Below are positions 1-64,000 of a DNA stretch of 64,000 nucleotides, piece by piece. This DNA comes from Variovorax sp. PAMC26660 (GTDB lineage: Bacteria; Pseudomonadota; Gammaproteobacteria; Burkholderiales; Burkholderiaceae_C), in assembly GCF_014302995.1 (NCBI RefSeq), contig NZ_CP060295.1, positions 5,757,501-5,821,500 of the forward strand. The letters run 5' to 3'. The notes below the pieces were generated by a model, which did no database searches, was not told the origin of the DNA, and saw nothing but the letters and a program-made list of their open reading frames with translations. Within the stretch, counting starts at the first letter, position 1; each line of letters begins with the position of its first letter. The position numbers and the translations under genes are program-made.

Positions 1-335
1 CAGCGCGGGCTGCGCGGCTCGTGCAGGCTCTCCCCTGCGTCGAAACACCAGCTGATGAAAGCCGGCTCGCTGCACATGCCCACGGCAAGCGCGGGAATCG
101 ACCATTCCTTCGTCGGCCGGTGGTTGAGCATCCGCTCGTCGATGCGCCAGGCAGACGCGATCTCGCGCCGCAGTGCATCGCCGAACGCGATGGTCTCGAA
201 CTGGCAGTGGTTGAGCAGCACGGCAGCGGCGCTGTCCTTGCCGGCGCCCGTCTTGCCGGTGAAAGCGATCACGGTGACGCCGTGCTGCGTGGCCTTGCCG
301 CAGCGGCGCGGCGATTCAATGTAGACACGATTCAT
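1..335 (-). CDS. Phage deoxynucleotide monophosphate kinase-like protein (3' end beyond window)
   Basis: The reading frame opens with ATG at 335 and runs open off the left edge, so only about 111 N-terminal residues are visible. A P-loop GKTGAGKDS at residues 28-36 is followed by FGDALRREIA, the pattern of phage dNMP kinases of the adenylate-kinase-like fold (T4 gp1 type), which phosphorylate deoxynucleoside monophosphates for phage DNA synthesis. The neighbours are small minus-strand genes of phage character. The kinase call is inferred from motif order; another P-loop nucleotide kinase is possible. No stop codon is visible in the window. Confidence 0.65.
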   Translation of the reverse strand, partial: MNRVYIESPRRCGKATQHGVTVIAFTGKTGAGKDSAAAVLLNHCQFETIAFGDALRREIASAWRIDERMLNHRPTKEWSIPALAVGMCSEPAFISWCFDAGESLHEPRSPR

Positions 336-359
336 GCTGGGTCTTCTTTTTGGGGTGGA

Positions 360-635
360 TCAGTCGTCGTCGCGCTCGCCTGATGCGGCGCGCTTGCAAT
401 CGAAGAAGGGAAGGCCGCCCGTGGGCGGTGGGAAGGGCCGGCAGGCCGCAGCGCGCTGTGCACGCACGGGCAACGCGCCGGCGGCGCTCGGATGCTGGGC
501 CGCGAGGCGCACCATGCGGCTGCGCACGCTGTCACGCATCACGGTCTCGAAGTCCTCGGCCCACCGAAAGCGCGCCGCCATGCGTGCGCAGGCTTCGCGC
601 AGCAGTTGGTCGGTGGGCTCGATCGCGTGGGCCAT
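360..635 (-). CDS. Small phage-type hypothetical protein (91 aa)
   Basis: This 91-residue frame starts MAHAIEPTDQLLREA and has a charged helical N-terminal half (residues 1-45) that reads like a genuine protein, then a low-complexity Pro/Ala-rich tail ending ERDDD. It lies between the kinase-like gene and the next small gene, on the same strand, in what looks like one phage early operon. No domain is recognised. The tail may be poorly conserved and the function is unknown. Confidence 0.5.
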   Translation of the reverse strand: MAHAIEPTDQLLREACARMAARFRWAEDFETVMRDSVRSRMVRLAAQHPSAAGALPVRAQRAAACRPFPPPTGGLPFFDCKRAASGERDDD

Positions 636-650
636 GTCGGCTTCGCCAGG

Positions 651-932
651 TCAGCGCCAGGCCGGCATGTCGAGATGCCGCGCGTTGGGGCCGCAGCTGC
701 CTTGCGCGGAGCGCGCAACGTCAAGGGCTTCGGGGCCACCCGAGAGGCGCGCTGCCGGGCTATCGCACAGCAGGCCACCAGTGCGACCGGTGACGTGCGA
801 GCACAGTTCGCAGGCGCGGAAGGCCGTGGCCAACGCAGGCACGGGAAACTTGCTGTGCCCAACGCACGGTGGCGACACGAGCAACACCTTGGCGGCGGGC
901 ATGGCGCCGATCTCTGCAACGTCGAGCACCAT
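651..932 (-). CDS. Small phage-type hypothetical protein (93-94 aa)
   Basis: The start codon overlaps the upstream gene's stop as TGATG (stop 934-932, ATG 932-930), which indicates translational coupling; a GTG at 935 in the same frame is an alternative. The protein has several cysteines (PPCVGHS, CELCSH, LLCDS), so metal binding is possible, but I recognise no family. It is the middle of three tightly packed minus-strand genes of phage character. Confidence 0.5.
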   Translation of the reverse strand: MVLDVAEIGAMPAAKVLLVSPPCVGHSKFPVPALATAFRACELCSHVTGRTGGLLCDSPAARLSGGPEALDVARSAQGSCGPNARHLDMPAWR

Positions 933-1138
933 CACTTGGCACCTCGCGCCGGCATGGTCACCACGTTGTCGAGTTCGAGGCTCTGCTGGCGCTCTGCGGC
1001 CTTGCGCTGCGCTTCACGCGTGAGGACGCGGCGCGCGGCCTTGAAGGTCTCGCGGATGTCCGTGTGTGCCGAGTCCCGGTACTTGAAGCCGGGCGCGTAA
1101 ATGCTGCGCGTCGGCATGGTCTTGCGAGGGGCGTTCAT
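932..1138 (-). CDS. Small phage-type hypothetical protein (68 aa), possibly 5'-truncated
   Basis: The frame runs from ATG at 1138 (MNAPRKTMPTRSIY) to a stop that overlaps the next gene by TGATG. It is basic and predicted helical (residues 30-52 rich in Arg, Lys, Glu and Ala). The start codon lies exactly at the junction with the truncated hydrolase gene, so the true N-terminus may have been removed by the same rearrangement; the frame stays open upstream only through antisense hydrolase sequence. Function unknown. Confidence 0.45.
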   Translation of the reverse strand: MNAPRKTMPTRSIYAPGFKYRDSAHTDIRETFKAARRVLTREAQRKAAERQQSLELDNVVTMPARGAK

Positions 1139-2689
1139 GCCGACCTCCGCACGCTGAGCATCGAGCACGGCATCGCCAACACGCCGCGCACTCGCATGCG
1201 CATCGGCTCGACGTCCAAGCACTTTGCCTGCTTGGCCGCGTTGCTGCTGGCAGAGGAAGGCAAGCTTTCCATCGACGATTCGATCCATGCGCATTTGCCG
1301 GAACTGCCGCGGCTGTCCAAGGTCGCGCCCACGCTGCGCCAGCTGATGAACCACACGAGCGGCTGGCGTTGCCACATCGCTCTGTCGTGCAGTAGCAGCG
1401 GCGACGCTGTTCAACCCAAGGGCGCGGGCTTGGCGTTGCTGACGCGGCAAGGCGAACTCAACTTCGATCCAGGCACCCGCATGCTCTACTGCAATGGTGG
1501 CTATCACCTGCTGACGCACGTGATCGAACGCATCAGCGGGCAGCGCTTTGAAAGATTCCTCGCCGAGCGCATCTTCGAACCGCTAGGCATGCACGACACC
1601 GAGTCGGTGCCGAGCGATTTCGACATCAAGCCCGGCATGGCCACGCTGTACCAGGCCTTGCCCACGGGCGCCGCAGGAAGCGACGCCGAATGGCGGCGTG
1701 GCATCTTCCCGGTAGAAGACATTGGCGGCGAGGGCGCGATCGTCTCAACGGTCGACGACATGCTGCGCTGGATCGCGCATCTGCGCGGCAGCGACAAGCG
1801 CGTAGGAAGTGCTGCGAGCTGGGCGCAGATGACGGCGCCGACAGTGCTCGCCGATGGCGCGGTCACATCCTACGGGCTTGGGTTAATGCGGCATTCGTAC
1901 CGGGGCGTCGAGGTGGTCCGCCATGGCGGGACGGTGATCGGCGGCACGTGCCAGATGCTCACGGTGCCGGCGCATGCGCTGGACATCTCGATCATGACCA
2001 ACGGCGCCAAGACGTCACCGCGCGCGCTGGCGTGGAAGATTGTCGATGCCTTGTTGGCGGCGCATCTCGGCCCACCGCCCGCGCATGTGCCCTCGGCGGA
2101 GCGTCCGGCGCTGATGGACCAGCCCTACTATTCGCCCGCCACGGGTGTGCTGGTCCGCTTCGGCGATGCGGAAGGTCGGCTCGGGCTGTCATGGCTGGGA
2201 TCGCCGCCCATGCCATTGCGATCGGAACTCGGCCGGCTGTCGCTGGCGAGCGAGGACAGCATGATGGCGCCGATCAGCATCAAAACGACGGGCCTAGACG
2301 GCGACGTCGCACCCGCCTTCATCACGCTCACCGTGGGCGGTTCGGTGCATCGGTTCGCACACATGAATGCGCCGGCTCCAAGTGCGGCCGATCTCGCGCC
2401 GCAGCTGGAGGGGCGCTATCGCGTGCCCGACATGGACGCCACGGCACGCATCGCGCGCACGGGCGGCACGCTGCGGCTGCACGTCCAGGGCCCGTACGGC
2501 AGACGCACCTTGCGGTTGCAGCCACTCTCGACGGATCTGTTCATGATCGCGAGCGACGGCCAGCCATCGTCCACGCCCACCGTCGGGGTGATCCGCATCG
2601 ATCGCGACGCCGACCGGGTCTTAGGCTTGCGCCTGGAGGAGGGACGCACCCGTGGACTGCGCTTTATCCGCGAGTACCCGGATGCATGA
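1139..2689 (+). pseudogene. Beta-lactamase-fold serine hydrolase (class C / D-aminopeptidase type), 5'-truncated
   Basis: The sequence reads as a serine hydrolase of the class C beta-lactamase/DD-peptidase superfamily from ADLRTLSIEH onward. The SxxK nucleophile motif is STSK (in RIGSTSKHF, near 1207), the YxN motif is YCN (in LYCNGGYHLL, near 1487), and the third motif is HGG (in VVRHGGTVIGG, near 1925). A C-terminal region of about 200 residues follows, as in D-aminopeptidase-like members. The first roughly 40-60 residues, normally preceding the SxxK segment, are missing: everything 5' of 1139 in this frame is antisense to phage genes. The catalytic residues survive, but no native start or ribosome site remains, so I call it a truncated gene joined to prophage DNA. 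Confidence 0.75.
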
Positions 2690-2872
2690 GGATTTCGCGC
2701 GCGGCATGGCGCCGGCGTGAGCCAGCCGTGCCCTAGGGAAGGTCTGCCACGCCGATTCTGAAGCTAGTCTGACGTCCGCTTTTGGCGCCACTGAGCGAGC
2801 GGCAGTTCTTGGCCGAGCGCGGTCCCCGAATCGTCGCACGAAACCTCTCTACAAGTTCGGTGAAACACGACA

Positions 2873-3325
2873 TCAGCCTGCGAGGTGCTTCAGCAGCAGA
2901 TCCTTGATCAGCTCGCGTTCGGCGTAGGTGAGGCCCAGAAGACCGCGCGCCGGGTACTGATAACTTGGGCCGCCGGGTTGCACAAGATCGCGAAGGCCAA
3001 AGTGGTGAACGCGGGCGATGCGTGCCGTGCGACCGAAGAAGCCAACCGCGACGCCTTCCTCATCGGTCTGCACTTTGAGGTGGCGCGCTGCGCGCAGCTT
3101 CTCGAACATCGAGCGGCGAATCTTGCCCTTCTGCAAGCGCGCCTGCGTCGTCTTGCGTGGCTCGTAGGCGCTACCGTCCGGGTTGCGCTGGCCGGCGATT
3201 CGCGCGGCCTGCTCACGCCGCAGTGCCTGCCCGATGGTGCGTGCGAGTGCCCGCCGTTTCGGCACCGTCAACGCGGACAGCAGCGGGGTAGCCCAGTCCT
3301 CGAGCGCGCGTAGGTCGTCGGCCAT
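2873..3325 (-). CDS. Phage virion morphogenesis / tail completion protein S
   Basis: At 150 residues this has the usual length of the P2 gpS family, which completes the tail end so that it can join the head. Family features are the N-terminal helix (MADDLRALEDWATPLLSAL), the segment RRTIGQALRREQAARI-like region rich in Arg, and a C-terminal part with HHFG and YPARGLLGL followed by a helix. ATG at 3325 begins one base after the stop of gene R, as in P2-like operons. With head, sheath and baseplate genes gone, it has no partner in the window. Confidence 0.85.
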   Translation of the reverse strand: MADDLRALEDWATPLLSALTVPKRRALARTIGQALRREQAARIAGQRNPDGSAYEPRKTTQARLQKGKIRRSMFEKLRAARHLKVQTDEEGVAVGFFGRTARIARVHHFGLRDLVQPGGPSYQYPARGLLGLTYAERELIKDLLLKHLAG

Positions 3326-3326
3326 G

Positions 3327-3809
3327 TCAGTTCTTCGCAGGCTCGAAGTCCCACGCCGCGAGCCGCTGATCGCCGAACCACACTTCGATGCGCTCGGCGC
3401 GCTGCACCACGCCGACGTGCGGGGGCTCGGCTGCGTGCTTCACGTTGTAGCGCCTGGTCGTCTCGGGCGAGTCGGGATCAGCACCGGGCGAGACGATCAC
3501 GCGCTCGGTCAGGTCCAGCTCGATGGACAGGTCGATGGTTTCCTTGTTCAGGTATTCGGCCTCGAAGCGGAAGCTGCGCTCGCGCAGATCCGGGTTCTCA
3601 AGGATCTCGACCTGTTCGGTGCGAAGCCAGGCCAGCATCGGCACCATGATGGCGTCGGCGTGGCTGCTGTAGTCGAGCACCACCAGCTTCAGGGTGTAGC
3701 GATAGACGAACGACAGCGACGCGGCGCCGGCGCCCACGATCTTCCCATTGGTGATGAAGATCGACAGCTTGTCCGGGTCGTTCTGCAATTCGGGCGTGGC
3801 GGCGGTCAC
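3327..3809 (-). CDS. Phage tail completion protein R, N-terminus truncated
   Basis: From LTAATPELQ-like sequence onward this matches the P2 gpR family: NGKIVGAGAASLSFVYRYTL, then DYSSHADAIMVPMLAWL, then a beta-rich region with LDLTERVIV. R acts with S in tail completion. Family members usually carry about 8-12 further residues before TAATPELQ. Here the only start is a GTG at 3809, and sequence upstream of about 3805 belongs to the portal gene on the other strand, so the 5' end was lost in the R/Q deletion. Confidence 0.8.
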   Translation of the reverse strand: MTAATPELQNDPDKLSIFITNGKIVGAGAASLSFVYRYTLKLVVLDYSSHADAIMVPMLAWLRTEQVEILENPDLRERSFRFEAEYLNKETIDLSIELDLTERVIVSPGADPDSPETTRRYNVKHAAEPPHVGVVQRAERIEVWFGDQRLAAWDFEPAKN

Positions 3810-3820
3810 CTTCGGTGACC
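3804..3820. repeat. Short palindrome at the R/Q deletion junction
   Basis: GGTCACCTTCGGTGACC has two perfect 7-base arms around a 3-base spacer and marks the point where antisense gene R turns into portal gene Q. It may have promoted the deletion or been created by it. Confidence 0.5.
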
Positions 3821-4776
3821 CGACCCCGGTGATGGATGGCCGCGAGGTGCTCGACTACATCGAGTGCTGGATGAACGGGCGCTGGTACGAGCCGCCGGTC
3901 AACCTGCACGGGCTCGCGCGGTCGTTTCACGCCAGTACGCACCACAGCAGCTCGATCTACTTCAAGCGCAACATCCTGCTGAGCACGTTCCAGCCGCACA
4001 AGCTCTTCGACCGTGCGACCTTCAGCGCTTATGCGCTGGACTATTTGACCTTCGGCAACGCATACCTCGAGCGGCGGGACTCGCTGACGCGGCGCCCTGT
4101 GAAGCTGCAGCACTCGCTGGCGAAGTACATGCGCCGCGGCATCGATCTCGAAACCTACTTCTTCGTGCGTGGCTGGCAAGACGAACACGAGTTCAAGGCG
4201 GGCAGCGTGTTCCACATGCGCGAGGCCGACATCAATCAGGAGGTGTACGGCTTGCCGGAGTACCTGAGCGCGCTGCAGTCCGCCTGGCTCAACGAGAGCG
4301 CCACGCTGTTCCGCCGGCGCTACTACAACAACGGCAGCCATGCCGGCTTCATCCTGTACATCAGCGACGCGGCGCAGCAGCAGGGCGACGTCGATGCCAT
4401 CCGCGACGCGCTGAAGAACAGCAAGGGACCGGGCAACTTTCGCAACCTGTTCCTCTATGCGCCCAACGGCAAGAAGGACGGCGTGCAGCTGATCCCGGTG
4501 AGCGAGGTCGCTGCGAAGGACGAGTTTTTCAACATCAAGAACGTGAGCCGCGATGACGTGCTCGCGGCCCATCGCATTCCGCCGCAGCTGCTGGGCATCG
4601 TGCCGAGCAACACGGGCGGCTTCGGCGCCGTGCTGCCGGCGGCTCAGGTCTTCGCACGCAACGAGATCAAGCCGCTGCAGGACCGGTTCAAAGAGATCAA
4701 CGAGTGGATCGGCGAGGAAGTCGTGCGGTTCACCGACTACGAGGTGCCCAAGGGCGAGGCGACGGTCGCGCCCTGA
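3805..4776 (+). pseudogene. Phage portal protein Q (PBSX/P2 family), N-terminus truncated
   Basis: About 323 residues match the P2 gpQ portal family almost end to end: TFGDPTPVMDGREVLDY, ECWMNGRWYEPPV, LDYLTFGNAYLERR, VYGLPEYLSALQ, ESATLFRRRYYNNGSHAGF, KGPGNFRNLF and IPPQLLGIVPSNTGGFG. The portal is the dodecameric vertex ring through which DNA is packaged. The family normally has about 15-25 residues before TFGDP. Here that part is replaced by sequence antisense to gene R; the open frame continues upstream to an ATG at 3748, but those residues are not portal. A palindrome lies exactly at the join (3804-3820). Confidence 0.82.
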
Positions 4777-4926
4777 ATCACAAAAAAAGACGGGCGACCT
4801 GTGCCGGTGTTGTAGCACCTGCGCAAGCCCCGAAATGCAGAACGAGCCTGCAAGCCGGCGAGGCCCGCCACCCTGTACAGAGTGGGCCAAGCCTATCAGT
4901 AATTTTTAGTGTCAAAGGCTTGCACA

Positions 4927-5697
4927 ATGGAAATCTCAGCGAAACCCCTCGTGCCATGGATCGGTGGCAAGCGCCGCCTCGCGAAGCACATCCTTCCCCT
5001 GTTCCCGGAGCACACCTGCTACGTCGAGCCATTCGCTGGCGCGGCTGCGCTCTTCTTCTTGAAAGAGCCCGCGAAGGTCGAAGTGCTCAACGACGTCAAC
5101 AGCGACCTGGTCAACCTCTACCGCGTGGTGCAGCACCACCTTGACGAGTTCATGCGGCACTTTCGGTGGGCGCTCACGAGCCGGGAGATCTTCGGCTGGC
5201 TCAACGCGACCCCGCCAGCCACGCTGACGGATATTCAGCGGGCGGCGCGGTTCTTCTATCTGCAGAAGCATTCGTTCGGCGGCAAGGTCGAGGGGCGCAC
5301 GTTTGGCACAGCGACCTCGTCGCCCGGCCGGATGAATCTCCTGCGCATGGAAGAGGATCTCAGCGCGGTGCATCTGCGGCTGCACCAGGTGACCATCGAG
5401 CGAATCGACTGGGCCGCTTGCGTGGAGCGCTATGACCGCAGCCACACGTTGTTCTACCTCGACCCGCCCTACTGGGGCACGGCTGGCTATGACGTGCCGT
5501 TCGGCCTCGAGCAATACGACCGCATGGCTGAGCTGCTCAAGTCGATGAAGGGGAGGGCTGTAGTCAGTGTCAACGACCTGCCGGAGATGCGCAAAGCGTT
5601 CGCAGGGCTGAAGCTGCGCCCGCTGTCGATCACATACTCGGTCGGCTCGGCCGAGCACCGTTCGCCATCGCGCGAGCTGCTGGTCACCAACTTTTAG
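4927..5697 (+). CDS. Phage DNA adenine methylase (D12 class N6-adenine MTase)
   Basis: The protein transfers a methyl group from AdoMet to adenine N6. Motif I is PWIGGKRRLAKHI with FAGAAALF downstream, and the catalytic motif IV is DPPY (FYLDPPYWGTAGYD). NDVNSDLVNLYRVV and the C-terminal block ending ELLVTNF are typical of the Dam/D12 family. It is about 256 residues, full length. I chose ATG 4927 because AAAGG stands eight bases upstream; an in-frame GTG at 4909 has no ribosome site. It follows the portal gene in the position where P2-like phages carry accessory genes. It may protect phage DNA from host restriction (inference). Confidence 0.88.
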   Translation: MEISAKPLVPWIGGKRRLAKHILPLFPEHTCYVEPFAGAAALFFLKEPAKVEVLNDVNSDLVNLYRVVQHHLDEFMRHFRWALTSREIFGWLNATPPATLTDIQRAARFFYLQKHSFGGKVEGRTFGTATSSPGRMNLLRMEEDLSAVHLRLHQVTIERIDWAACVERYDRSHTLFYLDPPYWGTAGYDVPFGLEQYDRMAELLKSMKGRAVVSVNDLPEMRKAFAGLKLRPLSITYSVGSAEHRSPSRELLVTNF

Positions 5698-5735
5698 TCT
5701 TCGGGCATCGATTTCCAGCTGGTGAGCTTAGAAAA

Positions 5736-6740
5736 CTAGATGCCGGACATTATGGAAAGTGACGAATTCAAATCAATATCGATGTGCGATTGATTTTCGA
5801 TAAATTCGTGTGCAAGGTGAAGTGCGATGCTGGCTTCGTCGCGCGAGGCCGTCGCGGGCATCCTATGCGCAAGTCGATTTCGCACTTTGCGAGTTGCATC
5901 TACTTTTCTGAAAGTTTCCCAATCGAGCAGTCCCGCGAATTCGAGATGCTGAACAATCATGCTGATGGTCAGCTCTTTTGTGAGATATCTTTCTCGATCT
6001 TTTCCAAACCGAAGAACTCCATCAGGCATTGTTTTGTTTTCTGTTTCGAGGAATTTTTCCCAAATCGCGTTGAGATGAAACTCAATAAGAAACCAAGCAA
6101 GCACAACGGCGGTTTCGTAGTTTCCCTGTTTATATTCGGAAAGGCCTTTGGCAAGTGAGTTGAGGAGTCGCAGCAGCTCCGGCTCAGTCGCGGCCCGCTT
6201 GTAGCGCGTAACTGCGTGATGTATGACGCTCGACGGCAAAGTGCTTCGCAGCATCAAGCGATTGAGGAGTTGAGGAGTATTTGCTTGAGATGGAAGTCGA
6301 TCATGTTGCAAAACACCGGCGAAACTACCCGTGAGAGTCTGCATGCCTAAAAATTCGTCGTTTTCATCCAAATGAATGGTGAACGCATCTCGCAGCGTGA
6401 TTTCGTTGAGATTGAAAAACGATGCGCTGCTGCATCGAATCGTCGCACTGTCGAGTAATAGGTAAAGAGAATTGATGTGTTCCAAATAGTTGCGCCATAG
6501 CTTAATTGTTTGGTCTATGTTGGGGAGAGGTGTTGATTCTTTTCTATCTAATTTTCCAACGCTCAACATCAATAACCCATCTCGAGCAATTTTCAAAGTA
6601 AATTTCTCGAAAACACACGCGTAACAGATTTCCCCCATGCTTTTTGCAAAAGCTGGAGAGCCAATATTTTCTAGATTTGCTGGGGCATCGACCCAAAAGG
6701 CTCGGGGCGTGTAAAAGGCTAAAAATCGCTGGGTATTCAT
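5736..6740 (-). CDS. Unknown AT-rich prophage cargo protein with HEPN-like C-terminus
   Basis: This 334-residue protein comes from a stretch much richer in A/T than its surroundings, a sign of transfer. I recognise no family over residues 1-190. The C-terminal third is helical: a long helix (GNYETAVVLAWFLIEFHLNAIW) followed by a second helix containing VRNRLAHRM, which fits the R-N-x(3)-H motif of HEPN RNase/abortive-infection domains. HEPN proteins in prophages are often antiviral RNases; that role is inferred from the motif alone. In P2 the anti-phage genes old and tin lie in the segment next to Q, the same neighbourhood as here. It starts with ATG at 6740 and faces the methylase gene. Confidence 0.6.
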   Translation of the reverse strand: MNTQRFLAFYTPRAFWVDAPANLENIGSPAFAKSMGEICYACVFEKFTLKIARDGLLMLSVGKLDRKESTPLPNIDQTIKLWRNYLEHINSLYLLLDSATIRCSSASFFNLNEITLRDAFTIHLDENDEFLGMQTLTGSFAGVLQHDRLPSQANTPQLLNRLMLRSTLPSSVIHHAVTRYKRAATEPELLRLLNSLAKGLSEYKQGNYETAVVLAWFLIEFHLNAIWEKFLETENKTMPDGVLRFGKDRERYLTKELTISMIVQHLEFAGLLDWETFRKVDATRKVRNRLAHRMPATASRDEASIALHLAHEFIENQSHIDIDLNSSLSIMSGI

Positions 6741-7164
6741 GCGGCTCCTTGTAACTACTTGCTAGCGTAGCGGCAAAACAGAGTGGATATCACCTCCGCC
6801 GAGCAGCGGACTCATGGCTGCGCCCGCCGCAGCAACCACCTCCAAACCCCTCCACTTTGCTTTTCGTGGGCCTGGCGGCCCTCCAGCGGCCCTTGCAGGC
6901 GTCATATGCGGCGGAAGCTGCTTCGGGCGAGGGCATCTCTGCCCGTGGCGCGCGGTCTTGACCCCGCCACGCCTGCCCGCTAAATGGGCCTCTTCTGACG
7001 GCCCTGTCGGAAGGGCGCGCGCCCAGGCGCCATGCCGCCCGGCGGCCAGCCCGCGCTCCCTCGGCGGCGACGGGTTCTGACTGCTTTTCGTATCCAAAAA
7101 GGGGCAGCTTTGGCATGTCTCGGGGGAAGAACCCCGGGAGCGAATCCAGTTTGGGTTCGGGCAA

Positions 7165-7371
7165 AACCTAATTTTCTAATCGTGGGGGCAAAACCGTCCG
7201 CAAACCCGCATGGCGCCTAGCGCTGGGCTGGTTAGGTCACTTTCTAATCTGACCTAACCTCAAACCTAATTTCTCTGTAAGTTGTTGATTTATATAGGGT
7301 TTTGTTTTTTCGAAAATCAGAAGACAACACCCTAATCTGGTTAGGTCTAAATTAGAAAAAAGTTAGGTTTG
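7165..7371. repeat. Cluster of TTAGGT/ACCTAA motifs with an inverted repeat
   Basis: At least six copies of (A/G)CCTAA or its complement occur within 207 bases. They include a perfect inverted pair GGTTAGGTC (7230-7238) and GACCTAACC (7251-7259), a further GGTTAGGTC at 7339-7347, and a near-mirror pair CAAACCTAATTT (7261) and GTTAGGTTTG (7362). The run is AT-rich inside GC-rich flanks. Such arrays are typical of operator or iteron regions, or of recombinase arm sites; which one applies cannot be decided from sequence. Confidence 0.5.
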
Positions 7372-7534
7372 CTTGAAGTGCTGAAACCCGCATGGATAAA
7401 GGATCTGCGGGGTGTTTCGGGTGGTCGATTAGGAAAATTAGGCTTTTCCCGACCCCTCACCGGAATTCTGGATGGCGTGTGGCTGGGCCGAGCGGCGGCA
7501 AGGGCCGTTGGTGTCGGCTTTCCGGGCGAAACAA

Positions 7535-7552
7535 AGCCCGCCGAAGCGGGCT
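7535..7552 (-). terminator. Rho-independent terminator of the YVTN lipoprotein gene
   Basis: Read on the minus strand, AGCCCGCTTCGGCGGGCT forms a hairpin with a TTCG-type loop and is followed by TTGTTT. It lies about 140 bases past the lipoprotein stop codon. Confidence 0.65.
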
Positions 7553-7690
7553 GATGACGGGGTCTGCTGGTGAGGGGTTATGGGGCTACGTTGGCATGCT
7601 GCTCCCCCGGCGCGCGGTCTAGCACCCACCGAACTGGCGCCGGCGCGTACTGGGTACGGTCCTCTTTCGAAGCTCGCGCGCCATTTCAAG

Positions 7691-9196
7691 TCAAGGCTGA
7701 GCCACCGTGATGGAGTAGGGGCCAAATCCCGCGCGGAAGGGACTGCCCGTGATGGCGGTGAGCGCGCCGGTGGCAGCATCGATGTTGTAGGCCGAGACGG
7801 AGTCGCTGCCTACGTTCGCCGTATAGGCTAAGGTGCCAGCGGGGTTGACCGTGATCGCCCAGGGGCCGAATGCCGTGGCGAACGGGCTGCCCGTGATGGC
7901 GGTGAGCGCGCCGGTGGTGGCATCGATGCGGTAGGCCGAGACGCTGCTGCCGCCAGTGTTCGTCACATAGGCGAAGGTGCCTGCGGGGTTGACTGTGAAG
8001 GCGATGGGTCCGGATCCCGTGGCAAACGGGCTGCCCGCGATGGCGGTGAGCGCGCCGGTGTCGGCATTGATGCGGTAGGCCGAGACGGTGTTTTCGCCAG
8101 CGTTCACCACATAGGCGAAGGTACCTGCTGGATTGACGGTGACGGAGTTGGTACCGAATCCCGCGGCGAACGGACTGCCCGCGATGGTAAGCGCGCCGGT
8201 GTCGGCATCGATGCGGTAGGCCGAGACGGTGCTGTCGGTCCGATTCGCCACGTAGGCGAAGGTGCCTGCCGGGTTGACTGCGACGGAGAAGGGTTTGACT
8301 CCCGTGGGGAACGGGCTGCCCGTGATGGCGGTGAGCGCGCCGGTAGCGGCATTGATGCGGTAGGCCGAGACGGTGTTGTCGTCAGCGTTCGCCACATAGG
8401 CGAAGGTGCCTGCGGGGTTGACCGTGACGGAGGAGGGGGCACGTCCCGAGGTGAACGGGCTGCCCGTGATGGCGGTGAGCGCGCCGGTGGCAGCATCGAT
8501 GTTGTAGGCCGAGACGGTGTTGCCGCCAGCGTTCGCCGTATAGGCGAAGGTGCCTGCTGGGTTGACAGTGATGGAGTAGGGGGCACCTCCCGTAGTGAAC
8601 GGGCTGCCCGTGATGGCGGTGAGCGCCCCAGTGGCAGCATCGATGCGGTAGGCCGAGACGGTGTTGCCGCCAACGTTCGCCACGTAGGCGAATTGCTGCC
8701 TGGTGGCACAGGCCACGCTCACGTTGCTCACATTGCTCGTGCCAATGACGCCAGTCCCATTCGTCACCACACAGGCCTTAGTCCGGGGCCGCGTACCGAC
8801 CGTCACCGTATAGGCCGCTCCGGTGACCAGACCGGATGCGGCCTGGAATGTCCCGTTCTGTGCCACCACCACAGGCTGGCCATTGCCCAGCAGTGTGACC
8901 GACTCCCCCGTGGCCAGACCCGAGAGCGAACCGGTGACCTGGTAGGTCGCCGTGTTGCCCGAAGCCGGCGGGGAGGGCACACTTTCGTTGCCCGAAGCCG
9001 GCGCGGAGGGCACACTTTCGTTGCCAGAGGCCGGCGCGAAGGGCAGGCCACCACCGCCGCCACTCCCACCACCACAAGCCAGGAGCGCCAGCGTCACAGC
9101 GGCCGCGAGGCTCAAGCCGATGCGTCTTGGACGCCCCGACGGAAGAAGCGCGACAGCGGCGCGGTGCATGAAAAGCTTGGGCATGGAATTGGGCAT
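7691..9196 (-). CDS. YVTN-family beta-propeller lipoprotein
   Basis: The 501-residue precursor has a signal peptide with lipobox LLAC (Cys41), a Gly-rich linker, three near-identical SGNESVPS linker repeats (residues 57-80), and a small beta domain (84-168, YQVTGSLSGLATGESVTLLG). Seven repeats of about 48 residues then follow (169-501), each of the form FAYVANxGxNTVSAYRIDAATGALTAI with GSPF and VTVNPAGT later in the unit. Seven such units form a beta-propeller of the lactonase/YVTN type. The protein should be anchored in the outer membrane, facing the periplasm or surface; no substrate can be named. A minus-strand terminator lies downstream. The first ATG is used; a second Met four codons in is equally plausible. 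Confidence 0.85.
   Translation of the reverse strand: MPNSMPKLFMHRAAVALLPSGRPRRIGLSLAAAVTLALLACGGGSGGGGGLPFAPASGNESVPSAPASGNESVPSPPASGNTATYQVTGSLSGLATGESVTLLGNGQPVVVAQNGTFQAASGLVTGAAYTVTVGTRPRTKACVVTNGTGVIGTSNVSNVSVACATRQQFAYVANVGGNTVSAYRIDAATGALTAITGSPFTTGGAPYSITVNPAGTFAYTANAGGNTVSAYNIDAATGALTAITGSPFTSGRAPSSVTVNPAGTFAYVANADDNTVSAYRINAATGALTAITGSPFPTGVKPFSVAVNPAGTFAYVANRTDSTVSAYRIDADTGALTIAGSPFAAGFGTNSVTVNPAGTFAYVVNAGENTVSAYRINADTGALTAIAGSPFATGSGPIAFTVNPAGTFAYVTNTGGSSVSAYRIDATTGALTAITGSPFATAFGPWAITVNPAGTLAYTANVGSDSVSAYNIDAATGALTAITGSPFRAGFGPYSITVAQP
7694..8692 (-). repeat. Seven tandem 144-bp coding repeats (propeller blades)
   Basis: Each blade of the lipoprotein is encoded by about 144 bases, and the copies are still very alike at DNA level: GGGCTGCCCGTGATGGCGGT recurs nearly unchanged in several of the seven units. 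Such homogeneity favours unequal crossing-over and suggests recent duplication or gene conversion. Confidence 0.8.
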
Positions 9197-9823
9197 CGGA
9201 GAACAGGTGCAACAAAATGTGAAGTTGTGTAAGCCTAGTCACCTCATGACGAGGAGTCACTCACCAAAACGTGTGAGTGCGCACAGGATCCCCCGAGGGG
9301 CCCGCTCGCAGGTGCAGTGCGGAAGCCGTGGCCGAAAAGGGCTGTCAGCGGGGGCGGTCGGAGCAAGTTCGGCGGCGTTGCTTGCTTGTGTTGCCGTGAC
9401 GACCGGCAGCTTTGGACAAAGTCGGAAGACCGCAGTGGGCCGATTCTGTTGAAAAACTCGAGTGGTGCCCTCTTGGGCACATTTGCGGGGGTGGTCAAAC
9501 CATTCCGCGGGTCGCGATCGTCGATCCTGGATCGATCTGAGAGGTCGATTTTCGCCACGGGGCAGCGGTGAACGCTGCGACCGAGTTTTTCAACAGAATC
9601 GGCCCTAAGCCGACGGTGGACTTGGTCGTCAAAGCGGTCATTGATTCAAAGCGCGGCTTGATCGCGCAGCCCGAAACGTGCTCTTTAGTGCCCGGTTCCT
9701 GCCTGCTTGCAGGCTATAGTTGCCCAGCTAAAGCTTGCCGTGTTTCGCGAATTTTTATACCTGAATGTTTGAACGGCAGAGGGGGTGAAAACCCAAGCTA
9801 CAAGCCACTTTCAGGAGAACTTG
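9197..9823. other. Intergenic region containing an inverted-repeat element
   Basis: No convincing gene lies between the lipoprotein start and the small coupled genes at 9824. The interval contains the probable lipoprotein promoter (minus strand), a 169-base inverted-repeat element, and about 220 bases leading to the ribosome site at 9813. Confidence 0.5.
9437..9605. mobile_element. MITE-like element: perfect 24-bp terminal inverted repeats, no transposase
   Basis: Positions 9437-9460 and 9582-9605 are exact reverse complements over 24 bases, with the core GATTCTGTTGAAAAAC and an outer GGGCC. The 121 bases between them encode nothing recognisable. Long perfect termini around a short non-coding core are the hallmark of non-autonomous transposable elements; the terminus resembles ends of insertion sequences seen in proteobacteria, but the family is not certain. 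No clear target-site duplication is visible next to the ends. Confidence 0.55.
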
Positions 9824-9910
9824 GTGTCTAGAACAACCCGCACCGCCCAGCTTATCCCGCAGGTTTTGTGGGATACATTGCGTCAGGCGCCACCCTGTCC
9901 CTCGTCATGA
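9824..9910 (+). CDS. 28-aa leader-like ORF coupled to the next gene
   Basis: GTG at 9824 follows AGGAG (9814-9817) at normal spacing and encodes 28 residues beginning MSRTTRTAQLIPQVL. Its TGA (9908-9910) overlaps the ATG of the next gene (9907-9909) as ATGA, the standard sign of translational coupling. It could be a leader peptide or a small partner protein; no homology is recognised. Confidence 0.4.
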   Translation: MSRTTRTAQLIPQVLWDTLRQAPPCPSS

Positions 9911-10296
9911 AGATCACTCCGCTGACACCCAAACAGTTACAGCATTTCGTACAAAGGGGCTGTACTGAACCGACGCAATGCTACGCAAACTGCGCGCGAA
10001 TTGTGTACGAATTGGGAGCGGGGAATTACGTTCTTTGCCGAGTAACCGATTCATTAGGCCGCCGGCACGGCCATGCGGTCGTACAGATCAACGGAGATTA
10101 CTTCGATCCCACGCTTCAGAAGAATGCGCGACTATCGGGTCTGTACGCGTTTTTTCGGTGCTTTACCAGAGATGAATTGATAAAATTCATGAAGGAAAGT
10201 GGGGCGGAGTTTCAAGATGACGGCTTTTTGGGTTTCCCGCCCGCACTGTTGGATGACGATTCAATTCAATGCATAGAGGTGAAAAGTGGCGCCTAA
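9907..10296 (+). CDS. Hypothetical protein with papain-like Cys/His/Asp pattern (129 aa)
   Basis: The start at 9907 is chosen because it overlaps the preceding small frame as ATGA; a TTG-type extension upstream to 9868 is less likely. The sequence has TQCYANCARIVYEL near the N-terminus and then GHAVVQINGDYFDPTL, spacing a Cys, a His and an Asp as in small papain-fold proteases or related amidases. That reading is an inference from three residues and local context. There is no signal peptide or membrane segment. A terminator-like inverted repeat follows at once. Confidence 0.6.
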   Translation: MKITPLTPKQLQHFVQRGCTEPTQCYANCARIVYELGAGNYVLCRVTDSLGRRHGHAVVQINGDYFDPTLQKNARLSGLYAFFRCFTRDELIKFMKESGAEFQDDGFLGFPPALLDDDSIQCIEVKSGA

Positions 10297-10320
10297 CCGT
10301 TCCATCGAGAGAACTCGTGA

Positions 10321-10372
10321 AGGCAGGCCGCGCTACGCTCGCCGTGTATTTCCCTCTTCACGCGGCCTGCCT
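10321..10372 (+). terminator. Long inverted repeat after the 129-aa gene
   Basis: AGGCAGGCCGCG (10321-10332) pairs perfectly with CGCGGCCTGCCT (10361-10372), followed by TTGC. It stands 24 bases after the upstream stop codon. The loop is long (28 bases) and the T-run weak, so termination is probable rather than certain. Confidence 0.45.
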
Positions 10373-10522
10373 TTGCGAGCCCTCTCATGTCAAACATTGA
10401 GCGTCTGCTTTCATCTGTCGCGACAGGCTGCTACTGGCCGGGTGCCGTCATCGTAGCCAAGACCGCGTTGGGCCCATACCTGCCGATGGTGGCGAGGTGG
10501 TAGATGAGACCCTTCTAGATTC

Positions 10523-10807
10523 TCAGTGCAGCCCCGGCCGGCGGCGGGGCGGAGGAGGCGTAAACGGTTCTTCCAGTTCGAAGCCCGGCAGCTCGTCGCC
10601 GAGCGTCTTGAAGGCAACTTCGGCCGCCTCGCGCGGCGCTCGATCCATGTTGAGCGGATAGAGCGTACCGGCCAGGCCGGCCAGCCATTCACTATCGACC
10701 TCGCCACTGCAAAGTTCTCGAAACTCATCCGAGAACTCATTCCACCACGCCTCTTGATCGGTCAACACGCTGCCGGCCATGACGATGGGTTTGGCGGGCT
10801 TCCACAT
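10523..10807 (-). CDS. Hypothetical acidic protein (94 aa)
   Basis: The protein is acidic and reads as genuine (LTDQEAWWNEFSDEFREL, SEWLAGLAGTLYPLN, AAEVAFKTLGDELPGF), ending in a Pro/Arg-rich tail. No family is recognised. It stands alone on the minus strand between two plus-strand genes of unknown function. Confidence 0.5.
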   Translation of the reverse strand: MWKPAKPIVMAGSVLTDQEAWWNEFSDEFRELCSGEVDSEWLAGLAGTLYPLNMDRAPREAAEVAFKTLGDELPGFELEEPFTPPPPRRRPGLH

Positions 10808-10975
10808 GCGCGCATGCTAGAGCAGCTGGGCCCTGCACCCAATAGGCACGTCGACGGCGCAGAAAAAAGGCAATGCGTTTCTCAGTACCCCGCTTGCGGC
10901 TTGGAATGTCGCGTGGGACCATGCGCGTGCTTTCGAGAGTTACTTTCTACTACCTTTATCCAGTGAGAGGCAGAC

Positions 10976-11347
10976 ATGAACGATTCTCCGGTCATTTTTG
11001 ACGTGGTCGATGCGCAGCTTCATTGCGACATCAAGACAGCCGGCTTCAGAAACCTCATGCCGAGTGGAGTGGCGGTCAATATCGTCAAGATTCAAGCCAA
11101 GTTCACCTACACCGATGGAAGTGCAGAAATGGTTGGGCCTCGGATCGTCGACATCGTTGCGGGCGGGAATGACGAAGTATTGATGTCGTCTTGCAATGAC
11201 AAGTGCGTTTCGAGCATCTGGGGGCAGCTGACAGTTCGCGACAGGCAAGCTGGTGGAGACAGGACGGTTGTCCTGGAAAAAACTCGATTAGCCGACGGCA
11301 CGAACAAATGCTTGCTGTCTGGCGTTTTCCCGCTTGGAAAGACCTAG
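10976..11347 (+). CDS. Hypothetical protein (123 aa)
   Basis: ATG at 10976 is preceded by GAGAGGCAG, a usable ribosome site. The protein looks like a small beta-rich domain (VIFDVVDAQLHCDIKTAGF, IVKIQAKFTYTDGS, VSSIWGQLTVRDR) with four cysteines and no signal peptide. Several alternating hydrophobic stretches suggest a beta-sandwich. The function is unknown; it may be acquired, since it sits in the accessory block before tRNA-Pro. Confidence 0.55.
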   Translation: MNDSPVIFDVVDAQLHCDIKTAGFRNLMPSGVAVNIVKIQAKFTYTDGSAEMVGPRIVDIVAGGNDEVLMSSCNDKCVSSIWGQLTVRDRQAGGDRTVVLEKTRLADGTNKCLLSGVFPLGKT

Positions 11348-11474
11348 GGGCGAAGCAGACTTGCAGCGCATTTCGGAGGCGGTGGACGTAGCTCTAACCT
11401 CGTTCGATCCGACCCTGCAGTCAGTCGTCCGTTAGAAAGCCTCCCACTGGTTAGAAACGGGAGCCAGAAACGAA

Positions 11475-11508
11475 AATGCGGACAACCACCTAAGTGACTG
11501 TCCGCATT
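11475..11508 (-). terminator. Terminator of tRNA-Pro
   Basis: Reading leftward, AATGCGGACA and TGTCCGCATT form a perfect 10-base stem, with the T-rich run TTTTCGTTT after it. It begins 11 bases past the tRNA CCA end. Confidence 0.75.
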
Positions 11509-11518
11509 ACGATTTCTA

Positions 11519-11595
<77 letters not shown>

Positions 11596-11631
11596 ACAAG
11601 CCTTCTATTCTAGCCCGGAAATTAGTCCGTT

Positions 11632-12336
11632 TCAGCGCTTCTCGTACTGAGTTTTTCCGAAAAGAACTTCGCGCTCCTTGTCGCCGGTGATCGGCTGGCG
11701 CAAATCGGCCAGCACTTTCACGCCGCGCTGCACGGCGGGACGCGCGGCGATGCCGTCGAACCAGGCCTTCAGGTGCGGGTAGTCGGTGAGCGTGATGCCC
11801 TGGTTTTCCCAACTGCGCAGCCACGGGAAGATCGCGATGTCGGCAATCGAATAGGTCTTGCCGGCGATGAACTTGTTCCTCGACAGTTGCTTGTCGATCA
11901 CGCCGTAGATGCGCTTGGCTTCGTTGCTGTAGCGCTCGATCGCGTAAGCGATCTTCTCTGGCGCGTACAGGCGGAAGTGGTGCGCCTGGCCGAGCATCGG
12001 GCCGACACCGCCCATCTGGAACATGAGCCACTGCAGCACGTCGTAGCGTTCGCGATCGCCGGTGGGCAGCAGCTTGCCGGTCTTGCCCGCAAGGTAGACA
12101 AGGATGGCGCCCGACTCGAAGAGCGATATCGGCTTGCCGTCCGGACCGTCGGGGTCGGTGATGGCGGGGATCTTGTTGTTGGGGCTGATCTGAAGAAACT
12201 CAGGCGCGAACTGGTCGCCCTTGCCGATGTTCACCGGATGCGCGTGGTACGGCAGGCCGCACTCCTCCAGCATGATGTGAATCTTGTGGCCGTTCGGCGT
12301 GGGCCATGAATAGACCTCGATGGGCGATGCGGGCAT
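11632..12336 (-). CDS. Nu-class glutathione S-transferase / disulfide-bond reductase (YfcG-like)
   Basis: The thioredoxin-fold N-domain contains [17 protein letters not shown], the family's TPNGxK glutathione site, and SPNNKIPAI with a cis-proline. The helical C-domain contains [13 protein letters not shown] and [11 protein letters not shown]. All match the YfcG/YghU Nu-class, which reduces disulfides with glutathione rather than conjugating it. I start at [11 protein letters not shown] (ATG 12336); the longer frame to 12381 adds 15 unsupported residues. It is about 234 residues, full length, cytoplasmic and monocistronic, next to tRNA-Pro. Confidence 0.9.
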
Positions 12337-12435
12337 GTCGCGGGCTCCGGTGGATGTGAACGTGATGCGAGCGCGCAGCATATACGTGCGAATCGAACCA
12401 CGTGCAGGCGCGGGAATTGGCCTGCCGCGAGCCCT

Positions 12436-12699
12436 TCAGCCGACCTGTTTCTCGTGCGAGTTGCACCACATCCAGGCTTCACCGGGCTCGATGGACTGGA
12501 TCACCGGATGCCCTTCGGCCTGCGAATGCCGGCTCGCGTGGCGGTTCTTCGATGAGTCGCAGCAGCCCACGTGGCCGCAGTGCACGCACAGGCGCAAGTG
12601 GACCCAGGTGTCGCCTGTCTTCAGGCAGTCTTCGCAGCCCTTCAGCGTGTGAGGTTGCGCAATGGTCGAGGGCACGTGGTCGCAGGCTTTGATGGGCAC
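12436..12699 (-). CDS. UBP-type zinc finger domain protein (87 aa)
   Basis: The whole protein is one ZnF-UBP domain: CxxH (CDHV), GCEDC, LRLCVHCGHVGCCDSS, then a His-rich HASRHSQAEGHP and a final WMWC. In eukaryotes this fold binds the free C-terminus of ubiquitin; bacterial stand-alone versions have no proven ligand. GTG at 12699 is chosen because AAGGAG lies seven bases upstream. It lies just downstream of, and co-directional with, the cNMP-binding/FAD reductase gene, a pairing that suggests a shared redox or stress role. Confidence 0.85.
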   Translation of the reverse strand: MPIKACDHVPSTIAQPHTLKGCEDCLKTGDTWVHLRLCVHCGHVGCCDSSKNRHASRHSQAEGHPVIQSIEPGEAWMWCNSHEKQVG

Positions 12700-12737
12700 C
12701 GGGAAGCTCCTTGTCGTGAGGTGGTGTGTGAATGGAT

Positions 12738-14417
12738 TCAGGCGACGGCCGAGGTCGATGACAGATGCTGGTGAATCAGTGCGACCGCCGCAGCGCCTTC
12801 GCCGATGGCGCCGCCCACGCGCTTGACCGAACCCGAGCGCACATCGCCCACGGCGAACACGCCCGACACGCTCGATTCGAGCGCGGTGGCCGGGCGTGCC
12901 GGAAAACCGCTGCTGGCTTCGGTGCCGGTCAGCACGAAACCATGCTTGTCGACCGACACGCCGCAGCCTTCGAGCCACGAGGTCTCGGGCTCCGCACCGA
13001 CGAACAGGAAGATGTTGCGTGCCGGGCAGTCGTGTTCGTTGCCTGTGGTGTGACAGCGCCACGTCGCGCCCGTGAGGCCTTCGTCCGAGCCGCCATGCAG
13101 GCGCACGAGTTCGGTGTGCGGTTGCAGCGAGATGTTGGGCGTGGCCTCGATGCGGTCGATCAGGTAGCGCGACATGCTGGCCGCCAGCGAAGGCCCGCGC
13201 ACCAGCACGTTGACCTTGGCCGCGTGGTGCGACAGGAACACAGCAGCCTGCCCGGCCGAGTTGCCGCCACCGACCAGCGCCACTTCCTGCTGTGAACAGA
13301 TCTTCGCCTCGATGGCCGAAGCCCAGTACCAGATGCCGCGGCCCTCGAACTCGGTCAGCCGGGGCACACCGGGCCGCCGATAGCGCGCGCCGCTGGCCAC
13401 GACCACCGTGCGCGCGTTGATCGTGCGGCCGTCGGCCAGGGCGAGGGCCAGGCTGCCGAGCGCATTGCTGCGCGAACAGTCCAGCGACGCGACCTTGGCG
13501 GGGATCAGCATTTCGACGCCGAACTTCTGTGCCTGCACGAAGGCGCGGCCTGCCAGAGCCTGCCCCGAAATGCCCGTGGGAAAACCCAGATAGTTCTCGA
13601 TGCGCGCACTGGCGCCGGCCTGGCCGCCGAAGGCGCGGCAGTCGAGCACGATCACGCGCAGCCCTTCGGAAGCGGCATACACGGCGGTCGCCAATCCGGC
13701 CGGACCCGCACCGACCACGGCCACGTCGAACAGCTCGTCATGCGCGACGGTATCGACCATGCCGAGGCAGCGCGCCAGCGCATCGTCGCTCGGGTTCACC
13801 AGCACCGAACCGTCGGGGCACACAGCCAGCAACTGGCTGGCGCCGTATTGCGCGAGCAGCGCGGCGGCGTCCGGGTCTTCAACCGCGTCGACCACGTGAT
13901 AGGGGTAGCCGTTGCGGCGCAGGAAGTTCTCGAGCCGCGCCATGTCGGGCGACTGCGGCGGGCCGATCAGCACCGGCCCGCTGGCGCCCGATTCGATCAG
14001 CGCCACGCGCCGCAGGATCAGCGCGCGCGTGATGCGCTCGCCAAGGTCGGCTTCGGCCACCAGCAACGCGCGCAGTTGCGCGGGCGACACGAGCAGCGCT
14101 TCGACATCTTCATCGGCGTGGCCGTCGACCAGGGCAGGGCGGCCGCTCAACTGGCCGACTTCGGCCAGGAATTCGCCAGGGCCCTGCCGCACGATCGGCA
14201 CCACATGACCGAGGCCGTCGCGTTGCGTGACAGCCACGACGCCCTTGAGCAGCACGAACATGCCGGGGCCTGTTTCGCCGGCGGTAAACAGCCGTGTGCC
14301 GCGCGCGAACTGCTGCACGTTGCCAAAGCGTGCAATGCGCGCAATCTCGGTGTCACTGAGAACGGGAAAGGTCTGATGAAGGCGGCTGTTGCCAGTGCCG
14401 CTTGCGTCGTTGGCCAT
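12738..14417 (-). CDS. Cyclic-nucleotide-binding domain fused to thioredoxin-reductase-like FAD oxidoreductase
   Basis: Of 559 residues, the first 150 or so form a cNMP-binding/Crp-type beta-roll (FARGTRLFTAGETGPGMFVLLKG, GEFLAEVGQLSG). A short thioredoxin-like linker region follows (about 160-220), then a TrxR-type core with the FAD motif VVGAGPAGLATAVYAASEG, the NAD(P) motif ALVGGGNSAGQAAVFLS and the C-terminal FAD contact VFAVGDVRSG. Where thioredoxin reductase has its redox-active CxxC, this protein reads WYWASAIEAKIC, so the disulfide is missing and electron transfer must differ. ATG 14417 has GGAG nine bases upstream. It diverges from olsB. Confidence 0.88.
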   Translation of the reverse strand: MANDASGTGNSRLHQTFPVLSDTEIARIARFGNVQQFARGTRLFTAGETGPGMFVLLKGVVAVTQRDGLGHVVPIVRQGPGEFLAEVGQLSGRPALVDGHADEDVEALLVSPAQLRALLVAEADLGERITRALILRRVALIESGASGPVLIGPPQSPDMARLENFLRRNGYPYHVVDAVEDPDAAALLAQYGASQLLAVCPDGSVLVNPSDDALARCLGMVDTVAHDELFDVAVVGAGPAGLATAVYAASEGLRVIVLDCRAFGGQAGASARIENYLGFPTGISGQALAGRAFVQAQKFGVEMLIPAKVASLDCSRSNALGSLALALADGRTINARTVVVASGARYRRPGVPRLTEFEGRGIWYWASAIEAKICSQQEVALVGGGNSAGQAAVFLSHHAAKVNVLVRGPSLAASMSRYLIDRIEATPNISLQPHTELVRLHGGSDEGLTGATWRCHTTGNEHDCPARNIFLFVGAEPETSWLEGCGVSVDKHGFVLTGTEASSGFPARPATALESSVSGVFAVGDVRSGSVKRVGGAIGEGAAAVALIHQHLSSTSAVA

Positions 14418-14484
14418 GTCTTCGAGCTCCATTTCGCGAATCCAACGCATTAGACGCCGAAGCTGTGGCAGCGGTGCTGTAACA

Positions 14485-14513
14485 CCGTCATGCCGTTGAA
14501 ATGTTCCTGACAT
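14485..14513 (+). promoter_or_regulatory. PHO-box-like PhoB site upstream of olsB
   Basis: Three half-sites lie exactly 11 bases apart: CCGTCAT (14485), TTGAAAT (14496) and CTGACAT (14507), against the PhoB half-site CTGTCAT. The last ends 49 bases before the olsB ATG. Two of three match in 6 of 7 positions and the middle one is poor. PhoB itself is encoded 10 kb away. Confidence 0.5.
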
Positions 14514-14562
14514 GCCGGCTTCATCGCAGGTGCGGAGACTCCCTCGGCAGAAAGGGTTCCCC

Positions 14563-15444
14563 ATGAAAGAACTGCCCAACCCGACGTTTCCGTTTTCGCA
14601 GATCGGGCTGCGCGCGGCCTTGTGGCCCGCTCCCGCGACCGGAACCGTCGCTGCCATTCGCACCACGGTGCCCCCGGCACCCGTCGCCGTCATCCTGCCG
14701 CCGGCCGTCGAGGCCCGGCAAGGCATCACCGTGGGCTGGGCCCGCCACCTCGACGACGTGCGTGCCGCCCAGCGCCTGCGCTATGACGTGTTCGTCGGCG
14801 AGATGGGCGCCCGCGTCTCATCGCCGCTGGCTGGCCACGACATCGACCTGTTCGACGACTTCTGCGAACACCTGCTGGTGCGCGACGAGGCGACGCAGCA
14901 AGTGATCGGCACCTACCGCGTGCTCACGCCGGCGCAGGCCCGCCGCGTCGGCAGCACCTACAGCGACACCGAATTCGACCTGACCCGCCTGCGCGACCTG
15001 CGCGAGCGCATGGTCGAGCTGGGCCGCAGTTGCGTCCACCCCGAGCACCGCCAGGGTGGCGTGATCCTGGCGCTGTGGGGTGCGCTGGCTGGCTTCATGC
15101 ACCGCAACAAGCTGGACACCATGATCGGCTGCGCGAGCATTCCGATGTCGCACAACGGCGTGACCAGCGGCGACGCGGCTGCCAGCATCTGGCGCCAGGT
15201 GTCGGCCAAACACATGGCGCCGATTCAATACCAGGTGCAGCCCCGCCTGCCGTTGCCGGTCGAGCGGCTGGACAGCACGCTCGACGTCGAGCCGCCGGCA
15301 CTCATCAAGGGTTACCTGCGCCTGGGCGCCAAGGTGCTGGGCGCGCCTGCCTGGGACCCGGATTTCAATGCCGCCGACCTGCCGATGCTGATGCGCATCG
15401 ACGATCTGCCGGCGCGCTACCGCAAGCACTTCCTGGGCGCATGA
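14563..15444 (+). CDS. olsB: OlsB-like acyl-ACP-dependent N-acyltransferase (ornithine lipid synthesis)
   Basis: The central and C-terminal sequence follows the OlsB/GNAT acyltransferase family: VRAAQRLRYDVFVGEMGAR, DLFDDFCEHLLVRD, VIGTYRVLTP, MVELGRSCVHPEHR and RYRKHFLGA. OlsB puts a 3-hydroxyacyl chain on ornithine, the first step to phosphate-free ornithine lipids. ATG 14563 follows AAAGGG; an ATG at 14512 is in frame but lies inside the putative PhoB site region. The N-terminal 60 residues are variable and Pro/Ala-rich. I see no olsA in the window. Proximity to ppk, pst and phoB fits a phosphate-limitation role. Confidence 0.82.
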   Translation: MKELPNPTFPFSQIGLRAALWPAPATGTVAAIRTTVPPAPVAVILPPAVEARQGITVGWARHLDDVRAAQRLRYDVFVGEMGARVSSPLAGHDIDLFDDFCEHLLVRDEATQQVIGTYRVLTPAQARRVGSTYSDTEFDLTRLRDLRERMVELGRSCVHPEHRQGGVILALWGALAGFMHRNKLDTMIGCASIPMSHNGVTSGDAAASIWRQVSAKHMAPIQYQVQPRLPLPVERLDSTLDVEPPALIKGYLRLGAKVLGAPAWDPDFNAADLPMLMRIDDLPARYRKHFLGA

Positions 15445-15535
15445 AGCCGGCGGCGGCCCGGCCCGACACCGGGCCGCTTGCTTCTTCGCCGGGTGCTGGC
15501 CGTCCGTCACCGGCGGGCATGGAGGCGTCACGAGA

Positions 15536-15574
15536 ATGTCATGCAACTGTCACAAGCGAGGCTGACACTGTCAT
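15536..15574 (+). promoter_or_regulatory. PHO box upstream of ppk
   Basis: ATGTCATGCAACTGTCAC at 15536-15553 has two half-sites, ATGTCAT and CTGTCAC, 11 bases apart, very close to the PhoB consensus. Another exact half-site, CTGTCAT, is at 15568-15574. The start codon of ppk is 50 bases further on. This placement also argues for the 15624 start over in-frame upstream candidates. Confidence 0.7.
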
Positions 15575-15623
15575 ATTTCAGCCTACGTGTTCTCCCGTGC
15601 CGCTTGCTTCAGAATCAGTGCCC

Positions 15624-17762
15624 ATGCCATCCGCCCCCGCAGATCCGTCGCCTGACGTCGCGGCGCCCACATTCCCGCTGCTGGACCGCGACCACAGCAT
15701 CCTGTCATTCAATGAACGGGTGCTCGACTGGGCCCATCGCCCGGAGGTGCCGCTGATCGAGCGCCTTCGCTACCTGTGCATCGTCTCGTCAAATCTTGAC
15801 GAATTCTTCGAAGTGCGCGCCGCGCCGCATCTGATTGCGGGCAGCGCCGGCGACCACAAGGGCACCTACACCGTCGAGTCGTTCGAGCGGCTGGCCGAGG
15901 CGGCCCATACGCTCGTGGCGCGCCAGTACGCGCTCTACAACGACGAGCTGATGCCGACCTTCGCCAAGCACGGCATCCACATCATTTCGCACGGCGAGCG
16001 CAACCCGGCGCAGCGCAAGTGGGTCAGCGAATATTTCGAGCGCGAAGTGCGTCCGCTGCTGATTCCGGTCGGACTGGACCCGGCGCATCCGTTCCCGCAG
16101 GTGGCGAACAAGTCGCTCAACTTCATCGTGCGGCTCGGTGGCAAGGATGCCTTCGGGCGCGAAAACCCGATCCAGATCGTCAAGCTGCCGCGCGTGCTGC
16201 CACGCCTGATCCGCATGCCGGCCAAGGTGTCGGACGGCAAGACGCTGTTCGTGGCGCTGTCGAGCGTGGTGCGGGCGCACCTGTCGAGCATGTTCCCGGG
16301 CCGCGAGGTAGGCGACTTCTCGCAGTTCCGCGTGACGCGCCATTCCGACCTTGCGGTCGACGAAGAAGACGTGAAGAACCTGCGCACCGCGTTGCGCCAG
16401 GGCCTGCAGCATCGCCACTACGGCCAGGCCGTGCGCCTGGAGGTGTCAGCCAGTTGCGCCGAATCGCTCGCCAGCTTCCTGCTGGCCCAGTTCAACCTGC
16501 CGCCGCAGGCGCTGTACCGCGTGCACGGGCCGGTGAACCTGGCACGGCTCACACAGCTGATCGACCTCATCGACGAGCCGCAACTGCGCTTTCCGCCGTA
16601 CCCCGCCTCGTATCCCGTCACGTTGTCGCCGGCCCAGTCGTTCTTCGAGCGGCTGCAGCGCGGCGACGTGCTGATCCACCAGCCCTTTGAGAGTTTCGAT
16701 GGCGTGCTCGCCTTCCTGCGCGAAGCCGTGCTCGATCCGCAGGTGCTGGCGATCAAGCAGACCATCTACCGCACCGGCGCCGATTCCGAGCTGATGGACC
16801 TGCTGCGCGAAGCCGTGCGCCGCGGCAAGGAAGTCACCGTGGTGGTGGAGCTGAAGGCGCGCTTCGACGAAGAGGCCAACATCAACTGGGCCGAAATGCT
16901 CGAATCGATCGGCGCACAGGTGGTGTATGGCGTGGTGGGTCTGAAGACCCACGCCAAGATGCTGCTGGTGACGCGCCGCGAGGGCAAGCAGATGCGCCGC
17001 TACGGCCACCTGTCTACCGGCAACTACAACCCGCGCACTGCCAGGCTCTACACCGACATCAGCCACCTCACGGCCGATCCGCTGCTGACGGCCGACATGG
17101 AGGCCGTGTTCGTCCACCTTGCGAGCCAGAGCCGGCTGCCCAAGCTCAATCGCATGTGGTTGGCTCCCTTCGACCTGCACAAGAATCTGGTCACGCAGAT
17201 CGACGCACTGGGCGTGGCCGCCGCGAGCGGCCAGCCGACCCGCATCGTCGCCAAGATGAATGCGCTGACCGACGAAGAGATCATCGGCGCGCTGATCCGC
17301 GCGGGGCAGAAGGGCGTGAAGATCGACCTCATCGTGCGCGGTGCCTGCACGCTGCCGGCCCAGGTGCCGGGGCTGACCGACAACGTGCGCGTGCGCTCGG
17401 TGATCGGCCGCTTCCTCGAACATTCGCGGGTCTTCTATTTCCGCAACGGTGAGGACGAGTCGCTCTACCTGTCGAGCGCCGACTGGATGAACCGCAACAT
17501 GATGCGGCGCATCGAGCTTGCGTGGCCCGTCACCGACCCGGGGCTGCGCCAGCGCCTGATCGACGAATGCCTGGTGGCCTATCTGCACGACGGGCGTGAT
17601 GCCTGGGACCTCGGCGGCGACGGCATCTACACCCGCGTCAATCGCGACACGCATCCGGGCGAAGAGGGCGCATCGCGCGCCATCGAGGCGCACGGTGCCC
17701 AGGCCGCACTCATGAACCGCTACGCATCGCGAGGGCATCACCGCGATGCATCCAGCAACTGA
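15624..17762 (+). CDS. ppk1: Polyphosphate kinase 1
   Basis: At 712 residues this has standard Ppk1 length. It makes polyphosphate reversibly from ATP through a phosphohistidine. Visible features: N-domain LDRDHSILSFNERVLDWA and IVSSNLDEFFEVR; head domain; C1 domain with GVVGLKTHAKMLLVTRR (catalytic His in KTHAK) and YGHLSTGNYNPRTARLYTDI; C2 domain with IGRFLEHSRVFYF (second His) and SSADWMNRNMMRRIELAWPV. The start MPSAPADPS is the first ATG after the PHO box. The sixA frame begins 17 bases past the stop, so the two are probably one transcript. Confidence 0.95.
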   Translation: MPSAPADPSPDVAAPTFPLLDRDHSILSFNERVLDWAHRPEVPLIERLRYLCIVSSNLDEFFEVRAAPHLIAGSAGDHKGTYTVESFERLAEAAHTLVARQYALYNDELMPTFAKHGIHIISHGERNPAQRKWVSEYFEREVRPLLIPVGLDPAHPFPQVANKSLNFIVRLGGKDAFGRENPIQIVKLPRVLPRLIRMPAKVSDGKTLFVALSSVVRAHLSSMFPGREVGDFSQFRVTRHSDLAVDEEDVKNLRTALRQGLQHRHYGQAVRLEVSASCAESLASFLLAQFNLPPQALYRVHGPVNLARLTQLIDLIDEPQLRFPPYPASYPVTLSPAQSFFERLQRGDVLIHQPFESFDGVLAFLREAVLDPQVLAIKQTIYRTGADSELMDLLREAVRRGKEVTVVVELKARFDEEANINWAEMLESIGAQVVYGVVGLKTHAKMLLVTRREGKQMRRYGHLSTGNYNPRTARLYTDISHLTADPLLTADMEAVFVHLASQSRLPKLNRMWLAPFDLHKNLVTQIDALGVAAASGQPTRIVAKMNALTDEEIIGALIRAGQKGVKIDLIVRGACTLPAQVPGLTDNVRVRSVIGRFLEHSRVFYFRNGEDESLYLSSADWMNRNMMRRIELAWPVTDPGLRQRLIDECLVAYLHDGRDAWDLGGDGIYTRVNRDTHPGEEGASRAIEAHGAQAALMNRYASRGHHRDASSN

Positions 17763-17778
17763 CGACGACCGAAAGACG

Positions 17779-18246
17779 ATGACCATGGACTTGATCTTCT
17801 GGCGCCACGCCGAAGCCGAGGACTGGACCGAGGGCTGCGACGACATGCAGCGCTCGCTCACCGCACGCGGCGAAAAACAGGCCAAGCGCATGGCCAGCTG
17901 GCTGGACCGTCAACTGCCCGATGGCACGCGCATCATCTGCAGCCCCGCGCGGCGCTGCGAACAGACCGCGCTGGCGCTGGGCCGCAAGTACAAGGTGCGC
18001 TCCGAGCTGTCGCCCGAGACCACGCCCGAGCTGCTGCTCGGCGCGGCCGGCTGGCCCAATGGCAAGTCGGTGGTGCTGATGATCGGCCACCAGCCCTCGG
18101 TGGGGCAGGCGATATCGCTGCTGCTTGGCCTCAAGCAGGACAGCTGCCCGGTGCGCAAGGGCGCGCTGTGGTGGATCCGCACGCGCGAGCGCGACGGCGA
18201 CGTGCAGACCGTCGTGGTGACGGTGCAGTCGCCCGAGCTGCTTTAA
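17779..18246 (+). CDS. sixA: SixA-type phosphohistidine phosphatase
   Basis: A histidine-phosphatase-superfamily protein of about 155 residues: the catalytic RHG motif is in LIFWRHAEAED, a second Arg in SPARRCEQTA, and the second catalytic His in VLMIGHQPSVGQA. SixA removes phosphate from phosphohistidine, classically on HPt proteins and the nitrogen phosphotransferase system. ATG 17779 and 17785 are both possible, while an ATG at 17746 would overlap ppk. Its stop overlaps the stop of convergent ppx by four bases. Confidence 0.85.
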   Translation: MTMDLIFWRHAEAEDWTEGCDDMQRSLTARGEKQAKRMASWLDRQLPDGTRIICSPARRCEQTALALGRKYKVRSELSPETTPELLLGAAGWPNGKSVVLMIGHQPSVGQAISLLLGLKQDSCPVRKGALWWIRTRERDGDVQTVVVTVQSPELL

Positions 18247-19763
18247 GCCCCGCTCAGCTCCACGCGCCAGTTGCTGGTCTTTTGCCAGGCCAGCACTTCT
18301 TCGCGCAGAAGGTGGGCCGACTGCGGATAGGCCTCGGCCCAATCCGGCGCGCATGCGATCGTGAAGGCTCTGGCGCCCAGCGCTGCGAGGTGCAGGGCTT
18401 CGGGGTCGGGGTCGCGGCGCGCGTGGCACAGGATCACCGCAAGGCGCAGCGCGAGCAACTGCATCACGAAGGTTTCGTCGTCCAGTGCCACTTCGAGCTT
18501 GCGCAGCTTGCCGCGCTGGCCCAGCAGAAGCTGGCCGAGCGCATGCATCTCGTTGACGGCGAAGCCGGGGGCGTCGGTGTTGTCCAGGATGTAGGCGCCG
18601 TGCTTGTGATAGTCGCTGTGCGAGATCTGCGTGCCGATCTCGTGCAGTTGCGCGGCCCAGCCCAGCTTGCGCAGTGCACGGCCGGCGCGGCTCGATGTGT
18701 TGCCGCCGCGTGCGGCGGGAGCGAGCTGCACGAACAGGGTCGCGGCCGTTTCGCCGACGCGCTTGGCCTGTGCCGCATCAACGGTGAAGCGATTGGCCAG
18801 TCGCGCGACCGTGGCGGTGCGCATGTCGGCCACGCTGTCGTCGCGCTCCAGCAGTTCGTAGAGCACGCCGTGGCGCAATGCGCCCTGGGCCACTTTCATC
18901 TCGGTGATGCCGAGCAGGTCGAACACCGCGCGCAGCACGCTCACGCCGCCGCCGATCACGGCCTTGCGGTCTTCGCGCATGCCGTCGATGCGCAGCTTGT
19001 CGACGCTGCCGGCCTTGAGCAGTCGGTCGAGCAGCCAGTCGAGGCCTTCGCGCGTGACAAGGCCGGGCTTGGCGCCGGATGCGGCCAGCACGTCGCCGAC
19101 TGCGCCGATGGTGCCGGAGGCGCCGTAAGCCACATCCCACTGGTCGCGTGTGTAGCTGGCGAGCGCGTCGTCGAGCACGGCCTTGGCCGCGACTTCGGCG
19201 GCGCGGAAGGCGGGCAGGGTGAACAGGCCTTCGCCGAAGTGCTTCATCGACCAGGCAACGCTGCCGACGCGGTACGACTCCGTGCGCTCCGCCACCAGCG
19301 CCTGGCCGATGATCATTTCGGTGGAGCGTCCGCCGATGTCGATCACCAGCCGGCGTTCGCGGTCGGAGGCGTCGGTGTGCGGGAGCATGTGTGCCACGCC
19401 CTGATAGATCAGCCGGGCTTCTTCCCGGCCCGGGATCACGTCGATGCCGAAGCCCAGGATAGTGCGCGCACGCAACAAAAATTCTTCGCGGTTGCGCGCT
19501 TCGCGCAGCGTTTGCGTGGCCACGGCACGCACCTGCGAGCGCTTGAAGCCGGCCAGGCGCTCGCCGAAACGTGCAAGCGCATCCCAGCCGCGCTGCATGG
19601 CTTCGGGCGTGAGGTTGCGCGCACTGTCCAGGCCGTTGCCCTGGCGCACGGTTTCCTTGAGGTACTCGGTGCGGTGAATCTGACCATGGTCGACCTGTCC
19701 GATTTCCAGCCTGAAGCTGTTCGAACCCAGATCGACCGCTGCGAGGCGGGTGCCGTTTTGCAT
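18243..19763 (-). CDS. ppx: Exopolyphosphatase (Ppx/GppA family)
   Basis: The 506-residue protein has the ASKHA-fold Ppx core: AAVDLGSNSFRLEIGQ for phosphate 1, VIDIGGRSTEMIIG for phosphate 2 (the usual GGGS reads GGRS), and GASGTIGAVGDVL. A C-terminal HD-like helical domain has LHEIGTQISHSDYHKHG. It hydrolyses terminal phosphates of polyphosphate, opposing Ppk. ATG 19763 is the conserved start; the frame is open further upstream without support. It diverges from pstS and converges on sixA, so synthesis and breakdown genes bracket a common locus. Confidence 0.93.
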   Translation of the reverse strand: MQNGTRLAAVDLGSNSFRLEIGQVDHGQIHRTEYLKETVRQGNGLDSARNLTPEAMQRGWDALARFGERLAGFKRSQVRAVATQTLREARNREEFLLRARTILGFGIDVIPGREEARLIYQGVAHMLPHTDASDRERRLVIDIGGRSTEMIIGQALVAERTESYRVGSVAWSMKHFGEGLFTLPAFRAAEVAAKAVLDDALASYTRDQWDVAYGASGTIGAVGDVLAASGAKPGLVTREGLDWLLDRLLKAGSVDKLRIDGMREDRKAVIGGGVSVLRAVFDLLGITEMKVAQGALRHGVLYELLERDDSVADMRTATVARLANRFTVDAAQAKRVGETAATLFVQLAPAARGGNTSSRAGRALRKLGWAAQLHEIGTQISHSDYHKHGAYILDNTDAPGFAVNEMHALGQLLLGQRGKLRKLEVALDDETFVMQLLALRLAVILCHARRDPDPEALHLAALGARAFTIACAPDWAEAYPQSAHLLREEVLAWQKTSNWRVELSGA

Positions 19764-19862
19764 TGTGTAGTGAGGAGGGCGGTTCTCTGATCGTAGCGCC
19801 GTGACAGAACGCGCCGTCGCCCAAGTGTCTTCACGGGGAGGGTTGGAGGCTAGGCGCGGCGC

Positions 19863-19880
19863 ATGACGGTTGTGTGACAG
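19863..19880 (-). promoter_or_regulatory. PHO box facing ppx
   Basis: On the minus strand CTGTCACACAACCGTCAT has two half-sites (CTGTCAC and CCGTCAT) exactly 11 bases apart. It lies 100 bases upstream of the ppx start codon and about 50 bases from the pstS box on the other strand. Confidence 0.6.
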
Positions 19881-19930
19881 CGTCACACAAACCAGCGGGG
19901 ATGCAGCGGCATTTTCCCTCGACAGGAGGG

Positions 19931-19948
19931 GTGTCACATGGATGTCAC
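19931..19948 (+). promoter_or_regulatory. PHO box upstream of pstS
   Basis: GTGTCACATGGATGTCAC contains two half-sites, GTGTCAC and ATGTCAC, spaced 11 bases. It is 65 bases before the pstS start, the usual position for PhoB activation of the pst operon. Confidence 0.7.
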
Positions 19949-20012
19949 ACAAGCTTTTTAGAGTCCGTCCCAAGCCCGAAAGGGACTACTTCTTACTTCT
20001 AAAGGAAGCTTT

Positions 20013-21050
20013 ATGAAAACGACGTTCAAATTTGCAGCAGCCGGCCTGATCGCCGCCGCTTTCGCCCAAGTCCCTGCCTTCGCACAAGATGTGACCGGCG
20101 CTGGTGCCAGCTTCCCGGCACCGCTGTACGCCAAGTGGGCTTCCGACTTCAACAAGGCCACCGGCGTCAAAATCAACTACCAGTCGGTCGGTTCGGGCGC
20201 AGGCCTGAAGCAGATCGAAGCCAAGACCGTCGATTTCGGCGCATCGGATGCTCCCCTGAAGGACGACGAACTGCAAGCCAAGGGCCTGATGCAGTTCCCC
20301 ACCGTCATCGGCGGCGTGATCCCCGTGGTCAACATCCCCGGCATCAAGCCCGGCGAGCTGAAGCTCAACGGCCAGGTCCTGGGCGACATCTACCTGGGCA
20401 AGATCACCAAGTGGAATGACCCCGCCATCAAGGCGCTGAATGGTTCGCTGGCACTGCCGGACGCCGCCATCGCGCCGGTTCGCCGCGCCGACGGTTCGGG
20501 CACCAGCTTCCTGTTCACCAACTACCTGAGCAAGGTCAACGCCGAGTGGAAGTCGAAGGTCGGCGAAGGCACGGCCGTCAACTGGCCCACCGGCGCGGGT
20601 GGCAAGGGCAATGAAGGCGTTGCCGCTTTCGTGAACCGCCTGCCCAATTCGATCGGCTACGTCGAGTACGCCTACGTCAAGCAGAACAAGATGACCTATG
20701 CCCAACTGCAGAACGCAGCCGGCTCGTACGTGTCGCCTGACGACACCGCCTTCAAGGCCGCCGCCGCCGGCGCCGACTGGAACAAGAGCTTCTACCAGGT
20801 GCTGACCAACCAGGCCGGCAAGGACGCATGGCCCATCACCGGCGCCACCTTCATCCTGCTGCACAAGGTGCAGGACAAGCCCGCCAACGCGACCACCGTG
20901 CTGAAGTTCTTCGACTGGGCCTACAAGAGCGGCGACAAGACGGCTGACGACCTCGACTACGTGCCGATGCCTGATGCCGTGAAGGCCACCATCGCCAAGT
21001 CGTGGGGTGAAGTGAAGGACGCGTCGGGCAAGGCCGTCGCGTACAAGTAA
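20013..21050 (+). CDS. pstS: Periplasmic phosphate-binding protein PstS
   Basis: The precursor is 345 residues with a 24-residue signal peptide ending PAFA, mature from [15 protein letters not shown]. Phosphate-binding motifs typical of PstS are present: [27 protein letters not shown], and [17 protein letters not shown]. It captures phosphate in the periplasm and hands it to PstCA. It is the first gene of pstSCAB-phoU-phoB-phoR and follows the PHO box. AAAGGAAGC before the ATG is a strong ribosome site, fitting high expression. Confidence 0.97.
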
Positions 21051-21085
21051 ACCAACCTCACCCACCAGTCCAGGACGGCGCGCCC

Positions 21086-22168
21086 ATGAGCACTTCATCG
21101 CTCGAGGACGCGCCGCTTTCGTCTTTGCCGGAGCGACCCTTGTCATCCACCTTTCCTGCCGCCGCCGCCTCACTCGACCTAGCGGCCGAGCGCCGTCGTG
21201 CCACCGCCCCTCCGCCGCCCGTCAAGGCACCGCGTTCCGGCCCCATGGCCGACCGGCTGTTCGGCTGGGCCGCCAAGGGCGCTGCGCTGCTGACGCTCGC
21301 GATGCTCATCGGCATCCTGCTGTCGCTGATCGCAGGCGCCTGGCCCGCCATTTCCAAGTACGGCCTCGGCTTTCTCACGAGCAGCGTGTGGGACCCGGTG
21401 AAGGACGAGTACGGCGGCCTGGTGATGATCTACGGCACGCTGGCCACCTCGTTCATCGCGCTGGTGATCGCGGTGCCGGTGAGCTTCGGCATTGCGCTGT
21501 TCCTGACCGAGCTGTCGCCCAACTGGCTCAAGCGCCCGCTGGGCACGGCCATCGAATTGCTCGCTGCAGTGCCGTCCATCGTGTACGGCATGTGGGGCCT
21601 GCTGGTCTTCGGCCCGATTCTTTCGACCTGGGTGCAGCAGCCGTTGCAGAAGTTGTTTGCCGGCGTGCCGTACCTCGGCGCGCTGGTGTCCGGCCCGCCC
21701 GTGGGCATCGGCATTCTGTCGGCCGGCATCATCCTGGCGATCATGATCATTCCGTTCATCGCCTCGGTGATGCGCGACGTATTCGAGGTCACGCCGCCGC
21801 TGCTCAAGGAGTCGGCCTACGGCCTGGGCTCCACCACCTGGGAAGTCGTCTCCAAGGTCGTGCTGCCCTACACCAAGGCTGGCGTGATCGGCGGCATCAT
21901 GCTCGGCCTGGGCCGGGCGCTGGGTGAAACGATGGCGGTCACCTTCGTGATCGGCAACATGAACCAGCTCAATTCGCTTTCCGTGTTCGAGGCTGCCAAC
22001 AGCATCACCTCGGCACTTGCCAATGAATTCGCCGAGGCCGGCGCGGGCCTGCACCAGGCTGCGCTGATGTACCTGGGCCTCGTGCTGTTCTTCATTACCT
22101 TCGTCGTGCTGACGCTCTCGAAGATATTGCTGACCCAGATGAAGAAGAGCGAAGGGACCAAGTCGTGA
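21086..22168 (+). CDS. pstC: Phosphate ABC transporter permease PstC
   Basis: The 360-residue inner-membrane protein has about six membrane segments beginning near residue 65 and the permease EAA-like loop with [26 protein letters not shown]. The PstC family's [30 protein letters not shown] is evident. The N-terminal 50 residues are a cytoplasmic, low-complexity extension. Its stop overlaps the pstA start as GTGA at 22165-22168. Confidence 0.95.
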
Positions 22169-23049
22169 GCACCGCGCAAAACCTGCTGAGCGCCAAGGCG
22201 CTCGCCGAAACGCGCCAGGCCCGGTTCGCCTCGCGCAACCGCGTCAACAAGATCGCGCTCACGCTGTCGCTCGCGGCAATGGTGTTCGGCGTGTTCTGGC
22301 TGGTGTGGATCCTCTGGGAAACGCTGCGCCTGGGCATCGGTGGCCTTGCGATCGCCACCTTCACCGAAATGACGCCGCCGCCGAACGAGGCGGGCGGTAT
22401 CGCCAATGCGATCTTCGGCTCGTTCGTGATGGTGTCGCTGGCCACCTTCGTGGGCACGCCGATCGGCATCATGGCCGGCATCTACCTGGCCGAGTACAAC
22501 CCCAAGGGCTGGCTCGCCGCGATCACGCGCTTCGTCAACGACATCCTGCTGTCCGCGCCGTCGATCGTGATCGGCCTGTTCGTCTATGCCGTGGTGGTGG
22601 CCTACTTCAAGTCCTTCTCGGGTCTGGCGGGCGCGCTCTCGCTGGCGCTGATCGTGATTCCGGTGGTGATCCGCACGACCGAGAACATGCTGCAGCTGGT
22701 GCCGCCGGGGCTGCGCGAAGCGGCCTACGCACTCGGTACGCCGAAGTGGAAGGTCATCCTGAGCATCACGCTGCGCGCCGCACGCGCTGGTGTGGTCACG
22801 GGTGTGCTGCTCGCCGTGGCGCGCATTGCCGGCGAAACCGCACCGCTGCTCTTCACCGCACTGAACAACCAGTTCTGGACCGCCGACGTGAGCCAGCCGA
22901 TGGCCAGCCTGCCGGTCACGATTTTCAAGTTTGCGATGAGCCCATACGAGAACTGGCAACACCTGGCATGGGCCGGCGTGTTCCTGATCACCGTCGCCGT
23001 GCTCGCCCTCAATATCCTGGCGCGGGTCCTGACGCGCAACAAACATTAA
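22165..23049 (+). CDS. pstA: Phosphate ABC transporter permease PstA
   Basis: The 294-residue partner of PstC has about six membrane segments, the family block [18 protein letters not shown], a [16 protein letters not shown] segment and the coupling loop [21 protein letters not shown]. It starts with GTG overlapping the pstC stop by four bases, indicating translational coupling. A 13-base gap separates it from pstB. Confidence 0.95.
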
Positions 23050-23062
23050 AGAAGAAGCCCAC

Positions 23063-23842
23063 ATGCCAAATACCGTCGCACAACCGTCGCGCTCGAAGAT
23101 CTCGGTCAAGGACCTGAACTTCTACTACGGCAAGTTCCACGCGCTCAAGGGCATCAACCTCGAGATTCCCGAGAACAAGGTCACGGCCTTCATCGGCCCG
23201 TCGGGCTGCGGCAAGTCGACCTTGCTGCGCACCTTCAACCGCATGTTCGAGTTGTACCCCGAGCAGCGCGCCGAGGGCACGATTGCCCTGGATGGCGAGA
23301 ACCTGCTCACCTCCAAGCAAGACGTCGCCCTGATCCGAGCCAAGATCGGCATGGTTTTCCAGAAGCCGACGCCGTTCCCGATGTCGATCTACGACAACGT
23401 TGCCTTCGGCGTGAAGCTGTTCGAGAGCCTGAGCGCCAGCGAAATGGACGACCGCGTCGAATGGGCCCTGAAGAAGGCCGCCCTGTGGACCGAAGTGCGC
23501 GACAAGCTGCAGCAAAGCGGCTCGGGCCTGTCCGGTGGCCAGCAGCAGCGCCTGTGCATTGCGCGCGGCATCGCGATCAAGCCCGAAGTGCTGCTGCTCG
23601 ACGAGCCGTGCTCCGCGCTGGACCCGATCTCGACCGCCAAGATCGAAGAGCTGATCGCCGAACTCAAGAACGAGTACACGGTGGTCATCGTCACGCATAA
23701 CATGCAGCAAGCCGCCCGCTGCAGCGACTACACCGCCTACATGTACCTCGGCGACCTGATCGAGTTCGGTGCCACCGAACAGATGTTCTTCAAGCCGCAG
23801 CGCAAGGAGACCGAGGACTACATCACCGGCCGTTTCGGTTGA
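23063..23842 (+). CDS. pstB: Phosphate ABC transporter ATPase PstB
   Basis: The 259-residue ATPase has Walker [10 protein letters not shown], a Q-loop [18 protein letters not shown] signature [16 protein letters not shown], Walker [14 protein letters not shown] and an H-loop with [14 protein letters not shown]. It drives phosphate import through PstCA and, with PhoU, relays transporter state to PhoR. GAAGAAG upstream of ATG 23063 serves as ribosome site. Confidence 0.96.
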
Positions 23843-23857
23843 TCCACAGGAGACACC

Positions 23858-24559
23858 ATGACTGAAAAACACCTCTCCAGCCAGTTCGACAGCGAACTCA
23901 ACGGCGTCTCGTCGCGCGTGATGGAACTCGGCGGCATGGTCGAGTCGCAGATCCACACGGCGGTCTACGCACTGCTGCAGTTCGACCCCGAAGCGGCCGA
24001 CCGCGTGATGGAAACCGAGCACCGCGTCAATGCGATGGAAATCGACATCGACCGCGAGCTGTCGTCGATCATTGCGCGCCGCCAGCCGACCGCACGCGAC
24101 CTGCGCCTGTTGATCGCCATCTCGAAGACCACCGCCAACCTCGAGCGCGTGGGCGACGAGGCCAACAAGATCGCGCGCATGGTCAAGTCGATCATCCAGA
24201 GCGGTTCGGCCCGCGCGCTGCCCACCACCGAGCTGCGCATTGCCGCCGACCTCGCCTCGGGCCTGCTGCGCACCGCGCTGGACGCTTTCGCGCGCCTGGA
24301 CACGGCCGCGGCGCTGTCGATCCTGAAGGACGACGACCTGATCGACAAGGAGTTCGACGGTTTCGTGCGCAAGCTGGTCACCTACATGATGGAAGACCCG
24401 CGCACGATCTCCGCCAGCCTCGACCTGCTGTTCCTGGCCAAGGCCATCGAACGCATCGGCGACCACGCCAAGAACATCGCTGAGTTCATCATCTACATCG
24501 TCAAGGGTGCCGATGTGCGGCACACTTCGATGCAAGAAATCGAGTCCGCGCTGCAGTAA
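23858..24559 (+). CDS. phoU: Phosphate signalling regulator PhoU
   Basis: The 233-residue, all-helical protein consists of two PhoU repeats, each with an E/DxxxD metal-binding motif (for example ADRVMETEHRVNAMEIDID and the later FLAKAIERIGDHAKNIAEF). PhoU connects the Pst transporter to PhoR and keeps the Pho regulon off when phosphate is plentiful. It lies 15 bases after pstB with AGGAGA before its ATG. Confidence 0.96.
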   Translation: MTEKHLSSQFDSELNGVSSRVMELGGMVESQIHTAVYALLQFDPEAADRVMETEHRVNAMEIDIDRELSSIIARRQPTARDLRLLIAISKTTANLERVGDEANKIARMVKSIIQSGSARALPTTELRIAADLASGLLRTALDAFARLDTAAALSILKDDDLIDKEFDGFVRKLVTYMMEDPRTISASLDLLFLAKAIERIGDHAKNIAEFIIYIVKGADVRHTSMQEIESALQ

Positions 24560-24586
24560 GCGCGGCAAAAGACTCCCAAAGAAAGC

Positions 24587-25279
24587 ATGAAGAAACCCCG
24601 AGTCCTGATCGTCGAAGACGAGTCCTCGATCGCCGAGCTGATCGCCGTCAACCTGCGCCACAACGGCTTCGAGCCGATCTGGTCTGAAGATGGCGCCGCA
24701 GCCCAGCGCGAGATCGACGCCTTCCTGCCCGATCTGATCCTGCTCGACTGGATGCTGCCCGGCCAGAGCGGCCTGCAGCTCGCGCGCCAGTGGCGCAAGG
24801 ACCCGCGCACCAAGGCCATCCCGATCCTGATGCTGACTGCGCGCGGCGACGAACCCGACAAGGTGGCCGGCCTCGATGCCGGTGCCGACGACTACATCAC
24901 CAAGCCTTTTTCCACGCAGGAAATGCTGGCACGCATCCGCGCAGTGCTGCGTCGCCGGGCGCCGGAAGTGGTCACCGAACGCGTCGAGATCGGCGAACTG
25001 GCGCTGGACACCTCCACCCACCGCGTGACGTGGCAGGGCGGTGCGCTCAAGGTCGGGCCCACCGAGTTCAAGCTCTTGGCCTACCTGATGCAGCACGCCG
25101 AGCGCGTGCACAGCCGGGCGCAACTGCTCGACAAGGTGTGGGGCGACCACGTCTACATCGAAGAACGCACGGTCGACGTGCACGTCAAGCGCCTGCGCGA
25201 GTCGCTGGGTGCGGCCGCGCCGATGGTGGAAACCGTCCGGGGAGCGGGCTATCGCCTGACCGCCCAAGTCACGGTTTGA
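24587..25279 (+). CDS. phoB: Phosphate regulon response regulator PhoB
   Basis: The 230-residue OmpR/PhoB-type regulator has a receiver domain with acidic pocket VEDE, phospho-acceptor Asp54 (LILLDWMLPG), and Lys in ITKPFS. The C-terminal winged helix includes VGPTEFKLLAYLM, RVHSRAQLLDKVWG and RTVDVHVKRLRESL. It binds PHO boxes like those seen at 14485, 15536, 19863 and 19931. It is co-transcribed after phoU, an arrangement that places the regulator inside its own target operon. Confidence 0.96.
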   Translation: MKKPRVLIVEDESSIAELIAVNLRHNGFEPIWSEDGAAAQREIDAFLPDLILLDWMLPGQSGLQLARQWRKDPRTKAIPILMLTARGDEPDKVAGLDAGADDYITKPFSTQEMLARIRAVLRRRAPEVVTERVEIGELALDTSTHRVTWQGGALKVGPTEFKLLAYLMQHAERVHSRAQLLDKVWGDHVYIEERTVDVHVKRLRESLGAAAPMVETVRGAGYRLTAQVTV

Positions 25280-25323
25280 AAGCCGTGGCGTCCCTTGGCT
25301 GCGGGCGCGGATAATCGCCCGCC

Positions 25324-26661
25324 ATGCCCTTCCGAATCGCTACATTTTTAATAGCGTCTCTCGCAATAGGAGCGGGCGCCGTTGGCTTTTTTGGCTGGAA
25401 GTTCGGCTGGCTCGGTGCCTGGCTGGGCGCCGTGCTGTGGCTGGGCCTGGATGCCTGGCGCGCCGAACGGCTGCTCCAGGTGCTGCGCAACGACGCCGCC
25501 GGCCTGCCGACGCGGGGCCCGGGTGTGTGGGGCGAACTCTCCGAACGCATCCGCAAGCTGCTGCGCGACCGCGAGCAGCAGACCCGCCAGGCCGAAGACC
25601 GGCTGCAGGAATTCCTGGCTGCCATCCAGGCGTCGCCCAATGGCGTGGTGCTGCTCGACGAGCAGGGCCGCATCGAATGGTGCAACGAGACGGCGGCCAG
25701 CCAATTCGGCATCGATGCCGAGCGCGACCTGGCGCAGCACCTGGCGAACCTCGTGCGCGACCCGGCCTTTGTGGCGTATCTGGCTTCGTGGAACTACAGC
25801 CGCGATGTGGTCATCGATGCCTCCGGACCGGGCCATGCGCAACTGCGCAGCCATCCGGTGCGGCTGTCGGTACAGGTGCATCCCTATGCGGGCAACCGCC
25901 GGATGCTGCTCACGCGCGACATCACGGCGCTTGAACAGGCCGAGGCGATGCGGCGCGATTTCGTGGCCAACGTGTCGCATGAAATCCGCACGCCGCTCAC
26001 CGTGCTGGCCGGCTTTGTCGAAACCCTGCAGAACCTGCCACTCGATGCGGACGAGCGCACCCGCTACCTCGCGCTGATGGGCCAGCAGTCGCACCGCATG
26101 GAAACGCTGGTGAACGACCTGCTCACGCTGTCGCGGCTGGAAGGCAGCGCGGCGCCTTCGGGCAACCAGTGGATCCGCACCCGTGCCTTGCTGGCGCAGT
26201 GCGAGGACGAAGGCCGTGGCCTGTCGGGCCGGCTGGCACCACTGGGCCATCGGCTGTCGTTCACCATCGATGCCGAGTCCGAAATGTCGGGCGCACCGAC
26301 CGAGCTGCAAAGCGCGATGTCGAACCTGCTGAGCAACGCGATCCGCTACACACCCGGCGGCGGCGAAGTGGCCGTGAGCTGGAAGGTGCTGCCCGATGGA
26401 CGCGGCGAGTACGCGGTGCGCGACACCGGTCCGGGCATTGCAGTCGAGCACATTCCACGGCTGACCGAGCGCTTCTATCGCATCGACCGCAGCCGCTCGC
26501 GGGAAACCGGCGGTACCGGCCTGGGGCTGGCGATCGTCAAGCACATCGCACAGCGGCACGGGGCCGAACTGCGCATCGAAAGCACGGTGGGCAAGGGCTC
26601 CCGCTTTGCGCTGCTGTTTCCGGCGGCACGCGTGCGGGAGGCGCGTGTGCTGGCGAAGTGA
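25324..26661 (+). CDS. phoR: Phosphate regulon sensor kinase PhoR
   Basis: The 445-residue kinase has two N-terminal membrane segments (residues 5-45), a PAS domain (about 95-200, with GVVLLDEQGRIEWCN), HisKA with phospho-His in FVANVSHEIRTPL, and HATPase_c with N box LLSNAIRYTPGGG, G1 DTGPGIA and G2 GGTGLGLAIVKH. The lack of a large periplasmic domain is typical of PhoR, which reads phosphate through Pst/PhoU. It is the last gene of the pst-pho operon, 44 bases after phoB, and converges on the MATE gene. Confidence 0.95.
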   Translation: MPFRIATFLIASLAIGAGAVGFFGWKFGWLGAWLGAVLWLGLDAWRAERLLQVLRNDAAGLPTRGPGVWGELSERIRKLLRDREQQTRQAEDRLQEFLAAIQASPNGVVLLDEQGRIEWCNETAASQFGIDAERDLAQHLANLVRDPAFVAYLASWNYSRDVVIDASGPGHAQLRSHPVRLSVQVHPYAGNRRMLLTRDITALEQAEAMRRDFVANVSHEIRTPLTVLAGFVETLQNLPLDADERTRYLALMGQQSHRMETLVNDLLTLSRLEGSAAPSGNQWIRTRALLAQCEDEGRGLSGRLAPLGHRLSFTIDAESEMSGAPTELQSAMSNLLSNAIRYTPGGGEVAVSWKVLPDGRGEYAVRDTGPGIAVEHIPRLTERFYRIDRSRSRETGGTGLGLAIVKHIAQRHGAELRIESTVGKGSRFALLFPAARVREARVLAK

Positions 26662-26670
26662 CGCGCAGCG

Positions 26671-28014
26671 TCAGATGGCCCGCTTCGCCATCGTCCAGCG
26701 CAGCAGCGTGCCGAAGAGCAGGGCGGTCAGTGCCAATGCCACCGAACTCATGATCCAGAACGCCAATGGCGATTGCATGGCCTCCCAGGGACCCAGCCCG
26801 CGGTACGCCAGCAGATAGCTGCCGCCGAGGCCCAGGCCCCACAGCATCGTGCAATAGATGACCAGCGGTGCCATCGTGACCCGGTAGCAGCGCAGCACGA
26901 ACACGCAGAGCGTCTGCATCGCGTCGGCCATGTGGAACGCGGCCACCGGCAGCATCAGTGCCGCGGCCAGCGCAATGACGGCCGGGTTGTCCGAATACAC
27001 ATGGGCCAGCGGGAAGCGCAGCGTGACCAGCGCGGTTGCGAAGAGCAGGGCGCACAACACTGCCAGCTCGAACCCCAGCCGGCACGTGTGCCGGGCCTTG
27101 GCGGCATCGCCCGCGCCGAGCCAGTAGCTCACGCGCGCGCTGGTTGCGATCGAGAGCGACAGCGGGACCATGTAGGCCACCGCCATCAGGTTCGCGGCGA
27201 TCTGGTGGGCGGCTGCGGCGGCGGTGCCCAGGCGCGCGATGAACAGCGCCATCAGCGTGAACGAGGTCACCTCCACCAGCACCGCAAGGCCGCCGGGTAC
27301 GCCCAGCCGCGCGAACTGCCGGATCTGACGCCAGTCGGGCTTCTCGATGCGCTCCCAGAGCCGGTAGCTTTGATAGAAGGGGCTGCTGCGCAGCAACCAG
27401 AGCGCGCAGGCGAGCATGGCCCAGTTCACGCCCAGCGTTGCCCAGGCGCAACCCACCAGCCCCATCGCTGGCAGGCCCGCACCACCGAAGGTGAACCAGA
27501 TCGACAACGGCAGCTTCACGAACAGCGAGCCCAGTTGCAGCCAGGTCACGAGCTGGGGTTTGCCCAGGCTCTGGCTGAGCGTGCTGAAAAGGCGGAACAG
27601 CAGGGACGGTGCGAGGGCGAAGGCCAGCACGGTCAGGTACATCTCCACTTCGCCGCGCATTTCCGCCGGCACCTGCGTCAGCCGCAGCACCGCGTCGGGC
27701 GACAGCAGCGCCGCCATGCCGACCACGATGGCGATGCCGGCGAGGTACAGCGACTGCCGCACGGAACGGCCCACCTCGCTGCCGCGGCCGCCGCCGTGCA
27801 GTTCGGCCCAGACCGGCAGCAGCGCCTGCAGCACACCCATCAGCGAGACGTACACGCTGATGAAGATGGCGGCACCGACCGAGAGGGCCGCCAGTGCGTT
27901 TTCGGAATAGCGGCCCGCGATGATGGTGTCGGTCACGCCGAATGCCATCACGGCCAGCTGGCCGACCAGCACGGTGCCTGCGTGCCGCGCGATCAGGCCC
28001 CGCTCGCCTTTCAC
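26671..28014 (-). CDS. MATE-family multidrug/sodium antiporter
   Basis: The 447-residue protein has twelve hydrophobic segments in two halves, with MATE features GVTDTIIAGRYSENALAALSVG in the first helix and VPLSLSIATSARVSYWLGAGDAAKARH in the second half. Such proteins export cationic drugs or dyes with Na+ or H+. The GTG start at 28014 overlaps the stop of the upstream membrane gene as GTGA, so the two are coupled. The substrate cannot be told. Confidence 0.88.
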   Translation of the reverse strand: MKGERGLIARHAGTVLVGQLAVMAFGVTDTIIAGRYSENALAALSVGAAIFISVYVSLMGVLQALLPVWAELHGGGRGSEVGRSVRQSLYLAGIAIVVGMAALLSPDAVLRLTQVPAEMRGEVEMYLTVLAFALAPSLLFRLFSTLSQSLGKPQLVTWLQLGSLFVKLPLSIWFTFGGAGLPAMGLVGCAWATLGVNWAMLACALWLLRSSPFYQSYRLWERIEKPDWRQIRQFARLGVPGGLAVLVEVTSFTLMALFIARLGTAAAAAHQIAANLMAVAYMVPLSLSIATSARVSYWLGAGDAAKARHTCRLGFELAVLCALLFATALVTLRFPLAHVYSDNPAVIALAAALMLPVAAFHMADAMQTLCVFVLRCYRVTMAPLVIYCTMLWGLGLGGSYLLAYRGLGPWEAMQSPLAFWIMSSVALALTALLFGTLLRWTMAKRAI

Positions 28015-29741
28015 TGCGGCGGGATCTTCTGGTACAGCAGCAGATCGTCGGCCGGGCTGCTGGGACGACGCAGGGTGCCGCTGAATCGCCATTGATCGAA
28101 CGGGATGATGGTGTGCAGCCGCTCGATCGTGTCGGGGCTCACCAGCAGCCAGGGGCAGTTGGTGCCCAGCAGCAGCGGTTGCAGGTTGAAGTTGCCGTGG
28201 TGGCGCAGCGCTGCGATGTGCTGACGGCTCAGGGCCAGCTCGGCGATGCAGCTCGGCTGCCCGACCCGCTCGGCCACGGCGCGCACCTGCGGCACATAGC
28301 TGCGCGCGTAGTCGATCGGGGGCAGCCAGAGCGTCATCAGCAGCATCCAGCACAGTGCGGTGCCGCCGGCCGGCAGCACGAGCGTCTTCCAGAGCGCCGC
28401 GCGGTGTCGCCCGGTACGCCAGCGCACCAGCCAGCACCAGGCGATGGTTGCCGCCAGTGCAAGCACGAAGGCGATCAACGAGAACTCGGGCACGAAGCCG
28501 GGCACCAGCCGTGCCACGCTGGCGGCGGGCTTGGGCGGCTTGCCGGTCAGCATGGCGATCCAGTACAGCCAGCCCAGCGCGGCGAGGCTGCTGAAAAGGA
28601 GCACGTTGAACCAGTCGATCAACGCCAGCGCGCTGCGGCGGAAGGTGGGCAGGGCGAAGGCAGCCAGGGTTGCAAAGGCCGGGAGCGCCAGCAGCAGCGA
28701 ACGGTCGGAGAAGTCGGTGGTCCAGGTGGCGGCCAGCGGTACCAGTGCGAACCAGAGCGGCAAGGCCACGTGGCGTGCGGAGAGCTGTCGCCGCCAGCGC
28801 CAGAGCGTCCAGAGCGCGAACGGCCACACCGGCCAGGTGAACCACAGCAGCAACTTGGCCTGACCGCGGACATCGCTGAACAGCGAGTTGCCCATCAGCG
28901 TGATCTTCCATTGCTGCAGGCCCAGTCCGAAGACCAGCGCGGCGGCGAGCAGCGTGACGCCGATCATCGTGGCCAAGGCGCCGCGGGTGTAGCCGGGGCC
29001 GTCGTCGGAGCTGGCATTCGTGCCTGCCTTCGCCGTGCGGCGGCGCTCGTAGGCGATGTACAGCGCGCTGCCGATGGCCAACGCAAGCCCGACCGTGGGG
29101 GCGCCGCTCAGCGTGACACCAAGCGTGCCCACGACCAGCGCGATCACCGGGCCAGCGCGGCGGTACGGCAGCGCGGCAACACCGTAGAACAGGTGAGAGG
29201 CGAAATAAAGCTGTGTCAGCGCCGGCGTGGTTTCATGGCCGAGCTGGGCCAGGCCGAGGCAGGCGATCAACGCCAGCAGGCCACCGTCGGCAATCGCGCG
29301 TGCGTAGTCGGTCGGGCGTGCTTCGCCACCGAAGGCGAACGCGACGGGTTGCGCGCGGGCCGTGCGTGCCAGGTAGTAAACGGCGTACCAGGTGGCGGTG
29401 AAGGAGCCCCAGAGCAGCAGCGCGAAAGCAATGCGCACCGCCAGGTCGGGGTTCAGCCACGAGGGAGAAATCTTGATGGCCCAGGCGCCGATCCAATACG
29501 GAATCAGCGCGGGCGTTTCCGGGCGCATGCCCAGCAGCATCGGGTCGAACCAGCGCGAAATGCCTTCGGTGGTGCGGGCCAGCTCGGCCATGTACCCGAA
29601 GGCCGTGATGTCCGCGCTCTTCCAGGGGCCCCGGCCGACCAGGCCCGGCAGCAGATAGGCTGCGCACAACAACAGCAGCGCAATGCGCGGCAGCCGGCGC
29701 ACGGCATTCTGGGCAACGATCGCGGGAGTGGGCAGGTTCAA
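28011..29741 (-). CDS. Multi-spanning membrane protein, ArnT/PMT-like glycosyltransferase (tentative)
   Basis: The protein is about 576 residues with some ten to twelve membrane segments and a C-terminal soluble domain of about 120 residues. After the first membrane helix comes GPWKSADITAFGYMAELAR then RPETPALIPYWIGA, an arrangement like the first extracytoplasmic loop of GT-C enzymes (ArnT/PMT), which transfer sugars from polyprenyl phosphate. The family is inferred from topology and this loop only. The start must lie after the rpmE2 terminator; TTG at 29741 and GTG at 29702 are the in-frame candidates. It is coupled to the MATE gene. Confidence 0.65.
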   Translation of the reverse strand: MNLPTPAIVAQNAVRRLPRIALLLLCAAYLLPGLVGRGPWKSADITAFGYMAELARTTEGISRWFDPMLLGMRPETPALIPYWIGAWAIKISPSWLNPDLAVRIAFALLLWGSFTATWYAVYYLARTARAQPVAFAFGGEARPTDYARAIADGGLLALIACLGLAQLGHETTPALTQLYFASHLFYGVAALPYRRAGPVIALVVGTLGVTLSGAPTVGLALAIGSALYIAYERRRTAKAGTNASSDDGPGYTRGALATMIGVTLLAAALVFGLGLQQWKITLMGNSLFSDVRGQAKLLLWFTWPVWPFALWTLWRWRRQLSARHVALPLWFALVPLAATWTTDFSDRSLLLALPAFATLAAFALPTFRRSALALIDWFNVLLFSSLAALGWLYWIAMLTGKPPKPAASVARLVPGFVPEFSLIAFVLALAATIAWCWLVRWRTGRHRAALWKTLVLPAGGTALCWMLLMTLWLPPIDYARSYVPQVRAVAERVGQPSCIAELALSRQHIAALRHHGNFNLQPLLLGTNCPWLLVSPDTIERLHTIIPFDQWRFSGTLRRPSSPADDLLLYQKIPPQ

Positions 29742-29765
29742 GAGACGAGAGACCGGGTTCAGAAA

Positions 29766-29798
29766 GAAAAAGGGCAGCGCGGTAAACCGGGCTGCCCT
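29766..29798 (-). terminator. Terminator of rpmE2
   Basis: On the minus strand AGGGCAGC and GCTGCCCT form an 8-base perfect stem followed by TTTTCTTTC. It begins 20 bases after the rpmE2 stop codon. Confidence 0.85.
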
Positions 29799-29817
29799 GG
29801 ACGCAAAAGCGCGTGCC

Positions 29818-30087
29818 TTACTTGGAGGCGGCGCCGGTGGTCTTGCCGAAGCGGTTGCGGAACTTCTCGACGCGACCGCCCATGTTGTCAACCGACTTTT
29901 GCGTGCCGGTGTAGAACGGGTGCGATTCGCTCGTGGTGTCGAGCTTGAACAGGGGCAGCTCGCGACCGTCGTCGGTCTTGCCCATTTCCTTGGTGTTCGC
30001 GCACGAACGGGTTACGAACTTGAAGCCGTTCGACATGTCGACGAACAGGATTTCGCGGTAATTGGGGTGGATGCCTTCTTTTGCCAT
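29818..30087 (-). CDS. rpmE2: 50S ribosomal protein L31 type B
   Basis: The 89-residue protein reads MAKEGIHPNYREILFVDMSN and later SHPFYTGTQKSVDNMGGRVEKFRNRFG, the L31 signature. The zinc-binding CxxC pairs of type A L31 are absent (only one Cys, in SCANTKEM), which makes this type B, the zinc-independent paralogue. ATG 30087 has AAAGGAAAG upstream. It is a single gene with its own terminator. The likely promoter is in the 174-base gap before the divergent oxidoreductase; I see no clear Zur operator there. Confidence 0.95.
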   Translation of the reverse strand: MAKEGIHPNYREILFVDMSNGFKFVTRSCANTKEMGKTDDGRELPLFKLDTTSESHPFYTGTQKSVDNMGGRVEKFRNRFGKTTGAASK

Positions 30088-30261
30088 GGTCTTTCCTTTT
30101 GCGCTGTTGGAATCAATGCGCGGTCGATGCGAGAGCCACCGGTGTGCCAGCAATCTGGCGCGCCGTCCTGAAGGAAGCCGGGCGACGCTGCCCAGCCGCA
30201 CTTTTCGCGGAGCCCTCGATTATCGCATACTGACCCATTTTCGAGAAAACCGAGCTCACCC

Positions 30262-31329
30262 ATGACCCCCACACCCTTGCGTGCCGGCCTCGTCGGCTAC
30301 GGTTTTGCCGGTCAGACCTTCCATGCGCCGGTGCTTTCGGCCGTGCCCGGGCTCGAACTGGCGGCCGTGGCGAGCTCGCAGCCGAACAAGGTCCACGCGG
30401 ACTGGCCGGGTGTTGCAGTGGTGCCCGACGTCTCGGCGCTGCTGGCGCGAGCGGATATCGACCTGGTCGTGGTCGCCACGCCCAATGCCCAGCATCATCC
30501 GGTCGCGAAAGCGGCCCTGGAGGCGGGCAAGCACGTGGTGGTGGACAAGCCTTTCACGCTCGATGTGGCCGAAGCCAGGGAACTTGAGTTGTTGGCTAAA
30601 CGCAACAATCGTGTGCTGGCGGTCTACCAGAACCGGCGCTTCGACGCCGATTTCCTGACGCTCAAGGACGTGCTGGCGAGCGGCGAGCTGGGCCGCCCTG
30701 TGTATCTGGAATCGCATTTCGACCGTTTCCGGCCCGAAGTGCGCGAGCGCTGGCGCGAGCAGGCTGTGCCTGGATCGGGCCTGTGGGTGGACCTTGGCTC
30801 CCATCTGGTCGATCAGGCGGTGCAGCTCTTTGGTCGACCCGACACGCTGCAGCTCGACACCGCCGCGCTGCGCGATGGCGCGCTGGTCGAGGACTATTTC
30901 CATGCCGTGCTGCGCTATGAAAGCGGGCCTCATGCACCGCTGCGCGTGGTTTTGCACGCCACCACGCTGGCGTCCCATGCGGCGCCGCGCTACATCGTGC
31001 ACGGCACGCGCGGCAGCTACGTCAAGCATGGGGTCGACACGCAAGAAGATGCGTTGCGCGAGGGCCAGCGGCCGCCGGCGGCAGGGTGGGGCGCCGATCC
31101 GCTCGATGGCGAAATCACTGTGTGCGACAGCAACGGCGCACCGCAGCGCCGCGCCTTGCCGACCCGGCCGGGCAACTATGTCGACTACTACGCCGCCGTG
31201 CGCGACGCCATTCTTGGCAACGGCCCCAATCCCGTGCCGCCCGAGCAGGCCGTCGCGTTGATGGAACTGCTCGACGTCGGTCGCCAGAGCGCTCTCGAGG
31301 GCCGCGCGATCAATACATCGCGCCCATGA
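30262..31329 (+). CDS. Gfo/Idh/MocA-family NAD(P)-dependent oxidoreductase
   Basis: The 355-residue protein has an N-terminal Rossmann fold with GLVGYGFAGQTFHAPVL, the family motif DLVVVATPNAQHHPVAKAALEAGKHVVVDKPF containing the active-site Lys in DKP, and a C-terminal alpha/beta domain (GSGLWVDLGSHLVDQAVQLFG with the conserved GSHxxD). It probably oxidises or reduces a sugar or cyclitol; sequence does not give the substrate. Closest in style to E. coli YdgJ-type members. It is monocistronic and converges on rho. Confidence 0.9.
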   Translation: MTPTPLRAGLVGYGFAGQTFHAPVLSAVPGLELAAVASSQPNKVHADWPGVAVVPDVSALLARADIDLVVVATPNAQHHPVAKAALEAGKHVVVDKPFTLDVAEARELELLAKRNNRVLAVYQNRRFDADFLTLKDVLASGELGRPVYLESHFDRFRPEVRERWREQAVPGSGLWVDLGSHLVDQAVQLFGRPDTLQLDTAALRDGALVEDYFHAVLRYESGPHAPLRVVLHATTLASHAAPRYIVHGTRGSYVKHGVDTQEDALREGQRPPAAGWGADPLDGEITVCDSNGAPQRRALPTRPGNYVDYYAAVRDAILGNGPNPVPPEQAVALMELLDVGRQSALEGRAINTSRP

Positions 31330-31330
31330 A

Positions 31331-31366
31331 AAAAGCGCGTTGCCCCGTGAAGGGCAACGCGCTTTC
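31331..31366 (-). terminator. Terminator of rho (also usable on the plus strand)
   Basis: AAGCGCGTTGCCC and GGGCAACGCGCTT form a 13-base perfect stem. The minus-strand copy ends in TTTTTTC. The hairpin lies between two convergent genes. Confidence 0.85.
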
Positions 31367-31383
31367 GCGACAGAGCGTGGTAC

Positions 31384-32649
31384 TCAGCCGCCGCGACGCA
31401 TCATGTCGAAGAACTCGACATTGGTCTTGGTCGCCTTCATGTTCTTGAGCATCAGCTCCATCGACTCGATCTCGTCCATGTTGTACATGAGCTGACGCAG
31501 GATGCGGGTCTTTTGCAGGATCTCGGGTGCCAGCAGCAACTCTTCGCGGCGTGTGCCACTGCGGTTGAGCTGGATCGACGGGAACACGCGCTTTTCGTAC
31601 AGGCGGCGGTCCAGGTGGATTTCGGAGTTGCCGGTGCCCTTGAACTCTTCGAAGATCACTTCGTCCATGCGGCTGCCGGTGTCGATCAGCGCGGTGCCGA
31701 TGATGGTCAGCGAGCCGCCTTCTTCCACGTTGCGCGCGGCGCCCAGGAAGCGCTTGGGGCGCTGCAGCGCGTTGGAATCGACGCCGCCGGTCAGCACCTT
31801 GCCCGACGAGGGCACGACGTTGTTGTAGGCGCGGGCAAGGCGGGTGATCGAGTCCAGCAGGATCACCACGTCCTTCTTGAGTTCGACCAGGCGCTTGGCG
31901 CGCTCGATCACCATTTCGGCGACGTGCACGTGGCGCGCTGCGGGCTCGTCGAAGGTCGAAGCAATGACTTCGCCCTTCACCGTGCGCTGCATTTCGGTCA
32001 CTTCTTCAGGGCGCTCGTCAACGAGCAGCACCATCATGTGGACGTCGGGGTAGTTGGCACTGATCGCGTGGGCGATGTGCTGCATCATCACCGTCTTGCC
32101 GCTCTTGGGCGGCGCCACGAGCAGGGCGCGCTGGCCTTTGCCGATGGGGGCGATGATGTCGATGATGCGGCCGGTGATGTTCTCTTCGCCCTTGACGCCA
32201 TCGCGTTCAAGCTTCATCTGTTCCTTGGGGAACAGCGGCGTCAGATTCTCGAACATCACCTTGTGCTTGTTCTGCTCGGGCGGGCCGTCGTTGACCTTGT
32301 CCAGCTTCGTCAGCGCGAAGTAGCGTTCGCCGTCCTTGGGCGTGCGCACTTCACCTTCGATCATGTCGCCGGTGTGCAGGTTGAAACGCCGCACCTGGCT
32401 GGGCGAGATGTAGATGTCGTCGGTGCTTGCGGTGAAGCTGGTGTCGGGGCTGCGCAGAAAGCCGAAGCCGTCGGGCAGGATTTCGAGCACACCGTCGGCG
32501 AAGACCTGTTCGCCGGCCTTTGCGCGCTTCTTGATGATCGCGAACATCAGCTCCTGCTTGCGCATGCGGCCGACGTTTTCGATCTCAAGCGCTTCAGCCT
32601 GCTTGAGGACTTCAGACACGTGGAGTGCCTTGAGTTCGTTTAAGTGCAT
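31384..32649 (-). CDS. rho: Transcription termination factor Rho
   Basis: The 421-residue hexameric RNA helicase has an N-terminal helix bundle and cold-shock-like RNA-binding domain ([31 protein letters not shown]), Walker A APPKSGKT, Walker [17 protein letters not shown], the Q-loop [27 protein letters not shown] and the R-loop ending [11 protein letters not shown]. It terminates untranslated transcripts. Length matches proteobacterial Rho, with no insertion domain. It lies downstream of trxA in the common trxA-rho order, with a terminator between and a 180-base leader that could support Rho autoregulation. Confidence 0.97.
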
Positions 32650-32781
32650 GGAATGACCCCTCGCGGGGTAATCGATCGGAAAACGGGGGGAGGTTAAATG
32701 TGTAGCGAGAACTGCTGCACTAACCGGGGAACTCGAACCGGTTGCCTGAAAGGGCCGGTGATCTGTGGGAGATTATGACAG

Positions 32782-32818
32782 GAAAAACGCTCCGGCCAAC
32801 GCATTGCGCATTGGCCGG
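32782..32818 (-). terminator. Terminator between trxA and rho
   Basis: CCGGCCAA and TTGGCCGG form a perfect stem, and the minus strand continues AGCGTTTTTCC. Transcription of trxA would largely end here, leaving rho with its own promoter in the following 130 bases. Confidence 0.75.
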
Positions 32819-32829
32819 GTGAAATGCCT

Positions 32830-33162
32830 TTAAGCGAGTTGCTGGTCGATGAAGGCCGTGAGTTGCGCCTTGCTCATTGCGCCGACCTTGGTGGCGGCCA
32901 GTTGACCGTCCTTGAACAGCATCAGCGTGGGGATGCCACGAATGCCGAACTTGGCGGGGATGTCGCGGTTTTCGTCGACATTCAGCTTGGCGATCTGCAG
33001 CTTGCCTTCGTAGGTGGCCGACACTTCGTCGAGGATCGGGGCGATCATCTTGCAGGGGCCGCACCATTCAGCCCAGTAGTCGACCAGCACGGGCTGGGAG
33101 GACTTGAGCACGTCGGCCTCGAAGGAGGAATCGGAGATGTGTTTGATGAGTTCGCTGGCCAT
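32830..33162 (-). CDS. trxA: Thioredoxin 1
   Basis: The 110-residue protein has the active site WCGPC (Cys34 and Cys37, in [11 protein letters not shown]), the buried Asp in VLVDYWAEW and the cis-Pro loop [11 protein letters not shown]. It reduces cytoplasmic protein disulfides using NADPH via thioredoxin reductase. The start is ATG 33162. It is divergent from addB. Confidence 0.97.
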
Positions 33163-33320
33163 GTGATGGGTCCTTGTGCGCAGAGAGTTTCGGTGCAGCT
33201 AAAGTGCAGGTCATTGTGACAGAAACCAAGGGGTGGCGCGCCATGCGCAGACGCTATGGCACCGATAGCCAAAGCCCTTTGCGAGTCACCTCCCAGCGCT
33301 CTCCAACCCCTCGATAGAAC

Positions 33321-35966
33321 ATGAACGAAGGCCACCCTGTACAGGCCCTGTGGTGCGATCCCGCCGATGGCGTCGTCGCGCGAATCGTCCGCGCGCTCGC
33401 AGAGCGCCAACTGCACGCCGCGCGCACCGTCGTGCTCGTGCCCTATGCGCAATTGATGGGTGTTGCGCGCAGCATGTGGGCCCGTTGCGGCAGTCCCGGC
33501 TTCGTGCCGCGCTTCGAGACCACGCACAACTGGGCGCGCAGCGCGGGCGGCTTCGTGCCGACCGGCTACGACATCGCGCACGACATGGCGCGCGATCTGG
33601 TCACGGCACAGGCGCTGTTGTCGCAAGCCGGCTTCAGTGCCGAACGCTTCGCTTTGGCCGGCCGCGTGGTCGAACTGGCCTATCAGCTTGCACCGCTCGC
33701 GGCGGCCGTATCGCCGGAAGAGCGCAGTGCCGAATGGGCGCAGAGCGCTTCGCAAGTGGCCGAGGCCGGCAGCGAGTCCGAGTGGTTTCGCACCGAAAGC
33801 GCGCTGATCCGCATTGCCGTCGCCTGGGCCGCGAACTCGGGCTTTGCCACCGATGTGCTGATGCGCGAGTCCACGCGCGATCAGGTTGATGCGCTGATCG
33901 TGCTCGAGGGTTTCCAGACCGATCCGCTGACGCAGTCGCTCTGCACCTTGTGGGGCGACCGTGCCCTCCATCTCTCGCTGGTGCCTGCCAACGCATTGGC
34001 GGAGCCCGCCGCGTCGCACGTTGCCCTCGACCCCGAAGACGAAGCCGAACTCGCCGCGGCCTGTGTGCTGCGCCATCTCGCCGAAGACCGCGCACCGGTC
34101 GCGCTGGTCGCTACCGACCGTGCGCTCACGCGCCGCATCAGTGCCCAGTTGAAGGCGCAGGGCATCGTCACGCACGACGAAACCGGCTGGAAGCTCTCGA
34201 CCACGCGCGCCGCCGCCGCGCTGATGAGCGCGCTGCGCGCCTGCGCCCACGACGCAGGCAGCGACCAGGTGCTTGAATGGCTCAAGAGCGGCGCCAGTGG
34301 CGACGCGCTGGCAGTTCAGTCGCTGGAAATACGCCTTCGACGCGAGGGCCTGCGTGACTGGTCGGCCTGGTGCGCTCTGGTGGCGCGCACCGGGGAAATG
34401 AAGGACGCGACGCTGCGGCCCTTCACCGACGCCATCGAGGCGCGCCGCGCCCCCATGATCCGCTCGCGGCCCCTGGCCGAATGGCTGCGTGCCCTGCGCG
34501 AGCTGCTGGAGGCTGGCGAGCAATGGGAGCCCCTCGCCGACGACCTCGCCGGTGGCAAGGTGATCGGTGCACTGTGGCTCGATGCAGACGCCCACGGCGA
34601 TGACGACGATTTCCCCGGCGGCCGGCACACGCTCGCCGAGTTCACCGCCTGGGTGCGCGATGTGCTCGAAGACGCCAGCTTCGTGCCGCCCGCCGGCGAC
34701 CAGGCACCGAAGGTCGTGGTCTTGCCGCTATATCAACTGCTGGGCCGTGCATTCGGCGCGGTGGTCATTCCCGGTTGTGACGACCGACGCCTGCCCGCGT
34801 CGCCCGAGCCACCCGGCAACTGGAGCGCGGCCCAGCGTGCCGAACTGGGCCTGCCTTCGCGCGACGTGCTCGAAGCCGCGCAGCGCGCGGCCTGGGCCGC
34901 GGCGCTGCACAACCCTTCATGCGAGCTTCTGTGGCGCCAGTCCGATGCCACCGGCGAGCCGGTGCGCCCCAGCCCACTGGTGCAGGCGCTGCACCTCGAC
35001 CACGCCTTGCAGCCCGCTGCCGATCCGCGCACGCCGCGCGAGGTTCTCGTGCAGCCCACCGCGTACCCAACGCCTTCGGGCGCGCTGCTGCCGCTGCAGA
35101 ACATCTCGACCAGCGTGTACGAGGACCTGCGCCGTTGCCCCTATCGCTTCTTCGCATTGCGGCAACTGGGGCTGCGCAGCGCCGACGAGCTCGATGCCGA
35201 AATCGACAAGCGCGACTTCGGCAACTGGCTGCACGCCGTGCTGGGCCATTTCCACGAGGCGCTGCTCGAAACCCCGACGCAGGACGCGCAGGAGCGCGCA
35301 GCACTCATCGAAGCCGCTACCCAGCGTGCGACACAAGAACTCGGCCTGTCGGATGCCGAGTTCTTGCCATTCGCCGCCGCCTGGCCGGCGGTGCGCGACG
35401 GCTATCTGGCCTGGCTCGTCGGGCACGAGGCGACTGGAGCCGTCTTCGTCGAGGCCGAGCCCTGGAAAGAGCAGCCGCTGGGCGACCTGAGGCTGATCGG
35501 CCGGCTCGACCGCATCGATCGCGCCGCCGACGGTCAGGCCTTCGTGATCGACTACAAGACCGAATCCGCCACTGTTTCCAAGGAGCGCGTGAAGGATCCG
35601 ACCGAGGACACGCAGCTCGCGTTCTACGCGGCCTTGGTGGCCGACGACACCTTGCGCGCAGCGTATGTGAACGTGGGCGAGAAGTCCTCCGGCACGCAGA
35701 CTGTCGAGCAACCCGCGGTGGTGGAAGCAAGGGACGCGCTGGTGGCCGGCATCATCAGCGACTTCACCCGCATCGCGCAGGGCGCGGCGCTGCCGCCGCT
35801 GGGGGAGGGCGCGGTCTGCGACTACTGCGCCGCACGCGGCCTCTGCAGAAAAGACTTCTGGAGCGATGAGGCCCCCCGGCTTGCCACTGCGTGTGCTTCG
35901 CCACCCCCCGAGGGGGAGGCGCCTCCCCCTTGGGGCGGCCCGGCGGTTGGAGGCAATACGAAATGA
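33321..35966 (+). CDS. addB: AddB-like helicase/PD-(D/E)XK exonuclease subunit
   Basis: The 881-residue protein has a degenerate UvrD-like N-terminal region and a C-terminal nuclease domain with the D...DYK motif in LIGRLDRIDRA and FVIDYKTESA. A Cys in LRRCPYRFFALRQLG plus CDYCAARGLC form the four-cysteine iron-sulfur staple known in AddB-type nucleases. With AddA it processes double-strand breaks for RecA loading. The last 30 or so residues, beyond CRKDFW, are encoded by a repetitive palindromic sequence and are probably not conserved. The stop overlaps the addA start as ATGA. Confidence 0.88.
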   Translation: MNEGHPVQALWCDPADGVVARIVRALAERQLHAARTVVLVPYAQLMGVARSMWARCGSPGFVPRFETTHNWARSAGGFVPTGYDIAHDMARDLVTAQALLSQAGFSAERFALAGRVVELAYQLAPLAAAVSPEERSAEWAQSASQVAEAGSESEWFRTESALIRIAVAWAANSGFATDVLMRESTRDQVDALIVLEGFQTDPLTQSLCTLWGDRALHLSLVPANALAEPAASHVALDPEDEAELAAACVLRHLAEDRAPVALVATDRALTRRISAQLKAQGIVTHDETGWKLSTTRAAAALMSALRACAHDAGSDQVLEWLKSGASGDALAVQSLEIRLRREGLRDWSAWCALVARTGEMKDATLRPFTDAIEARRAPMIRSRPLAEWLRALRELLEAGEQWEPLADDLAGGKVIGALWLDADAHGDDDDFPGGRHTLAEFTAWVRDVLEDASFVPPAGDQAPKVVVLPLYQLLGRAFGAVVIPGCDDRRLPASPEPPGNWSAAQRAELGLPSRDVLEAAQRAAWAAALHNPSCELLWRQSDATGEPVRPSPLVQALHLDHALQPAADPRTPREVLVQPTAYPTPSGALLPLQNISTSVYEDLRRCPYRFFALRQLGLRSADELDAEIDKRDFGNWLHAVLGHFHEALLETPTQDAQERAALIEAATQRATQELGLSDAEFLPFAAAWPAVRDGYLAWLVGHEATGAVFVEAEPWKEQPLGDLRLIGRLDRIDRAADGQAFVIDYKTESATVSKERVKDPTEDTQLAFYAALVADDTLRAAYVNVGEKSSGTQTVEQPAVVEARDALVAGIISDFTRIAQGAALPPLGEGAVCDYCAARGLCRKDFWSDEAPRLATACASPPPEGEAPPPWGGPAVGGNTK
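35896..35946. repeat. REP-like palindromic repeat inside the addB 3' end
   Basis: AGGGGGAGGCGCCTCCCCCT at 35911-35930 is a perfect 20-base palindrome flanked by CCCC and GGGG runs and CTTCGCC/GGCGG sequence. The form is that of the intergenic palindromes common in Comamonadaceae genomes. Here it is translated as a Pro/Gly-rich tail. Confidence 0.6.
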
Positions 35967-38900
35967 ACGGCGCAGCCTACGAACACAACGGCCAGCACGT
36001 CACGCGCGAGGCCTTCTACACCGTCGCCTGCGACCCGCGCCGATCGGTCGCGGTCGAGGCCTGTGCAGGCGCAGGCAAGACCTGGATGCTGGTGTCGCGC
36101 ATCCTGCGTGCGTTGCTCGAAGAGGGCGAATCGGCCTGCGAGCCGCACGAGATCCTGGCGATCACCTTCACCAAGAAGGCTGCCGGCGAGATGCGCGAGC
36201 GGCTCGATCAGTGGCTGGAGCAATTCGCCGAACTGCCCCCCGAAGAACTGGTGAAGCAGCTCGTGATGCGCGGTGTCGATCCCGTCGCCGCGCTCGCTGC
36301 GGTGCCGCGCCTGAAGGGCCTCTACAGGCGCCTGCTCGAAGGCGGCCGACCGGTGCAGTTCCGAACTTTCCACGCGTGGTTTGCCGGCCTGCTGCGCAAC
36401 GCGCCGCTGGCGGTGCTGCGTGAACTGGGCCTGCCGTCCAACTACGAACTTCTCGAAGACGACGCCGAGGCACGAGGCCACACCTGGCGTCCGTTCTTCG
36501 AGGCGGTCACGGCCGACAAGAACGCGCTGGCCGACTACTACGCCGTCGTCGCCACGCACGGCCGTTCGCAGACGGCCAAGGCGTTGGGCGAGGCGCTGTC
36601 CAAGCGTGTCGAGTTCTCGCTCGCCGATGCCAATGACGTCGTCGACAGCGGAGTGCAGCCCGTCGGCGCCTTGTTCCCGTCCTATGCCGATGCGACCGAT
36701 CCGGCCCAGGTTCTGTTCGACACGCCGGCCATCTGCGATGCGCTGTGGGCTGCCGCGCAGGCATTGGGCCGTGCCAGCGCGCCCACCTTCTCGGCCAAGG
36801 GCAGCGAGCTGGAGCAGGCCATCGGCGCCCGCCATGCGCAGGGCGTGCTCGATGCGTTGCTGACGCAAAAGGGTGAGGCACGCAAATTCAGCGAAAAGCT
36901 TGCCGGCCTGGAGCAGGTGCGTATTGCGCAGGGCCACGCCATCGAACACAGTGCCGCGCAGGCCCAACATGCGGCATGGCTTTTTCAGCAGCGCATGGCG
37001 CGACTCACGCGCATCCTGATCGCTGCCTTCGCCGAGGTGAAGCGTGCGCACGGCTGGGTCGACATGAATGACGTCGAACAGGCCGCGCAGTTGCTGCTGG
37101 GCCAATCGGCCCTGTCGGGCTGGGTGCAGGAACGGCTCGATGCACGCGTCGCACATCTGCTGATCGATGAATTCCAGGACACCAACCCGCTGCAATGGCA
37201 GGCGCTCTACGGCTGGCTCAGCGCATACACCGGTGCACAAGGCCGTGCGCCGCGCGTCTTCATCGTGGGCGACCCGAAACAGAGCATCTACCGCTTCCGT
37301 CGCGCCGAGCCACAGGTCTTTATCGCCGCCAAGAAATTCGTGCGCGAAGGGCTCGACGGGGAATTGCTCAACTGCGATCACACCCACCGCAATACGCGCG
37401 CAGTCATCGGGCTGGTCAATCAGGCGATGCTGGCTGCACAGGACGCCGGCGAGTTCGACGGCTACCGCGCCCACACCACCGAGCGCGGCGACGACGGTGA
37501 ATTGCTCAAGCTGCCGGCCATCGACCGCGATGCACTCGGTTCGGCTGCCGAAGCGGCGCCTGCCGATGACGGCATGCTGCACTGGCGCGACAGCCTCGTC
37601 ACGCCGCGCGTGCTGCCCGAGGAGCAACTGCTGCAGAAGGAGTGCGAGCAGGCCGCGCGCTGGGTCGCGCAACGCATCGCCGACGGCACGCCACCGCGAC
37701 AGATCATGGTGCTGGCGCGTCGGCGCAGTCGCCTGTCCGCCATGCAGGACGAACTGCGGCAGCGCCACATTCCCGTGCAGCAGCCCGAGAAGAACGAGCT
37801 GCACGATGCGCCGGAAGTGCAGGACGTGGTCGCGCTGATCGATGCGCTGGTTTCGCCCGCGCACGACCTGTCGCTGGCACAGGCGCTCAAGTCGCCGCTG
37901 TTCGGTGTCGATGACGAAGCATTGGTGCAACTGGCATTGCGCCAGCGCGAACACCCTTCGGCAAGCTGGTTCGGCTTGATCCAGAAGGGCGAGGGCCTGC
38001 CGCCGGTGTTGGTCGATGCGGGCGTCAAGCTCAAGAAATGGCAGCGCTGGTTGATGTCGCTGCCTCCTCACGATGCGCTCGATGCGATCTTTCACGACGG
38101 CGATGTGCTTGCGAAGTTCGGCGCCGCAGTGCCCGCCGCCATGCGCCAGGGCGCACTGGCCAATCTGCGCGGCCTGCTGTCCGCGTCGCTCGATATCGAG
38201 GGCGCGCGCTTCGCCACGCCTTACGCGCTGGTGCGTGCCCTGCGCGCCGGCGGCGTGCGTGCGCCGTCCGTCGCCGCGCCCGATGCGGTGCAGTTGCTGA
38301 CCGTGCACGGTGCGAAGGGGCTGGAGGCCGACACTGTCCTGATGCTCGATTGCGATGCCGCGCCGCCGCGTGCGCAGACCATGGGCGTGCTGGTCGAATG
38401 GAAGGGCAGCGACAGCGCGCCGACGCGCTTCGTGTTTCTTGCGAGCGAGAAGGCGCCGCCCGCCTGCGCGGCCTCGTTGCTCGAAGAAGAGCAGCGCGCG
38501 CGCCATCGCGAAGAACTCAACGGCCTGTACGTTGCGACCACGCGGGCGCGCGAGCGGCTGGTGCTGTCGTCGGTACGGCCGGCACGCGCCAACGAAGGCA
38601 GTTGGTGGGCGCGGCTGGAGCCGTTGTGCGAGCCCACCGAGGCTGACGAGCCGCTGGTCGCGTTGCCCGTTGAGACAGGTGTCGCGAGCTTCTCGATGAA
38701 GCGGATGCCCGTGCTGCCCGAGTCCGCCGCAGAGCAGCCGTCCACCAAGAAGGCTGCGGATGCCACGGTCGATGCGCGCGCCGCGGCCTTCGGCCAGGCC
38801 ATGCACCGGCTGCTCGAATGGGCCGTGCCGGGCGAGCCGCTGCCGCCGGCCCACGTGCGCGCCGCGGCGCGTGAATTCATGCTCGATGCCCAGCAGGCAC

Positions 38901-39220
38901 GCGGCACCGCGACACTGGCTGAACGCATCCGCGCAGGTGCCGGTGCCTGGGTGTGGGACGATCGCAGGGTCGACTGGCATGGCAATGAAGTCACGCTGGT
39001 CCATGAAGGAGAGACCTTGCGCATCGACCGCCTGGTGCGCGAGCGCGCCAGCGGTGCCTGGTGGATCCTCGACTACAAATCTGCCGCGCGCCCTGAACGG
39101 GACGCGGCGCTGATCGCACAGATGCAGCGCTATCGCGCAGCAGTGCAACATGCCTACCCTGGTGCCACGGTCCGCGTCGCGTTCCTCACCGGGCAGGGCG
39201 AACTGGTAAATCTCGAATGA
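35963..39220 (+). CDS. addA: AddA-like UvrD-family helicase/exonuclease subunit
   Basis: The 1085-residue SF1 helicase has Walker A VEACAGAGKTWML, motif Ia LAITFTKKAAGEMRERL, motif II LLIDEFQDTNPLQW, motif III GDPKQSIYRFRRAEP, motif V TVHGAKGLEADTVLML and motif VI YVATTRARERLVLS. A C-terminal PD-(D/E)XK nuclease shows RIDRLVRE and WILDYKS. Both AddA and AddB therefore carry nuclease domains, the defining feature of AddAB (RecBCD analogue). ATG 35963 overlaps the addB stop; a longer frame opens upstream inside addB and is not used. Confidence 0.92.
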   Translation: MNGAAYEHNGQHVTREAFYTVACDPRRSVAVEACAGAGKTWMLVSRILRALLEEGESACEPHEILAITFTKKAAGEMRERLDQWLEQFAELPPEELVKQLVMRGVDPVAALAAVPRLKGLYRRLLEGGRPVQFRTFHAWFAGLLRNAPLAVLRELGLPSNYELLEDDAEARGHTWRPFFEAVTADKNALADYYAVVATHGRSQTAKALGEALSKRVEFSLADANDVVDSGVQPVGALFPSYADATDPAQVLFDTPAICDALWAAAQALGRASAPTFSAKGSELEQAIGARHAQGVLDALLTQKGEARKFSEKLAGLEQVRIAQGHAIEHSAAQAQHAAWLFQQRMARLTRILIAAFAEVKRAHGWVDMNDVEQAAQLLLGQSALSGWVQERLDARVAHLLIDEFQDTNPLQWQALYGWLSAYTGAQGRAPRVFIVGDPKQSIYRFRRAEPQVFIAAKKFVREGLDGELLNCDHTHRNTRAVIGLVNQAMLAAQDAGEFDGYRAHTTERGDDGELLKLPAIDRDALGSAAEAAPADDGMLHWRDSLVTPRVLPEEQLLQKECEQAARWVAQRIADGTPPRQIMVLARRRSRLSAMQDELRQRHIPVQQPEKNELHDAPEVQDVVALIDALVSPAHDLSLAQALKSPLFGVDDEALVQLALRQREHPSASWFGLIQKGEGLPPVLVDAGVKLKKWQRWLMSLPPHDALDAIFHDGDVLAKFGAAVPAAMRQGALANLRGLLSASLDIEGARFATPYALVRALRAGGVRAPSVAAPDAVQLLTVHGAKGLEADTVLMLDCDAAPPRAQTMGVLVEWKGSDSAPTRFVFLASEKAPPACAASLLEEEQRARHREELNGLYVATTRARERLVLSSVRPARANEGSWWARLEPLCEPTEADEPLVALPVETGVASFSMKRMPVLPESAAEQPSTKKAADATVDARAAAFGQAMHRLLEWAVPGEPLPPAHVRAAAREFMLDAQQARGTATLAERIRAGAGAWVWDDRRVDWHGNEVTLVHEGETLRIDRLVRERASGAWWILDYKSAARPERDAALIAQMQRYRAAVQHAYPGATVRVAFLTGQGELVNLE

Positions 39221-40455
39221 CCGTTTCTCCTGTCGTCGCCGTGATCGGTGGCGGACCTGCTGGCCTGATGGCGGCCGAAGTCCTCAGTGCGTCCGGCGCG
39301 CAAGTGCATGTGTATGACGCGATGCCCTCGGTGGGCCGCAAGTTTTTGCTCGCTGGGCGTGGCGGACTGAACCTCACGCATTCGGAGCCCTTCGATGTGT
39401 TCATGAGCCGCTTCGGCGAGCACCGCGCGCAGCTCGAACCGCTGCTCGCGCAGTTCGGGCCGCAGCAGGTGCGTGAATGGGCCGGCGGCCTGGGCATCGA
39501 GACTTTTGTCGGCACGTCAGGCCGGGTGTTTCCGACGGACATGAAGGCCGCACCTTTGCTGCGTGCGTGGCTGCAGCGGCTGCGCGCGGCAGGCGTGCGG
39601 TTCCATATGCGCCATCGCTGGCTGGGTGACGGGCCGTTCGACACCGCCGCCCTGCGTTTCGCGACGCCAGCCGGCGAGATCACGGCGAAGGCCGACGCGG
39701 TGGTGCTGGCGCTGGGCGGTGCAAGCTGGGCGCGACTGGGTTCGGATGGCGCATGGGCGCCGTGGCTGCAGGCGCAAGGCGTGGATGTCGCTCCGTTGTT
39801 GCCGGCCAATTGCGGTTTCGACGGCAGCGGCTGGAGCGAGCATTTCTCCAGTCGCTTCGCAGGCCAGCCCTTCAAGTCGGTCGCCATTTCGTTCACCGAC
39901 AGCCAGGGGCGCCGGTTTGCGCGCAAGGGTGAGTTCGTGGCGACTGCCACGGGCATCGAGGGCAGCCTGATCTATGCAGCGTCGGCGCTGTTGCGCGATG
40001 AGATCTCCACTCAGGGCAGCGCGACGCTGTTGCTGGACCTGTTGCCTGATCGCAGCGCGGAACAAGTGCTGGCAGCGGTGAGGCACCCGCGCGGCGCGCG
40101 CTCCCTGAGCAGCCACCTCAAGAGTCGGCTTGGGCTTGAAGGCATCAAGGCCGGCGTACTGCACGAGGTGTTGAGCCGCGAGGCGATGCAAGACCCCGCG
40201 CAACTGGCGGCAACGATCAAGGCGGTGCCGTTGCGACTGGTTGCAGCACGGTCCATCGATGAGGCGATCAGCACTGCGGGCGGCGTGCGTTTCGATGCGC
40301 TTGACGCACAGCTCATGGCCAACGCGTTGCCCGGCGTGTTCACGGCAGGGGAGATGCTGGACTGGGAAGCGCCGACCGGCGGCTATCTGCTGACAGCCTC
40401 GATGGCGAGCGGCGCGGCGGCTGCGCGCGGCGCAATCCAGCGGCTGGGCCTGTGA
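39217..40455 (+). CDS. HI0933/BaiN-like flavoprotein (TIGR03862 type)
   Basis: The 412-residue FAD protein has a dinucleotide motif VIGGGPAGLMAAEVLSASGA, the family block VGRKFLLAGRGGLNLTHSEP, ALGGASWARLGSDGAW, and the C-terminal FAD contact VFTAGEMLDWEAPTGGYLLTASMASG. Members are uncharacterised flavoproteins related to BaiN and to RNA dihydrouridine-forming RdsA; the reaction here is not known. It overlaps addA by four bases (ATGA), so it is the last gene of the addBA operon. It is the last core gene before the island. Confidence 0.85.
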   Translation: MTVSPVVAVIGGGPAGLMAAEVLSASGAQVHVYDAMPSVGRKFLLAGRGGLNLTHSEPFDVFMSRFGEHRAQLEPLLAQFGPQQVREWAGGLGIETFVGTSGRVFPTDMKAAPLLRAWLQRLRAAGVRFHMRHRWLGDGPFDTAALRFATPAGEITAKADAVVLALGGASWARLGSDGAWAPWLQAQGVDVAPLLPANCGFDGSGWSEHFSSRFAGQPFKSVAISFTDSQGRRFARKGEFVATATGIEGSLIYAASALLRDEISTQGSATLLLDLLPDRSAEQVLAAVRHPRGARSLSSHLKSRLGLEGIKAGVLHEVLSREAMQDPAQLAATIKAVPLRLVAARSIDEAISTAGGVRFDALDAQLMANALPGVFTAGEMLDWEAPTGGYLLTASMASGAAAARGAIQRLGL

Positions 40456-40503
40456 AGGCCTCGTGCCGGCGGATGATTTTTTGTCGCTGAGAGTTTTTGC
40501 AAA

Positions 40504-40536
40504 CCTCGTTTCATTTCGCATTGGAATGAAACGAGG
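40504..40536 (-). terminator. Probable native ffs terminator, now separated by the island
   Basis: CCTCGTTTCATT and AATGAAACGAGG form a 12-base perfect stem, and the minus strand continues TTTGCAAAAA. It lies just outside the left att copy. If the island were excised, this hairpin would stand directly after the 3' end of the SRP RNA gene. Confidence 0.6.
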
Positions 40537-40542
40537 CTGCGG

Positions 40543-40563
40543 AAGAGGTTGACGAGCCTTACC
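40543..40563. repeat. Left attachment site (attL) of the island
   Basis: This 21-base copy of the ffs 3' end is detached from the gene and is followed by sequence unrelated to ffs. It is identical to 51788-51808. Confidence 0.85.
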
Positions 40564-40738
40564 GCTGTCATGCGGCAATAAAAGCCCAATTAAATCAACA
40601 ACTTAATGCCGGGCTAGAGACCTCAAGTGATACACGTTGGTGTCACAACGAAAGGTCACTTTAGCTCAATTCTCCCGGATCGTTGATATTCAACATAGCG
40701 AGATACTCTCTAATAGTAGTTTGTAATCTTCTTTGGCT

Positions 40739-41020
40739 ATGGGCACAGTCGGGCTATCCGCCCACTTCGGCGCGGCTTACATCACCGAAAACATGCTGCT
40801 GCAATTTGCCCTCGACCATCGCGAAGTAGTCTTGAACACTGGCGGGTCCTTCTACCTCAAGACCACGCACAACGAAGTGTTCATTGCCCGCAGTCCAGAT
40901 GCCTCTTGGTGGCCCCATCATCAAGCAGAAGGTAAGCAGGCCGGGGTCTTCACGGCGTTCGGCTGGCAACTGACTTACGACAAAGCTCCGGAGCAACTCG
41001 GCCACCGGCCAGGACGTTGA
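40739..41020 (+). CDS. Hypothetical protein at the island's left end (93 aa)
   Basis: ATG 40739 opens a frame with MGTVGLSAHFGAAY and later DHREVVLNTGGSFYLKTTHNEVF. No family is recognised. There is no clear ribosome site, and the opposite strand is also open for a long way, so support is modest. The following small membrane frame begins 15 bases downstream and could be its partner. Confidence 0.35.
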   Translation: MGTVGLSAHFGAAYITENMLLQFALDHREVVLNTGGSFYLKTTHNEVFIARSPDASWWPHHQAEGKQAGVFTAFGWQLTYDKAPEQLGHRPGR

Positions 41021-41035
41021 GAATTGAGCAGGGCA

Positions 41036-41218
41036 ATGCCGATGAAGATCATTTCGACCCTGGCGGTCCTCGTTTCCCTGCTGATGCTCTACATCGGTTA
41101 TGACCTCATCGGCTCCCCCTGGAGCAACGAAAAGGCCATCGGCGGGACCCTCGTGTATATCTGACTGGTGCCTTTCATGGGCGGCCTTGTTGGGCTCGTG
41201 AAAGGGCGCCGTGCATGA
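41036..41218 (+). pseudogene. Small membrane protein interrupted by an in-frame TGA
   Basis: ATG 41036 encodes a membrane helix (MKIISTLAVLVSLLMLYIGYDLIG), then IGGTLVYI, then a TGA at 41162-41164. Beyond the stop the same frame continues LVPFMGGLVGLVKGRRA to a TGA at 41216-41218, a second hydrophobic segment with a basic end. A single TGG-to-TGA change explains the break. The original would be a 60-residue protein with two membrane spans. GAGCAGGGC upstream could serve as ribosome site. Confidence 0.45.
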
Positions 41219-41413
41219 AGCGCTAGCGGAACCATCCACGTAGTCAGTTTTCGCACGACCACAAAGCGCACATCCTTGCCAGTCGCTAGGGGTGTGCTGG
41301 GAGCACCGATGGGGGCTTAGGGGGAGGGCGCCCGAGGGGCGTAGGTCGTCATCGGGGGCAGAGCATCGATGCGACCGCCAAGCTCCAGACTCCCCCATGA
41401 GTTTTAGATTTAT

Positions 41414-41722
41414 TCATTCAATATCAATCACCCTATCAACAGAAAAAATAATCCCTTCAGCAATTAAAATAGGGTATTCGTATAACTTAATCTTCGCGCC
41501 AACCTGAAATTCTTCGACGTTTGATTTTTTGGTAATAGAAGTGATTTCAACACACTCATCAAAGAGTTCATCGATATAAGAGCATCCTTCTGGCAATTTC
41601 ACCTGGCTTGGGTAGAGATCATTCAACACAAGAATACTTCCTCGATGGTCTTGCTGCAACCTTTTCCCATCACCGCACACATGAATTTTGCACGTGAAAG
41701 CTACTCCGCAATACGTTGTCAT
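41414..41722 (-). CDS. Candidate immunity protein for the RHS toxin (102 aa)
   Basis: The frame starts six bases after the stop of the RHS gene, on the same strand, and is much richer in A/T than the RHS core, the typical position and composition of a polymorphic-toxin immunity gene. The sequence reads as a compact alpha/beta domain (ITSITKKSNVEEFQVGAKIKL, ILIAEGIIFSVDRVIDIE). No immunity family is recognised; the role rests on location. Confidence 0.6.
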   Translation of the reverse strand: MTTYCGVAFTCKIHVCGDGKRLQQDHRGSILVLNDLYPSQVKLPEGCSYIDELFDECVEITSITKKSNVEEFQVGAKIKLYEYPILIAEGIIFSVDRVIDIE

Positions 41723-41728
41723 ATCGAC

Positions 41729-44700
41729 TCACTTGTAAGGAATGATTCCACCCGTGGCTTGGGCGTTTCTGTTTACCATGGGAAGACTAGCGCTATCGAA
41801 GCTAATTGCGGGGTGCCCAACATCAGTGAAAGATGTTCCGGAAGCCATGGTGGATTTGCAAATTTTCGACGTAACTATTCTTGTATTGGTTACGCGCGGA
41901 TCCATGATTAAAGATGCGGATTGAAACCAATTCGCGTCGCCAGGAGACAGCCAAAACTGCTTGAACCCGGCCCCTGTTGGATTTCCCTCTATTGAATACA
42001 TTTGAGTGCTCGCTATCGCAGAGAATTCAGCCGGACTAACTACTCGATATATCGATACATACCCCTCATCGCACGTACACGTTGTATCTCCACTTAAAGA
42101 GAGAGCTGCGCCGAGCACGCCGAGCGCTCTGCCTCCCAAGGAGACCGCCCATGGAGGGATGCTAATACCTCCCTCCGGAAATGGGAGTGTGGTTGCCCCG
42201 CCCTGCAGCCCTGCGGGGTCGGTGAATTTCAACGGATTCCCATCTACGTATCCAAATCGATTCCACCCTCCATCGAGCCCGATGGGATCGCCCTGCGTGT
42301 AGCGGCCAGTCGGAGGGCTGTACGTCCTATACCCGTTGTAGAACAGCCCCGACTCCTCATCCGCATACTGCCCCGGATACCTCAGGTTGAACTTCACTTC
42401 CGAGATGCCGGTTGTGCCCGGATGCGGCGCCACTTCCAGATTCGTGAACCGGTTCTTCGCAATCGTCGGCTTGTCTTCCCCGAACGCGCTGTAGCCCCAC
42501 TGCCAGACCGCTTGTCCGTCTGCGTTGGTGAGCTTGCGCGGCGTGTTCAGGTGATCGCTGTGTACCGCGTAGGTGGCGTCGTTGATCACCGCCGCAATCG
42601 GCATCAGCCCGTTCGCAGTGGGCAGGTAGATGTACTGCGCTTGGCCGCCGCTGCTCGTGCCGCCACTGCCCACTTCTGCGATCAACGTGCCCTGCTCGTC
42701 GTAGACATACGCATAGCCCAACTGCTCCGCTTGCGTTGTGCTCGGGCTCCACAGCTTCGTGAAGAACGCAATCAGGCTCTGCATGAACCCTGGATCGGCC
42801 GCATTGCCCTGGCTCGGCGGATACAGCGGCTCGGTCTTGAACACCCGTTGCCCCAACGCGTTGTGGGCGTATCGGGTGGTCGGGCTGACATCGGTGGCGC
42901 CGGTGGTCGATGCACCGAGGCGCCCTTCGGCATCGTAGGTGTAGCTGCGCAAACCATCGCTCACCATGTCGCCGTTGGCGTTGTAGCCATAGGTGACGCT
43001 GGTGTTGCTCGCGCCGTTGATGCTCTGGATGAAGCCTGTCAGTTGGTTGCTCGATGCACCCACCGTGTAGGTTCGGCTGGTGCTCAGGCCGTTGACGGCC
43101 CGGGTGCTGCGGTTCCGGTTGCCGTTGGCGTCGTAGCCGAAGCCTGCGGTGTTGCCCGTGGCGTTGAAGCTGGTGATGCGTCCGACACTGTTGTAGCCCA
43201 CGCTCCATGTCTGCGGCACCAGGGAGATGGTGCTGTGCGTGGGGTCGGTGTCACCGGGCTGGTACAGGTTCTGCGTCAGGCTGGTGATGCGGCCTGCGGC
43301 GTCGTAGACGTAGCTGCTGAACTCGGTGGTGGTCAGGCGGTCTGCGGTGTCATAGACCCGGCTGGCGGCCACTGCGGGGTTCGCGAAGGCCCAGGTCCAT
43401 GCGGTGGGCTGGCCCAGCGGGTTCCAAGCGATGCCGGTGACGAGAGGGTTGCCGTTCCAGTTCAGGCCCACGAGGCGGCCGGTGGCGTCGTAGACGTGAG
43501 TGAGCGTGGCGCCGTTGGGGTAGCCGATGCTCGCCAGCGTGCCGTTGGCGTTATAGCCGTAGCTGACCTGCTGCACGCTGCCGTTGATCAGGGTCTGCTT
43601 CTTGAGGGTGACGCGGCCGAAGGCATCGCGGGTGTACTCGGTGGTGCCGCTGCGGTCCAAGATCTCGGACAGATACCCCTTGCTGTTGGCCGTGAGGTCG
43701 TAGCGCAGGGTGGTGGTCTTGCCGTCGGCGAAGACCAGGCTTGTGGGGCGGCCCAGCGCATCGCGGGTGATCGTCGTGGCCTGGCCCAGGGCGTCGGTGA
43801 TCTGGCTGGGCAGGCCCAGGTTGTCGTACTGGGTGCTGGCGTTGCCCACGTCGGCGCTGGCTTCGGTGGTGGCGTTGCCTTGGGCGTCTCGGGTGTAGGC
43901 GGTGGCTACGCCTTTGAAGTCCTTGGCTTCGGTGACGGCGTCCAGGGCGTTGTATTTCAGCGTGGCCGTTGCGTTGGCGTCATCTCTCACGACCTTGATG
44001 CGGCGCAGGCCATCCAGGCTGTACTGGGTGCTCTGATTCAGACCGTTGGTATTGCGGGTCAGTTCGCCGTTGGCGTCGTAGCCGAACGTGCTGGTCTGGT
44101 TCGGACCTTCGGTCTTGCCGCTCAGGCGATTGAGATAGTTGATAGTGCGGGCGGCCTTCCAGGCAATGCTGCCGGTGCCGTCCTTGATCTGTTCGGTGGT
44201 GCGGTTACCTATGCCATCAAGGGTATAGGTGCCGCTCTCGCCTCGGTTGTTGCTCCAGCCGGTCAGGCGATGGGCTGCGTCGTAGGTGTAGGCCAGGACG
44301 AGGCCGGTGGGCAGCGTGATCGTCTCGACGGTGCCGTAGGCCTTGTAGGTGAGCGTGCTGGTCTGGCCGCCGATGGTCTGGATCAACAACCGGTCACGCG
44401 CGTCGTAGGTGTAGGTCGTGACGAGGCCATTGGGGGCGGTCGTGCTGGCTACGCGGTTGGCACTGTCGTAGGTGTAGCTGGTGACATGGCCGAGAGCGTT
44501 GGTGGACGTCAGGACGTTGCCGAGGAGGTCGTAGGTGTAGCTGGTGACGGCACCATTGGGCTCTGTCGTGGTGTTCACCAAGCCTTGAGGGGTGTAGGTC
44601 CACTGCCAGAGTTGGGTCTTGTTGGTGGCCGTGTCGGTGATCGTCTTCGACAGCGCATTGCCGAGCGTGTCGTAGGTGTAGGCGGTGGTGCGACCAGCTT

Positions 44701-46393
44701 CCGTCACGAGCACAGGCAATGCAAAGGTCGCATGCCATTGAGTGGTTACAGTCTGAGCATCGGGGGTGCCAGAGGCGTAGACCACGGTCGTGGGCAGGCG
44801 GCGGGCGACATCCCATGCCGTGGTGGTGACGATACCGTTGAAGTCGGTCTCAGAAGTCACAAAGCCATTTGCATCCTGGACTCGGGACGCGGCATCAGAT
44901 CCACCATTGCCTGAAAGGAGAGAGCCCGCCGTGACCGCGAGTTGGCCCTTCGTGGTGCGATAGCTGTATGACCGCGACGTACCCAAAGGATCGATGATCG
45001 TCGCAGAGCCTGACGGCTGATAACTGACTTGGTAACCGTCTACCCCCCCGGCCAGTACGGAACTGGTGGCTCGCCCTTTGCTGTCGTAGCCAAAAGTGCC
45101 CCAGCGAGCGCCTGTTTCATCGAGGATGCCGGTTAGAGCCTTGGGGTATGCGGTGCTCTCGTATAGAAACGTCCGGCTCTTACCGTCGGAATAGACAACG
45201 GAAGAGAGACGGCTGGAACTGTCGTGGGTATATCCGATTGTTCGGCCGTCAGGAGTAACAAGGGAGACTAGGTATCCGTCGAGGTACGAAAGGAGGAGCG
45301 TGCGGCCGAATGCATTGGTTATGCTGACAACTTGCCCCGAACCGTTGTATGCGTAGCTACGGGCCCATCCGTTACTTGCCACGGTCGTCTGCAACCGACC
45401 ATTCGCAGTGAAGTTATAGGTGCTGCTATTGTCAGAACGACGCCATATCCACGCGCCATCTCCTGCCTGCGTTAAGGTGTCAGCGCTGTCGTTTGCAGTC
45501 CAACTTTCATTGACAGAGAGCCGTGAGAAAGTGCGCTCAGTGCCGCCAGGCAAAGTGATCGCGACAGCCCTTGGCGCAGCGACGGGCACGGCGTTTAAGC
45601 CAACACTGTAGTTGTGAGACCAGCCTTGACCAAGGCCGGAAGATGCCCTCGTGTCATCGGTGGTCCAGTTGCTGCGATAGGTACGAGTGAAGGACAAGGC
45701 ATCGGAACCGCTGTCGGTCCAATCGACTTCGCCACGGTACTTCTCACCGGTCGCAGGAAGGATAGGATTGCCGGCTCGCAATCCCGACATGCACATGGGA
45801 GGCTGCGATGTCTTAACCGGTCTGCAAGACGTGTGAGTTTCATCCTCCTCGAATCCCGGCCAGTTGCACTGGCAACCAAAGCCGGACGCCAAGCTGCCGT
45901 TCACTGGGCAAAATTCACGCGCCACGCGAAAACCGATATTACCGACCCAAACTCGCCCATCGGCCTTGCGCAGGGCATCGTAAGAACAATTCAAGCCATT
46001 TTCTGACTCTCGATAGTTGCCCAGTATTGTCCAGTTGCCGGGATAGTCGCTATAGGCTCCGCGCATTTGCTTATCGGCCGCCACAGGTCCAAGTGCCGTA
46101 CAGGCTGCTAACTTGGATGGATATTCATCGGTTTGATCGTAAAGCGACCAAGTCTTCTCTGTCGGAATGTATGCCCAGACACTGCTGCTGATGAGCAGGA
46201 GGAGCGCTACGACCACAACACTGCTCGTGGGAAAAAGACGCCGGAATCTCAAGCCCCACAAGGGCTCAAACAGGTGATGCCGACTTTGCACTCGGTTACC
46301 AAGGGTTAGTCGCTCAAAAATATTGCGCGATTTTCCGCTGCGCAAATTCCAAGCGAAGCCCACCAAACACCGCAATGCATTTGCGATTCCCAT
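41729..46393 (-). CDS. RHS-repeat polymorphic toxin with variable C-terminal domain
   Basis: About 1554 residues: a basic N-terminus, one hydrophobic signal/membrane segment (VVVVALLLLISSSVWA), a Cys-containing domain, a DUF6531-like entry (RAGNPILPATGEKYRGEVDW), about 1000 residues of YD/RHS repeats (xxYxYDxxGRL form), and the RHS core end (GLFYNGYRTYSPPTGRYTQGDPIGLDGG, then NPLKFTDPAGL). The last 140 residues after DPAGL are the toxin: YVSIYRVVSPAEFSAIAS, GFKQFWLSPGDANWF, GHPAISFDSASLP. This resembles ADP-ribosyltransferase-fold toxins (tentative). ATG 46393 is preceded by GGGGGAG; starts at 46408 and 46453 are possible. Confidence 0.88.
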   Translation of the reverse strand: MGIANALRCLVGFAWNLRSGKSRNIFERLTLGNRVQSRHHLFEPLWGLRFRRLFPTSSVVVVALLLLISSSVWAYIPTEKTWSLYDQTDEYPSKLAACTALGPVAADKQMRGAYSDYPGNWTILGNYRESENGLNCSYDALRKADGRVWVGNIGFRVAREFCPVNGSLASGFGCQCNWPGFEEDETHTSCRPVKTSQPPMCMSGLRAGNPILPATGEKYRGEVDWTDSGSDALSFTRTYRSNWTTDDTRASSGLGQGWSHNYSVGLNAVPVAAPRAVAITLPGGTERTFSRLSVNESWTANDSADTLTQAGDGAWIWRRSDNSSTYNFTANGRLQTTVASNGWARSYAYNGSGQVVSITNAFGRTLLLSYLDGYLVSLVTPDGRTIGYTHDSSSRLSSVVYSDGKSRTFLYESTAYPKALTGILDETGARWGTFGYDSKGRATSSVLAGGVDGYQVSYQPSGSATIIDPLGTSRSYSYRTTKGQLAVTAGSLLSGNGGSDAASRVQDANGFVTSETDFNGIVTTTAWDVARRLPTTVVYASGTPDAQTVTTQWHATFALPVLVTEAGRTTAYTYDTLGNALSKTITDTATNKTQLWQWTYTPQGLVNTTTEPNGAVTSYTYDLLGNVLTSTNALGHVTSYTYDSANRVASTTAPNGLVTTYTYDARDRLLIQTIGGQTSTLTYKAYGTVETITLPTGLVLAYTYDAAHRLTGWSNNRGESGTYTLDGIGNRTTEQIKDGTGSIAWKAARTINYLNRLSGKTEGPNQTSTFGYDANGELTRNTNGLNQSTQYSLDGLRRIKVVRDDANATATLKYNALDAVTEAKDFKGVATAYTRDAQGNATTEASADVGNASTQYDNLGLPSQITDALGQATTITRDALGRPTSLVFADGKTTTLRYDLTANSKGYLSEILDRSGTTEYTRDAFGRVTLKKQTLINGSVQQVSYGYNANGTLASIGYPNGATLTHVYDATGRLVGLNWNGNPLVTGIAWNPLGQPTAWTWAFANPAVAASRVYDTADRLTTTEFSSYVYDAAGRITSLTQNLYQPGDTDPTHSTISLVPQTWSVGYNSVGRITSFNATGNTAGFGYDANGNRNRSTRAVNGLSTSRTYTVGASSNQLTGFIQSINGASNTSVTYGYNANGDMVSDGLRSYTYDAEGRLGASTTGATDVSPTTRYAHNALGQRVFKTEPLYPPSQGNAADPGFMQSLIAFFTKLWSPSTTQAEQLGYAYVYDEQGTLIAEVGSGGTSSGGQAQYIYLPTANGLMPIAAVINDATYAVHSDHLNTPRKLTNADGQAVWQWGYSAFGEDKPTIAKNRFTNLEVAPHPGTTGISEVKFNLRYPGQYADEESGLFYNGYRTYSPPTGRYTQGDPIGLDGGWNRFGYVDGNPLKFTDPAGLQGGATTLPFPEGGISIPPWAVSLGGRALGVLGAALSLSGDTTCTCDEGYVSIYRVVSPAEFSAIASTQMYSIEGNPTGAGFKQFWLSPGDANWFQSASLIMDPRVTNTRIVTSKICKSTMASGTSFTDVGHPAISFDSASLPMVNRNAQATGGIIPYK

Positions 46394-47119
46394 TGCACTC
46401 TCCCCCATGCCTTCTCGTTTGCGTGTCTGAACGTCTACGGGCCCACTCTTCACGAGCCGTGACGATCAGCATTTCTTGAACAGTCAATCACCCCCTCAGG
46501 TGACGTGCACTGCCACGCAGCGCACTTCGTACAAGTTGTTTCAGGTTAGCCGAAAGGCCGCACCCGAACAACGACAGATCGATGGCACGAGGTAAGTTGC
46601 TCGCAGGCTGAATATGAAAGTACCCAGCGCCCGAAAGTGGCTGTTGTCGGTGGGCGACTGTTGGGGCGCTCTGCTCGCTGCCTTCAGCTGCCCACATGGG
46701 ACTCAGAAGGAGGGCGCGGCGGTGCAGAGGCAGTTTGCTTTTGCCGCAAAAGTCCGAGAGCCCCCTCGAAGAAATCCGGGCGGCGAATCCCCCCCTGGCC
46801 CCCTCGCGTGCGCCCACCCGCGTACCGCGCCCGTCAACACAGGCGGACCGTGCATGCACCCGCTGGCGCATATAGGTGGCCCTGTTGTGTCACCGAATGG
46901 GCGTCATCAAAGCTGTGTTGCAGACCGTTAATCGGGGAGGCACGCCGGGTACTCTGCCTCCAAGCCACACGCAGGGCACCGGCAGTACACCGAGGGGTTG
47001 ATGTGGAAATGTGGAACGTGGCGGTCTCGCTCAGCCGCGGAATCGTGCGCGGTGCAGTCTGGCGCCATGGGCTCGGTGCCACAGTGTGGGCAAGGAGGCA
47101 GTCAAGTCGACTACGAGTT
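46394..47119. other. Gene-free interval upstream of the RHS gene
   Basis: I find no supported gene or RNA here. The frames present are Arg/Pro-rich and lack ribosome sites. The part next to 46400 should hold the RHS promoter. Confidence 0.5.
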
Positions 47120-47968
47120 CTACGGGATAGCTGGCGCGGGCTGAACACCGACACGAAGCGCGAGGTGGGCTAAAAGGCGAAGAAACGCGGAGCCGGAACT
47201 CAAGACATAGACGGTGAACTCCTCCGTTGGCGGCGCGAGGTTGTCTACTTGACCATGCCTGTACTCATGCATTCCCTGGACCCATTGGGCCATGCCCTCG
47301 AACATCGCCCCCCATACTCGTTGTTCAACCCCGTCCCCTGCAGAGACTGCAAGGTACTGGTCTCGAAGTTGAACTCGACACAGGTTCGCGTGGAGATTGC
47401 GTGCTGTTGGATTCAACTGCTTGGCGATGACTTCAAGCGCCTCAAACATCGACCGAATGGCTGGCTTCGTGTCTGGGGGGTGGCGATCAAGGTGTTGAAA
47501 CGCAGACTCATAGCAGCTTCGAGCAACGGCCAGCACGGGGTCGTTGAGGATGGCCAAGGTCGCGGCACGCATCCCCTCGAACACCTCATCGACCGCGTAG
47601 TGAATGATGCCCTGTTCATCGATGCGAAAGCCCATGTGCTCCTCAGCAAGAGCGCGTTCCACAGATGCGCGGTAGATCGCGGCTGGCCGAGGACCACTCT
47701 GCCGAAGCAAGAAATTGAACGTAATTGTTATGGCAGTTAGCACCTCCTCCATCGGGCTCCGCGTGAAGAAATCGTTCCACAGCGTGCCCCATTGGCCGGT
47801 CGGCACGACGATACCTGCCTCGGCACGCAGTCGTCGCTTCACTTCGGCGCTCGACCCGTCGCCGTCTGGGAACGCTGCGCCGATCCGCACACGAAAGCGA
47901 GGGCTGTCGCCTCTAGGGGCAGCACGGTCCATATACCGGTAAATGAAAAGCGGGTGATCTGTAGCCAT
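47120..47968 (-). CDS. Possible abortive-infection-type protein (282 aa)
   Basis: The N-terminal half is a mixed domain (FIYRYMDRAAPRGDSPRFRVRIG). The C-terminal half is helical (AVARSCYESAFQHLDRH, IRSMFEALEVIAKQLNP, GMAQWVQGMHEYRHGQVDNLAPPTEE). A helical repeat ending in an RHG-type segment before a final helix is common in abortive-infection proteins of the Abi/HEPN kind, but the match is by shape only. ATG 47968 (MATDHPLF) is taken; 17 further residues could be added. It diverges from the recombinase gene. Confidence 0.55.
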   Translation of the reverse strand: MATDHPLFIYRYMDRAAPRGDSPRFRVRIGAAFPDGDGSSAEVKRRLRAEAGIVVPTGQWGTLWNDFFTRSPMEEVLTAITITFNFLLRQSGPRPAAIYRASVERALAEEHMGFRIDEQGIIHYAVDEVFEGMRAATLAILNDPVLAVARSCYESAFQHLDRHPPDTKPAIRSMFEALEVIAKQLNPTARNLHANLCRVQLRDQYLAVSAGDGVEQRVWGAMFEGMAQWVQGMHEYRHGQVDNLAPPTEEFTVYVLSSGSAFLRLLAHLALRVGVQPAPAIP

Positions 47969-48111
47969 GCTCACATCGTATCGACTTGGTGGCGTCCGAA
48001 TTCGACCGGATACGGACATCCTCGGCAGCTATGTCCAAAAAATAGCTTGACCCAATTTTGAACACACCCGATGATTCGGACGTCCTTTCCGTACATCAAA
48101 GAGGCCTCCCT

Positions 48112-48696
48112 ATGTCCCGCGTGTTCGCCTACTGCCGCGTCTCCACCACCGACCAGACCACCGACAACCAAGTGCAGGAGATCGCTGCTGCGGGCTTCAG
48201 TGTCACTCCCCAGCGCACCATCGCGGAAACCGTGTCGGGGTCTGTAGCGGCCTCCGAACGGACGGGGTTCGGGATGCTTCTGAACAAGCTCGAAGCGGGG
48301 GACGTGCTAGTGGTCACCAAGCTGGACCGTCTCGGGCGCAACGCTATGGACGTGCGGAGCACCGTGGAGGGCCTTTCCGGCATGGGCGTGCGTGTTCATT
48401 GCTTGGCACTTGGCGGGGTGGACCTGACGAGTCCCGCAGGGAAGATGACGATGGGCGTTATCGCCGCCGTCGCGGAATTCGAGCGGGATCTTCTCATCGA
48501 GCGGACCCAAGCGGGGCTTGCTCGGGCGAAGGCGGAAGGAAAGACGCTCGGCAGGCCGCAGGCCCTGCAAGGGAGCGTGATTGACGATGTGCGCGAGCGG
48601 CTTCAGAGGGGTGAGGCTGTCGCCGCTATCGCCCGTGCCCACAACACCAGCCGTCAGACCATCATGCGCATTCGGGACGCTAACGCACCGGTGTGA
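48112..48696 (+). CDS. Serine recombinase (resolvase/invertase family)
   Basis: The 194-residue protein has a catalytic domain with [17 protein letters not shown] (nucleophile Ser in RVST), [11 protein letters not shown], and [27 protein letters not shown], then an E-helix with [13 protein letters not shown] and a C-terminal helix-turn-helix ([22 protein letters not shown]). This is the layout of Hin/Pin invertases and Tn3 resolvases. AGAGG precedes ATG 48112. No flanking pair of crossover sites is evident, so the target is unknown. Confidence 0.9.
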
Positions 48697-48712
48697 CCCC
48701 GCCTTCCGCCTG

Positions 48713-49108
48713 CTAGGGGCACGGAAATGCCTTCCGCAGCGCAGCCCTGATTGGTACCTCTGCGGGGAGCGAGTGAGTCTGAGGGTTCTCCTTCAGGTAC
48801 TTCACGACGATCTTCACCAAGAGCAGCGGGTCGCCTGAGTCTTCCTTCGGACACAAGCCGTTGTCCGTCCTTCGAGCCTCAGCGGCTTCCGCCAAAAGGG
48901 CGCCCGCTGAGGCATCGAGGACGCCGATGCAGTAGCCTGACTGGAACGCCTCCTTTTGCTGCGTCTCCGGTGCATGCTTACGCAACGCTGCCTCGCACAC
49001 CTTGAGGAACGGCCCGCCATCGACACCCGATGCGTGGGCTGCGCCACCCCCAAGGCCGCATGCAGAGGCCATCGAAAGCAAACCCAAAAGACGTGTGATG
49101 TTGTTCAT
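48713..49108 (-). CDS. Rap1a/Tai-family immunity protein
   Basis: The 131-residue precursor has a signal peptide (MNNITRLLGLLSMASACGLGGGAAHA) and a small helical domain with paired cysteines: FLKVCEAAL, QSGYCIGVLDASAGALL, GLCPKE, and the C-terminal VVKYLKENPQTH with IRAALRKAFPCP. That pattern is the Rap1a/Tai family, periplasmic proteins that neutralise peptidoglycan amidase effectors of type VI secretion. No amidase toxin is present in the island, so it is an orphan. It converges on the serine recombinase gene. Confidence 0.8.
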   Translation of the reverse strand: MNNITRLLGLLSMASACGLGGGAAHASGVDGGPFLKVCEAALRKHAPETQQKEAFQSGYCIGVLDASAGALLAEAAEARRTDNGLCPKEDSGDPLLLVKIVVKYLKENPQTHSLPAEVPIRAALRKAFPCP

Positions 49109-49455
49109 CGCAAGAGTGTAAGAACCAACCGTCCCGGAACGTGCTGCCAGACATCCGTGAATGCTGTTGGAGATTTAGTGGGGCAGCCTATCCGTACAAA
49201 GATATGACCGAACGCAAGCTCCCACGGTCTATGAATACCTCAAGGCTCCCGTTTGAGCTACTCAGAACGAGCCCGGGCATGGATTTCGATTTACCCCTTG
49301 ACTAAGACAACCCGGGCCGATCCACAAAACCGGCGCATTAGGTAGAGCCCACTTGGCCCACCTCAAGGTGCCCTTCCTGGCGCACCTCTCCGCCCCCTCT
49401 CGGTTCGCCGTCAGGGGGCTTTCTTTCGTCTTCACATTCACATCCTGAGCTTGCA
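49109..49455. other. Gene-free interval with a terminator-like hairpin
   Basis: No supported protein gene. There is a possible -35 box TTGACT near 49298 and a G/C hairpin with T-run at 49392-49426, so a short untranslated transcript of about 100 bases is conceivable but unproven. Confidence 0.4.
49392..49426 (+). terminator. Terminator-like hairpin before the small phage-like operon
   Basis: GCCCCCT (49392-49398) pairs with AGGGGGC (49413-49419), followed by TTTCTTTC. It lies 30 bases upstream of the start codon at 49456, thus in the leader of that operon. Confidence 0.5.
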
Positions 49456-49752
49456 ATGGCACAACACCTGACCCCCCGCGTTATTCGCGCGTATTCCCTT
49501 CCCGTCGAACAGTTCGACCATCTCAAAAACTATCAACGCAGTCTTCAGTTCGCCGCCGACGCTGAAGCCGGTACGCCTGCCTGCGAAGGTGACGCCCACT
49601 GGATCACGAACAGTCAGACGCTCGCGCACATCCTTCACCACCACGGCCTGCTTGCCACCGTCGCCGTTCGCTCGGACATGCACATCGGCCCGTTCGTGTC
49701 GGCTCTGTACATGGGCGACTTGGTAGCCGGTCAGCCAGAGGTGCAATCGTGA
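49456..49752 (+). CDS. Hypothetical island protein (98 aa)
   Basis: The protein begins MAQHLTPRVIRAYSLPVEQFDHLK and contains HWITNSQTLAHILHHHG. The form is of a small DNA-binding or regulatory phage protein, but no family is recognised. It overlaps the next gene by GTGA and opens a three-gene plus-strand group that ends at the integrase. Confidence 0.55.
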   Translation: MAQHLTPRVIRAYSLPVEQFDHLKNYQRSLQFAADAEAGTPACEGDAHWITNSQTLAHILHHHGLLATVAVRSDMHIGPFVSALYMGDLVAGQPEVQS

Positions 49753-50024
49753 GCGCCGCGAACGTCCCGGCCTTGTGCGTTTTCAGTCCCCCAAGCGGGC
49801 AGCCCATTCGCGGCTTCAGCGATGCTGCCGGGGCCTTTTGGTTCGTCACGCTCGACGTGCTCCCGGCGATGGGTCTGCGGGGCGGGCCGAAGATCATCCC
49901 GCGCATCGACGCGGCTGACAAGTCAATCATAGGCAAGGGCAATGCCTACGGCATGCACCCCGACACCATCCGCCGCAGCCGCACGCATGAAGAACGTCGT
50001 CTATCTTTTTCGCGCGGAGCGTAA
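49749..50024 (+). CDS. Bro-N/antirepressor-like small protein (91 aa)
   Basis: GTG 49749 overlaps the previous stop. The segment FSDAAGAFWFVTLDVLPAMGLRG resembles the start of Bro-N antirepressor domains (pattern: WFV..DV...LG), followed by IPRIDAADKSIIGKG. The protein stops after 91 residues, so at most a Bro-N domain is present and the C-terminus overlaps the next gene. Reading as Bro-N is tentative. Confidence 0.5.
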   Translation: MSAANVPALCVFSPPSGQPIRGFSDAAGAFWFVTLDVLPAMGLRGGPKIIPRIDAADKSIIGKGNAYGMHPDTIRRSRTHEERRLSFSRGA

Positions 50025-50349
50025 AGTGCCGCGCCTTGTCGGTGAGAGCGACATCCTGTACATCGGTCAAACCAAGACCACTTTCGAGCGTCGATACAAG
50101 CAATGGGCCGCGCTCATATCTACGCTCAAGCGGAACGAGCATGCGCTCAAGGCATACGGGCCGATCACGCTGGCGGCTTGCGACTATCGGGTATTCGGGC
50201 AAAGCCTGCTAGTGGCTGAAAATCAGATGCTGTGGTGGTACTACGCCAACCATTTTGAGTACCCGCCCTTCAACTACACGCGAGCGAAAAACCCGAGTAA
50301 GGCCAAGCCGCAGCCGATGCCGAAGGTAAGCCCTCAGGAAGCCCCGTAA
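49987..50349 (+). CDS. GIY-YIG-like small protein (120 aa)
   Basis: ATG 49987 begins MKNVVYLFRAERKVPRL, followed by SDILYIGQTKTTFERRYKQW. The pair VYL...LYIGQT with a downstream Arg-rich helix is the core of the GIY-YIG nuclease fold. A later Glu in AENQMLWWYYANHFEYPPFN could be the metal ligand. It is short, with no DNA-binding extension. It overlaps the preceding gene by 38 bases and the integrase 3' end by 16. Confidence 0.6.
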   Translation: MKNVVYLFRAERKVPRLVGESDILYIGQTKTTFERRYKQWAALISTLKRNEHALKAYGPITLAACDYRVFGQSLLVAENQMLWWYYANHFEYPPFNYTRAKNPSKAKPQPMPKVSPQEAP

Positions 50350-51677
50350 GGCCCCACAGCGGGCAACGTGAGGGCAGGGTACCGGATCGCCTCCACGGCC
50401 TCCTGAACCTCGCTCAGCGTGTGATGGTCATAGACCACCGTGCCGACGCTGCCCACGGTCTTGTGTCCGGTTACTTTATCCATCGTGCCATCGCTGACCC
50501 CCGCACGCCGCATCAACGGGCGCACCGTGTGGCGCAGATAGTGGAACGTGGGGGTGAGCCCCATCGCCTTGCAGTGAGCACCGAACCACCTCCCGAAGTA
50601 GTCGCTCGGCTTGCCCTCACGCAGCGGCAGGGACGGCCACAGCGAATCGCTACGAGACGCCTTGATGGTCTCGACGTACTTGAGGAATCCAAGCCGGATG
50701 AGTTCGCTGTGAATCGGAACGCTGCGGTGTCCTGCGTCGCTCTTGATGCTCTGGCCTTCGCCTTCGTTCGTCAGCACCAGAACGTGTACGCCTTCCACCT
50801 TCTGAACGTCAACCGTGCGTAGCTGGCACAGTTCCCCCAGCCGGGTCCCCGTGAACAATCCCAGAAGGGGAATCCAGTAGGCCGCCTCGCGACCACCGTA
50901 GCGGGCATCAGGAAGTGCATACGCCGTGTGCAGCGGGGAGGAGAACAGCGCCACAAGTTCATCGTTCGTCCACGGCCTACGCTTGTTCGTCGTCGTGGTC
51001 TTGATGTCCAAGCTGCGCCAGGGCTGCACGGGAATCCACTGCAAGGTTTCCGCCGCAAACTTCAGAAGCGACTTGATGTTTGTGAGGCGAGCCCCTTCAA
51101 CGTTCGGATCGAAGGCTACCCCAAGCTTCAGCGCCTCGAAGCGCACCAAGGGCAGCACAGCCGCTCTACGGCGTTTCGCCAGATCGGCACCCGCGCGAGC
51201 ATCGAGGAGGGCGTTCAAGCCTGACAGGGTTGCGGCGTCGTCGTCTGACAGCCCGGCGCCGAATGACGTGTCCCGCTCGGGCGGGAGGTACGGGGTAAGC
51301 GGTCCAATGCGGAGCGCTCGCGTGTTGTGCTCAACGGCTTTCGCTATGTCCGTGAGAGTAGCGATTCGTGCAGGGTCATCGCGTAGCAAATCGTCCATTC
51401 TGAGGACGCGGGCGCGAATCCTCAGGGCCAACTCTTGCGCCAACTCAGGGGTTATCAGCGCCAGAGGTTTGGGCTTCAGCTCACGCTTTTTTACGTCGAA
51501 ATCGGCGAGCCATTCGGCCCGCTTCAGGGTCGCCAAAAGCGTTGCCTCGCGGCGGTCACTGGTGCCCAGAGCGATGTTCACCCGGGTCTTGCGATAGACC
51601 GCACGGAGTTCCTCCGGGATGATGATTCGGACGCAGTAGCGCGTTCCTCTGAGGTTCAATCCCTCGACCTTTGCCAT
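50334..51677 (-). CDS. int: Tyrosine integrase of the SRP-RNA island
   Basis: The 447-residue phage-type integrase has an N-terminal arm-binding region (MAKVEGLNLRGTRYCVRI), a helical core-binding domain, and a catalytic domain with Arg in GLFTGTRLGELCQL, HxxR in HYLRHTVRP, His in TGHKTVGSVG and the nucleophile Tyr in VVYDHHTL. It should catalyse integration at the ffs 3' end. It lies 110 bases inside attR and reads away from ffs on the same strand, so read-through from ffs may express it. ATG 51677 is chosen; 51713 is the longest possibility. Confidence 0.92.
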   Translation of the reverse strand: MAKVEGLNLRGTRYCVRIIIPEELRAVYRKTRVNIALGTSDRREATLLATLKRAEWLADFDVKKRELKPKPLALITPELAQELALRIRARVLRMDDLLRDDPARIATLTDIAKAVEHNTRALRIGPLTPYLPPERDTSFGAGLSDDDAATLSGLNALLDARAGADLAKRRRAAVLPLVRFEALKLGVAFDPNVEGARLTNIKSLLKFAAETLQWIPVQPWRSLDIKTTTTNKRRPWTNDELVALFSSPLHTAYALPDARYGGREAAYWIPLLGLFTGTRLGELCQLRTVDVQKVEGVHVLVLTNEGEGQSIKSDAGHRSVPIHSELIRLGFLKYVETIKASRSDSLWPSLPLREGKPSDYFGRWFGAHCKAMGLTPTFHYLRHTVRPLMRRAGVSDGTMDKVTGHKTVGSVGTVVYDHHTLSEVQEAVEAIRYPALTLPAVGPYGAS

Positions 51678-51787
51678 GTCCTGTCCCTTCGTCATGTTGT
51701 ACGGAGGTGACACAGCAAAGTGATACAGAGGGGGGCTCGTGAGCCCATGTCAGCGCTTAAGTTCTTGATAAATAAGCGCTTTACAGA

Positions 51788-51808
51788 AAGAGGTTGACGA
51801 GCCTTACC
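51788..51808. repeat. Right attachment site (attR), overlapping the ffs 3' end
   Basis: These 21 bases are identical to 40543-40563. The last 17 nucleotides of the SRP RNA fall within them, so integration restores the gene. Confidence 0.85.
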
Positions 51809-51894
51809 CCTGGCACTGACTACGCAGTTAGGGCTGCTTGGTTCCCCACCTGACCCGGTTGGCCACTTCACCATGCAGGGAGGCCCGTCAGCCC
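51792..51894 (-). ncRNA. ffs: 4.5S RNA, signal recognition particle RNA
   Basis: The minus strand gives a 103-base rod. The ends pair (GACGGGCCT near the 5' end with AGGCTCGTC near the 3' end), then CCCTG pairs with CAGGG. The apex contains GGGTCAGG, a GG-GGAA-CC tetraloop and AAGCAGC, the conserved Ffh-binding symmetric loop of SRP RNA. It guides membrane-protein targeting with Ffh. It stands divergent to dnaX. Its 3' end is the island's integration site. Confidence 0.9.
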
Positions 51895-52069
51895 GCATTC
51901 TAACCCGCAGGTCGCGCGCACTTTCGTGTCGCTTCGCCAATCCCTTTCAGAGGGGACGGCATCGGTGGTCCGGACAAAGCCGGCTTCCGGTGTCTCACGA
52001 AGAAGACAGCCTTCTTTTGATTGCAGGGTCGGGCCGGAGAGGGCCGTTGCGCCTTTTAGAATGCCCGCA

Positions 52070-53950
52070 ATGTCTTATCTCGTGCTCGCTCGCAAGTTCC
52101 GTCCGAAAACCTTCGGTGAGATGGTCGGCCAGGGGCATGTGGTGCAGGCGCTCGAGAACGCGTTGACCACGCAGCGCCTGCATCACGCCTATCTTTTCAC
52201 CGGCACGCGGGGCGTGGGCAAGACCACGGTCTCGCGCATCCTGGCGAAGTCGCTCAACTGCCAGGGCCCGGACGGACTGGGTGGCATCACCGCCACGCCG
52301 TGTGGCGTCTGCCAGGCCTGCCGCGATATCGATTCCGGCCGCTTCGTCGACTACACCGAACTCGATGCGGCTTCAAACCGCGGCGTCGACGAAGTGCAAT
52401 CGTTGCTAGAACAAGCCGTCTACAAACCGGTGCAGGGGCGCTTCAAGGTCTTCATGATCGACGAAGTGCACATGCTCACCAACACCGCGTTCAACGCGAT
52501 GTTGAAGACGCTCGAAGAGCCGCCCGAGTACCTCAAGTTCGTGCTCGCGACCACCGATCCGCAGAAGGTGCCCGTTACGGTGTTGTCGCGTTGCCTGCAG
52601 TTCAATCTGCGGCCGATGGCACCAGAGACGATCCTCGAGCACCTGACCAGCGTGCTGCAAACCGAGCAAGTACCTGCCGAGCCGCAGGCATTGCGCCTCC
52701 TGGCGCGGGCCGCGCGCGGTTCGATGCGCGATGCGTTGTCGCTCACTGACCAGGCCATCGCTTTCGGCAATGGCGAACTGATCGAAACCGGCGTGCGCCA
52801 GATGCTCGGCAGCGTCGACCGCGGCCATGTGTTCAAGCTGATCGAAGCGCTGGCGCAGGGCGACGGCAAGACGGTGGTCGACACTTCAGAGGCGCTGCGC
52901 CGTGACGGCATGTCCGCCGCCTCCACGCTCGAAGAAATGACGGCGGTGCTGCAGGCCATGGCCGTGCTTCAAGCCGTCCCCTCGCGGGCGGAGTCGGCCG
53001 ATTCGGCCACCGACCCCGACGCGGCAGACACCACGCGCCTTGCATCGCTGATGCCAGCCGACGAAACGCAATTGCTCTACAGCCTGTGCCTGCACGGCCG
53101 TGGCGAGCTGGGCCTGGCGCCCGATGAATACGCGGCGCTGACCATGGTGCTGCTGCGGCTGTTGGCCTTCAAGCCTTCCAACGCGGCTGCCTCGACAGCT
53201 TCCCCGGAAAAAAAAACTCTGAATGAAGCCGCGGTCGCGGCGCCGGCTGCTCCGGCGCGTATCGCGGCCCCTGTTCCGGCACCTGTGCCGGTGGCTCGCC
53301 CTGAAGCCGAATCACCACCGGTCGCCCCAGCGCCGACTCCCCCAGTCCCGGCTCCGGCGGTCGCGCAACAACCTGCTTCGGTCCCGGCCGGGCATCGCCT
53401 CTCGGTCGTCGACGAGCCGTTGCGGCAAGCCGCGCCCCGTGTCGAGGCCACGACGGATGTACCTGCCAAGGTCGTTGGCGTCCCGATCCGCGTGCAGCCG
53501 CCGCCCGGCGCACGCGATGCACCTCGCGGCGAAGAGTCGCGCGGCACTTTCACTCCCATTCCGGCCAGTGAAGACGGTGATTTCTGGTTCGTCACGGTTA
53601 CTCAACTGGTCGCCTCGGAAGCCATCGCGGCCCTGGCCCGCGAGTTGGCCCTGCAGTCGCAACTGGTGGCGCGCGACACCGACCAATGGATGCTGCGCAT
53701 CGAGCGCGAAACGCTCAACCAGCCTTCCAGCCGCGAAAAACTGACCGCCGCACTGAATGCGCTTGGCCATGACGTCAAGCTGGTCATCGAGATCGGCGGC
53801 GTGGTCGACAGCCCCGCGCGACGCAACAAGCAGGCCGCCGACGAGCGCCAGCGCGTGGCCGAGGAGGCCATCCACAACGACCCCGAAGTGCAGGCGCTGA
53901 TGCGCGACTTCGATGCGAAGATCGTGCCCGGAACGCTGAAACCGGCCTGA
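52070..53950 (+). CDS. dnaX: DNA polymerase III subunits tau and gamma
   Basis: The 626-residue clamp-loader ATPase starts [20 protein letters not shown] (ATG 52070; ATG 52061 adds three residues). Walker A is GTRGVGKTT, the zinc site CGVCQAC, Walker [11 protein letters not shown], the SRC sensor [11 protein letters not shown] and sensor 2 [13 protein letters not shown]. Domains I-III end near residue 375, then a Pro/Ala-rich linker and a tau C-terminal domain that contacts polymerase alpha. An A9 run at 53208 lies at the domain III/IV border and could yield gamma. ybaB and recR follow, the usual order. Confidence 0.96.
53208..53226 (+). promoter_or_regulatory. A9 slippage/frameshift site for gamma synthesis
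   Basis: Nine consecutive A residues (53208-53216) fall in frame as GAA AAA AAA ACT inside a GC-rich gene. A -1 shift meets TGA at 53224-53226 and a +1 shift meets TGA at 53220-53222. Either product would be about 383-385 residues and lack tau-specific domains. Confidence 0.65.
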
Positions 53951-54050
53951 CCCGTTCACGGCAACAATCCCGAGCCGGCCCTTGTGGCACTTCGGTGCGA
54001 CCGCCATCTCTCTTATCCTTCCACCACTTTCCAACCAATCAGGACCAACG

Positions 54051-54383
54051 ATGTTCAACAAAGGACAACTGGCCGGCCTCATGAAGCAGGCGCAGGCAAT
54101 GCAGGACAACCTCAAGAAGGCCCAGGAAGAACTGGCGCACATCGAGGTCGAAGGCGAATCCGGCGCCGGCCTGGTCAAGGTCGTCATGACCTGCAAGCAC
54201 GACGTCAAGCGCATCACCATCGACCCGAGCCTGCTGGCCGACGACAAGGACATGCTCGAAGACCTCGTGGCTGCCGCTTTCAACGCTGCCGTGCGCAAGG
54301 CGGAAGAAACCAGCGAGCAGAAGATGGGCAAGCTCACCGCTGGCATGCCGGGCCTCCCGCCTGGCATGAAGCTGCCGTTCTAA
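54051..54383 (+). CDS. ybaB: YbaB/EbfC nucleoid-associated protein
   Basis: The 110-residue protein has the family start [23 protein letters not shown], the strand block [26 protein letters not shown] and the Gly/Pro/Met-rich tail [12 protein letters not shown]. It is a DNA-binding dimer. AGGA stands before ATG 54051. It is placed between dnaX and recR, as in most proteobacteria. Confidence 0.95.
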
Positions 54384-54390
54384 GCACTTG

Positions 54391-54981
54391 ATGGCCGACG
54401 CCAGTTCGCTCGACGCGTTGGTCGATGCGCTTCGCCGCCTGCCCGGTGTCGGCATCAAGTCGGCCTCGCGCATGGCGTTTCACTTGCTGCAGCATGACCG
54501 CGAGGGCGCGCAACTGCTCGCACGGGCATTGCAGCAGGCCGCCGGCAATGTGCAGCATTGCGAGCTTTGCAACACCTTCACCGAAGCACGTATCTGCAGC
54601 GTCTGCATGGACTCGCGGCGTGACGGAAGCAAGCTCTGCGTGGTCGAGACGCCCGCCGACCAGGCGGCACTCGAGCGCACCGGTGCGTTCCGTGGCTACT
54701 ACTTCGTGCTGATGGGCAAGCTCAGCCCGCTCGACGGCATCGGGCCCAAGGACATCGGCCTGCAGAAGCTCTTCGACCGCGCACTCGACGGCACGGTGAG
54801 CGAGGTGATCCTGGCCACCAACTTCACGGCGGAAGGCGAGGCCACCGCGCACGTGATCGGTGAAACGCTCAAGCAGCGCGGGCTCAACGTGACGCGGCTC
54901 GCGCGTGGCGTGCCGGCCGGCAGCGAGCTCGAATACGTGGACCTGGGCACCATCGCGCATGCATTGGTAGACCGCCGCTAG
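54391..54981 (+). CDS. recR: Recombination mediator RecR
   Basis: The 196-residue protein has an N-terminal helix-hairpin-helix ([20 protein letters not shown]), a C4 zinc finger (CELCNTF with CSVCMD), a Toprim domain ([17 protein letters not shown]) and the C-terminal Walker-B-like block ([26 protein letters not shown]). With RecO it loads RecA on SSB-coated gaps. ATG 54391 is used. It begins eight bases after ybaB. Confidence 0.96.
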
Positions 54982-55029
54982 AGGCCCTGACAGGGCACTC
55001 CGCGCGCAGCGCAACGGAGACAAATCGAC

Positions 55030-55422
55030 ATGACTTTTTCTTTGCTCACGGTAGCCTACTGGTGCGTGTTCATCGCCTGCGGCCTGCCGTACCTGGCGGC
55101 ATGGATTGCCAAGGCCGGCAGCTTCGGCCCGCGCGACAACATGCATCCGCGCGACTGGGCCGCAAAGCAAAGTGGCTGGCGTGCGCGCGCCAACAGCGCG
55201 CAGGCCAACAGCTTCGAGGGGCTGCCGCTGTTCATCGGTGCGGTGCTTATTGCGCATCAACTCGGTGTGGCACAGGCGGGGCTCGACATGCTCTCGGTGG
55301 CTTATGTGGTGCTGCGCGTGATCTATCTCGGTCTTTACATCAAGGGCATTGCTGCAGCGCGCAGTGCGGTCTGGGCCCTCGCGTTCATCGTCAACATCGC
55401 GATCTTTTTCCTCGCACGGTAG
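55030..55422 (+). CDS. MAPEG-family membrane protein
   Basis: The 130-residue protein has four membrane segments and the MAPEG pattern: RANSAQANSFEGLPLFIGAVLIA after helix 1 and VLRVIYLGLYIKG before helix 3. MAPEG proteins are membrane glutathione- or eicosanoid-metabolism relatives; bacterial members are mostly uncharacterised. GGAGACAAATCGAC precedes ATG 55030. It may be co-transcribed with recR, 48 bases upstream. Confidence 0.85.
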   Translation: MTFSLLTVAYWCVFIACGLPYLAAWIAKAGSFGPRDNMHPRDWAAKQSGWRARANSAQANSFEGLPLFIGAVLIAHQLGVAQAGLDMLSVAYVVLRVIYLGLYIKGIAAARSAVWALAFIVNIAIFFLAR

Positions 55423-55558
55423 ACGTGCATCGCAGGCCTGCGAGAGGCCTTCGTGCTTACGTGAAAACCCGCACGGGATGACCCCGATGCAGGCGCGTGA
55501 GGGCGCCCCTAAGCTCGATTCAGTTCACAAGAATCAAAGAGCCCGCAGGCACCGTTTC

Positions 55559-56596
55559 ATGCTTCACCGCCGCACCCTCATTTCCGCTTCCGCCATCGCC
55601 GCCGCATCGATCGCTTTGCCGCGTGTCTTTGCGCAGCAGGCGAAGCTGGAGAAGACAAAGATTTCCATCGCGGTCGGCGGCAAGGCGGCGTTCTATTACC
55701 TGCCTCTCACCATCTCCGAGCAACTCGGCTACTTCAAGGCCGAAGGCCTCGATGTCGAAATTTCCGACTTCGCTGGCGGTGCACGCGCGCTGCAGGCCGT
55801 GGTTGGCGGCTCGGCCGACGTGTGCTCGGGCGCCTACGAGCACACCATCAACCTGCAGGCCAAGAACCAGTTCTTCCAGGCCTTCGTTCTGCAGGGCCGC
55901 GCACCGCAGATCGCGGTGGGCGTGTCGACCAAGAACATGGCGGGCTACACGGGCATTGCCGATCTCAAGGGCAAGAAGATCGGTGTCTCGGCGCCGGGCT
56001 CGTCGACCAACATGGTGGCCAACCTCGTGCTCTCGCGCGGCGGCCTGAAGGCCAGCGACGTCAGCTTCATCGGCGTGGGCGTGGCGGCCGGTGCGCTCAC
56101 GGCATTGCGCTCGGGCCAGATCGATGCCATCAGCAACACCGACCCGGTGATGACGATGCTCGAGCAGAAGGGCGACGTGAAGATCATCAGCGACACGCGC
56201 ACGCTCAAGGGCACGCAGCAGGTGTTCGGCGGCACGATGCCTGCGGCCTGCCTCTATGCGTCGAGCGAGTTCATCCAGAAGAATCCCAACACCTGCCAGG
56301 CGCTGGCCAATGCCATCGTGCACGGGCTCAAGTGGCTGCAGACGGCAGGGCCGGGCGACATCATCAAGACCGTGCCCGAGACCTACCTGCTCGGTGACCG
56401 CGCGCTGTACCTTGCGTCCTTCGACAAGGTGCGCGAATCGATCGCCACCGACGGCCTCGTGCCGACCGATGGACCCAAGACGGCGCTCACCGCCATCGCG
56501 AGCTTCGACACCTCCGTGAAGGCCGACAAGATCGACCTCTCCAAGACCTACACCAACGATTTTGCAAGGCGCGCGAAAGACAGGTTCAAAGCCTGA
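55559..56596 (+). CDS. ABC transporter substrate-binding protein (NMT1/SsuA type)
   Basis: The 345-residue precursor has a signal peptide MLHRRTLISASAIAAASIALPRVFA. The mature protein is a class II binding fold with AFYYLPLTISEQLGYFKAEGLDVEI, GGSADVCSGAYEHTI, LKGKKIGVSAPGSSTNMVANLVL and ALRSGQIDAISNTDPV, the nitrate/sulfonate/taurine-type family. The ligand is probably a small organic sulfonate, a thiamine precursor or similar; sequence does not decide. It is the first gene of a three-gene ABC operon, with a hairpin after the stop. Confidence 0.88.
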   Translation: MLHRRTLISASAIAAASIALPRVFAQQAKLEKTKISIAVGGKAAFYYLPLTISEQLGYFKAEGLDVEISDFAGGARALQAVVGGSADVCSGAYEHTINLQAKNQFFQAFVLQGRAPQIAVGVSTKNMAGYTGIADLKGKKIGVSAPGSSTNMVANLVLSRGGLKASDVSFIGVGVAAGALTALRSGQIDAISNTDPVMTMLEQKGDVKIISDTRTLKGTQQVFGGTMPAACLYASSEFIQKNPNTCQALANAIVHGLKWLQTAGPGDIIKTVPETYLLGDRALYLASFDKVRESIATDGLVPTDGPKTALTAIASFDTSVKADKIDLSKTYTNDFARRAKDRFKA

Positions 56597-56612
56597 CTGC
56601 GAACGTCCCGCG

Positions 56613-56635
56613 ACCCGGCTCAGGCCGGGTTTTTT
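56613..56635 (+). terminator. Terminator-like hairpin between binding protein and ATPase genes
   Basis: ACCCGGC and GCCGGGT form a perfect 7-base stem with a TCAG loop, followed by TTTTTT. The T-run ends six bases before the ATPase start codon, in the place where its ribosome site should be. It could attenuate downstream expression and protect the binding-protein message. Confidence 0.75.
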
Positions 56636-56640
56636 ATGCC

Positions 56641-57456
56641 ATGTCCGACTACGCACTCGAACTCCTTTCCATCAGTTGCACCTTCCACTCGAAGGATGAT
56701 CCGGGCCAGCGCTACACGGCAGTGGCCGACACCACGCTGCGCATCAAGGCCGGGGAATTCGTCTCGGTAGTCGGTCCCACCGGCTGTGGCAAGTCGACGC
56801 TGCTGAACATGGGCGCTGGCCTGCTCGAACCTTCTTCGGGCACGGTCAAGGTTTTCGGCAAGACGCTCGTGGGTGTCAACGCACGCGCCGGCTACATGTT
56901 CCAGACCGAGGCATTGATGCCGTGGCGCAGCGCCATCGACAACGTGATGGTCGGCCTGCAATACCGCGGCGTGCCCGATGCCGAGGCGCGCAAGCAGGCC
57001 GAGGCGTGGCTGTCGCGTGTGGGGTTGACGGGTTTCGGCGATCGCTACCCGCACCAGCTCTCGGGCGGCATGCGCAAGCGCGTGGCATTGGCGCAGACGC
57101 TGGTGCTCGACCCCGACATCATCCTCATGGACGAGCCCTTCAGCGCGCTCGACATCCAGACCCGCCAACTGATGGAAAACGAAGTGCTCGACCTCTGGAG
57201 CGCGAAGAAGAAGGCCGTGCTCTTCATCACGCATGACCTTGACGAAGCCATTGCAATGAGCGACCGCGTGGTGGTGCTGTCGGCCGGCCCGGCGACGCAT
57301 CCGATCGGCGAGTTCGCCATCGATCTGGCGCGCCCGCGTGACGTGGCCGAGGTGCGCACGCAGCCTCGCTTCGTCGAGCTGCACACCCAGATTTGGGAGG
57401 TACTGCGCGACGAGGTGCTCAAGGGCTACGCGCAGCAACTGAAGAAGGCCGCGTGA
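56641..57456 (+). CDS. ABC transporter ATPase (SsuB/TauB type)
   Basis: The 271-residue ATPase has Walker A GPTGCGKST, Q-loop YMFQTEALMPWRSAIDN, signature LSGGMRKRVALAQTL, Walker B IILMDEPFSALD and H-loop FITHDLDEAIAM. It matches the nitrate/sulfonate/taurine importer class. No Shine-Dalgarno sequence precedes ATG 56641; the space is taken by a terminator hairpin. Its stop overlaps the permease start as TGATG. Confidence 0.92.
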   Translation: MSDYALELLSISCTFHSKDDPGQRYTAVADTTLRIKAGEFVSVVGPTGCGKSTLLNMGAGLLEPSSGTVKVFGKTLVGVNARAGYMFQTEALMPWRSAIDNVMVGLQYRGVPDAEARKQAEAWLSRVGLTGFGDRYPHQLSGGMRKRVALAQTLVLDPDIILMDEPFSALDIQTRQLMENEVLDLWSAKKKAVLFITHDLDEAIAMSDRVVVLSAGPATHPIGEFAIDLARPRDVAEVRTQPRFVELHTQIWEVLRDEVLKGYAQQLKKAA

Positions 57457-58286
57457 TGTCGCGCCTGAACGAACGCAATGCGCGCTTCTGGCAGCTCGTG
57501 CTGCTGCTGATCATCCTGGTGGGCTGGCACCTGGCTTCACGCAACCAGCAGTTCGCCTTCTTCGTCGGTGAGCCGATCCAGGTGGCGGGGCGCATCTGGA
57601 GCTGGTTCCTGCCGTTCGAGGTGCCGCCGAATGCGCTGTTTCCCGAAGGGCTGAAGGGCAACGCCGACATCTACCTGCACCTGGGCACCACGCTGCTCGA
57701 AACCGTGCTGGCCTTCGGCATCGGCACCGTGCTCGGGCTGGCCTGCGGGCTCTGGCTGGCGCTGGCACCTACGGCGAGCATGATCCTCGACCCCTACATC
57801 AAGGCCGCGAACTCGATGCCGCGTGTGATCCTGGCGCCCATCTTCGCGCTGTGGTTCGGCCTGGGCATCTGGAGCAAGGTGGCGCTGGCCGTCACGCTGG
57901 TGTTCTTCATCGTGTTCTTCAACGTCTACCAAGGCGTGCGCGAGGTCAGCCCGGTGGTGCTGGCCAACGCGAAGATGCTGGGCGCCAACCAGCGGCAACT
58001 GCTGCGCACCGTGTACCTGCCGAGCGCGACGAGTTGGGTGTTCTCCAGCCTGCACACCTCCGTCGGGCTGGCTTTCGTCGGTGCGGTGGTGGGCGAGTAT
58101 CTGGGGTCGGCGCGTGGCGTGGGCTACCTGATCCTGCAGGCCGAGGGCACCTTCGACGTCAACACCGTGTTCGCCGGCATCGTGGTGCTCACGGCCTTTG
58201 CGCTGGTGCTCGACGGCATCGTGGGGCTGATCGAAAGGCGCCTCATGAAATGGCAGCCCAAGAGCGGCGAAACCGAAAAGTTGTAG
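57456..58286 (+). CDS. ABC transporter permease (SsuC/TauC type)
   Basis: The 276-residue protein has six membrane segments and the BPD_transp_1 coupling loop NAKMLGANQRQLLRTVYLPSA. AANSMPRVILAPIFALWFGLGIWSK is the hallmark of the nitrate/sulfonate/taurine permeases. The start overlaps the ATPase stop (TGATG at 57454-57458). No further transporter gene follows. Confidence 0.92.
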   Translation: MSRLNERNARFWQLVLLLIILVGWHLASRNQQFAFFVGEPIQVAGRIWSWFLPFEVPPNALFPEGLKGNADIYLHLGTTLLETVLAFGIGTVLGLACGLWLALAPTASMILDPYIKAANSMPRVILAPIFALWFGLGIWSKVALAVTLVFFIVFFNVYQGVREVSPVVLANAKMLGANQRQLLRTVYLPSATSWVFSSLHTSVGLAFVGAVVGEYLGSARGVGYLILQAEGTFDVNTVFAGIVVLTAFALVLDGIVGLIERRLMKWQPKSGETEKL

Positions 58287-58373
58287 CGCCTGAGCGTATC
58301 GGCCCGCAGCCCCCACCGTGCGATGATCGCGCCCGCGCGCCGGGGGCGCGACAACGACTTATGGGGGTGAATC

Positions 58374-59564
58374 TTGAAACACAACAAGAATGAACGCGCG
58401 AGCACCTTGCGCACGCGTGGCGAGTCGGCCAGGGTACTGAACGAAGAGCTTTTCTTCGATCTGGTCTATGCGTTTTCAGTCACGCAACTGTCCCACTACC
58501 TGTTGGACCATCTCACGCTGCTGGGCGCGCTCCAGACGCTGGTGATGTGGTTCGCGGTCTGGCTCGGCTGGCAGTACACGGCCTGGGCCACCAACTGGTT
58601 CAACCCCGGTTCGCTGCGCATCCGGGGCATGCTGTTCGGGATCATGTTGCTGGCTCTCGTGATGGCCTCGGCCTTGCCAGGTGCCTTTGCCGAACGCGGC
58701 CTGGTGTTTGCGCTGTGCTTTGCGGGCATCCAGGTCGGACGCACCTTCTGCATGCTGGTGGCGGTAGGGCGCGACCACGCGCTGGCACCCAACTTCCGGC
58801 GCCTGCTGGCCTGGAACAGCCTGGCCGCGGTGTTCTGGATCGCAGGTGGCTTTGCAGAAGGGCAGACGCGCCTTGCGCTCTGGTTCGGCGGTGTGCTGTG
58901 CGAATACATCGCGCCGATGATCGGACTGCGGTTTCCGGGGCTGGGGCGTTCGTCGACCGCCGAATGGACCATCGATGGCGGCCATCTGGCCGAGCGCTGC
59001 CAGTTGTTCGTGATCGTGGCGCTGGGCGAATCGGTGCTGGCCACCGGCATTGCGTTCGGACACCATGCCGAATGGCATTCAATGGACCTCTTTGCACTGC
59101 TCGTGAGCTTCGCGGGCAGCCTGGCGATGTGGTGGATGTACTTCGACACCAGCGCCAAGGAGGCCACGCACGTCATCGAGCATTCGAGCGATCCCGGTGG
59201 CGTGGGCGCCAAGTTCCACTATACGCATGTGATCCTGGTGGCGGGCATCATCGTGTCGGCCGTGGCGGACGAACTCGTGATCGCCGAAGGCTCGCATCAC
59301 GCGGAGTGGAAGTACCTCGGGGCGCTGCTCGGCGGGCCGGCGCTCTACCTGTTCGGCAATGCGCTGTTCAAGCGCGTGGTGCGCGGCTTCCTGCCGCAGT
59401 CGCACCTCTACGGGCTGATCCTGCTTGCGGTGCTGGCGATCTTCGCGCCGCACCTGTCGATGCTGGTGGTGGGCTCGCTCACGACGGTGGTGATGATTGC
59501 CGTGGCGGCGCTGGAGGCCGTGGTGCGTCGCCGGGCATGGGCTGCCGAGGCGCACCCGCACTGA
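58374..59564 (+). CDS. Low temperature requirement protein A (LtrA) family membrane protein
   Basis: The 396-residue protein has about ten membrane segments and the LtrA block: ELFFDLVYAFSVTQLSHYL, WLGWQYTAWATNWF, and AERCQLFVIVALGESVLATGIAF. The family is named from Listeria growth in the cold; its molecular function is unknown. The start is TTG 58374 with GGGGGTG upstream; no ATG is nearby in frame. A strong terminator follows the stop. Confidence 0.85.
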   Translation: MKHNKNERASTLRTRGESARVLNEELFFDLVYAFSVTQLSHYLLDHLTLLGALQTLVMWFAVWLGWQYTAWATNWFNPGSLRIRGMLFGIMLLALVMASALPGAFAERGLVFALCFAGIQVGRTFCMLVAVGRDHALAPNFRRLLAWNSLAAVFWIAGGFAEGQTRLALWFGGVLCEYIAPMIGLRFPGLGRSSTAEWTIDGGHLAERCQLFVIVALGESVLATGIAFGHHAEWHSMDLFALLVSFAGSLAMWWMYFDTSAKEATHVIEHSSDPGGVGAKFHYTHVILVAGIIVSAVADELVIAEGSHHAEWKYLGALLGGPALYLFGNALFKRVVRGFLPQSHLYGLILLAVLAIFAPHLSMLVVGSLTTVVMIAVAALEAVVRRRAWAAEAHPH

Positions 59565-59572
59565 AAGCCGAC

Positions 59573-59604
59573 GCCTGCCGAGGCTGGGCCCGGCAGGCTT
59601 TTTT
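59573..59604 (+). terminator. Terminator of the LtrA gene
   Basis: GCCTGCCG and CGGCAGGC form a perfect stem with a 10-base loop, followed by TTTTTT. It separates the convergent LtrA and mltD genes. Confidence 0.9.
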
Positions 59605-59606
59605 CG

Positions 59607-61229
59607 TCAGTGCTTCTTCTTCGCCGGCGTGCCGCCGCGCTTCTCGCGCACGACCTGCTGCTTGCTGCTTGCAGGCACCTTCACGACGTTGCCGCCACGC
59701 GGTGCCCGCGATACCACGGCCTTGACGGGGGCCGTGCCTGTGCGCTTGGCGGGGGTCGCTGCGGCATGGCCGCCGCGGGCCGCCGTCGACACGCCGGCAC
59801 CGACACGGGCGGTGGCGGCCGCGCGGATCGGCAGATACACCACCACGCTGTAGCCGCGCTTGAACGCGTGATTGGGCTTCACGTCGTTCCACTCGGCCAC
59901 GTTGGTGGGCTTGAGGTTGTAGCGGCGCGCGATGCTCGCCACGCTGTCGTTGCGCCCGGCCTTCACCGTGGTGCGGCGGTTGACGATCTCGGGCTGGAAG
60001 CTCAGGTGGCCTTCGTCGGCCACCACGGCGGCCACGTCTTCCTTCACGCGGGCGCCGCGCGGCACGATGAGCGTCGAGCCCGTCTTGATCAGCATGCGCG
60101 GCGGCACGTTGTTGATCGCGCGCAGGTCGGCTTCGCTCATGCCCGAGCGCTGGGCCGCGTCGGCAACCGTCATGGTGGTGGGCACGACCCAGGCCGTCCA
60201 ACTGGCGTACTGGCCTTGCGCGTATGCGTCGAAGTTGCGCTGGAACACGGCTGCGTTGTCCCATGGCAGCAGGATCTGCGGCGTGCCGGCCGCGATCAGC
60301 ACGGGCTTGTGCGCGGCAGGGTTGAGGGCGCGGAAGTCGTCGAGCCGCACGTCGGCCAGCTTGGCCGCCAGCTCCACGTCGAGGTCGCGTGTGAGCGAGA
60401 CGGTCTGGAAGTAGGGGTGGTTGGCGATCAGCGGGAGTTCGGTGTTGAACGCCTGCGGATTGGCAACGATGTTCTTCACCGCCTGCAGCTTGGGCACGTA
60501 GAGCCGGGTTTCTGCCGGCATCGTCAGGTCGCTGTAGGTGGTGGGCAGGCCCAGGCGCTGGTTCTTGGCGATGGCGCGGCTCACGCTGCCTTCGCCCCAG
60601 TTGTAGGCGGCCAGGGCCAGTTGCCAGTCGCCGAACATGCCGTAGAGCTTTTGCAGGTAATCGAGCGCGGCGCGGGTCGAGGCGAGCACGTCGCGGCGGT
60701 CGTCGCGGAAGATGTTCTGCTTCAGGTCGAAGTCGGTGCCGGTGGCCGGCATGAACTGCCACATGCCCGCGGCGCGCGCGCTGGACACGGCCTGCGGGTT
60801 GAATGCGCTCTCGATGAACGGCAGCAGCGCGAGTTCGGTCGGCATGTTGCGTCGCTCGAGTTCCTCGACGATGTGGAACATGTACTTGTTCGAGCGCTCG
60901 GTCATGCGCTGGATGTAGTCGGGCCGGCTGGCGTACCACTGCTCGCGGTCACGCACCAGGTCGCTCTCGAGGTTGGGCATCTTGAAGCCGCGGCGGATGC
61001 GATCCCACATGTCGGTCGGCGGCGCGAGCGCGACCACGCTCTGCGATTGGGCCCGGCCGCTGGAAAGGGGCGAGAGGGCGTCGCGGGGGTACACCGGGGA
61101 CGCGCTGCCTGCGGCTCGGGCGCCGGTGCCGCCGGCCTGGGTGGAGGAGGATGTGGAGCTGTTGTCGGTGCTCGCGCAGCCCGCGAGCACCAGGGAACCT
61201 GCAAGGCAGGTGGCAGCGATAAATTTCAT
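59607..61229 (-). CDS. mltD: Membrane-bound lytic transglycosylase MltD
   Basis: The 540-residue lipoprotein has lipobox LAGC (Cys18), a Ser/Thr-rich linker, and a GH23 lytic transglycosylase domain (about 110-260) with catalytic Glu in LPFIESAFNPQAVSSARAAGMWQFMPATG and LALAAYNWGEGSVSRAI. Two LysM-type peptidoglycan-binding segments follow (near 350-400 and 425-470, the latter with VKAGRNDSVASIARRYNL), and a basic Ala/Lys tail ends in KKKH. It cleaves glycan strands to 1,6-anhydro products. ATG 61229 overlaps the gloB stop as ATGA; MEKRLPMKF from 61247 is an alternative. Confidence 0.92.
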   Translation of the reverse strand: MKFIAATCLAGSLVLAGCASTDNSSTSSSTQAGGTGARAAGSASPVYPRDALSPLSSGRAQSQSVVALAPPTDMWDRIRRGFKMPNLESDLVRDREQWYASRPDYIQRMTERSNKYMFHIVEELERRNMPTELALLPFIESAFNPQAVSSARAAGMWQFMPATGTDFDLKQNIFRDDRRDVLASTRAALDYLQKLYGMFGDWQLALAAYNWGEGSVSRAIAKNQRLGLPTTYSDLTMPAETRLYVPKLQAVKNIVANPQAFNTELPLIANHPYFQTVSLTRDLDVELAAKLADVRLDDFRALNPAAHKPVLIAAGTPQILLPWDNAAVFQRNFDAYAQGQYASWTAWVVPTTMTVADAAQRSGMSEADLRAINNVPPRMLIKTGSTLIVPRGARVKEDVAAVVADEGHLSFQPEIVNRRTTVKAGRNDSVASIARRYNLKPTNVAEWNDVKPNHAFKRGYSVVVYLPIRAAATARVGAGVSTAARGGHAAATPAKRTGTAPVKAVVSRAPRGGNVVKVPASSKQQVVREKRGGTPAKKKH

Positions 61230-62005
61230 CGGAAGTCGTTTTTCCATTGGCGCAGCGCGGCAAATACATCGGCTTCGTCTGCATCGGCAGAAAGCTCGGC
61301 ATGGGCACGCACCGCTCGAAGGACAGTGGCTTCGCGGCTGCGAAGAAAGGGGTTGATCCGGCGTTCGGTCGCCAGTTGCGACGGCAGTGTGGGCTGCCCC
61401 TGCGCGCGCAGGCTTTCGCAGCGCGCGTTGTAGTGAGTCAGATCGTCGTTGGCGGGTTCCACCGCGCGGGCGAAACGCAGGTTAGCAAGTGTGTATTCGT
61501 GGGCACAACACACGCGCGTATCGCCAGGCAGTGCCGCGAGCGCGTCGAGCGAGGCAAGCATCTGCACGGGCGTGCCCTCGAACAAACGGCCGCAGCCGCC
61601 GGAGAACAGCGTGTCGCCGCAGAACAGCAGCGGCGCCTGGCCTGCCATTGCCGGCAGAAAGTAGGCGATGTGGCCGGCCGTATGGCCCGGCACGTCGATG
61701 ACCTGGAAGCGCAGGCCGAGCACTTCGGCGGTGTCGCCCTGTGAAAGCGGGGTGAAGGGCTCGGGAATTCGCTCGCGTGCCGGGCCCCACACCGGTGCGC
61801 GGGTGGCGGCATGCAACGCGGCCACGCCACCCGTGTGATCGGCGTGATGGTGCGTGACTAGAATCGCGGCCAGCTGCAGCTTGTGGCGCGCCAGCGCGTC
61901 GAACACCGGTTGGGCATCGCCCGGGTCCACCACGATCGCGTTGGACCCGTCGTGCAGCATCCAGATGTAGTTGTCAGCAAAGGCGGGCAGCGGAACGAGG
62001 GTCAT
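61226..62005 (-). CDS. gloB: Hydroxyacylglutathione hydrolase (glyoxalase II)
   Basis: The 259-residue metallo-beta-lactamase-fold enzyme has metal motif THHHADHTGG, then VPGHTAGHIAYF, CGDTLFSGGCGRLFEGTP and the C-terminal HEYTLANLRFA with CESLRAQGQPTLPS. It hydrolyses S-lactoylglutathione in methylglyoxal detoxification. It is coupled to mltD downstream. Its ATG (62005-62003) overlaps by two bases the ATG of the divergent methyltransferase, so its promoter lies inside that gene. Confidence 0.95.
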   Translation of the reverse strand: MTLVPLPAFADNYIWMLHDGSNAIVVDPGDAQPVFDALARHKLQLAAILVTHHHADHTGGVAALHAATRAPVWGPARERIPEPFTPLSQGDTAEVLGLRFQVIDVPGHTAGHIAYFLPAMAGQAPLLFCGDTLFSGGCGRLFEGTPVQMLASLDALAALPGDTRVCCAHEYTLANLRFARAVEPANDDLTHYNARCESLRAQGQPTLPSQLATERRINPFLRSREATVLRAVRAHAELSADADEADVFAALRQWKNDFR

Positions 62006-62774
62006 GAGCGGTCAAATTATAGGTTTGCAGGATTGGTTCGCGACCCCCCCCGGCCGCTACCTGCTGGCGTGGGAGCAGGCCCAGTTCGACCAGGCGGTGG
62101 CCGATGTGTTCGGCTATCACGCGCTGCAGCTGGGCGCAGCCGAGGTCGATGGCCTGCGCGCCAACCGCATGCCGCACCGCTGGCTGGCGCTGGACGACCC
62201 GGCCCGGGCCGGCAAGGCGACGCTCCTGACCGACTTCGCGGCACTCCCGTTCGCGGCCAACAGCCTCGACCTGGTGGTGATGCCGCATGCGCTGGAGCTG
62301 AGCCCCGACCCGCATGCCACGCTGCGAGAGGTCGAGCGGGTGCTGGTGCCGGAAGGCCGCGTGGTGATTTGCGGGTTGAACCCGACCAGCCTCTGGGGCA
62401 TGCGGCAGCGCCGCGCGCACCTCTACCGCAGGCTCGGCATTGGCGACCTGTTCCTGCCGGAAGGCGGGGAGTTCATCGGCTACTGGCGCATGCGCGACTG
62501 GCTGCGGTTGCTGAGCTTCGAGGTGGAATCGGGCCGCTTCGGCATCTACCGGCCCTCCGTGCGCAGCGAAGCCTGGCTGGAGCGCTCGCGCTGGATGGAC
62601 GCCGCCGGCGAGCGCTGGTGGCCGATCTTCGGCGCGGCGTACTTTCTGGTCGCGGTCAAGCGGGTGCGCGGTATGCGCCTGCTGAGTGCGGACTGGCGCC
62701 GCGCCGGTGCGCGCGCCACGGCTCCCGTGCCCATCGCCGGCAAGGTGCATCGCCAAGAGGCCGGCAAGAATTGA
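62004..62774 (+). CDS. SAM-dependent methyltransferase, GloB-adjacent family
   Basis: The 256-residue class I methyltransferase-like protein begins MSGQIIGLQDWFATPPGRYLLAWEQ, typical of a proteobacterial family always found beside gloB. Later blocks are LPFAANSLDLVVMPHALEL (motif IV-like), LREVERVLVPEGRVVICGLNP and AYFLVAVKRVRGMRLL. The glycine-rich SAM loop is weak, common in this family. The substrate is unknown. rnhA starts 15 bases after its stop. Confidence 0.85.
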   Translation: MSGQIIGLQDWFATPPGRYLLAWEQAQFDQAVADVFGYHALQLGAAEVDGLRANRMPHRWLALDDPARAGKATLLTDFAALPFAANSLDLVVMPHALELSPDPHATLREVERVLVPEGRVVICGLNPTSLWGMRQRRAHLYRRLGIGDLFLPEGGEFIGYWRMRDWLRLLSFEVESGRFGIYRPSVRSEAWLERSRWMDAAGERWWPIFGAAYFLVAVKRVRGMRLLSADWRRAGARATAPVPIAGKVHRQEAGKN

Positions 62775-62789
62775 AGACGAATGAATTGA

Positions 62790-63275
62790 ATGATCGAATC
62801 GAAAGCAGAAGGAAAAGTCAGTTTGAATGATGAAGTCGTGATCTACACCGATGGCGCGTGCAAAGGCAATCCGGGCCCGGGAGGCTGGGGTGCTTGGCTC
62901 AAGTCAGGCGCTACCGAGAAAGACCTGTTCGGCGGTGAACTCAACACCACCAACAACCGGATGGAGCTGACCGCCGTCATCGAGGGCCTGGCCGCGCTCA
63001 AGCGGCCCTGCAAGGTGCTGCTGTACCTCGACAGCCAGTACGTGCGCAAGGGCATCACCGAATGGATCCGCGGCTGGAAGGCCAAGGGCTGGATGACTGC
63101 CAGCAAGCAGCCCGTGAAGAACGTCGAGCTCTGGCAGCGGCTCGACAAGCTGGTGGCCGAGGGCGGTCACCAGATCGAATGGCGCTGGGTCAAGGGCCAC
63201 TCGGGCGACCCGGGCAACGAACGCGCCGACATGCTGGCCAACAAGGGCGTCGACAAGGCGCTTGGCCGGATCTGA
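62790..63275 (+). CDS. rnhA: Ribonuclease HI
   Basis: The core from [20 protein letters not shown] is standard RNase HI; the catalytic carboxylates are Asp in YTDGA, Glu in NRMELTAV, Asp in LYLDSQYV and Asp in NERADMLAN. The basic handle region is in [16 protein letters not shown]. It degrades RNA in RNA:DNA hybrids. ATG 62790 gives 161 residues; a TTG at 62823 would give the conventional 150. The gloB-methyltransferase-rnhA neighbourhood is conserved in beta- and gammaproteobacteria. Confidence 0.95.
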
Positions 63276-63279
63276 CGGG

Positions 63280-64000
63280 TCAGATCACCCCGTCGAACAT
63301 CATCACGTCCACCTCGTCGCCTGCCGCGACGGGGCCCTGGTCGTGATGCAACACCACGAGCCCGTTGGCTTCGAGCATCGAACTCAGGACGCCCGAGCCC
63401 TGGTTGCCTGCAACGCACACTTCGGGCAGTGAACCCGCCACGGCCCTGACGAAGCCGCGCTGGTACTCGGTGCGGCCCGGCTTCTTGCGGATCGCCCCTG
63501 CGCTGCGTGCCCGCAGCAGCGGCGGCGGTGCGGAGGCGGCTTCGTGGCAACCCATCATGCGCAGCAGCGCCGGTCGCACGAAGGCGAGAAAAGTCACCAT
63601 CACCGCCACCGGATTGCCGGGCAGGCCGAACAGCACGGCCGGCTGCGGTGACGAGGCCTCTTCACGCGGAATCAGCCCCACGGCCAGCGGCCGCCCGGGG
63701 CGCATGGCCACGCGCCAGAAAGCCATGTCGCCCAGTTGCTGCATCACGTCGCGCGTGTGGTCGGCCGCGCCTGCGCTGACGCCGCCGCTGGTGACGATGG
63801 CATCGGCTTCGCGCGCGGCGCGTTGCAGCGTCGCGGCCAGCGTGGCGGGGTCGTCGCGCACGAGGCCGAGGTCGATCACTTCGCAGCCCAGCCGCGTGAG
63901 CAGGCCGAACACGGTATAGCGGTTGCTGTCGTATACGGCGCCTTCGCGCGGTGCGTCGCCCAGGCTCAGGATTTCGTCGCCGGTCGAGAAGTAGGCAACG
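63280..64000 (-). CDS. moeA: Molybdopterin molybdenumtransferase MoeA (5' end beyond window)
   Basis: The visible 239 residues begin inside the enzyme at VAYFSTGDEILSLGDAP and include YDSNRYTVFGLL, TSGGVSAGAADHTRDVM (MoaB/MoeA motif), the WRVAMRPGRPLAVG loop and FGLPGNPVAVMVTFLAF, followed by the C-terminal domain IV. MoeA inserts molybdate into adenylated molybdopterin. The frame is open to the right edge, so the N-terminal domains are out of view. It converges on rnhA, four bases between stops. Confidence 0.93.
   Translation of the reverse strand, partial: VAYFSTGDEILSLGDAPREGAVYDSNRYTVFGLLTRLGCEVIDLGLVRDDPATLAATLQRAAREADAIVTSGGVSAGAADHTRDVMQQLGDMAFWRVAMRPGRPLAVGLIPREEASSPQPAVLFGLPGNPVAVMVTFLAFVRPALLRMMGCHEAASAPPPLLRARSAGAIRKKPGRTEYQRGFVRAVAGSLPEVCVAGNQGSGVLSSMLEANGLVVLHHDQGPVAAGDEVDVMMFDGVI

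Follow-up and report, generated by a model that had tools for sequence, protein, structure and literature searches.

The 64,000-nucleotide stretch of Variovorax sp. PAMC26660 analysed here (contig NZ_CP060295.1, hereafter the window) raises the question of how 11.2 kb of lower-GC DNA came to lie between ffs, the gene for the small SRP RNA, and the hairpin that directly follows this gene in related genomes. We describe the feature as an 11 kb integrative genomic island in the 3' end of ffs, whose tail was apparently rebuilt at insertion. The elements that mark its boundaries are:

40504..40536, minus strand: native hairpin, directly after ffs in empty-site relatives and probably the ffs terminator (folding, alignment)
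40543..40563, unstranded: distal att repeat (21 bp), the displaced 3' end of ffs (sequence comparison)
51788..51808, unstranded: ffs-side att repeat (21 bp), corresponding to the 3' end of ffs (sequence comparison)
51793..51889, minus strand: ffs, 4.5S / small SRP RNA gene, the target, complete after insertion (Rfam RF00169)
51897..51902, minus strand: -10-like box TAGAAT before ffs, on the ffs-side copy only (read from the sequence, by position)

The two 21-bp copies, reported as identical in an earlier note made from the letters of this DNA, are indeed so, and the match extends imperfectly to 28 nt at 93%. In 1000-bp windows the DNA between them has a GC fraction of 0.50–0.66 (mostly 0.55–0.62), compared with 0.66–0.70 to the left and 0.63–0.68 to the right. 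In a control for chance at 15 comparable loci, 15 of 4500 random 20-mers had a copy with at most 3 substitutions 3–18 kb downstream, and 4 of 4500 had one with at most 1 substitution. The repeat contains the 3' end of an RNA gene, as is expected of islands integrated at such ends; attempts to map the crossover within it yielded no position.

The ffs gene recognised in the earlier note at the right repeat is genuine, matching RF00169 over model positions 1–97 of 97 with 63.2 bits (gathering score 40, E 1.3e-11). Its 3' end overlaps the right copy as proposed, by the last 16 nt according to RF00169 and not by 17. The suggestion that insertion restored the RNA's 3' end also agrees with our comparison, since the gene is complete and identical over 97/97 nt to ffs of three empty-site relatives (L043, L049 and L066). 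When ffs was folded together with 112 nt of downstream sequence, the SRP fold was not recovered. A promoter scan found no sigma-70 site in the ffs region, so the -10-like box was assigned by position; TACAAT or TAGAAT stands at the equivalent place in most relatives displayed. An uninterrupted ffs followed by the hairpin, which the earlier note had proposed to seek in relatives, is seen by alignment in four genomes of the same genus (G009/L043, G010/L044, G016/L049 and G033/L066), where 87–92 bp separate ffs from an HI0933-like oxidoreductase gene, against 11,341 bp in the window. The stretch bearing the hairpin (40480-40545) folds at -21.6 kcal/mol (z -4.4).

Partial copies of ffs do arise elsewhere, for example a decayed one in L063 at +1767, and the repeat could be a partial ffs duplication unconnected with site-specific recombination. 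We consider this very improbable, because the repeats bracket DNA that is missing from the empty-site relatives and the arrangement recurs: of 16 further loci where an integrase adjoins ffs, 11 have a second copy of the ffs 3' end downstream, and 10 of these copies have at most 3 substitutions in 20. A 6.65 kb sister element with the same ends is found in a Variovorax boronicumulans record (L034, the same element as G493/L181), and the distal flank of a 15.4 kb element (L175/G516) is the same native hairpin.

Just inside the ffs-side repeat lies the gene for a recombinase:

50334..51677, minus strand: tyrosine integrase (DUF6538 + Phage_integrase), 447 aa (Pfam; comparison with P0002)

Its start methionine at 51677 is 111 bp inside the start of the repeat (about 110 had been noted before), on the same strand as ffs. 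The protein matches PF00589 with 37.4 bits (cut-off 27.1) and, at its N terminus, PF20172 (DUF6538) with 43.3 bits (cut-off 27). A different kind of element is known to be directed to this gene. Type I-F3 CRISPR-associated Tn7-like transposons move by guide-RNA-directed transposition and are not known to use an integrase or to rebuild the 3' end. They resemble the present island in the use of ffs as chromosomal attachment site, one of the four att sites to which they are mostly limited according to PMC11406308. That such a transposon, guided to ffs, placed the island is nevertheless scarcely credible, as the eight island ORFs scanned with Pfam include no transposase or CRISPR protein (tns, cas), the junctions consist of a 21-bp copy of the ffs 3' end, and the island encodes an integrase that belongs to an ffs-associated clade.

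This clade emerges from the integrase tree, in which 17 of the 19 ffs rows, the window's integrase included, form one ffs-specific group (starred; SH-aLRT 99, quick tree). The remaining two lie apart, elsewhere in the tree, and a single clade for all 19 is rejected (p-AU 2.15e-9). The ffs users form a branch within a larger DUF6538 group, most other sampled members of which lie behind tRNA or tmRNA genes. Whether homologues adjoin ffs had been posed as a test in the earlier note, and the closest relatives do; the idea of an integrase class that uses ffs holds for the 17-row clade, with the qualification that two ffs users lie outside it and that the broader group is mostly tRNA- and tmRNA-associated. 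Could ffs instead be a mere hotspot for unrelated insertions, the common integrase target being coincidental? The distance from ffs to the oxidoreductase gene does range from 40 bp to 15.9 kb among same-genus loci (both ends found in 33 of 35), and many of the filled gaps have no detected integrase. The ffs label, in contrast, requires 3 changes on the tree against a shuffled mean of 17.3, with 0 of 500 shuffles as low, a clustering that near-copies help to produce, and we regard coincidence as quite unlikely.

The best explanation of the whole, to which we give a probability of about 0.93, is that the island entered the ffs 3' end by means of its own tyrosine integrase, using a putative lambda-like attP, and is now probably fixed. 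An ancestral island would have recombined with the host gene through an att core made up of the last ~16 nt of ffs and a few bases, its integrase coming from an ffs-specialised clade within a group whose members mostly use tRNA and tmRNA ends. Because the island would supply its own copy of the ffs 3' end, the gene would stay complete behind its promoter on the right side, and the displaced fragment would be left behind with the native terminator on the left. The arrangement resembles that of tRNA/tmRNA islands (Islander/TIGER class) in having a tyrosine integrase near one end, a rebuilt target RNA gene and a displaced fragment that marks the other end, and differs in that the target is the SRP RNA gene. 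Islander (PMC4383910) is restricted to tRNA/tmRNA genes, and the words ffs, SRP and 4.5S have no match in word searches of this paper and PMC12424338. Word searches of PMC12884075 and PMC4383910 likewise gave no match, and we found no mention of ffs as an integrase site in passages of PMC11406308, PMC12424338, PMC2864759, PMC12189769 and PMC539331. The starts of abstracts and the text passages searched contain no report of ffs as an integrase target, and an earlier listing may exist in the supplementary tables of island surveys; DUF6538 does not occur in the literature searched.

A new observation is that the island's integrase has lost 116 internal residues in frame, equivalent to 199–314 of P0002 and comprising most of the core-binding domain. 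This concerns the present mobility of the island and not its origin. In lambda Int the core-binding domain grips the core. The island could still be mobile if the shortened integrase works without most of this domain or receives help in trans: the protein keeps its catalytic motifs (R in TGTR, HxxR, H, Y) and an open frame, and the att repeats are perfect. We think this unlikely, given the role of the domain in lambda, the length of the homologues (118 of the 119 others among the best 120 of 469, the window's own included, exceed 500 aa) and the finding of no second integrase of the same type in the genome. Judged by its sequence, the island's own integrase probably no longer works, and with most of the core-binding domain gone the island is probably stranded, barring help in trans from an intact relative.

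The element ends provide further detail of the putative attP:

51758..51770, minus strand: IHF-consensus match (WATCAANNNNTTR), 17 bp inside the ffs-side repeat (consensus scan)
40593..40605, plus strand: IHF-consensus match, 29 bp inside the distal repeat (consensus scan)
51705..51728, minus strand: paired arm-type repeats CTGTATCACTT / CTGTGTCACCT, 13-bp period (repeat search)
40625..40648, minus strand: distal arm-type repeats (GTGTATCACTT and an TGTGACACC-like copy) (repeat search)

Both IHF-like sites match the IHF consensus exactly; 12 of the 28 end windows contain such a match, where 0.004 would be expected per 70 bp. Behind the RNA gene, 55 of 68 elements have paired 10-mers (spacing 12–14, with 8 or more of the 10 positions alike), and in 49 of these 55 the spacing is 13 bp; among random control windows the count is 163 of 1360. 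Variation in the arm motif goes with that in DUF6538 (partial r 0.29, p 0.0005) and not with that in the catalytic domain (partial r 0.08, p 0.07), which suggests that the N-terminal DUF6538 binds the arm sites. A covariation test of the element ends, with p 0.0024 for 11-mers, 0.005 for 13-mers and 0.075 for 9-mers, favours the same reading; a comparison that set the ends in the wrong orientation (mean 8.79 for own pairs and 8.18 for cross pairs, p 0.007) was rejected. These ends, which combine IHF-like sites with 10-nt repeats paired at a distance of 13 bp, are also new here and would make up a lambda-like attP, in which an IHF bend flanks the core on either side and DUF6538 binds the paired arm sites. 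The resemblance to lambda attP lies in the apparent IHF-like and arm-type sites that flank the core on either side, and that to lambda integrase (PDB 1z19, 1z1b, 5j0n) in the predicted catalytic and core-binding fold of a modelled full-length relative, for which the best Foldseek match is lambda integrase on a core site (1z19, E 6.3e-5). The system differs from lambda in its RNA gene target, the N-terminal DUF6538 and the 13-bp pairing of arm sites. Foldseek returned no match at E <=0.001 for the DUF6538 domain alone, and the fold match to the P4-like integrase arm-binding domain (PDB 3rmp) was tied with unrelated folds and showed no sequence link.

A wider reading is possible, which we offer tentatively and at somewhat less than even odds. 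DUF6538 may be the module that recognises paired arm sites throughout a broad family of integrases specialising in the 3' ends of structured RNA genes, its exchange re-coding attP; within this family the shift from tRNA/tmRNA genes to the SRP RNA gene would have happened three or more times, and some elements, such as L166, carry a complete spare ffs. Since int is codirectional with ffs and 80–116 nt behind it, and no terminator is recognised in the interval, transcription from the ffs promoter may read through into the integrase gene and drive its expression only after integration.

Behind int, the island carries the following genes:

49942..50349, plus strand: 135-aa ORF behind int; L175 has a homologue of 76% identity at the corresponding place
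48713..49108, minus strand: Rap1a-family immunity-like protein (PF18602, 52.3 bits)
48058..48696, plus strand: small serine resolvase/invertase (PF00239, 125.7 bits)
47120..48019, minus strand: 299-aa cargo protein; island L176 has a homologue of 83% identity
41729..46453, minus strand: RHS-repeat protein, cargo and probable polymorphic toxin (PF05593, TIGR03696)
41414..41722, minus strand: 102-aa ORF immediately following the RHS gene; judged by position only, probably an immunity gene

The 135-aa ORF has no Pfam match and contains a GIY-YIG-like motif; no family match was obtained for the 102-aa ORF. The 299-aa protein weakly matches PADLOC PDC-S32 (E 6.6e-5), and relatives of the resolvase/invertase occur in 12 of the 19 ffs islands compared, this one included. 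No virion or packaging gene is found among the eight ORFs scanned with Pfam; PHROG 23202 'internal virion protein' has a relative in some related islands. For an 827-aa protein, Pfam gave no match at E 0.001, and no solved structure was a convincing relative.

Occupation of ffs is not common in the sample surveyed, as none of 40 Pseudomonadota ffs loci (every second row of the first 81 in the ffs list, the window's own omitted; 38 read over ~3.6 kb and two over 1.4 kb) has a family-like tyrosine recombinase. All five known loci used as a control were detected; G964, which has such a recombinase, fell outside the sampled rows. A scan of genome contigs with the window's integrase gave 3 loci. 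With the full-length relative P0006, no phage (10) or plasmid (54) record covers at least 80% of the protein, all being below 60% identity, and viral contigs gave 9 loci at 26–34% identity.

SRP RNA is essential, and ffs is single-copy in nearly all genomes searched, so an element that owns the 3' end of this gene is hard to lose harmlessly. The displaced ffs ends provide exact boundaries for islands beyond the reach of a finder limited to tRNA/tmRNA genes. The family is a source of natural integrase/att pairs that are well delimited and located at a conserved housekeeping RNA gene, and it offers a testable function for a domain of unknown function, DUF6538.

The island is real, and the earlier note's interpretation of it as an element integrated into the 3' end of ffs, the gene for the 4.5S (small SRP) RNA, is correct in substance. 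Both copies of the 21-bp direct repeat lie where they had been placed and are identical, bounding a unit of 11,245 bp, and the right copy forms the 3' end of a genuine ffs, the only ffs match found in this genome. The integrase, put at 110 bases inside the right copy, starts 111 bp inside it, on the strand of ffs. GC content in 1000-bp windows is 0.50–0.66 in the island versus 0.63–0.70 in the flanks, with its minimum close to the island's left end.

Features of the island (window coordinates)
40543-40563, left copy of the 21-bp repeat
41414-46453, RHS-repeat protein (1574 aa) and the 102-aa ORF directly behind it
49942-50349, 135-aa ORF, opposite the integrase end
51788-51808, right copy of the 21-bp repeat
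51793-51889, minus strand, ffs, full-length Rfam RF00169 match, 63.2 bits

We found ffs in 59 of 61 genomes searched, and in 35 of 36 same-genus genomes (the window's own aside), for which the flanks were read. The distance from ffs to the end of the oxidoreductase match was 40–99 bp at 8 of these 35 loci, 326–891 bp at 13 and 1.5–15.9 kb at 12, with the oxidoreductase beyond the range read at 2. In four relatives aligned with the window (L043, L044, L049 and L066) the hairpin of window positions 40504-40536 directly follows ffs, which is 97/97 identical to the window's in L043, L049 and L066; the uninterrupted arrangement predicted for the site before insertion therefore exists. A hairpin-like motif of the kind seen at element ends (AACTTACGCGC) lies 20–50 nt 3' of ffs in L041, L045, L050, L051, L063-L065, L067 and others, loci where an integrase was not detected, and may be an element footprint or else a host terminator. 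At L063 (G030) a decayed second ffs 3' end lies at +1767 from ffs, followed by sequence resembling that directly 3' of ffs in L053, which suggests stacked insertions. Genome G920 has two ffs matches on two contigs (C26:2919-3016 and C80:513-610).

Up to 20 kb was fetched around each of 16 ffs-adjacent integrases. A second ffs 3'-end copy, differing at 0 to 4 of 20 positions, lies 6.7–17.1 kb downstream in 11 of the 16 (L166, L168, L169, L170, L173-L177, L179, L181). In a control on 15 of the loci, 15/4500 random 20-mers had a copy that differed by no more than 3 substitutions. No such copy was found within the sequence fetched for L167 and L171, and L172, L178 and L180 ran into contig ends. 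The element of V. boronicumulans PgBe293 (L034) shares the window's ffs-side end, and a hairpin of the same kind follows its second att-core copy, 6.65 kb away. The tract shared by the two ends is ∼16–24 nt in most elements, is a direct repeat of ∼95 nt in L170 (G144; most of ffs and some bases 3' of it), and reaches ∼120 nt in L166 (G253), including a complete second ffs (97/97 identical). Two complete ffs thus flank the L166 element, the first ending at 1175 and the second 14,764 bp downstream; only one of them has a -10-like box, the second being without it.

The proposal that this integrase belongs to a class using ffs is supported, the ffs users being a branch within a larger group whose other sampled members mostly adjoin tRNA or tmRNA genes. 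The family search gave matches in 65 of 399 genomes; among the 30 listed loci whose preceding RNA gene was examined, the 29 besides the window's adjoin ffs (8), tRNA (16), tmRNA (2) or no RNA gene found (3). The genus search matched 19 of 100 genomes, with 20 loci scanned (ffs 9, one a fragment, L116; tRNA 10; none 1), and in all nine genomes, the window's included, whose integrase shares at least 59% identity with more than half of the query, that integrase lies behind ffs; a tenth (G008) retains an N-terminal integrase fragment there. Further neighbours from order and phylum searches were mostly tRNA, with one gammaproteobacterial ffs case (L136, G964) whose integrase frame has a stop. In a tree of 81 integrases from 87 loci, leaving out three copies (L100, L102, L106) and three rows below 280 aa (L092, L116, L145), labels were tRNA 48, ffs 19, tmRNA 4 and none 10. 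On this tree 3 changes account for the ffs label, against a shuffled mean of 17.3 (0/500 shuffles as low). Seventeen of the 19 ffs rows form one starred group (SH-aLRT 99, quick tree), outside which stand L136 and L112 (G028, same genus). Forcing all 19 into a single clade costs 314 log units (p-AU 2.15e-9). The main clade is one of three ffs-using places in the tree, and the simplest reading is that ffs use was gained three separate times; change counts by themselves do not separate gain from loss, and a long-branch warning attaches to the tree. In G028 a 15.7 kb element (L061/L112) sits at ffs with an integrase of another branch, ∼26% identical to the full-length relative P0006, apparently an independent gain.

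The window's integrase has suffered an in-frame loss of residues 199-314 of its relative P0002 and is 447 aa long, compared with more than 500 aa in 118 of 119 others among the best 120 of 469 homologues. In a structure model of P0002 (mean pLDDT 71.7, pTM 0.42, 13 sequences) the missing stretch takes in the helices at 198-305 and the beginning of the helix after them, ahead of the catalytic domain, and we read it as most of the core-binding domain. The catalytic motifs are kept, a search of the genome turned up no further integrase of this type, and the L034 integrase is cut differently (match ending at query residue 334 of 459). The window's copy looks broken and its island is probably stranded: decay would have followed insertion, the ffs-side end being retained because ffs now depends on it.

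End anatomy was read in 14 elements with both ends (28 windows of 70 nt), using the IHF consensus. Exact matches, taken as predicted sites, occur in 12 of 28 windows and 9 of 14 elements, whereas the full 303,968 bp contain 17, an expectation of 0.004 for each window; the seven distal matches share one offset, six coming from two lineages. Paired 10-mers, repeated at a period of 13 bp, occur some 60 nt behind ffs (CTGTATCACTT and CTGTGTCACCT in the window). Pairs alike at 8 or more of 10 positions occur in 55 of 68 family elements, near-copies included (spacing 13 bp in 49, 12 in 6), and in 163/1360 random 90-nt windows from the same loci; the 68 come from 71 RNA-labelled rows, no end having been found for L074, L112 and L153. 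Matching arm motifs at the distal end score higher for own than for swapped ends across 10 lineage representatives (p 0.0024 for 11-mers, 0.005 for 13-mers, 0.075 for 9-mers).

Across 55 elements (1431 pairs) arm-motif similarity follows DUF6538, the integrase's N-terminal domain, given catalytic identity (partial r 0.289, p 0.0005), versus 0.080 (p 0.07) for the catalytic part given DUF6538; without near-copy pairs the values are 0.270 and 0.073. An example is the window's integrase, which shares 58% identity with L032 over the N domain but 87% over the catalytic part; with L105 the figures are 72% and 77%, and its arms are of L105, not L032, type. Since the arm motif tracks the N-terminal domain, we propose from these sequence comparisons that DUF6538 may bind the arm sites. 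Its modelled topology (strand-strand-helix-strand-long helix) gives only weak, tied matches to solved folds, the P4-like integrase arm domain 3rmp among them. From the ends a lambda-like reaction assisted by IHF is predicted, in which DUF6538 would be the arm-binding domain.

Besides unknowns, the cargo of the window's island comprises the RHS-repeat protein, a serine resolvase and an immunity protein of Rap1a-like type. The RHS-repeat protein and the 102-aa ORF are probably an interbacterial toxin/immunity pair; tblastn against 18 further ffs islands found neither. Resolvase relatives occur in 12 of the 19 islands, the window's included, and five of the 19 lack a defined far end. Relatives of an 827-aa protein occur in 6 of 19 (L173, L174, L176, L178, L167 and a remnant in L181); it has no Pfam match and matches PHROG 23202 'internal virion protein' (E 4e-149), which may point to a phage-satellite lifestyle. 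Among 77 ORFs of 11 islands, chosen from 129, resolvase is the commonest Pfam family (7), alongside type I restriction-modification, Mrr, Abi_C and Fic proteins. The 135-aa ORF, also found behind the integrase in L175, has a GIY-YIG-like motif.

Type I-F3 CASTs are described as targeting ffs through a guide RNA (PMC11406308). The literature searched, with the Islander and TIGER texts covered by word search, showed no report of ffs as an integrase target; an earlier listing is possible. To the earlier account are added three ffs-using places in the integrase tree, a probably stranded island, and predicted lambda-like ends with DUF6538 as the putative arm-binding domain.
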